A stretch of 24,872 nucleotides of DNA, taken from a virus. The notes under the pieces are model-generated. The model was not told the origin of the DNA and did not search any database. It was given only the letters and a program-made list of their open reading frames with translations. Below are positions 1-24,872 of the stretch, one piece after another (within the stretch, counting starts at the first letter, position 1; each line of letters begins with the position of its first letter). A program made the position numbers and the translations under genes. The DNA is taken from positions 1 through 24,872 of the IMG/VR virus record IMGVR_UViG_3300017776_002688; one strand, given 5' to 3'.

Positions 1-641
1 ACATGATTGACTAGGTACTCATGAATTTCTTTAAACTCTTCATCAGTTTTTCCTATCATACCAAATGTCTGCAAGAATGGAAAGTATAATCCAGTTTTAC
101 CAATAGCATTAGTATACACTAAATTCATTGGCTTGTCAAGCGAATGATGTTCATTAAAGAATGGACTAGTAGAATATTTACCATGTTCATGCCCAAGAGT
201 AATCTGTAAATCTTGAAAGTCTATCTTGGCTTGTTCTGGTAAATCATCATACGCTTTGATCATATCAATCCAGCTAGTACGACTACCTCGTGAACCCTTT
301 ATTGCCTTTAACCATATAAGAGGTGATCTATCTGGATTAGATGCTTGGTTGGCGTGCCAATCTAATGCGCTTGTATGTCCAAATAATCCTTCTTCACCAT
401 CGTCATCTTTTTCTCCAGTCACTCTGAGAATATTTTTGTGGCAAGCAATATGTTTTGTTCTGTCTGGTTGTAGATCATATCTCTGGCACTCACCAATCAT
501 CTCACAGATTCGTACCTCTTGATCCATTGTTAAGTGTCCTTGATCTCTTATGACTACAATCATATTTTCAAGAACTTCTTCTGCTATGGCATGACAACCA
601 CCTTCACCTATAGTAGCCAAATTACCTTGAACTAATCTCAT
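1..641 (-). CDS. TauD/TfdA-like Fe(II)/2-oxoglutarate dioxygenase, partial (C-terminus off window)
   Basis: An uninterrupted minus-strand frame starts at ATG 641 and runs off the left edge, giving 213 residues. The start overlaps the stop of the upstream gene (ATGA). It resembles the TauD/TfdA family: the segment around residues 92-112 (SALDWHANQ, then PLIWLKAI) sits where TauD has its first metal-binding motif and following strand, and residues 180-214 (GKTGLYF, then EEFKEIHEYLVNHV) match the family's central region. The usual HxD iron motif reads H96-A-N98, so the acidic ligand appears to be Asn. The distal His and 2OG-binding Arg would lie beyond the window. Family members hydroxylate small substrates using O2 and 2-oxoglutarate; the substrate here is unknown. 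It is translationally coupled to the radical SAM genes. The family call is fairly secure, the activity is not. Confidence 0.72.
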   Translation of the reverse strand, partial: MRLVQGNLATIGEGGCHAIAEEVLENMIVVIRDQGHLTMDQEVRICEMIGECQRYDLQPDRTKHIACHKNILRVTGEKDDDGEEGLFGHTSALDWHANQASNPDRSPLIWLKAIKGSRGSRTSWIDMIKAYDDLPEQAKIDFQDLQITLGHEHGKYSTSPFFNEHHSLDKPMNLVYTNAIGKTGLYFPFLQTFGMIGKTDEEFKEIHEYLVNH

Positions 642-907
642 TTACCGCAAGTCTCCACACAAAATTTTATTGGTGTATTATTTTTCAAATCGTCATAGTA
701 TAAATCATTAAGTTCGCCACTGTCAATAACTTCTTTTAAATTTCTACCATTCATCGCAACACCTCTTTCTGGTAATTGATTGGCAGTCATACAACAAGGA
801 TAAATTTTATCATCAAAAGAAATAAAAACGTTCAGATTCTTTTCTGAAAAATCTGCAACCCGTGAATGATCTACTGTCCAATTATATGAAATGCAAGTCT
901 GAAGCAT
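638..907 (-). CDS. SPASM-like Cys-rich C-terminal module of a split radical SAM protein
   Basis: This 89-residue frame has a Cys pattern like the auxiliary iron-sulfur (SPASM/twitch) domain of radical SAM enzymes: C5, then IYPCCMTANQL (Cys pair near residue 38), then a final CVETCGK. The IYPCC motif is typical of the domain that follows the radical SAM barrel. It overlaps the barrel gene by 26 bp in the +1 frame. A Shine-Dalgarno-like AAGGA lies 6 nt before its ATG, so it could be translated as a separate subunit. Alternatively the two frames are one gene broken by one base in the A5 run at about 908-912. Either way it most likely works with the upstream barrel. Confidence 0.68.
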   Translation of the reverse strand: MLQTCISYNWTVDHSRVADFSEKNLNVFISFDDKIYPCCMTANQLPERGVAMNGRNLKEVIDSGELNDLYYDDLKNNTPIKFCVETCGK

Positions 908-1661
908 ATTTTTCCTTTAGTTCTTTTACTTTTTCTGACATATCAAAAGCAGGTGTCAATATATATTCTACATCTCTGTAGTCGCCTGCACCAAAATACA
1001 CTGGTAGTTGTTGTCCTTCACGCTTTATTATCTCATGCTTTCCCCACTGGTTTCCAGATACCTTATCTATAGACTCATGCATACCCGCGGCAAATGGAAC
1101 TGGTCTTTCTATAATAGTGAAGAATTTAATTTTATTTTCTATTGCAATTTTTATTGCACTCTCTAAATGATTTTTATTTTCATTGAAGAGTAGATATTGC
1201 CAAGAAGAATCTTTTGCAGTGCATTCAGAACTATATGCTTTTAAATTATCCATTGCATCTGACCACTTAACATTTCTTCTATACAACTCATTGGATTCTT
1301 GATCTGATCCATCTAATCCAAATACAATATTGACTCCCATTTTACCTAGTCTTTGATATGTTTTTGGCTTTCCTATTGCGCCGTTAGTTGAAATATCAAT
1401 TCTAACTTTAGGACTTTCTGATATAAGCCACTCACATATATCTGCAACTACATCACACCCCATTGGGTCACCCCAATTACCACATAACTTTACAAACTCT
1501 AATCCACTGGCTACACCATCTAAGATGTGTTTAGTTTCATCAAGTGTTCTTTGTGTCTGTACAAAATCTTTTAGTTTCCCACCACTTTGTCGAACACAAA
1601 CTGGACATCTTGCTTGGCACGTACTTGAGATTTCATAGTCTATCGCAACTATGCTTGTCAT
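882..1661 (-). CDS. Radical SAM enzyme (barrel domain)
   Basis: A 259-residue protein carrying the radical SAM signature CX3CX2C at C15, C19 and C22 (STCQARCPVC), which binds the 4Fe-4S cluster that cleaves S-adenosylmethionine. Further family marks are the GNWGDPMGC segment near residue 61 (the SAM-binding GGE-like position) and DISTNGA near residue 89. The protein ends just after a KVKELKEKYAS helix, at the point where SPASM-type relatives continue into a second Cys-rich domain; that domain is found in the next frame. The start ATG overlaps the stop of gp44 (ATGA), placing it in the replication operon where T4 has gene 62. The substrate cannot be told from sequence. Activity would depend on host or phage Fe-S assembly, and iscU/iscA lie elsewhere in this window. 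Confidence 0.85.
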   Translation of the reverse strand: MTSIVAIDYEISSTCQARCPVCVRQSGGKLKDFVQTQRTLDETKHILDGVASGLEFVKLCGNWGDPMGCDVVADICEWLISESPKVRIDISTNGAIGKPKTYQRLGKMGVNIVFGLDGSDQESNELYRRNVKWSDAMDNLKAYSSECTAKDSSWQYLLFNENKNHLESAIKIAIENKIKFFTIIERPVPFAAGMHESIDKVSGNQWGKHEIIKREGQQLPVYFGAGDYRDVEYILTPAFDMSEKVKELKEKYASDLHFI

Positions 1662-2596
1662 TTTATATCAACAGACGCCATGATATCTGTTAAGCAGGCA
1701 GTAAGATTAATTTCTTGGTCTGCTACGAATGCGGCTTTGTACTGATAGTCTGCAATCAACAACACCAAATGAGGTACTTGCTTTACTTTATCAATCAGCG
1801 CATCATAAACTTTACGATAGATGCCTTGTGGATCTGTGTCAACATTGTTGGCTACCCATTGTCGCATCTTCTTAAAGTCTTTATCTTTGAGTGCATCAAC
1901 AAGACCCTTAACATTCATTTCAGCCAGATTGCTGAGTATGCCTTCATCGATTACACCACCAATACTATATCGTTGCAGTTCATTTAGAACTCTACGATAA
2001 TCTGGAAAATGTTTCTTGAGTAATTCAGCAAGAACTTTTTCAGAGTATTTAATCTCTTCAATGTCCAGAATATCTTTCATACGTTTGTGAAATTGCATTG
2101 CCATTTTTGGCTTGTGCGCTTTGTCCAAACGGAACTCGACCACAGTAGTTCTACTATGCAAAGGTTCAATGATTCTGTTTTTGAAATTACAAGTGAAGAT
2201 AAATCTACAGTTGGCAGAAAACTCTTCAATGAATGCCCGTAGTGCGGGCTGAGTAGAATTTGGATTGAGATAGTCTGCTTCGTCTAAGATTACTACTTTG
2301 GTTTTGTTTTCAAAACTCATAGTACTTGCAAACTTTTTGATTTTGGTACGTAATACATCGATACCAGATTCTTCAGAACCATTGATCATGATTACATCAC
2401 AATCTAATTCATTACACAAGGCTCTAGCAACTGTTGTCTTACCAGTACCGGCAGTACCACACAGTAATAGATTGGGTATCTCACCCTTTACTACAAATTG
2501 TTTGAATGTTTCTTTGACCGAATCTGGTAAAACGCAATCATCGATAGTTTGTGGTCTGTACTTCTCCACAAATAAGAATTCATTGCGCTCACTCAT
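1658..2596 (-). CDS. 44: Sliding-clamp loader large subunit gp44
   Basis: 312 residues, against 319 in T4 gp44. This AAA+ ATPase loads the gp45 clamp onto primer-template DNA for the phage polymerase. Walker A is GTAGTGKT (G47-T54) and Walker B is VVILDEAD (about 101-108). The family's SRC sensor/arginine-finger motif appears as HSRTT near residue 147. The C-terminal helical collar region follows. The N-terminal FVEKYRPQTIDDCVLP is typical of clamp loaders. It overlaps the 58-aa gene upstream and the radical SAM gene downstream by 4 bp each. In T4 the next gene is 62, the loader's small subunit; here it is replaced by the radical SAM gene, so gp62 must be elsewhere if present. Confidence 0.95.
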   Translation of the reverse strand: MSERNEFLFVEKYRPQTIDDCVLPDSVKETFKQFVVKGEIPNLLLCGTAGTGKTTVARALCNELDCDVIMINGSEESGIDVLRTKIKKFASTMSFENKTKVVILDEADYLNPNSTQPALRAFIEEFSANCRFIFTCNFKNRIIEPLHSRTTVVEFRLDKAHKPKMAMQFHKRMKDILDIEEIKYSEKVLAELLKKHFPDYRRVLNELQRYSIGGVIDEGILSNLAEMNVKGLVDALKDKDFKKMRQWVANNVDTDPQGIYRKVYDALIDKVKQVPHLVLLIADYQYKAAFVADQEINLTACLTDIMASVDIK

Positions 2597-2769
2597 GATG
2601 TGATCCTTTTCTGTAAAGTTTCAATCATTGCATCACGATTGTCGTTCCAAGTTTCTTCTGATCGATCAACCATCTTCTTACCAGATTTGATCTGCTTCGG
2701 GAAGAACTTTGCATTCTCCAGATTTCGCAACGCAACTCTGCGTCTTTCATTCACATTCTTTTTTCTCAC
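2593..2769 (-). CDS. Small basic conserved-position protein, 58 aa, GTG start
   Basis: This is a short frame starting at GTG 2769, with a strong AGGAG ribosome-binding site 7 nt upstream, and its TGA overlaps the gp44 ATG by 4 bp. The product is basic: it starts MRKKNVNERRRVAL, has KFFPKQIKSGKK in the middle and ends ETLQKRITS. It has no membrane segment and I recognise no domain. It sits between the peroxiredoxin and gp44, where many T4-like genomes carry a tiny gene between clamp and clamp loader. The coupling, ribosome-binding site and absence of any other gene in this stretch support it as real. The function is unknown; nucleic-acid contact is only a guess from the charge. Confidence 0.75.
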   Translation of the reverse strand: MRKKNVNERRRVALRNLENAKFFPKQIKSGKKMVDRSEETWNDNRDAMIETLQKRITS

Positions 2770-2790
2770 TTAATTCTCCTCATAATATAA

Positions 2791-3414
2791 TTAACCAAAA
2801 GATTCAGATGTAGAACCTCCATCAAACAATTCAAGTTGAAGATCGCGTGGCTTTGCTTTTACTGGACTATCGAAAATAATATAGTTAAATACATTTTCTG
2901 GACTAGTCTCACCATATGGATCAGTCTCACAATTATCACTGATACCAGGTTCGATGAATGATTTTTCAACAACACCATCATTTAGAAGTACAGCATATCT
3001 CCACGATCTTTGACCAAAACCAAGATTGTCTTTTGACACAAGCATATTCATACTCATAGTCAACAAGGCAGAACCATCTGGAATAAGTTTTACATTCTTT
3101 AACTTTGCCCATTTGCCCCACTGGTTCATAACAAAAGAATCGTTTACTGATACACAATAAATCTCATCAATACCAACTTCACGAAACTCATTGTACATCT
3201 TTTCAAAACCAGGAAGTTGATATGTAGAACAAGTAGGAGTAAAAGCACCAGGTAGACTGAAAAGAACTACTCGCTTATCAGAAAACAACTGGTCTGTTGT
3301 TACTTCTTGCCAAACATATGGATTACCTTCCGTGATATTCTCATCCAGTACACGGGTCTGGAAACTCAAAGTTGGAATTTTAGTTCCGACTTCGATAACG
3401 CCACTATTTTTCAT
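2791..3414 (-). CDS. Peroxiredoxin, Prx5-like
   Basis: 207 residues. The peroxidatic motif PGAFTPTC (P55-C62) fits the PxxxTxxC active site of thiol peroxidases, with R138 or R135 in the QRSWRYAVL segment a candidate for the active-site Arg. The stretch FEKMYNEF, then IYCVSVND, then MNQWGKWA is typical of the Prx5 branch. A second Cys lies in GISDNCETDPYG, as in many bacterial Prx5 proteins. The enzyme reduces hydrogen peroxide or organic peroxides using a thiol donor; no glutaredoxin domain is fused. It follows gp45 with 9 bp between and has AAGGAG as ribosome-binding site, so it should be made early from the gp45 promoter. This is an unusual guest inside the clamp/clamp-loader cluster. Confidence 0.92.
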   Translation of the reverse strand: MKNSGVIEVGTKIPTLSFQTRVLDENITEGNPYVWQEVTTDQLFSDKRVVLFSLPGAFTPTCSTYQLPGFEKMYNEFREVGIDEIYCVSVNDSFVMNQWGKWAKLKNVKLIPDGSALLTMSMNMLVSKDNLGFGQRSWRYAVLLNDGVVEKSFIEPGISDNCETDPYGETSPENVFNYIIFDSPVKAKPRDLQLELFDGGSTSESFG

Positions 3415-3423
3415 AGTCGCTCC

Positions 3424-4074
3424 TTATATTTTTGAAGATTGATCTAGAGCGATCCAGTATTGCATACTTCCGCCATGCAAGTGCATGAACTTTTTCTTAC
3501 TAAGAACTACATCGTAGTCAGTAGAAATTACCTTGAAGTTTTCCATTGGAATACGACAATCGAATTCACCTTGATACTCACCAATTTCCATGGTGTATGT
3601 ATTCGATCTCGGAGAACCTGGGTCACCAACTGAGAGTACCACTTTACCATTTTTGGCAATGACACTAAGCATTGAAGCCGAAACAATAGAAGCGGCTTGC
3701 TTGATAGTATCAATCGTTTTAGTGGATAACTTGAAAGCAAATTCAGAATCTACTTCGATAATCTTATCTGGTGCCGCAACTAAAATATTCTTGTCGGCAT
3801 AGTAGTATTTGAATTCTGCTAAGTCTTTTTTGATTGACAAACTATCGTCACCAAACTCAACATCGGTATCATCCATCATAGATAGAAGTGCCAACAAAGT
3901 GTTTAGATCATAGATGCCAATTTCCCTGTCAAAAGTTTCTGATACTTCTGCTCGGGCAAAGATTCCAACATCTGCTGGAATTGTATTTAAAACATTACCA
4001 GGTCTAATCAAAAGATTAGGATTGATACTAGCAAAGTTTTTGAGAACCTCTAGGGTTTTCTTGGATATTTTCAT
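3424..4074 (-). CDS. 45: DNA polymerase sliding clamp gp45
   Basis: 216 residues (T4 gp45 is 228). The N-terminus MKISKKTLEVLKNFASIN and the pattern of alternating beta strands, with EIGIYDLNTLLALLS and FADxDVEFGDD-like segments, match T4-type clamps, which form trimeric rings around DNA. The clamp tethers the polymerase and, in T4, also activates late transcription by linking gp33/gp55-RNA polymerase to DNA. It heads a small early operon: a sigma70-type promoter lies at 4107-4135, and peroxiredoxin, the 58-aa gene, gp44 and the radical SAM/dioxygenase genes follow with tiny gaps or overlaps. Confidence 0.93.
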   Translation of the reverse strand: MKISKKTLEVLKNFASINPNLLIRPGNVLNTIPADVGIFARAEVSETFDREIGIYDLNTLLALLSMMDDTDVEFGDDSLSIKKDLAEFKYYYADKNILVAAPDKIIEVDSEFAFKLSTKTIDTIKQAASIVSASMLSVIAKNGKVVLSVGDPGSPRSNTYTMEIGEYQGEFDCRIPMENFKVISTDYDVVLSKKKFMHLHGGSMQYWIALDQSSKI

Positions 4075-4106
4075 TATGTAACCTCATCACGTTGTAAATT
4101 AAAATC

Positions 4107-4135
4107 ATTATATAGGGTCGACTACCAAAAGTCAA
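4107..4135 (-). promoter_or_regulatory. Early sigma70-type promoter of the gp45 operon
   Basis: Read on the minus strand, TTGACT (4135-4130) is followed by a 17-bp spacer and a perfect TATAAT (4112-4107). It lies 33 bp upstream of the gp45 ATG. The segment ACTTGACTTTTGGTAGT is nearly the same as at the promoter at 15673-15701, so these two belong to one promoter subfamily of this phage. Confidence 0.88.
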
Positions 4136-4142
4136 GTAGTTT

Positions 4143-4505
4143 TTAAACAGTTTCTTTAGAAATTGCAAAAGTCTGGTTGTTGTCTGTGTTCCATTGAACA
4201 AACTTTGCTTCGGTTTCAGGTTCAATACCATCGCACTGTGCATCTCTAACTACTGCCCAGGCTGCCTGCAAAGTATTATATGAGTCTTCATCTTCATATG
4301 TTAGAATGTATGAAAAGTCCAACATATCTTCACTGAACTCCCAACTTACTGTAATATCACCATCAGCCTGTCTAGCGGCAATCCAATCACTAAGGACTGT
4401 TTGTCTAGCAGTTTCTTCTGCGGTATATACTATATTTGTATCCATGACATACCAATCGTCATCAACGGTAGGTCTTGAATATGTAATTGCGTATTTGTAT
4501 GCCAT
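4143..4505 (-). CDS. Hypothetical protein, 120 aa, late-promoted
   Basis: I do not recognise this protein. It is acidic and Trp/Tyr-rich (AYKYAITYSRP, VSWEFSEDML, LQAAWAVV), with no signal peptide or membrane helix and no evident catalytic motif; alternating strand/helix segments suggest a small alpha/beta fold. It stands alone between a TATAAATA late promoter (4538-4545) and the early promoter of gp45, with its stop only 8 bp from the -35 box. The late promoter implies a role in assembly or late host takeover. It is a real gene by spacing and promoter, but function is unknown. Confidence 0.7.
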   Translation of the reverse strand: MAYKYAITYSRPTVDDDWYVMDTNIVYTAEETARQTVLSDWIAARQADGDITVSWEFSEDMLDFSYILTYEDEDSYNTLQAAWAVVRDAQCDGIEPETEAKFVQWNTDNNQTFAISKETV

Positions 4506-4537
4506 TTTTTACTCCAAAAATTTGACTAGTATACTGC

Positions 4538-4545
4538 TATTTATA
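4538..4545 (-). promoter_or_regulatory. T4-type late promoter TATAAATA
   Basis: There is an exact TATAAATA on the minus strand. With the T4 geometry (box at -13 to -6) transcription would start near 4532, giving a 27-nt leader before the ATG at 4505. gp55, the sigma that reads such boxes, is encoded in this window. Confidence 0.8.
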
Positions 4546-4549
4546 AAAT

Positions 4550-4608
4550 CTAAGACTGTCACTTCCATTTATGAGAGGAGAGAGAGGTCACGAAAGTGAC
4601 AGTCTTAG
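4550..4608 (-). repeat. 15-bp perfect inverted repeat with pyrimidine-rich loop
   Basis: The arms 4550-4564 (plus strand CTAAGACTGTCACTT) and 4594-4608 are perfect reverse complements with a 29-nt loop. It lies 17 bp after the ketosynthase stop and 4 bp before a late promoter. In the minus-strand transcript the loop contains ACCTCTCTCTCC, and GTCAC in the first arm could instead pair with GTGAC just inside the loop (GTCAC-TTTC-GTGAC), so two exclusive folds are possible. There is no real U-tract after the stem, so it is not a textbook terminator; an RNase-processed 3' end, transcription barrier or small RNA are options. Confidence 0.8.
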
Positions 4609-4625
4609 CCCACTAGGGGAACTGG

Positions 4626-5741
4626 TTAAGTTACTTCGATTAAAACCGAGGCGGCTTTCCCTCCAAAGCCAAGGCTATTCTTTAGCGCATATTTACAATC
4701 AGTTGCGCGGGTTTTCGTAGTAACGTATCTATATTTGGTGCTATTTATAAAAGTTTTCGGTATAATATTACGTTTTAATGCCATTACCGAGTATATTAAT
4801 TCGATTATTCCATTGCCTGCCATGGTGTGTCCTAGCTTAGATTTGAGTCCTACGACATCTACATAAGGAAACATATCTTGAATTGCATTGTACTCAGATT
4901 CATCACCCTGTAAGGTACCTGTAGCATGAGCAGATACAAATCCGATATCATTCTTATCAATGCCTTGTGTGGCTAGCCCCATTGCTTTTTTCAATCCGAA
5001 TGCAGATGGATTAACAAAGTCTCCTTCTACACCATCACTTGCTATACCTGGCTGATAGATGTACCCAATGATTGGAATATTTTTCTCAATTGCTTTGTGG
5101 ACATCCATCAAAATTAAACAGCCTGCTCCTTCACCAGTAATTATTCCATCACGATCATCATCAAATGGAGCAGACTTAGAACCTAGGACACCTAGCTTAT
5201 CAAAAAACGTAGAGTCCCATAAATTATTTGCTGAGTCACCAGCACCGCATACTATGTAGTCATATCGTTTTGCCAAATGAAACGCATAGTCTAATTGGTA
5301 GAGACTTGTAGCGCAAGCAGAATTAAAACTGGTAGCACCACCTGTAAATCCAAACGATTGCGCTATGAGACCCGCGGTGAAGTCTCTACAACCCTGTAGC
5401 AACTGTCGTGGCTTAACTCTATTCTTACCATCACCCAAGTCAGTACCGTAGTCCTGAAACGTGGTATTGCCAGCAGTGAGTGTAGAGAATAAAGTAAATA
5501 CATTATCCGAATATGGTATTGTTTTCAATGCATCGGCTACAGTATGTAATGATATCTTATTCACATCTAATAGGCGATTGTAAATAGGAGCCTTTACTTC
5601 AATTAAATTATCTTTTTGTGCAGAAAAACTACCATCAACAGGAATGGGAATGGGACCAGTTTGATATTCAGTAAAACAATCCATTGGGTTATTCCCAAGG
5701 TTGTCCACTAATCCTATTCCTGTGATAGCTAACCGATTCAC
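4626..5741 (-). CDS. Beta-ketoacyl-ACP synthase (FabF/KAS-type)
   Basis: 371 residues of a complete condensing enzyme of the thiolase fold (host FabF is about 412). All active-site elements are present: nucleophile C143 in FNSACATSL, His272 in SAHATGTLQGD, His305 in SKLGHTMAG with a Lys at about 300, and the gatekeeper LGFGGKAA near residue 358. The enzyme joins malonyl-ACP to an acyl-ACP and so elongates fatty acids; a polyketide-like role cannot be excluded. No acyl carrier protein, reductase or dehydratase is visible nearby, so it would have to use host ACP. It begins with GTG at 5741, overlaps the DUF3310 gene (GTGA) and has AGGA about 10 nt upstream. It is the last gene of the ATPase operon and ends 17 bp before the inverted repeat at 4550-4608. 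Function as a KAS is secure; the acyl chain preference is not. Confidence 0.92.
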   Translation of the reverse strand: MNRLAITGIGLVDNLGNNPMDCFTEYQTGPIPIPVDGSFSAQKDNLIEVKAPIYNRLLDVNKISLHTVADALKTIPYSDNVFTLFSTLTAGNTTFQDYGTDLGDGKNRVKPRQLLQGCRDFTAGLIAQSFGFTGGATSFNSACATSLYQLDYAFHLAKRYDYIVCGAGDSANNLWDSTFFDKLGVLGSKSAPFDDDRDGIITGEGAGCLILMDVHKAIEKNIPIIGYIYQPGIASDGVEGDFVNPSAFGLKKAMGLATQGIDKNDIGFVSAHATGTLQGDESEYNAIQDMFPYVDVVGLKSKLGHTMAGNGIIELIYSVMALKRNIIPKTFINSTKYRYVTTKTRATDCKYALKNSLGFGGKAASVLIEVT

Positions 5742-6022
5742 TTTGAATTTTTCCTATCATGTTCATACAATGCCAAGAAACCATAGTGGATAATCTTAAC
5801 GATATCTTTTCGGTGATCTTCAGGAGTTCCTTTCTTGCCATATCGACCATTATACTTATCGACATTACCAAGGAAGAATCCCATACCATGACCACGATCT
5901 ACAATCACTTCGGAAGATTGGAGTCCACCCTGACCATAGTGACCCTGATAGGTCTTATCTATGTAGGCTTTGAACTCCTCTAATAGTTCATCTTCCCTAA
6001 ACTTGTAGTCTGGTTTAGGCAT
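5738..6022 (-). CDS. DUF3310-like small phage protein
   Basis: 94 residues. The pattern HYGQ, then a Glu-rich segment, GHGMGFFLGNVDKYNGRYGKK, and a final KDIVKIIHYGFLAL matches the DUF3310 family common in phages (GxGF, GNxxKYxxR core followed by a helix). The biochemical role of this family is not firmly known; it is often found among phage nucleotide and DNA metabolism genes. The start is at ATG 6022, sharing its A with the stop of the ATPase gene (TAATG), and its stop overlaps the GTG of the ketosynthase, so the three are co-translated. Confidence 0.75.
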   Translation of the reverse strand: MPKPDYKFREDELLEEFKAYIDKTYQGHYGQGGLQSSEVIVDRGHGMGFFLGNVDKYNGRYGKKGTPEDHRKDIVKIIHYGFLALYEHDRKNSK

Positions 6023-7233
6023 TAAAAGTCCTCCGATGAATCAGTAGTCTCAACTTCTTCAGTGGTTTCCATACTCACACCGGCATCTACTTTGGTGTAG
6101 AGGTCAATGAAAGCAGACTTGGTGTCCACATCAAATCTGTTGACGCATAACTGAATGGCTTTGAGTCTATCATCGAACATTGCAAAGGCTTTCACAATGT
6201 GTTCTAGCCTTCTAGTTGAGATCAATTCATCAATCGCACCGTCATAGAAAGTCTTTCTGATAACGTCAGCCCAAGTAACTAACTTGTCGGCAAATTCATC
6301 ATCAACACAACCTTGAACAGCCATTTTGTTGAGAACAATCTTTTTCTCTTGAGCCGCTGAAGGGTATTCTTGCTCGACAGTAATAGCAAAACGCTCAAGG
6401 AATGCTTCATCAAGAACTTGGGCACCCATAAACTTGCCATCATCAGAGCCTCGACCCTTAGTGTTAGCAGTAGCAATAACATTGAAACCAGCTTTAGGTG
6501 CAATCACCTCACCAGTTTTCTTATTGAAGTATGGTTTGCCTTCAAGTATCGCTTGCAGACACATCAACTTATTAGAGCCTCTATCAATTTCATCTAGAAT
6601 GAGGATCGCACCGCGCTTCATAGCAGTCAGTACAGGACCTTCACGATAGACCACATTGCCATCGACCAGTGTATTACCACCAATCAGATCATCTTCATCA
6701 GTTTCGATGGAGATATTGACTCGGATCGCTTCTTTTTTAAGTTTGGCACATACTTGCTCAACCATCATAGTCTTACCGTTACCGGATAGACCGCAGATAA
6801 AAGTTGGGTAGAACACACCAGATTTTACAATGCTGGATAAATCTTTGTAGAATCCAAAAGGAACGTAAGTGGAATCTTTTTCGGGAATAAGATTCTCAAT
6901 CTCAATTGATAATTTAGCTTGGGTCAAAACTTTACTCTCCGGAGCCTTAGTCTCAATTACTGCAACCGGGGGTGCAGACTGTGGGACAATCTGAGCAACC
7001 GGACCGTTATCACCAAAAGTATATTTACCTCGTGATACGGCATAATTCTCCACGATGTAACCGAGAGCAGAACCTTGCTTGGAAATTCCAAGTTGATCTG
7101 CAATCTGGTTCAAATCACTTCGGGTAAAAACACCACTAGGATTGTCAGTTTGTTGAAGCGCGGAGATAATTGATCCGACTTCTTGTTCTTGTTTGTCATT
7201 AGCAAACATTTGGGTAGTTAGTTGATTCATCAT
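6022..7233 (-). CDS. MoxR/CobS-like AAA+ ATPase
   Basis: 403 residues. Walker A is GLSGNGKT (G148-T155), Walker B is LILDEID (about 211-217), and the arginine-finger region is DEAFLERFAI near 287. The sequence RVNISIETDEDDLIGG after the P-loop is typical of MoxR/CobS-type ATPases. The N-terminal 75 residues (FTRSDLNQIADQLGIS) look like a small helix-turn-helix-like domain, followed by a Pro/Val-rich linker. The C-terminus is acidic. Marine phage homologues are usually labelled CobS (cobaltochelatase subunit), but MoxR ATPases paired with VWA proteins also act as chaperones for metal or cofactor insertion, and the VWA gene lies just upstream. The gene has its own early promoter and a GAGAGAGG ribosome-binding site. 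Which cofactor or complex it serves is open. Confidence 0.88.
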   Translation of the reverse strand: MMNQLTTQMFANDKQEQEVGSIISALQQTDNPSGVFTRSDLNQIADQLGISKQGSALGYIVENYAVSRGKYTFGDNGPVAQIVPQSAPPVAVIETKAPESKVLTQAKLSIEIENLIPEKDSTYVPFGFYKDLSSIVKSGVFYPTFICGLSGNGKTMMVEQVCAKLKKEAIRVNISIETDEDDLIGGNTLVDGNVVYREGPVLTAMKRGAILILDEIDRGSNKLMCLQAILEGKPYFNKKTGEVIAPKAGFNVIATANTKGRGSDDGKFMGAQVLDEAFLERFAITVEQEYPSAAQEKKIVLNKMAVQGCVDDEFADKLVTWADVIRKTFYDGAIDELISTRRLEHIVKAFAMFDDRLKAIQLCVNRFDVDTKSAFIDLYTKVDAGVSMETTEEVETTDSSEDF

Positions 7234-7274
7234 AATAGACCTCTCTCAAAAGGGTTAACTCAATTTATACATAC

Positions 7275-7303
7275 ATTATAGCTGGAGCCAAGGCATATGT
7301 CAA
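7275..7303 (-). promoter_or_regulatory. Consensus sigma70 early promoter of the CobS-like operon
   Basis: On the minus strand TTGACA (7303-7298), a 17-bp spacer and TATAAT (7280-7275) form a perfect consensus promoter. The block AAGAAAAAGGTTGAC upstream is shared with the promoter at 9694-9722. TATAAATT follows 5 bp after the -10 box and may be a weak late box. Confidence 0.92.
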
Positions 7304-7335
7304 CCTTTTTCTTCAATTATTTTTGGCTCCAAGCT
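7280..7335. repeat. Inverted repeat spanning the CobS-like promoter
   Basis: AGCTGGAGCCAA (7280-7291) and TTGGCTCCAAGCT (7323-7335) are inverted copies differing by a one-base bulge, 31 bp apart. The left copy lies in the promoter spacer and the right copy lies just upstream of -35 on the minus strand. It could be an operator, or a weak hairpin at the end of the VWA transcript, whose stop is 8 bp away. Confidence 0.7.
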
Positions 7336-7342
7336 ATTGATT

Positions 7343-9667
7343 TCACGCAACTTTCTCAATGAAGCGATTTAAAAACACTCGGCTTGATGATTTATTCATG
7401 GCAAACTTCTTAAAACCACGTCTTAGATCACCCTTACTGGTAGATTTGACCTCAAGTTCAGTCTCTTCAACATCCAGACCTTTACCACCTTTAATAAGAT
7501 AGAGCGCATCATACGCAGTGGCATTTGGTACTTCAATAAATCTATCTGGAGCCCAGGTCTTTTTGGCTTTGTCAAATGCATTCCAATCATAATCTTCAAT
7601 CGCATTCATGAATTGATCACGGGCTTTCTTTACAGATGGCTCGACCAATCTGAAGCCAATCATTCTAGAGCCGGTAGTGGCTTGATAGTGTTTCATCATT
7701 GCATTCGAAAAGTTATTGTATCGAGGAGCAGAGTCACCGTAACCACGATTACTCTTAATTGCAGTAGTAATAGGACCTTCTTTGATGAAGACATCGGAAA
7801 ACTTTTTGCCGTAGTATCTTTCTGGACTAGCATAACTGTTACCATCATCAAACTCTTTTATTTCACCAATCGTTTCCAATGTAGTGGAGTTATCACCGTC
7901 AGTAAGAATAATAGTATTCAATACTTCAAGAGATTTTGATTCTTTGAACTCAATTGCAATGTCACGGAGAATCATAATACCCTCAGCAAGAGGAGTCATA
8001 CCCAAGTTTAAGTGTCTAGGAGCACAACTTCTGTCCATCTCGACCACATTATCAAAGTCATTATTTCTGTAGTAATTGCCAAACACCGTAGCGTAACCCA
8101 GAAGTTTTTTGAAAACTTTTGTATACTGTGCGGCACCGAGATCGGAAGTAATTAATTCTACCAAACCGACTTGAACATCATCCCAGTGAATGTCACCAAC
8201 TTTAGGATCTCTGATCAAATCTGACCATCTAGTATTGTAACTATTTGCACAACTACTGAACCCATAAACTTTGAATGGAATATTTACTTTTTTACAGAAA
8301 GCAATTTGTATCATCAATTGTTCTAGGGTTGATTTCATTTGTTGGTACATTGACCCAGACATATCTAACAACATTAGCATACCGTGATTTTGTCCATCAG
8401 GCACAGTGGTCGATGATAAGAATAAATCGTCAGTCAGTTTGTATGCCCACAATTTATCTTCATTCAACTTACCAGTACTATTGATACGCTGTTTTTTAAT
8501 CGCGGTAGCTTTTCTTTTCATTTCGAATTGCTGAACCAACTGATTAATAGTTGTCTTATGTTTTGTTTGGAATCTTTTCAGAAGAATATTTTCTGCTTCT
8601 GCCGGGGTATACTTTGGACCACCATACTCATTGTAAGTGGTCTCAAAGTCCCACACTTCAGCACAAGGCATAACTAATTTTTTAGTGATCAGTTTAGGCC
8701 ATGTCACGTTAAGAGTTTCAAGACCATCAGTTTTAATTAGTTCTTGTTCTCTCGCACGGAAATTCGTATCGGTCATTGCTTCAGGCTCTAATGAACCATC
8801 GCTAGAACCTTTCATGATATTGCCGTCGGAAGTTTTTTCAGTAGAAGTTTCATCAGTTTCTTCAGATTCTTCAGACTCTTCACCAGTGGTAGCATTAGAA
8901 GTATCAGTCTCTTCAGAAGATTCACCATCTTCATCGGCATCACCAGATTCATCAGAAGACTCACCGTCTTCACCGGCATCAGATTCTTCAGCAGTTTCTG
9001 GATCATCCCAAGGCTCGCTAACATCATCAGAATATCCGTCATCAGAATATTCAGCATCATCAGTATCATCACCAAAAAGATCATCTTCTGGTTGCATTTG
9101 ATTCTGCATTGCTTCTTCAGATTTAGAATGTTCAAAGAGCGAGTTGGCTAGTTCAACAACTTCATCCCAAGTATTACATTTAGCAACTGCATCTACAAAA
9201 GGCATTTCTTCAGCACTAAAAGGAACAGCCAACATTGAGCCGCCCTTGAAGTGAAGGTTGATTCTATCGATAAGAGGAAGGTCAGAGATTTCTGTATTCT
9301 TCAATCCGAAGAAATCTTTCTTCAGAAGAATATCATAACCCTTAGCAAAAGACTTTACTATACCAGGGTAACGTAACTTGATTAGTTTCTCAATACGTGC
9401 ATCTTCAATGACATTGAGGAATGATTTGAAACCACCGCCTCGATTACAAGTGGCAGTATGCCAACCTTCGGGCGGAGTTTCTAGACCGTGACTGACTTCA
9501 TGACCAATGAATAGATCATAAAGTTCTGGAGCCATCTCGACCCATCTGGGTAAGATAACTTTACGTGCTTTCAAATCGAAAGCCGCAGTAGAAACATTTT
9601 GATGCTCTACTGACAGATTCTCAGTGGCTAGTAATTTAGCCAAATTTGATTTCTGATTAATTTCCAT
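7343..9667 (-). CDS. CobT-like protein with zincin-type HEVSH motif and VWA domain
   Basis: 774 residues. The N-terminal domain has HEVSH at 56-60 followed by NVIEDARIE at about 85-93, an HExxH...E arrangement like zinc metallopeptidases and also seen in CobT-like proteins. Residues about 188-300 are a very acidic Asp/Glu/Ser low-complexity linker. The C-terminal part is a von Willebrand factor A domain with the MIDAS motif DMSGSM near residue 435, a TDGD segment near 585 for further metal ligands, and a basic tail. VWA proteins of this kind partner with MoxR/CobS ATPases, and that partner is the next gene. I chose ATG 9667 because GAGAGG lies 6 nt upstream; a TTG two codons earlier is also open. 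The gene has its own early promoter. Whether the HEVSH site is catalytic is unproven. Confidence 0.85.
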   Translation of the reverse strand: MEINQKSNLAKLLATENLSVEHQNVSTAAFDLKARKVILPRWVEMAPELYDLFIGHEVSHGLETPPEGWHTATCNRGGGFKSFLNVIEDARIEKLIKLRYPGIVKSFAKGYDILLKKDFFGLKNTEISDLPLIDRINLHFKGGSMLAVPFSAEEMPFVDAVAKCNTWDEVVELANSLFEHSKSEEAMQNQMQPEDDLFGDDTDDAEYSDDGYSDDVSEPWDDPETAEESDAGEDGESSDESGDADEDGESSEETDTSNATTGEESEESEETDETSTEKTSDGNIMKGSSDGSLEPEAMTDTNFRAREQELIKTDGLETLNVTWPKLITKKLVMPCAEVWDFETTYNEYGGPKYTPAEAENILLKRFQTKHKTTINQLVQQFEMKRKATAIKKQRINSTGKLNEDKLWAYKLTDDLFLSSTTVPDGQNHGMLMLLDMSGSMYQQMKSTLEQLMIQIAFCKKVNIPFKVYGFSSCANSYNTRWSDLIRDPKVGDIHWDDVQVGLVELITSDLGAAQYTKVFKKLLGYATVFGNYYRNNDFDNVVEMDRSCAPRHLNLGMTPLAEGIMILRDIAIEFKESKSLEVLNTIILTDGDNSTTLETIGEIKEFDDGNSYASPERYYGKKFSDVFIKEGPITTAIKSNRGYGDSAPRYNNFSNAMMKHYQATTGSRMIGFRLVEPSVKKARDQFMNAIEDYDWNAFDKAKKTWAPDRFIEVPNATAYDALYLIKGGKGLDVEETELEVKSTSKGDLRRGFKKFAMNKSSSRVFLNRFIEKVA

Positions 9668-9693
9668 AAACAACCTCTCTCATTTATATATAC

Positions 9694-9722
9694 ATTATGA
9701 CAGGTGTTAAGGTAAAAGTCAA
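9694..9722 (-). promoter_or_regulatory. Early sigma70-type promoter of the VWA gene
   Basis: On the minus strand TTGACT (9722-9717), a 17-bp spacer and CATAAT (9699-9694). It shares AAGAAAAAGGTTGAC with the promoter at 7275-7303, and also has a TATAAAT stretch just downstream (TATATATAAATGAG), which may be a degenerate late box. Confidence 0.85.
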
Positions 9723-9768
9723 CCTTTTTCTTTGGTTCTAAGTCATTGATATATAAGAGGTTGTTAAA

Positions 9769-10395
9769 TTATTTTGATTTAGGTCCTTTTTTACGAGTGG
9801 TTTTTGGTGTTGGAACAGGCTTTTCTGCTTCTTTTTTCTTCTTATCAAGGTAATCTCCTCGCTTGTTCAACCGGATGACTACTTCATCTGGTTTGATCCA
9901 CATATCAACACCTGATATTATATCATCAATTTCCTTCTTTGTAAAGAACCCTGCATATACATCATGCATCAATTCAGAAATCCAATCTGCATCATGAGTT
10001 ACCTGAGAAATCATTTCTGATCCCTTGCCCCATGATCCACCAGAGTATGTGTGGACCATAAACTGGCTATGATCAGAGACTTCACAAATATCTCCACATA
10101 AAAAAATCATAGTGGCGGCTGATAGACAGGCACCCTCAATCGATGTTACTAATGTGGCTTCTGTTTCTCTCATGGCTCTCATCATTTGAACTGCTGTATT
10201 GATCTGCCCACCATGAGAGTTGATATGAACATATATTACATCGTTTGGTCCTGCGCGCCTGAACAATTGATTCCACTCAATGTACTTGTCAGGACTTTCT
10301 ATAGTATCATGGAGATACAAGTCATATGTTTTTGCGATTGATCTTTCAAAAACATTTGTGTTTAAATTTAAATCTTCAAGTTTAAAACTATTCAT
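9769..10395 (-). CDS. ClpP-like serine protease
   Basis: 208 residues. It has the ClpP/crotonase-fold layout: VIYVHINSHGGQINTAVQM (about 53-71), then the nucleophile segment IEGACLSAATMIF with S92 in the position of the ClpP serine, then QFMVHTYSGG with H115 as general base; an Asp near 164 in GVDMWI may complete the triad. The C-terminal 30 residues are Lys/Pro-rich and unlike host ClpP. No ClpX-type ATPase is encoded nearby, so it either uses host chaperones, cuts unaided or serves in head maturation; marine T4-like phages often carry this gene. It is the last gene of the long early operon and overlaps the gene upstream by 8 bp, with only a weak ribosome-binding site. Confidence 0.85.
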   Translation of the reverse strand: MNSFKLEDLNLNTNVFERSIAKTYDLYLHDTIESPDKYIEWNQLFRRAGPNDVIYVHINSHGGQINTAVQMMRAMRETEATLVTSIEGACLSAATMIFLCGDICEVSDHSQFMVHTYSGGSWGKGSEMISQVTHDADWISELMHDVYAGFFTKKEIDDIISGVDMWIKPDEVVIRLNKRGDYLDKKKKEAEKPVPTPKTTRKKGPKSK

Positions 10396-10750
10396 AAAAT
10401 TGAGTTACCGCCTTAATTTTCTCTATTTGTTTATCGATGATTGCAGTCCTATTTGGCCAGTGAATATATTCTTTTTCTGGATTTTTCTTTAGATTCTGCA
10501 AAAGTGGCATTATCATATCTTCTAGAGTTTTTAATTTTTGCTGAACATCGCCAGCTACTAAATCTTTGTGTTCACTTATTAGTGTACTGTTGTCCATTGA
10601 AATTAATTTTGCTTCAATGTCGTACAATTTTTCCATAACAGAGTCCATTGCTTCGGCTGGGAGTTCTGCTCTTACTGGTGCTGTTGGTGTTGTTCCAGTA
10701 GGTGCTTCATCTACCGCAGTAAATCCAAAATCGTATGTGTTATCTGTCAT
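10388..10750 (-). CDS. Conserved phage protein of unknown function, 120 aa
   Basis: The N-terminal 40 residues are Thr/Ala/Pro-rich and probably disordered; the rest is helical, ending with LLQNLKKNPEKEYIHWPNR followed by a helix and QFYE. The NPEKEYIHWPNR motif is one I associate with a conserved small protein of marine T4-like phages, but I know no function for it. AAGGA precedes the ATG. It overlaps deformylase by 11 bp and the ClpP-like gene by 8 bp, so it is expressed with both. Confidence 0.75.
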   Translation of the reverse strand: MTDNTYDFGFTAVDEAPTGTTPTAPVRAELPAEAMDSVMEKLYDIEAKLISMDNSTLISEHKDLVAGDVQQKLKTLEDMIMPLLQNLKKNPEKEYIHWPNRTAIIDKQIEKIKAVTQFYE

Positions 10751-11270
10751 TTTCCTTTTTCCTTCTATTAAACCTTTTTACTTTTTTATCTAACGATTTT
10801 ATTGCCCTGTTTAATTTTAACTTAGATGCTCTACTAGTAAAGTTAAGTCCCAACATATGATCATACTCATGTAGTGCAACTCTTGCGGCTAAACCTAAAA
10901 AAGTTTCAGTAGTTTCTTTGTTATTTAAATCAAAATATTTTATAGTACATTCTGTAGGTCGAGAAATGTGAAGTCTAAATCCCGGCATACTTAAACACCC
11001 TTCTTCTGCTAGACTTGTTTCATCATTCACACCTATTAACAGTGGGTTAAAAAGAGTACGATTAAATTCTTCTCCTGTATTGGGATTCTTTACGCCCATA
11101 CAAAATACTCTTTTGTCTTCGCCAACTTGATTCGCAGACAACCCAATGCCTTTTAACTCAATCATCTTTTTCATAAGATCGGTTGCAAATTCTTTTGCGT
11201 TATCATTTTCAAAGTCAAATACTTCTGGCTGTTTTTTCAGAAGTGGATTATCTAATGCTACTAATTCCAT
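10740..11270 (-). CDS. def: Peptide deformylase
   Basis: 176 residues with all three family motifs: GIGLSANQVG at 41-50, EEGCLSMPG with metal ligand C92, and HEYDH at 134-138 supplying two His ligands and the catalytic Glu135. The enzyme removes the formyl group from the first methionine of new proteins. The C-terminus is short, Lys/Arg-rich and lacks the extended helix of host enzymes, as in other marine phage deformylases. It starts directly after the gp46 stop (TAAATG) and overlaps the next gene by 11 bp. Being early-expressed, it may keep up with the burst of phage translation or compensate for lost host enzyme. Confidence 0.96.
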   Translation of the reverse strand: MELVALDNPLLKKQPEVFDFENDNAKEFATDLMKKMIELKGIGLSANQVGEDKRVFCMGVKNPNTGEEFNRTLFNPLLIGVNDETSLAEEGCLSMPGFRLHISRPTECTIKYFDLNNKETTETFLGLAARVALHEYDHMLGLNFTSRASKLKLNRAIKSLDKKVKRFNRRKKENDR

Positions 11271-12941
11271 TTATACTATCACCGAATAATTTTGTTTTTT
11301 CTCAAATTTAATTACTGACCTAAACTTGTCGAACAGTTGGTCACCCTTGTGTGAAATCACAAATACATTTGCTTCTTCTCCTATAGTATTTAGTAAGGTC
11401 ATCACATAGTCTGTACCATTATTGTCCAAACTACTGTCAAATACTTCATCAAGTATCAGTAGGTTAGTTGCGGCACTGTTCTTCATCTTAGCAATTGTTC
11501 TCCATGTAAACAACAGGGCTAAATCAATACGCTGTTTTTCACCTTCACTGAATGACGCATAACTAAACTTATCTCTGTGGCGAGATTTAATTGTTTCGTT
11601 AAACTTCTCATCTAAATCAAACTGAACAAAGAAGTCCATAGATGCTAAAAATTTATTTACCAATTTATTGATGGCAGGCAAGTATTGTCGAATGATTCTT
11701 GTTTTTATACCAGTATCTTTGAGTAAGTTACTAGCAACAGACAGATAATGGCTCTCCTCGCTCTTCTCTGTGCGTTCTGCCTCATGTTGGACCACTATTT
11801 TAGCCAAATCTTTTAGCTTCTTTTTCTCTTCATCAATGTCTGCTACATTTGATTTTGCTGTAGATATATCAGACTGTAATCTAGTTAGATATTTTTGACT
11901 GGTAATGATCTCGCTATTGATATCTGCAATGCTGTCAGTAATATCAATGAACTTTTCCATAGATTTATTTAAAGTTTCAAACTCAGTATCAATCTGTTCA
12001 GATGCATTGGTAAGTTCTTCAATCTTCTTTTGTCTTTCATTCTTAATTTCTTCTTTGAAATCATGTGGTATACCTTGCTTACAAGTAGGACAGTCATCGT
12101 GGTTATGGTAAAAATCTAACTCTTTATTTACTTTAGTAATCTGACTACTAAATTTTTCTTTAAATACATTCAGTTTCTTCATTCTATCTTTTGGATTACC
12201 CAAAGAAGTTTTCTCTGTTTCTTTTTCTACAATCTGTTTTTCATGCTCTTCTATTGCAGAATGAATATCTTCTATTTGTTTTTCTATTTCAGCAATTTTT
12301 ATTTTCTTATCGTTCTCAAGATTTTCAATGTACTGTTTTTGAAGTATTGCTTTCTGCTTAGAAACTTCTACATTTGCTTCTATATCACGAATGGTTTCTT
12401 TCATCTTGTTTACTTTGTCTTTTAGGACTTGGTTCATTGTGGTAAAAATTTGTATGTCTAAAATGTCTTCGATGATTTCTCTTCTACTACCCAATGGTAG
12501 TTGCATGAATGGTGTAAAAGACGCACTACCCAATATAACAATTTGAGTAAATGACTTAAAGTTTAGTTTAAGTACAGAGTCTTCTAGATACTTCTGCGTA
12601 TCTCTTAATGATGCATCTTGATCTACCAGTGAACCATCACAATGAATTTCAAACACATTTGGTTTCACACCACGAATTACTTTATAGTCTTTTGTTCCAA
12701 TTCTAAATTCTACCTCAACAGATAGACCTTTGCCATTGACTGAATTTAATAGTTGTCCTTTACTGATTGCTCTGAATGGTTTATTGAATAGTCCAAAACA
12801 TAAAGCATCAAGCATGGTAGATTTACCACTGCCATTTTCACCTACAATAAGTGTATTTGGACTACGTGTAAAATCAATTTCAGTAAATGCGTTACCAGTA
12901 GAAAGAAAATTCTTCCATCGTAACTTTTCAAATATAATCAT
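11271..12941 (-). CDS. 46: Recombination nuclease ATPase subunit gp46 (Rad50/SbcC-like)
   Basis: 556 residues (T4 gp46 is 560). Walker A is GENGSGKS (34-41), a long coiled coil is interrupted by a zinc hook CPTC (C284, C287), then the ABC signature FSEGEKQRIDLAL and Walker B LLILDEVFDSSLD appear. With gp47 it resects DNA ends for recombination-dependent replication and helps degrade host DNA. Unlike T4, its gene is separated from gene 47 by an SGNH-like gene, with ATGA overlap. The stop abuts the deformylase start. Confidence 0.96.
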   Translation of the reverse strand: MIIFEKLRWKNFLSTGNAFTEIDFTRSPNTLIVGENGSGKSTMLDALCFGLFNKPFRAISKGQLLNSVNGKGLSVEVEFRIGTKDYKVIRGVKPNVFEIHCDGSLVDQDASLRDTQKYLEDSVLKLNFKSFTQIVILGSASFTPFMQLPLGSRREIIEDILDIQIFTTMNQVLKDKVNKMKETIRDIEANVEVSKQKAILQKQYIENLENDKKIKIAEIEKQIEDIHSAIEEHEKQIVEKETEKTSLGNPKDRMKKLNVFKEKFSSQITKVNKELDFYHNHDDCPTCKQGIPHDFKEEIKNERQKKIEELTNASEQIDTEFETLNKSMEKFIDITDSIADINSEIITSQKYLTRLQSDISTAKSNVADIDEEKKKLKDLAKIVVQHEAERTEKSEESHYLSVASNLLKDTGIKTRIIRQYLPAINKLVNKFLASMDFFVQFDLDEKFNETIKSRHRDKFSYASFSEGEKQRIDLALLFTWRTIAKMKNSAATNLLILDEVFDSSLDNNGTDYVMTLLNTIGEEANVFVISHKGDQLFDKFRSVIKFEKKQNYSVIV

Positions 12942-13678
12942 ATAAGTCCTCTAGACTTCAAGTGAGGAATGATAGCACCCTCAGTGTACATATTATGTTG
13001 CGTTGGTGTTGGATGTTGAGATGTTGTCGATTTTGGAGGTAAACCTTCACAGAAAGCTAGTTCAGTATTATCTGAACACCATTGATACTCTGAAGTAATC
13101 CATTTAGTATGATCTACCATGTCGTGCAAATATTTAACATTTTTATTTTGTGAATGTTGTTGCATTAAACAATCATCCCATCCCAAAAACATAAAGTAAT
13201 TTATTTTATGTCTTTTCAAATAATTTTCAACCCGAAGAATGTCTTCATATGTTCGTATTAATTCATCTATTGGATCAGAAAACTGCATATGATTTTCAGA
13301 CACACTATCAGGCCAGTTTGAATTTGATAACAACCATGAACCAGATTTGTCTTTAAACATCTTAATTGGATTTCCTGTATTTCTTGCCAACATATCGTGA
13401 TGTTTATTTTCTAGTTCCCAAACTTTGATCTGTGTTTCAGACAGAAATCTTGCAAATCTATTTTGTGCTGACCACTGTACAGCAACCAACAGTTCATCTG
13501 ATCTGCGGCATTCTTCTACTGCATGAATAACTCTTCTAGCAATAAGATTGTTTCCCTGAGAAGAAGAAGCGGTACTAACCAATTCAACATCTAGGTGTTT
13601 TGCTAGATACTCTGCCCAAGTATTACCAATAAATGGGTGTGTAAAGGAACAACCACCTGATATTATTTTGTTAATCAA
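12938..13678 (-). CDS. SGNH-hydrolase-like protein inserted between gp47 and gp46
   Basis: 246 residues. The start GGCSFTHPFIGNTWAEYLAKHL and the following SSSQGNNLIARRV resemble the N-terminal blocks of a phage SGNH-like family, with GCS in place of GDS. A His-containing C-terminal block (SQHPTPTQHN) sits where such proteins have their catalytic His. Hydrolase activity on esters or glycans is possible but not shown; the DUF-like phage version may have another role. The start appears to be TTG 13678, with AGAGG 9 nt before it, because the gp47 stop overlaps it by 8 bp and no ATG is placed as well. The end overlaps the gp46 ATG by 4 bp. It shares its general plan with the protein at 19622-20365. 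Confidence 0.7.
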   Translation of the reverse strand: MINKIISGGCSFTHPFIGNTWAEYLAKHLDVELVSTASSSQGNNLIARRVIHAVEECRRSDELLVAVQWSAQNRFARFLSETQIKVWELENKHHDMLARNTGNPIKMFKDKSGSWLLSNSNWPDSVSENHMQFSDPIDELIRTYEDILRVENYLKRHKINYFMFLGWDDCLMQQHSQNKNVKYLHDMVDHTKWITSEYQWCSDNTELAFCEGLPPKSTTSQHPTPTQHNMYTEGAIIPHLKSRGLI

Positions 13679-14735
13679 TACTCTGTGCCTCTACATACAA
13701 TGTACGTAGAACAGTTTTCAATTTATCTTTATCAAGATCCGTGTTGGTACTGTCTACATAATCATTAAGCAATGTCATAGTATCATCCAAGTTTACTTCT
13801 ACATCACCTACTGCATCATCTTCGAACTCTGAAAAGTCTTCAATGATTTTTAATTCAGTAAGATTACATTGGTATAATTTTTCAACAAAAGAATCAAAGT
13901 ATTGAAAGTCATTCTTCTTGACTACAATTAATTTTATACAAGTACCTTCAATAGAAGTAAAGTCAAAAGAATCAAGGCGTTCTCTAAAACTGTCACTGGT
14001 ATCATCATAGTGAAATTTGTGAAAAATTGTAAACGGGTTTTGTAGAAATTCGACATCATTTGTATGGGTGTCATATATATTAAATCCCCTTGGATCATCG
14101 TAATCAGACCATGTAATTTCATAAGGGTTGCCAAGATACAAAATGTTACCACTCCGAGAACGATGATGATAATGCCCACTGCATACCAAATCGAACCCGC
14201 TAAAATTGTCAATGCCCATTCCGTGGTCGTTTGGCATGCCCTTATACATTTGGAAACCAGCAAACTCAAAGTGTCCAAAACAAACTTTTGCGTCAGTACT
14301 TTTGATTTTTGCCATACTGTCATTGTAGTTTTCTGAACAGATCCAAGGTACAAATAGAATTTTTCTACCATCAAATTCCAGTTCCTCAATTGTAGGATAA
14401 ATCTTAACATTTTTATATTCTCTCAATAAAAGTTCTGGAGAGTTTACATCATTAGTGTTCTTAAAGTATGTATCATGGTTACCAGGTATCATATGGATGT
14501 CAATATCCAAACTGGCAGCCTTGTCAAAGAAGTATTCTTTACAACTTCTCAGGGTATTGTAATTGATATACTTTCTTCTATCAAATACATCTCCTAAATG
14601 CATAACAGTTTTAATCTCTTTTTCTACCAGTGTGGGAAAAAAGAAATCATCATAAAACTTTTTAAAGAATGCATCGAATTGTAATGAATCACTTCTTGCT
14701 CCGAAGTGGGTGTCATTAATAGTAGCTATTTTCAT
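13671..14735 (-). CDS. 47: Recombination nuclease gp47 (Mre11/SbcD-like)
   Basis: 354 residues (T4 gp47 is 339). The calcineurin-type phosphoesterase motifs are in order: INDTHFG (D8, H10), HLGDVFDRR near 47, IPGNHDTY near 83, CFGHFEFAG near 152 and CSGHYHHRS near 180. These bind two metal ions for nuclease action. It works with gp46 in end resection. The ATG overlaps the exonuclease stop by 4 bp and its TAA overlaps the SGNH-like gene start. Confidence 0.96.
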   Translation of the reverse strand: MKIATINDTHFGARSDSLQFDAFFKKFYDDFFFPTLVEKEIKTVMHLGDVFDRRKYINYNTLRSCKEYFFDKAASLDIDIHMIPGNHDTYFKNTNDVNSPELLLREYKNVKIYPTIEELEFDGRKILFVPWICSENYNDSMAKIKSTDAKVCFGHFEFAGFQMYKGMPNDHGMGIDNFSGFDLVCSGHYHHRSRSGNILYLGNPYEITWSDYDDPRGFNIYDTHTNDVEFLQNPFTIFHKFHYDDTSDSFRERLDSFDFTSIEGTCIKLIVVKKNDFQYFDSFVEKLYQCNLTELKIIEDFSEFEDDAVGDVEVNLDDTMTLLNDYVDSTNTDLDKDKLKTVLRTLYVEAQSID

Positions 14736-15277
14736 GTAGTTAGAATTTTTCTCAGTGTATTAGCTTGGCTTTTTGCATCATCTAGTGCATGATGGTGCAG
14801 ATCATTATCTGCGGCACGAATATCAGAGTTTCTTATACCCATCAGATTCATCACAGTTCTAAAACACATAATGTTCCAATGTTTCCAAGGATAATCTGAT
14901 ATGCCACAGGCTTCATAGGCTTCTTCTAAGATAGTAACATCAAACGATGCACCGTTACCCCAAATCATTACTTGATCATTGCCAATAAATTGAGTGAATG
15001 CTTCTAGCGCATCTTCAATATCTACTGGATCAACCATCAGTGCTTTGAGTGCTTCTGGTTTTTGTTTTTGCCACCATTCTACAGTCTTCTTATCAATATG
15101 TAAGCCTCTATCTTTACAAGACTTTGCATCAACATTGATATAGAATTCTTCTTCTGGTTTGCCATCCAATCTAAATTTAGTTGCACCAATAGATACAATT
15201 GTAGAGTTGGCGCGAGTACTTAAAGTCTCTAAGTCCACCATGATGTGAACTTGTTTAGGATCAGTTGGTGATGCCAT
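14732..15277 (-). CDS. DEDDh-type 3'-5' exonuclease (DexA-like)
   Basis: 181 residues. The acidic motif HIMVDLETLS (D15, E17), the middle GNGASFDVTILE, and HHALDDAKSQA (H162, D167) give a DEDDh exonuclease of the RNase H-like fold. VSIGATKF and the PEALKAL helix are typical of the ExoVIII/DexA-like branch used by phages. T4 DexA is longer (227). It probably trims DNA or RNA 3' ends during recombination or nucleotide recycling. It sits directly before gp47 with ATGA overlap, consistent with a role in DNA turnover. Confidence 0.88.
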   Translation of the reverse strand: MASPTDPKQVHIMVDLETLSTRANSTIVSIGATKFRLDGKPEEEFYINVDAKSCKDRGLHIDKKTVEWWQKQKPEALKALMVDPVDIEDALEAFTQFIGNDQVMIWGNGASFDVTILEEAYEACGISDYPWKHWNIMCFRTVMNLMGIRNSDIRAADNDLHHHALDDAKSQANTLRKILTT

Positions 15278-15423
15278 TATTTTCCTTGCCCTCTGTATTT
15301 CTTATAGCTTCTCTTTTTATGTTTGTTCATAGAACTCATTTTGATATTGCCATTACCTATACTGGTTGCTTTGTTTGTTGGCTCTATAGATGTATGAGTG
15401 CCAATTCCTCTTTGCTTTGCCAT
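15277..15423 (-). CDS. Small basic protein, 48 aa
   Basis: This short frame begins at ATG 15423, with GAGGAGG 9 nt upstream, and is linked by TAATG junctions to both neighbours. The product starts MAKQRGIGTHTSIEP and ends in a strongly basic KHKKRSYKKYRGQGK. The charge suggests nucleic acid binding, but I recognise no family. The tight coupling and strong ribosome-binding site make it real. Confidence 0.78.
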   Translation of the reverse strand: MAKQRGIGTHTSIEPTNKATSIGNGNIKMSSMNKHKKRSYKKYRGQGK

Positions 15424-15647
15424 TAATTATCCTCCTCGATCACTATGTCAAATGTTCCTTGTGATTGCATATCAAAAAATTTAACCCAGTCTTGTTTGCT
15501 AAGTTCAGGTAACTCAGTGACAAATTCTTCTCCGTCACCAAATGTAAACGTTACGGTGCCTTCTGGTGTTATAGCATAGGCATCGTTTATGTCATACTTT
15601 TGTTTTTTGTTTGTGAAATCTACCTGTATTACGTTGTCATCTTTCAT
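15423..15647 (-). CDS. Small acidic hypothetical protein, 74 aa
   Basis: This is the first gene of the long early operon. I chose ATG 15647 because the promoter -10 box is at 15673-15678, so any farther upstream start would precede the transcript; GGAG lies upstream of this ATG. The product is acidic with beta-type segments (VIQVDFTN, TVTFTFGDGEEF) and a helix SKQDWVKFFDM. I know no function. It shares one base with the next gene (TAATG). Confidence 0.75.
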   Translation of the reverse strand: MKDDNVIQVDFTNKKQKYDINDAYAITPEGTVTFTFGDGEEFVTELPELSKQDWVKFFDMQSQGTFDIVIEEDN

Positions 15648-15672
15648 AGATACAGTTCTCCAAGTAACACAC

Positions 15673-15701
15673 AGTATATGCCATGTGCTACCAAATGTCA
15701 A
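15673..15701 (-). promoter_or_regulatory. Early sigma70-type promoter of the recombination operon
   Basis: On the minus strand TTGACA (15701-15696), a 17-bp spacer and TATACT (15678-15673). It probably drives the eight or so coupled genes from 15647 down to 9769. The stretch CACTTGACATTTGGTAGC is closely similar to the gp45 promoter. Confidence 0.88.
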
Positions 15702-15713
15702 GTGGTTTTTGAA

Positions 15714-16295
15714 TTATTTTAAGGCTTCGATCTTTTCTTTAGCCAAGTCTACGGCTTCCCTGTCGCTCAGGTACTTGGGCTTACGTTTAGGAATCTTAGA
15801 ATTGGTTTCTTTATGATCTTCATTGTGCTTGTTTGCTTGGTCTATTTGGTTCTTCATATAGTCCAAGTACTCGCTTCCAACAGTATCTTGACCTTCTGCA
15901 AACATATCAGTGAAGTCCATGTTGGTAATCATCTTCATCTTAATATCGATGTGCTTCTTTTCTTTTTTGATCCTACGTATGAAAGCATAGTATGTGATCT
16001 GTGTAAAGTAAGCAAATGGATTCTTAGATTTTTCTGGATTGAAGTTATCAATATACGTTATGCAATTTTCGATCCCGTCTAAGATCATCTCATCACGAAA
16101 TGTATAGTTGACAAAGTTTGATTTGTAGGCTAAATGATTTGCAATCTTGACAAAACATTCTCCTAGATAGTCTGTTACTCTTGGTTTAGGATCACCAGCG
16201 GCTTCGGCTGCCAATCTTAGTTCTCGGTATGCAGTGATTGCTACCAAAAATTCTTTGTTATCAACGTAATGTTGTTTCGGTGTAGTTTTTTTCAT
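15714..16295 (-). CDS. 55: Late-transcription sigma factor gp55
   Basis: 193 residues (T4 gp55 is 185). The region FRDEMILDGIENCITYIDNFNPEKSKNPFAYFTQITYYAFI... (residues about 68-110) carries the sigma region-2 pattern that contacts core polymerase and the -10 element. The C-terminal YLSDREAVDLAKEKIEAL lies where T4-type gp55 has its clamp-binding tail, though I cannot see a clear hydrophobic clamp motif at the very end. With gp33 and gp45 it directs host RNA polymerase to TATAAATA boxes, six of which are found here. GAGGAAAT precedes the ATG; a weak TTGATA-N17-TATTCT in the preceding gene is the only candidate promoter. Confidence 0.9.
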   Translation of the reverse strand: MKKTTPKQHYVDNKEFLVAITAYRELRLAAEAAGDPKPRVTDYLGECFVKIANHLAYKSNFVNYTFRDEMILDGIENCITYIDNFNPEKSKNPFAYFTQITYYAFIRRIKKEKKHIDIKMKMITNMDFTDMFAEGQDTVGSEYLDYMKNQIDQANKHNEDHKETNSKIPKRKPKYLSDREAVDLAKEKIEALK

Positions 16296-16323
16296 TTTAT
16301 TTCCTCATAATGTAAAAAAAGAC

Positions 16324-16351
16324 TTGACATTCCAAAAATACTCTGTATAAT
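16324..16351 (+). promoter_or_regulatory. Plus-strand consensus sigma70 promoter, antisense to all genes
   Basis: TTGACA (16324-16329), a 16-bp spacer and TATAAT (16346-16351) on the plus strand, inside the 81-bp gap before gp55. It carries ACTTGACAT like the early promoters of this phage. Transcription would begin near 16358 and run antisense into the 125-aa gene and uvsW. No supported gene lies on the plus strand downstream, so a regulatory antisense RNA is the simplest reading. Confidence 0.7.
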
Positions 16352-16376
16352 AGGGCGTGTCCCTTTAGAAAGAATA

Positions 16377-16754
16377 CTAATGTATTTGATCATTATCAAC
16401 TGCTTGAGCATATGCAAAGATATCCGCAAGTGTTTCGTCTGGATCTGATTCGTTATCCTGTTCGGGATAAAAAGTCTTTTCTACTATCGCATAATAATCT
16501 TGCACATACGCCCGCCCTAAGGTTGATATATTCGCAATGATTGTTTTACTCATACAATATTCTAAATCGTCAGAGAAAGGGATCCATCCCATAAGAGCAA
16601 AAGACTCTTGCATTCCTCTAGGGCCTTCAGAATAATGTCTTGTGATTTTTAAAGGCGTATGGAGCTTCACTTGATCCGCAGAAATTTCTTCAACAGACGC
16701 AACCAACTGGGTCTCGTTCGTTAGAGTAATTACTTTAGGTTCTAGTTCGTTCAT
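16377..16754 (-). CDS. Sm-like small conserved protein
   Basis: 125 residues. The first 50 residues (VITLTNETQLVASVEEISADQVKLHTPLKI) have the strand pattern and length of an Sm/Lsm-type barrel, a feature of a small conserved protein near uvsW/gp55 in marine T4-like phages; GWIPFSDDLEYCMSKTIIANI continues the barrel. The C-terminus is acidic and helical (DPDETLADIFAYAQ). RNA binding is suggested only by the fold guess. It overlaps uvsW by 4 bp (ATGA). A plus-strand promoter points into its 3' end. Confidence 0.7.
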   Translation of the reverse strand: MNELEPKVITLTNETQLVASVEEISADQVKLHTPLKITRHYSEGPRGMQESFALMGWIPFSDDLEYCMSKTIIANISTLGRAYVQDYYAIVEKTFYPEQDNESDPDETLADIFAYAQAVDNDQIH

Positions 16755-18229
16755 TTAATTTCTACCTTTGCTATCTTATAGTTAAAAGATTCTTCATTGT
16801 AAATTTTAATTCGTTCTAACATATGGTTCAGTGTAAAGTTTTTCTTTGATTTCCAAGACAGATCATCTCCAACATCGAATAAGTTACACGCTTCTTTCTG
16901 ATTACCTTTTCTAAGTCCTCTACCAATTGATTGTAGATTTCTGATACGAGACTTACTTGGTGAAGCAAAAACAACATTATGTAAGTTTCTAATATTTATA
17001 CCAGTAGAAAAAGTACCATATGAAGCAATGATTATAGCATCTTTTTCTTGCTCTGTCAAGTGTCTAATTTCTTCTCTTTGTTCTGTATCTGTTCCACCAT
17101 GGACAAAGAATACTTTTCTACCATCTTTTGCTTTTTCACTTATCATTGTATTGAGTACTGCTCCATGCTTTTCAACAAACTGATAGAGTACCAAGGTGTT
17201 GCCAGTCTGAGCAATAGATAAGTTTGTTATAACTGCATTTCTTTTTGGGTTTGTTACTAGCCAATTCATTTCTTCTTGATATGGCATTTTACTTACTAGT
17301 TTCCTTTCTGCTTCAGAGTATTCTAAAAGTAAACAAACAATCTTCAACTCAGCCAGTTGCTTATTGTCCATTAGTTTCTTTGTAGTAGTTACTTTGTAGA
17401 CTCTACCAAAAACACCTTCAAGAACAAGTCTGTGTGTTTTTGTACCATCAAGCGTACCTGTTGTACCTATTCTATACTTTGCGTTAGTAAGTTTATCCAT
17501 CAATGTAGTTAAAGATTTTGCTTTGAAGTTGTGTGCTTCATCACCATAGATTACATCGAATTCATCAAACCAAGACTTAGGAAATTTATATATTGATTGC
17601 CAAGTTGAGATTACAACTGCGGCTTTGTTTGATTTGTCTTTGCCACTGTAGATTCTATGGCAATACTTGTTTGCTTGCCATTCATCTTTTGATGCGTAGT
17701 CATTAAAATCTCCCCACATTTGCTCAACGAGGGAAGTCGTTGGCACGATGATAAGCTGTTTACGTCCGTGTGCTTGGTGATAACGTAAAAGGCTGTAAAT
17801 GATAAGAGACTTACCACTAGCAGTAGGAGATAAAAGAAGAGATCGACCATTGTTAATCGCATGAGTTACTGCCTCTAGTTGATAGTCTCTAATGTCAATA
17901 GGTTTATCTTGACTATGTAGGTTCAAAGACTTCGTGAATTTTGTTACTTGATCAAGTGTACCATCTTCTCCAATCTTGTCAAGTTTAACGTCTACTTTAT
18001 ATTCTAACTGCTCACAGAATTCTATAAGATAATCTAAAAGACCAACATATAGTTCTCTTGTGTACATATTAAACATTCGTGCTTTGCCATCCCACATTCT
18101 GTTTCTGTAGGCAGGCATAAATTTTGCGCCAGGTACCTCAAATGTAAAGAACTCTACTATTTCTTTTGCGGTACTTGGATCCGTGTCTATTAAAAGATGT
18201 ACTTCATCTTTCTTAGTGACAGTAATCAT
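16751..18229 (-). CDS. uvsW: Recombination helicase UvsW
   Basis: 492 residues (T4 UvsW is about 500). The N-terminal region up to 110 contains AYRNRMWDGKARMFN, typical of the UvsW DNA-binding domain. Then come RDYQLEAV, Walker A SPTASGKS (134-141), DEAH box D230-H233, GTTGTLDGT near 255 and the final helicase motif QSIGRGLRKG. This superfamily-2 helicase unwinds R-loops and branched DNA, shifting replication from origin-dependent to recombination-dependent. It begins right after the uvsY stop and shares its late promoter. A further TATAAATA lies inside at 16993-17000. Confidence 0.96.
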   Translation of the reverse strand: MITVTKKDEVHLLIDTDPSTAKEIVEFFTFEVPGAKFMPAYRNRMWDGKARMFNMYTRELYVGLLDYLIEFCEQLEYKVDVKLDKIGEDGTLDQVTKFTKSLNLHSQDKPIDIRDYQLEAVTHAINNGRSLLLSPTASGKSLIIYSLLRYHQAHGRKQLIIVPTTSLVEQMWGDFNDYASKDEWQANKYCHRIYSGKDKSNKAAVVISTWQSIYKFPKSWFDEFDVIYGDEAHNFKAKSLTTLMDKLTNAKYRIGTTGTLDGTKTHRLVLEGVFGRVYKVTTTKKLMDNKQLAELKIVCLLLEYSEAERKLVSKMPYQEEMNWLVTNPKRNAVITNLSIAQTGNTLVLYQFVEKHGAVLNTMISEKAKDGRKVFFVHGGTDTEQREEIRHLTEQEKDAIIIASYGTFSTGINIRNLHNVVFASPSKSRIRNLQSIGRGLRKGNQKEACNLFDVGDDLSWKSKKNFTLNHMLERIKIYNEESFNYKIAKVEIK

Positions 18230-18673
18230 TTACATTAATCCGTTCGTAAATTTTGTCCACTCTATGCTGTTCTTAATATCCCAACCTCTGCCTTGTACTG
18301 CTCGTAGTACTCTTTCTAAGTAGTCAACTACAGTACCAATATATTCTAGTTTATCAGTCTGTTGAATAATGTCATCATCAGATTCAAGATACTCATGCAT
18401 ATCAGACTTTAATGGTTTATTACCTAAATACTGCTCCCACCCCAATGCTTCTAACTCTTGTCTGGATAACTCGCCACGAAAATACTGAGACTTAATTCTT
18501 TTGAGTTTGATTAAACTAGTCTCTGCTTTTCTGTATTGTAGTTTTGCTGTGGAAAGATGATTCAGATATTTGGCATGAAGTTCTGGAGTTTTGGTACTCT
18601 CTTTGCCTAAGTTCAATTCATCAATTTTACAATCTTCGACCCACATAACTTGTAAGTCTTTTAATGAAATCAT
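18230..18673 (-). CDS. uvsY: Recombination mediator UvsY
   Basis: 147 residues (T4 UvsY is 137). The start SLKDLQVMWVEDCKIDELNLG, the helical basic middle (LHAKYLNHLSTAKLQYRKAE) and the end VDYLERVLRAVQGRGWDIKNSIEWTKF match the UvsY family. UvsY loads the UvsX recombinase on single-stranded DNA coated with gp32. It is directly followed by uvsW. A TATAAATA late promoter lies 23 bp upstream, and GGAG precedes the ATG. Confidence 0.92.
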   Translation of the reverse strand: MISLKDLQVMWVEDCKIDELNLGKESTKTPELHAKYLNHLSTAKLQYRKAETSLIKLKRIKSQYFRGELSRQELEALGWEQYLGNKPLKSDMHEYLESDDDIIQQTDKLEYIGTVVDYLERVLRAVQGRGWDIKNSIEWTKFTNGLM

Positions 18674-18696
18674 AATATATCTCCATAATATAATAC

Positions 18697-18704
18697 TATT
18701 TATA
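18697..18704 (-). promoter_or_regulatory. T4-type late promoter of uvsY-uvsW
   Basis: Exact TATAAATA on the minus strand, placed in the 33-bp gap after the tail-tube-like gene. By T4 geometry transcription starts near 18691, leaving an 18-nt leader. Confidence 0.82.
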
Positions 18705-18706
18705 CT

Positions 18707-19294
18707 CTAAGTTAGAGCATCAATTGAATACGTTCTGTATTTAAATGCGGCGATACCAATGAAGTAATCACCAGCGCCATTTGTGATATCAAAATCTAAT
18801 CCTGATAGAGAAATGGGAAAAGAATCTTTAAATGTAACCTTAACATTTGGATTATTGTTTGAGTCTAGTACAAACAAAGTAGCGTCACTTACTTGTGCTA
18901 TACCTTCTTTGACACCCTTGTTTGCTGTTGCTGTTCTATATTCTTGACTCTTGATAAAGTCTGTAAACTCTTGGTGCTTCTCAGGGAAGCCGAGACCACG
19001 TAGCCAAGCATATAACTCTTTGTAGTTACTCATGTCTTCTTGAATAAGAAATCTAATCATCAACTCCCCAAATCTTAACTTGTCTCCAGGGTATGCAATG
19101 TCTACAAGTGGTGTTACCTGCTCTGGAAATCCCATAGAAATTTCTGGTATATTGGCTGCCTGACAGAAGAACGATACATTTGGCATATTATGTACTTGAA
19201 ACTTAAAACCATTTGGGCGCAGATAATCTAGTTCTGACGGATTTGATCCATCAAAAGTTCCTTCTGTTACCGATGCTATATTGTTAAAAGCCAT
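18707..19294 (-). CDS. Tail-tube-fold virion protein (gp19/gp54-like; possible gp3 equivalent)
   Basis: 195 residues. The pattern LRPNGFKFQVHNMPNVSFFCQ, then NIPEISMG, then YPGDKLRFGELMIRFLIQED and a helix YKELYAWLRGLGFP follows the tail-tube fold shared by T4 gp19 and gp54: a beta barrel with an early Cys/Phe strand, a Gly-Asp turn and a helix. The C-terminal FPISLSGLDFD, DYFIGIAAFKYRTYSI ends as in these proteins. In marine T4-like phages the gene after gp23 is often annotated gp3, the tail terminator, so that identity is an alternative. GGAG precedes the ATG, 11 bp after iscA. Confidence 0.65.
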   Translation of the reverse strand: MAFNNIASVTEGTFDGSNPSELDYLRPNGFKFQVHNMPNVSFFCQAANIPEISMGFPEQVTPLVDIAYPGDKLRFGELMIRFLIQEDMSNYKELYAWLRGLGFPEKHQEFTDFIKSQEYRTATANKGVKEGIAQVSDATLFVLDSNNNPNVKVTFKDSFPISLSGLDFDITNGAGDYFIGIAAFKYRTYSIDALT

Positions 19295-19305
19295 TTGTTT
19301 CTCCG

Positions 19306-19617
19306 TTAAACACTAAACTGTATACTTTCACCGCAACCACATGAACTTGCTTCATTTGGATTTGTGATCTGTATTTCAGAACCAGTCATACTGGTAACAA
19401 AATTAATTATAGAACCTGACATAATATCTGTACATACATCATCTACTACAATGATGTTATCTACAAGTGTGCCATTAGAATCATCTTCTGTGTAGTCCCA
19501 TGTGTAAGCAAATCCAGCACAACCACCACCTTTAAGAGATAGTCGCACATACTTTTGTCCCGAAGACTCTAATAGTTCGGTCCAGTATTTCTTTGCATCT
19601 GCTGAAATTTTTATCAT
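19306..19617 (-). CDS. iscA: A-type iron-sulfur carrier (IscA/ErpA/HesB-like)
   Basis: 103 residues. The three ligand cysteines of the family are present: C33 in KGGGCAGFAY, and C93 and C95 in SSCGCGES; NFVTSMTGSEIQITNPNEAS precedes them. Such carriers accept clusters from IscU and pass them to apo-proteins. The start has no Shine-Dalgarno, and no earlier start is open (an in-frame TGA lies upstream). A TATAAATA late box sits 5 bp upstream, so the predicted mRNA would begin at or near the A of the ATG. The next gene upstream but one is iscU, so scaffold and carrier are both phage-encoded. Whether it is closest to IscA, ErpA or SufA cannot be told by eye. Confidence 0.93.
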   Translation of the reverse strand: MIKISADAKKYWTELLESSGQKYVRLSLKGGGCAGFAYTWDYTEDDSNGTLVDNIIVVDDVCTDIMSGSIINFVTSMTGSEIQITNPNEASSCGCGESIQFSV

Positions 19618-19621
19618 ACTA

Positions 19622-20365
19622 CTATTTATACACCCATTCTGTTCTCAAATCTATAGGTTCTTTTGTGCGAATATTTCGTATAACTTTATTTCCTAGTATT
19701 TTATTGTTTCTTGGAGTAAGATGATTTGCGTGTTTAGAATCTTGGTCCCAACATTCTTTGATTTCATACCAGTACCTACCTTTTAAATCAAACATAGCTT
19801 CCATCTGTCTTTTTGTAACTCCTGACAGACCAGCGTTACTAGAACCCTGGTTTTCTCCACAAGTTGCTATTTCAATATGTTCTTTATCTTTTCTGTTTAT
19901 GTAGTCATCACCACCTATAGGTAATACAATTATTGTTACATTTTTTGTTATTGCATCATATTGTAAAGCGTTTAAGAAAACGTTCATCGTGGCACTATGT
20001 GCATCCGGATTGTACATATCTCCTAGAAAAAACTCTTGGGGCTTGAATTCTGCACCCGTCTGAGGTTTTCCATTTTTTGCAGGTGTTATTTGATGAGCAG
20101 TCATAAATCTTGGCTGGTTATATATTGTAGGATCTCTTAAAAATATTCTTTCCATGGCTGTAAGACTCATAAGAACAATATCATTTGCTTCAAGGTGCGC
20201 TCTCTGATTTTCATATGTGTAGTAAAGATAATCTAAACTAGAAGCAGGAACTGCAAAATTTATAAACTTATATTTAGGAAATTCTTCTGCAACCCACAGA
20301 GTCCAAGATTTTGCGTTATCATAATCTGCGGCATAACTATCACCAAATATCATTATTTTAGGCAT
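19622..20365 (-). CDS. SGNH/GDSL-hydrolase-like protein between iscU and iscA
   Basis: 247 residues from ATG 20365, which has AAGGA 6 nt upstream; in-frame codons farther up belong to the iscU overlap. KIMIFGDSYAADY gives the block I GDS with a candidate Ser10, FAVPASSLDYL resembles block II, and SKHANHLTPRNNKILG supplies a His in the position of the catalytic C-terminal His with a nearby Asp in CWDQDSK. These suggest an SGNH-type esterase/acetylhydrolase, perhaps acting on surface glycans or lipids, but the phage family may have lost or changed activity. It overlaps iscU by 8 bp, so they are co-translated. Why it sits between the two Fe-S genes is unknown. Confidence 0.75.
   Translation of the reverse strand: MPKIMIFGDSYAADYDNAKSWTLWVAEEFPKYKFINFAVPASSLDYLYYTYENQRAHLEANDIVLMSLTAMERIFLRDPTIYNQPRFMTAHQITPAKNGKPQTGAEFKPQEFFLGDMYNPDAHSATMNVFLNALQYDAITKNVTIIVLPIGGDDYINRKDKEHIEIATCGENQGSSNAGLSGVTKRQMEAMFDLKGRYWYEIKECWDQDSKHANHLTPRNNKILGNKVIRNIRTKEPIDLRTEWVYK
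19623..19630 (-). promoter_or_regulatory. T4-type late promoter abutting iscA
   Basis: TATAAATA on the minus strand, followed by GTAGTATG. The box contains the end of the SGNH-like gene (TAT AAA TAG). By T4 geometry +1 falls on 19617, the first base of iscA, implying a leaderless mRNA. Confidence 0.75.
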
Positions 20366-20735
20366 ATTTTTCCTTGTAGTCTTCAATGGCAGCCTTAATA
20401 GCATCTTCTGCTAGTACACTGCAATGTATTTTTACAGGTGGAAGTGCCAGTTCTTCAGCAAGTTCTGTATTCTTTATTGTACTTGCCTCGTGTAACGACA
20501 TACCCTTTACCCACTCTGTTAGTAATGAACTGGAAGCGATTGCAGAACCACAACCATATGTTTTAAATTTTGCATCTGTGATCACATCATCTTCGACTTT
20601 AATCTGTAGTCTCATAACGTCTCCACACGCAGGTGCACCTACCATACCTGTGCCAATACCATCTGTGTCTGGGTCCCATTTGCCTACGTTGCGAGGATTT
20701 TCGTAGTGATCTATAACTTTATCGCTATATGCCAC
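20358..20735 (-). CDS. iscU: Iron-sulfur cluster scaffold IscU
   Basis: 125 residues, nearly the length of E. coli IscU (128), starting like it with MAYSDKVIDHYENPRNVG. The cluster ligands are present: C37 with D39 (GAPACGD), C62 (TYGCGSA), and H104-C105 (IHCSV). LPPVK at 99-103 is the site bound by the HscA chaperone. The start is GTG 20735 with AGGAG 7 nt before it; a longer frame upstream is rejected because it crosses the gp23 terminator. It is transcribed from a TATAAATA at 20768-20775. IscU assembles 2Fe-2S clusters from iron and sulfur supplied by a host IscS; no desulfurase is visible here. The strong likeness to bacterial IscU suggests a comparatively recent or well-constrained acquisition. 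Confidence 0.96.
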   Translation of the reverse strand: MAYSDKVIDHYENPRNVGKWDPDTDGIGTGMVGAPACGDVMRLQIKVEDDVITDAKFKTYGCGSAIASSSLLTEWVKGMSLHEASTIKNTELAEELALPPVKIHCSVLAEDAIKAAIEDYKEKYA

Positions 20736-20767
20736 TTCAGTATCTCCTGTACTGTTAGAAGTACTAC

Positions 20768-20775
20768 TATTTATA
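20768..20775 (-). promoter_or_regulatory. T4-type late promoter of iscU
   Basis: TATAAATAGTAGTA on the minus strand, 5 bp beyond the gp23 terminator T-tract. Predicted start near 20762 gives a 27-nt leader to the GTG at 20735. Confidence 0.85.
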
Positions 20776-20780
20776 CGCAC

Positions 20781-20805
20781 AAAAAAAGGGAGCCGAAGCT
20801 CCCTT
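20781..20805 (-). terminator. Rho-independent terminator after gp23
   Basis: On the minus strand AAGGGAGC-TTCG-GCTCCCTT is an 8-bp stem with a UUCG tetraloop, followed by a run of T through 20781. It starts about 30 nt after the gp23 stop and separates the capsid transcript from iscU. Confidence 0.95.
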
Positions 20806-20835
20806 AAAAGTGTCTCTAATGAGATTCTTTTTATA

Positions 20836-22113
20836 TTACATAAGGTTAGTAACTTTAGACAGTCTGTAGTACTGGTTACGGTCAGCAGTAAATGTTGCAC
20901 CGTCAGTAGTACCGTTAGCTTGAGTCACGTATGGGTTTGCAATCATGCCATATCGTGTCTTGAAGCCAATCTTAGGCTGGAAGTTACCTGGGTCAATCGC
21001 TCTAACCATTTGCAGAGGTACGTATGGGCAGTAGAAGATACCAGCATCATATGCGCTAGATCCTTTATAACCAACTACGTAGAACTGTGAAGCGGCTCCA
21101 GTATTTGCTGAATATGGATCAACATATACTTTGTAACGACCGTTAAGAACACCAGCAAATGTATTACCAGTATCGTCAACGTTAAGTGGACCACCACCTT
21201 GTAGTGCTGAACCAGTATCAAGAACACCAGCCATTGAGAGTGCAGCCGCAACATCAGCAGATGTGATGATGAAGTTACCTTTCCCTCTACGTGTGTCTTG
21301 CGCGATTACGTTAGCATCTCTTTCAATGTTGAAGAGAAGACCTTTGAATCGCTCAACTGACCATCTGCCATTTGAATCAACGTCAAGGTCGAAAGTACCG
21401 GCTGTTGCAGTAGATGCAGAACCAGGCTTAGCGACTTTGTAGATTGTTCTAATAACTTCACGGTTAATTTCAGCAAGAATTTCTTGTGAAAGAATGTTTG
21501 ACAACTCACCTTCAGCGTCCAAACCATGGATAGCTTTAAGGTCTTGAGCCAATTCTACTGTGTACTCAGCTTTCAGTGCGCGAGTCTTCGCAGTAACGGT
21601 TGTTTTCTCGATTGAGAAAGCCATTTCATTGAAGTCTGTTCCACCTGAATCACCAAGTGCTTCAGCAGTATTAGTAGCAATGCCAGTACCTGTAGTAAAA
21701 GTACCGTCAACTGGGTTTGAGCCAGCATGAGTACCAGTACCAGAAAAGTCTGTGTCTGCTTCGTTGAATAAAGCCTCTGTACCAGTTTGATTGGTAAAGT
21801 GTGACTTCATTGCAAAGATAAGACCAGTAGGTCCAGTCATTGGTTGAACACCAGCTACATCATAAGCCATAAGATTAGGCAATGCCCGTCTTACAAGACT
21901 AATGAGAATTGGGTCGTAGTTGTCGATTCCGCCACCAGTATTACTATTGACAGCGACTTCGTTAAGAGCAAGGCGTTCTTCACGACAAGCCTTCTCTTGG
22001 TTTTCAAGAATAACAGCGGTAACTGCTTTCTTGTATGGGTCTTTGATTTCGCCAAGAGCTTCGTGGTCCAGAACTGGAGCCCACTTCTCTTGAATTTGTT
22101 CAGAAAGATACAT
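20836..22113 (-). CDS. 23: Major capsid protein gp23
   Basis: 425 residues (T4 gp23 is 521; marine T4-like proteins are shorter). YDPILISLVRRALPNLMAYDVAGVQPMTGPTGLIFAM (about 65-105) and the C-terminal YGMIANPYV are hallmarks of T4-like gp23. A likely gp21 cleavage site is LNE|V (E52), giving a mature protein of about 373 residues. It forms the hexamers of the head shell; gp24 is not encoded next to it, as in other marine T4-like phages. A late promoter lies 34 bp upstream, AGGAGAAA precedes the ATG, and a UUCG terminator follows. Confidence 0.97.
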   Translation of the reverse strand: MYLSEQIQEKWAPVLDHEALGEIKDPYKKAVTAVILENQEKACREERLALNEVAVNSNTGGGIDNYDPILISLVRRALPNLMAYDVAGVQPMTGPTGLIFAMKSHFTNQTGTEALFNEADTDFSGTGTHAGSNPVDGTFTTGTGIATNTAEALGDSGGTDFNEMAFSIEKTTVTAKTRALKAEYTVELAQDLKAIHGLDAEGELSNILSQEILAEINREVIRTIYKVAKPGSASTATAGTFDLDVDSNGRWSVERFKGLLFNIERDANVIAQDTRRGKGNFIITSADVAAALSMAGVLDTGSALQGGGPLNVDDTGNTFAGVLNGRYKVYVDPYSANTGAASQFYVVGYKGSSAYDAGIFYCPYVPLQMVRAIDPGNFQPKIGFKTRYGMIANPYVTQANGTTDGATFTADRNQYYRLSKVTNLM

Positions 22114-22146
22114 TTTTCGTTTCTCCTATTGGGGTTTTAGTACTAT

Positions 22147-22154
22147 TATTTATA
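22147..22154 (-). promoter_or_regulatory. T4-type late promoter of gp23
   Basis: TATAAATAATAGTA on the minus strand; start predicted near 22141 with a 28-nt leader containing AGGAG. It resembles the iscU and iscA boxes. Confidence 0.87.
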
Positions 22155-22166
22155 AAATAAAATATT

Positions 22167-23372
22167 TTAGAACTTTGCTGATTGAGAGATTGCCTGAGCA
22201 TATCTGGAAATATAACTGTCGTCTTGGTTTAACCCTTCTACAGTGTCTTCCAACTTATCTTCGGAATCTTGTTGCCCTTGTTTTGGAAAATAGTTTTCCT
22301 TGACTACTGCAACTTTTTCGGTAAAGATTTCAGTGCTACCAAAATCAATATCTTCAACAAGTTTTGCAAATTTTTCAGCTTCAGTCAGTGTTAAGTCTTC
22401 ACTGGCTTCTTTGATGATTGCTTGCTTCTGAAGATTTTGCTTTTCTGCAACAACTTCGATCTTTTCTTCAAGGGACTCATTTAACTTTGTTTCCAAAGAG
22501 TCAATTTTGTCCTGCATTTCGCCCAGTACATCATACTTTTCTTCGGGTACTTGGATGTAGTGTTCAGCGAATAGGGTTTTCATACCAGAAATGAAGTCTT
22601 CAGTGATCTCAGCACGTAGACCTCGCTCTATGGCAAGTTCATTTTCTTTCATCCAGTTCTCAGCAACATAGGAAAGGAACGAATCTAGTTTTTCTACCAT
22701 TTCTTCCTTGAATGTTTCTTGCTGTAACTGTGCTTCTTCTTTTAGTTCTGCTTCGATTGTTTCCATTTCGTTAGCAATACGTGCAGTGACAACGGCTTCA
22801 AAAATACCAGCTGCCTTAGTCTTGAATTCTTCAGAGAGTTCTTCTTCTGATTCAAACAAACCTTTAATGTCTTGACCGAAAAGAGTTTCTTCTTCTTCTG
22901 CAACAACTTCTTGATCTTCTGCAACTTCTTCTTCAGCAACGACTTCAAACTCTTCTTCGGTGCCTTCGTCTTCAGAAATAACTTCTTCTTCAGATGCTAC
23001 TTCTTCTTGAGCAACTACGCCCTGTGAAGATGCATTGTTTACTGAATTTTCAGTGTCTTCTTCGTTTTCGAAATTTGAAGGAGCTTCTTTAGCACCATTA
23101 CCCTTAGGCAATGTTCCATCTTTTTTCGCTTTAGCAGATGCGGCTTTACCAACTTCAGATGTTAAACCACCTTCTTTGTTACCCGTTCCACTTAAATCGT
23201 CTTTTGCAGGATTGGCATCTGAACTACCCTGAGTAGGGGCAGATGAATCACCTGGTTTACTATTGGGTGAAAGGTTGTCTGCCTTCTCATCCAGTTCTTG
23301 GAGTTCTTCACTAAGTTGACCAACTTCTCGGCCCTTAGCAAGAAACTCTCTAATCTTGTTTTCTACACTCAT
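22167..23372 (-). CDS. 22: Prohead core scaffold gp22
   Basis: 401 residues, longer than T4 gp22 (269). An N-terminal helix (IREFLAKGREVGQLSEELQEL) precedes a Ser/Asn/Gly/Lys low-complexity segment to about 120 and a strongly acidic Glu/Val stretch (about 121-170). Residues about 180-370 are helical and coiled-coil-like, and the end is SYISRYAQAISQSAKF, typical of marine gp22. It forms the inner core around which gp23 assembles and is degraded by gp21. It has its own late promoter (23410-23417) and AAGGAG ribosome-binding site. The N-terminal low-complexity extension is the main difference from T4. Confidence 0.9.
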   Translation of the reverse strand: MSVENKIREFLAKGREVGQLSEELQELDEKADNLSPNSKPGDSSAPTQGSSDANPAKDDLSGTGNKEGGLTSEVGKAASAKAKKDGTLPKGNGAKEAPSNFENEEDTENSVNNASSQGVVAQEEVASEEEVISEDEGTEEEFEVVAEEEVAEDQEVVAEEEETLFGQDIKGLFESEEELSEEFKTKAAGIFEAVVTARIANEMETIEAELKEEAQLQQETFKEEMVEKLDSFLSYVAENWMKENELAIERGLRAEITEDFISGMKTLFAEHYIQVPEEKYDVLGEMQDKIDSLETKLNESLEEKIEVVAEKQNLQKQAIIKEASEDLTLTEAEKFAKLVEDIDFGSTEIFTEKVAVVKENYFPKQGQQDSEDKLEDTVEGLNQDDSYISRYAQAISQSAKF

Positions 23373-23409
23373 GTTACTGATCTCCTTTTAGGATTATGTT
23401 TCTGATAAT

Positions 23410-23417
23410 TATTTATA
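23410..23417 (-). promoter_or_regulatory. T4-type late promoter of gp22
   Basis: TATAAATA on the minus strand directly after the gp21 start-to-stop unit is complete upstream: it lies in the gap after the gp21 stop only on the transcript of the gp22 side, 38 bp before the gp22 ATG when read leftwards would be wrong; the box at 23410-23417 is upstream of gp22 (start 23372) and just inside the gp21-gp22 gap (gp21 ends at 23423). Predicted leader about 32 nt with AAGGAG. Confidence 0.85.
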
Positions 23418-23422
23418 AAAAA

Positions 23423-24076
23423 TTAGATTTCTGACAGTCTTTTCATGAAAGATTCAAAGACTACTAATTTTGCTTCATCCAGTTCACGGGCAGAAGTCTT
23501 ACTAATATAAGTCTTTGCCATATCAACTTCTCTTTCTTGCCAGATGCCATTCTCTAGAATCCACTCTCTGTTCTCCATGATGCCTCTTACAAATGCATCT
23601 GGTGCTGAAGGATCAGAAACTATGTCTGCGGCAGTTGATAGCATGAAATCGTCCTGCACTTCATTGATACCATTACGCTCTTTAAGAGAGCCTAGTCCAC
23701 GTGAACTAACTCCCAGTTGAGCACCTTCTTCAATAAGGTTTCTGGCAATGTTTCCCATTGGAGTATCAAGAATTTTTGCTTTACCGATGTAGTTATTACC
23801 ATCTTCTTTTAGTGAAGTAATAAGGTGTGATACACGGTCAAGATTAACAGTAGGTCCATCAGGATGACCAAGTTCGCCCATGGCTCTCTTAGTATCGATG
23901 TTCTCTTTAGTGTACCTAGCAACCTCTCGTTGCATAATTTCTTTCGGGTACATTCTACCGTTTCTATTTTTTAAATCTGATTGAAGAAAGACACCCTCAA
24001 TATACATTGATTTCTTGCCGTCTTTTTCTTCTACGATGTACTTGACATCTTCTACTGTTTCAGTAATAAGTTTCAT
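23423..24076 (-). CDS. 21: Prohead core protease gp21
   Basis: 217 residues (T4 gp21 is 212). NRNGRMYPKEIM near 38-49, the catalytic His in GELGHPDG (H71), the Ser pair in GVSSRG (S124/S125) and LSTAADIVSDPSAPDAFV near 146-163 define the phage prohead serine protease family. It cleaves scaffold and head proteins after Glu during maturation. It shares TAATG with the preceding 128-aa gene and is followed by gp22 after 50 bp with a late promoter. Confidence 0.96.
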   Translation of the reverse strand: MKLITETVEDVKYIVEEKDGKKSMYIEGVFLQSDLKNRNGRMYPKEIMQREVARYTKENIDTKRAMGELGHPDGPTVNLDRVSHLITSLKEDGNNYIGKAKILDTPMGNIARNLIEEGAQLGVSSRGLGSLKERNGINEVQDDFMLSTAADIVSDPSAPDAFVRGIMENREWILENGIWQEREVDMAKTYISKTSARELDEAKLVVFESFMKRLSEI

Positions 24077-24462
24077 TATCCTAAATCTCCATCTGCACCT
24101 TGGTGCTGTTGTGAACCGTAACCGTCAACTTTAGTTAGTTCAATGATTACTGTTCCAGATGCGCCAGAAATTGCAACGTCAACGTTTTCGCCATTGTGCT
24201 GATTGTCTGAGAAACCATTGAATTCAATTGAACCCGATTCGGCTAAGTCATACAGAACGTTACTATCTCTAGAGATAACAGCGGCACCAGACGCACCTAA
24301 AGTCCAGTGAATCGCTCTGATATTCGCTTTTGGTGACGATTGAGTTTCTGTTGATTTTTTTAATGTTGTTGCAAGTGCGATTGAGCCAGTCGCAGATGTT
24401 CCCCGAACGGCGACAACCCCTTGAACTTGGGTCAGTTTTAAAACGTCTACTACGACTGCCAT
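24076..24462 (-). CDS. Probable virion structural protein, 128 aa
   Basis: The protein is rich in short beta strands (VVDVLKL, GVVAVRG, GSIALATTL, VDVAISGASGTVIIELTKV) with many Gly, Ser and Ala residues and no Cys, as in small capsid-associated beta-sandwich proteins. RAIHWTLGASGAAVISRDSNVLYDL lies in the centre. I associate similar proteins with the head gene cluster of marine T4-like phages but cannot name one. Its gene lies between the 116-aa gene and gp21, and it has TTAGGAGAAA as ribosome-binding site. A head decoration or neck role is inferred only from position. Confidence 0.7.
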   Translation of the reverse strand: MAVVVDVLKLTQVQGVVAVRGTSATGSIALATTLKKSTETQSSPKANIRAIHWTLGASGAAVISRDSNVLYDLAESGSIEFNGFSDNQHNGENVDVAISGASGTVIIELTKVDGYGSQQHQGADGDLG

Positions 24463-24472
24463 TTACTTTCTC

Positions 24473-24823
24473 CTAATAACCTTTTTTCTTGTGATTGGAA
24501 TGCGGCCCTTCTTGTAAAATATCAAGGTCAACGGTATCACAAGTTTCAATTCCGTGTTCGAACATCACTTTATACCAAGAAACGTTTCCGTCTGCGTCTG
24601 GTTCAGCGTGTTCTGCGTGAAGTGGGCGCCCTTCACCATGCTCTTTGTGCAATACTTTCATCGCGCAATTATGTGTAAGTTTAGGATCTTCTGAAGAACC
24701 TTGTTTAGGAGGTAGTTTATCACCTTCTACACCATCTTCCGCTGGATGATTTGCAGTAGGTTTTTCTTTACTGGGTTTCTTTACTGCCAGTGCTTCTTCT
24801 TTAAACTGCCTAAACGTCTTCAT
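24473..24823 (-). CDS. Candidate internal head protein with T4-type capsid-targeting N-terminus and SH3-like domain
   Basis: 116 residues. The first eleven, MKTFRQFKEEA, align without gaps to the 10-residue capsid-targeting sequence of T4 internal proteins (MKTYQEFIAE followed by A), with the gp21 cut expected after E10. A Pro/Lys-rich disordered stretch to about residue 50 follows. The rest (AMKVLHKEHGEGRPLHAEHA, then VSWYKVMFEHGIETCDTVDLDIL) looks like a small SH3/KOW-type barrel found in marine phage proteins. It overlaps the upstream gene by 14 bp and precedes the gp21 protease. This fits a protein packed into the prohead core, but position and N-terminus are the only evidence. Confidence 0.7.
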   Translation of the reverse strand: MKTFRQFKEEALAVKKPSKEKPTANHPAEDGVEGDKLPPKQGSSEDPKLTHNCAMKVLHKEHGEGRPLHAEHAEPDADGNVSWYKVMFEHGIETCDTVDLDILQEGPHSNHKKKGY

Positions 24824-24872
24824 TTGTTTCTCCGTTTTCTACTTCAGACTCTTCTGCAGGCTCTTCTACTTC
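24810..24872 (-). CDS. C-terminus of an acidic head-core protein (gp67-like), partial
   Basis: The last 20 codons of a gene entering from the right edge. The tail is strongly acidic (EVEEPAEESEVENGE, then TNEDV) and its TAG at 24810 overlaps the next start by 14 bp. T4 has the small acidic core protein gp67 between gp20 and gp21, so this is a reasonable candidate, but only the tail is visible. Confidence 0.55.
   Translation of the reverse strand, partial: EVEEPAEESEVENGETNEDV

Follow-up and report, generated by a model that had tools for sequence, protein, structure and literature searches.

A marine T4-like phage carries a conserved, strand-specific RNA hairpin at the 3' end of a three-gene operon, and the invariant loop of this hairpin is complementary to the ribosome-binding site of the operon's first gene, which encodes a CobS-like AAA protein. 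This match suggests a built-in small-RNA brake. On the sequence comparisons below we consider it reasonably probable that an RNA from the 3' untranslated region pairs with and represses the first gene of its own operon, in the manner of OppZ and CarZ but encoded by a phage.

The hairpin was found in a 24,872-base IMG/VR virus record, the whole of which was analysed (the window) and which contains T4-type genes, e.g. that for the gp45 clamp. By its CobS-like protein the virus stands nearest, among named phages, to cyanophages and Pelagibacter phage HTVC008M (about 51-59%). The DNA from 3900 to 5800 had no match among named phages, the hairpin element itself gave nothing there beyond short 80-99% matches, and the 120-aa protein encoded downstream matched nothing in PHROGs or Pfam. 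The features of the locus are collected in Table 1. A second inverted repeat (TGGAGCCAA/TTGGCTCCA, 31 nt apart) occupies 7283-7331 on the minus strand and surrounds the -35 element of the AAA promoter; the version in L007 has another arm sequence (TGGAATCGAAA...) with the pairing kept.

Table 1. Coordinates of the hairpin, its neighbouring genes and the predicted target sites in the window
Feature	Position	Strand	Remarks
120-aa gene	4143-4505	minus	between hairpin RNA and gp45
Gap with hairpin	4506-4625		120 nt; between two minus-strand genes, ketosynthase-like, then 120-aa gene
Late-promoter-like TATAAATA	4538-4545	minus	for the downstream 120-aa gene
Short U-run, terminator-like	4545-4548	minus	3' of hairpin; UUUU in the window and, in clade B, UUUUU to UUUUUUU
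Main hairpin	4550-4608	minus	19 bp with wobbles (4608-4590 with 4568-4550); loop 4589-4569
Invariant stretch GTGACCTCTCTCTC	4591-4578	minus	contains loop core GACCUCUCUC
Exposed loop core GACCUCUCUC	4580-4589	minus	exact complement of AAA ribosome-binding site
Small hairpin, CCC/GGG with tetraloop	4609-4619	minus	directly 5' of main hairpin; clade B form ATCC-GNAA-GGAT
Beta-ketoacyl-synthase-like gene	4626-5741	minus	directly upstream of hairpin RNA
DUF3310 gene	5738-6022	minus	in AAA-ketosynthase operon
CobS-like AAA gene	6022-7233	minus	operon's first gene; main predicted target
GAGAGAGGTC at AAA ribosome-binding site	7238-7247	minus	4 nt before AAA ATG
AAA promoter, sigma-70-like	7275-7303	minus	TTGACA-17-TATAAT; upstream of AAA
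VWA/peptidase-like gene	7343-9673	minus	weaker predicted target; precedes AAA
GAGAGAGGTT at VWA start	9672-9681	minus	9/10 to loop complement

A conserved and covarying RNA hairpin

The arms at 4550-4564 and 4594-4608 are 15 nt each, 100% complementary and separated by 29 nt, so that the exact 15-bp arms in a 120-bp non-coding gap reported by the initial annotation are confirmed. When the window was dinucleotide-shuffled 200 times, the longest perfect stem (loop up to 60) was 14 bp, and none reached 15 bp. The minus transcript folds with an energy of -33.5 kcal/mol (z -3.56), and the element folded alone gave z -5.06. Two mutually exclusive folds had also been proposed. The GUCAC/GUGAC pairing that this requires is possible in the window, but the alternative is far weaker (-6.4 kcal/mol for the 5' half alone, against -26.9 for the full hairpin) and is not conserved: the 5' halves of L065 and L064 reach just -2.0 and -3.2 kcal/mol, in other shapes, and we therefore do not regard the two exclusive folds as a conserved feature. 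In the window, a small minus-strand ORF runs uninterrupted across the 3' arm, but in L007 it meets a TGA, for which reason a coding reading was dropped.

The hairpin is present in sixteen further IMG/VR contigs, which fall into two clades. In clade A, the 120-aa gene was found in eight further contigs, every one of which keeps the hairpin; in L006 (120-aa protein at 88% identity) and L007/L008 (73%) the only difference from the window in the 59 nt of the element is one base pair, changed at both positions (A-U to C-G), with no change in the 29-nt loop. Of the 80 loci that a gp45 clamp search returned, eight (L060-L067, clamp 67-70%) carry the 14-mer GTGACCTCTCTCTC at the corresponding site; in this clade B the arms around the 14-mer have a different sequence with the pairing kept, followed by a run of at least five T. 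In L065-L067, tblastn found no ketosynthase or 120-aa homologue; the element still stands before the clamp gene. The small hairpin 5' of the main one was present in six of the six sequences folded, in clade A as CCC(C)/GGG(G). A late-type promoter lies directly 3' of the hairpin in most copies; the sequence TATAAATA of the window's clade is one that we take to be late-promoter-like from the T4 late consensus, and TTATAAATA is present near the clade B hairpins except in L065-L067. Another copy of TATAAATA lies at 4742-4749 (minus strand) within the ketosynthase gene, and its aligned bases differ in L006 and L007. A stable hairpin followed by a U-run, i.e. the arrangement of an intrinsic terminator, is found in clade B; in the clade of the window the U-run is weak, the window itself having only AUUUUAU, and its hairpin was absent from the list produced by a terminator scan with 3-8-nt loops.

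A covariance model recovered the 10 known copies among 90 sources at 80-84 bits, with a 20.8-bit partial match in L184 as runner-up, and matched 11 of 11 known records and none of 36 others. Scanning with the 14-mer loop gave 92 stretches, from which 73 new loci were screened, 40 of them listed; among the matches listed, L173 and L184 look similar, but were rejected as the word there runs antisense within an ORF or spans the end of one. Rfam gave no match in the window at or above gathering score, and the 14 matches obtained between 4480 and 4680 at E up to 5 were all below gathering score and chance-like. The RNA family is thus absent from the Rfam copy searched, and is defined by its covariation and invariant seed.

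Covariation of the arms in relatives, which the initial annotation had named as a check, proved strong. In alignment A6, which covers the main hairpin only (7 rows, 6 distinct; L061 left out), 13 of 17 pairs changed on both sides and 93.1% of the cells were paired, with a misplaced gap in L064 and L065 costing two pairs. None of 500 shuffles reached the alignment's percentage of paired cells, its number of double-changed pairs or its covariation score, and 114 of the 500 reached its number of further pair types; slid controls reached at most 50.0% of cells paired and 3 double-changed pairs, and RNAalifold agrees with the result. Between the clades, the arms are identical at 10-16 of 34 positions, the seed at 13 of 13 and the remaining loop at 4-5 of 10, the exposed core GUGACCUCUCUC being invariant across both. 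Because 13 G-U cells on the sense strand stand against 2 C-A cells, the element most likely functions as the minus-strand transcript. The opposite strand could fold as GUCAC-GAAA-GUGAC; the G-U cells and the model scores (at most 18.9 bits antisense) favour the sense strand.

Complementarity of the loop to gene leaders

The loop core GACCUCUCUC and GAGAGAGGUC, the sequence at the AAA ribosome-binding site, are exactly complementary, in agreement with the initial reading of the CobS-like leader. If the antisense of the loop itself is set aside, 9 of 10 records contain a single exact copy of the corresponding DNA word GAGAGAGGTC, the remaining record being a fragment of 4,174 bases. Wherever the sequence was inspected, this copy is the AAA ribosome-binding site; the match is kept in all nine searched relatives whose record includes that leader. 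When the leaders of mechanically called genes were ranked by duplex energy with the loop, AAA came first in the sets from the window (32), G001 (132), G006 (23), G009 (23) and G010 (27), i.e. in five of six, and second, after gp44, in G002 (201). The longest perfect loop matches among first-start leaders were 12 nt at gp44 in G002 and 10 nt at AAA in G001, followed by 8 nt; the AAA leader of G002 was excluded from this count because its mechanical start lies upstream. In the comparison with random pyrimidine loops that had been called for at the outset, AAA stands out: its real complementarity was reached by 0-1 of 1000 mononucleotide-shuffled loops and, mostly exceeding this control as well, by 1-12 of 1000 dinucleotide-shuffled loops. 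Neither this comparison nor the covariation check refuted the initial reading, which is supported in part.

The VWA leader fared less well in the same comparison. Its 9-of-10 match, also reported initially, was found again, and it is the second-ranked leader in the window, G006 and G009, but shuffled loops equalled it more often (10-34 of 1000 mononucleotide, 11-112 of 1000 dinucleotide), with about 11% of dinucleotide-shuffled loops doing as well in two of the three leaders tested. VWA is therefore a weaker candidate target. At gp44, a further candidate target, a 12-nt perfect loop match occurs in four clade A contigs, the leader of G002 recurring in L008, L004 and L005, and was reached by 0 of 1000 mononucleotide-shuffled and 11 of 1000 dinucleotide-shuffled loops. 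The match is missing from the window and from L006, in both of which gp44 is preceded by another short frame. This frame, at 2597-2790 on the minus strand of the window between the redoxin gene and gp44, is present in L006 and absent from L007, L004 and L005, in which gp44 has a leader with the 12-nt perfect match to the hairpin loop.

Carriers of the RNA are not alone in having the AAA leader motif. L038, L079 and L080, all of them more distant contigs, have GAGAGAGAGGTT before AAA and the hairpin RNA was not found in their records, and the distant L247 has TTTTTGAGAGAGGTC before AAA and no such RNA within its 5,030 bases; the L079 leader pairs equally well with the loop (-21.5 kcal/mol). A leader-motif scan in which 72 new loci were screened gave, among the matches listed, L247 as the only further contig with the motif before AAA beyond known or window-type ones. 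In favour of the pairing, the six relatives in which GTGAGGA or a similar sequence precedes AAA (L073, L083, L088, L099, L108 and L114) lack the hairpin RNA as well. The leader motif may nevertheless have another reason, and the loop may predate or postdate it. Loop and target are both invariant, with no covariation between them, and co-evolution of loop and leader is not supported.

Proposed feedback on the operon and alternative explanations

In the mechanism that we propose, the 3' end of the AAA-DUF3310-ketosynthase transcript would consist of the small hairpin and the long terminator-like hairpin, the latter presenting the pyrimidine seed GUGACCUCUCUC in a loop of ~21-24 nt. As the AAA promoter lies upstream and no promoter-like site was listed on the minus strand from 4804 to 4545, the RNA would be the terminated, perhaps processed 3' end of this mRNA, probably freed as a small RNA via termination and processing. 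We infer that this RNA occurs as a separate molecule, acts in trans and represses: the loop would pair with the ribosome-binding site of AAA, at GAGAGAGGUC, and less strongly with the preceding VWA gene, and the pairing would block ribosome entry, giving negative feedback on the operon and possibly silencing AAA and VWA before late transcription from the promoter just downstream. More tentatively, the copies may form a family of phage small RNAs derived from an early-operon terminator-like hairpin, whose loop shuts off AAA, and in some members VWA and gp44 (clamp-loader), as an early/late timer.

It is unlikely that the element is just an intrinsic terminator or a 3'-end-protecting hairpin between the early operon and the late promoter, with a loop conserved for some other reason. 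Its position at the operon end, the U-run of clade B and the late-type promoter that directly follows most copies are what such an element would have, but an invariant 14-nt loop is unnecessary for termination, the arms diverged freely and the loop did not, and the loop is exactly complementary to the AAA leader. A loop of 21-24 nt would, moreover, be unusual in a terminator.

The closest mechanistic rival to a small RNA acting in trans is pairing in cis, in which a long mRNA would fold back so that its 3' loop pairs with its own 5' ribosome-binding site. Loop and target do share one predicted transcript, and the lack of a listed promoter-like site from 4804 to 4545 makes a long mRNA the probable source of the RNA. 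We nevertheless think pairing in cis quite unlikely, since the VWA and gp44 leaders need not belong to that transcript and since, for OppZ, a processing-site mutant excluded intramolecular pairing as the mechanism (PMC7398697). Very doubtful is the proposal that the loop is a binding site for a protein (a phage translational repressor, Rho or an RNA chaperone) and its complementarity to purine-rich leaders a by-product; the pyrimidine-rich C/U loop and the motif-bearing leaders without the RNA would suit this, but the match runs through the GUC end (10-11 nt), and a generic C/U tract puts AAA first in the leader sets less often. A DNA-level element, i.e. an operator or cruciform upstream of the late promoter, is scarcely credible: the inverted repeat adjoins TATAAATA and the two sites have a 10-bp DNA word in common, but the G-U pairs are confined to one strand and the arm sequence is not conserved between clades.

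If the small-RNA feedback is true, a lytic T4-like marine phage brakes its own early mRNA through the end of that mRNA, which would be a timing layer in addition to promoters and protein repressors. The RNA family yields specific predictions for loop and leader swaps, for which a plasmid reporter could suffice without a cultured host.

Relation to known small RNAs

RNAIII of Staphylococcus aureus pairs with Shine-Dalgarno sequences through C/U-rich hairpin loops close to its 3' end, as is predicted for the phage RNA; unlike the latter, it is a long, multidomain RNA of a bacterium. Our literature search for the hairpin element or for phage 3'-UTR feedback RNAs gave, among the matches listed, nothing on the element.

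OppZ and CarZ of Vibrio cholerae are autoregulatory small RNAs derived from 3' untranslated regions (PMC7398697). Release from the mRNA by RNase E and Hfq-dependent repression of the own operon are further marks of this type. The phage RNA is likewise predicted at an operon 3' end, with an intrinsic terminator whose U-run is clear in clade B and weak (UUUU) in the window, and its seed is complementary to the ribosome-binding site, i.e. the translation-initiation site, of its own operon, hence the possible feedback. It differs from OppZ in being phage-encoded, in having its seed in a terminator-like hairpin loop, where that of OppZ is predicted at the 5' end of the RNA, and in matching the first gene of the operon, whereas oppA, the first gene in its operon, is unaffected by OppZ (PMC7398697). 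Base-pairing small RNAs encoded by phages include PreS of lambda and VpdS of VP882, both of which are described as needing Hfq, with PreS acting on the host gene dnaN (PMC12197685). The RNA predicted here would resemble PreS and VpdS in being a small RNA encoded by a phage and would differ from PreS in that its predicted target is the phage's own operon.
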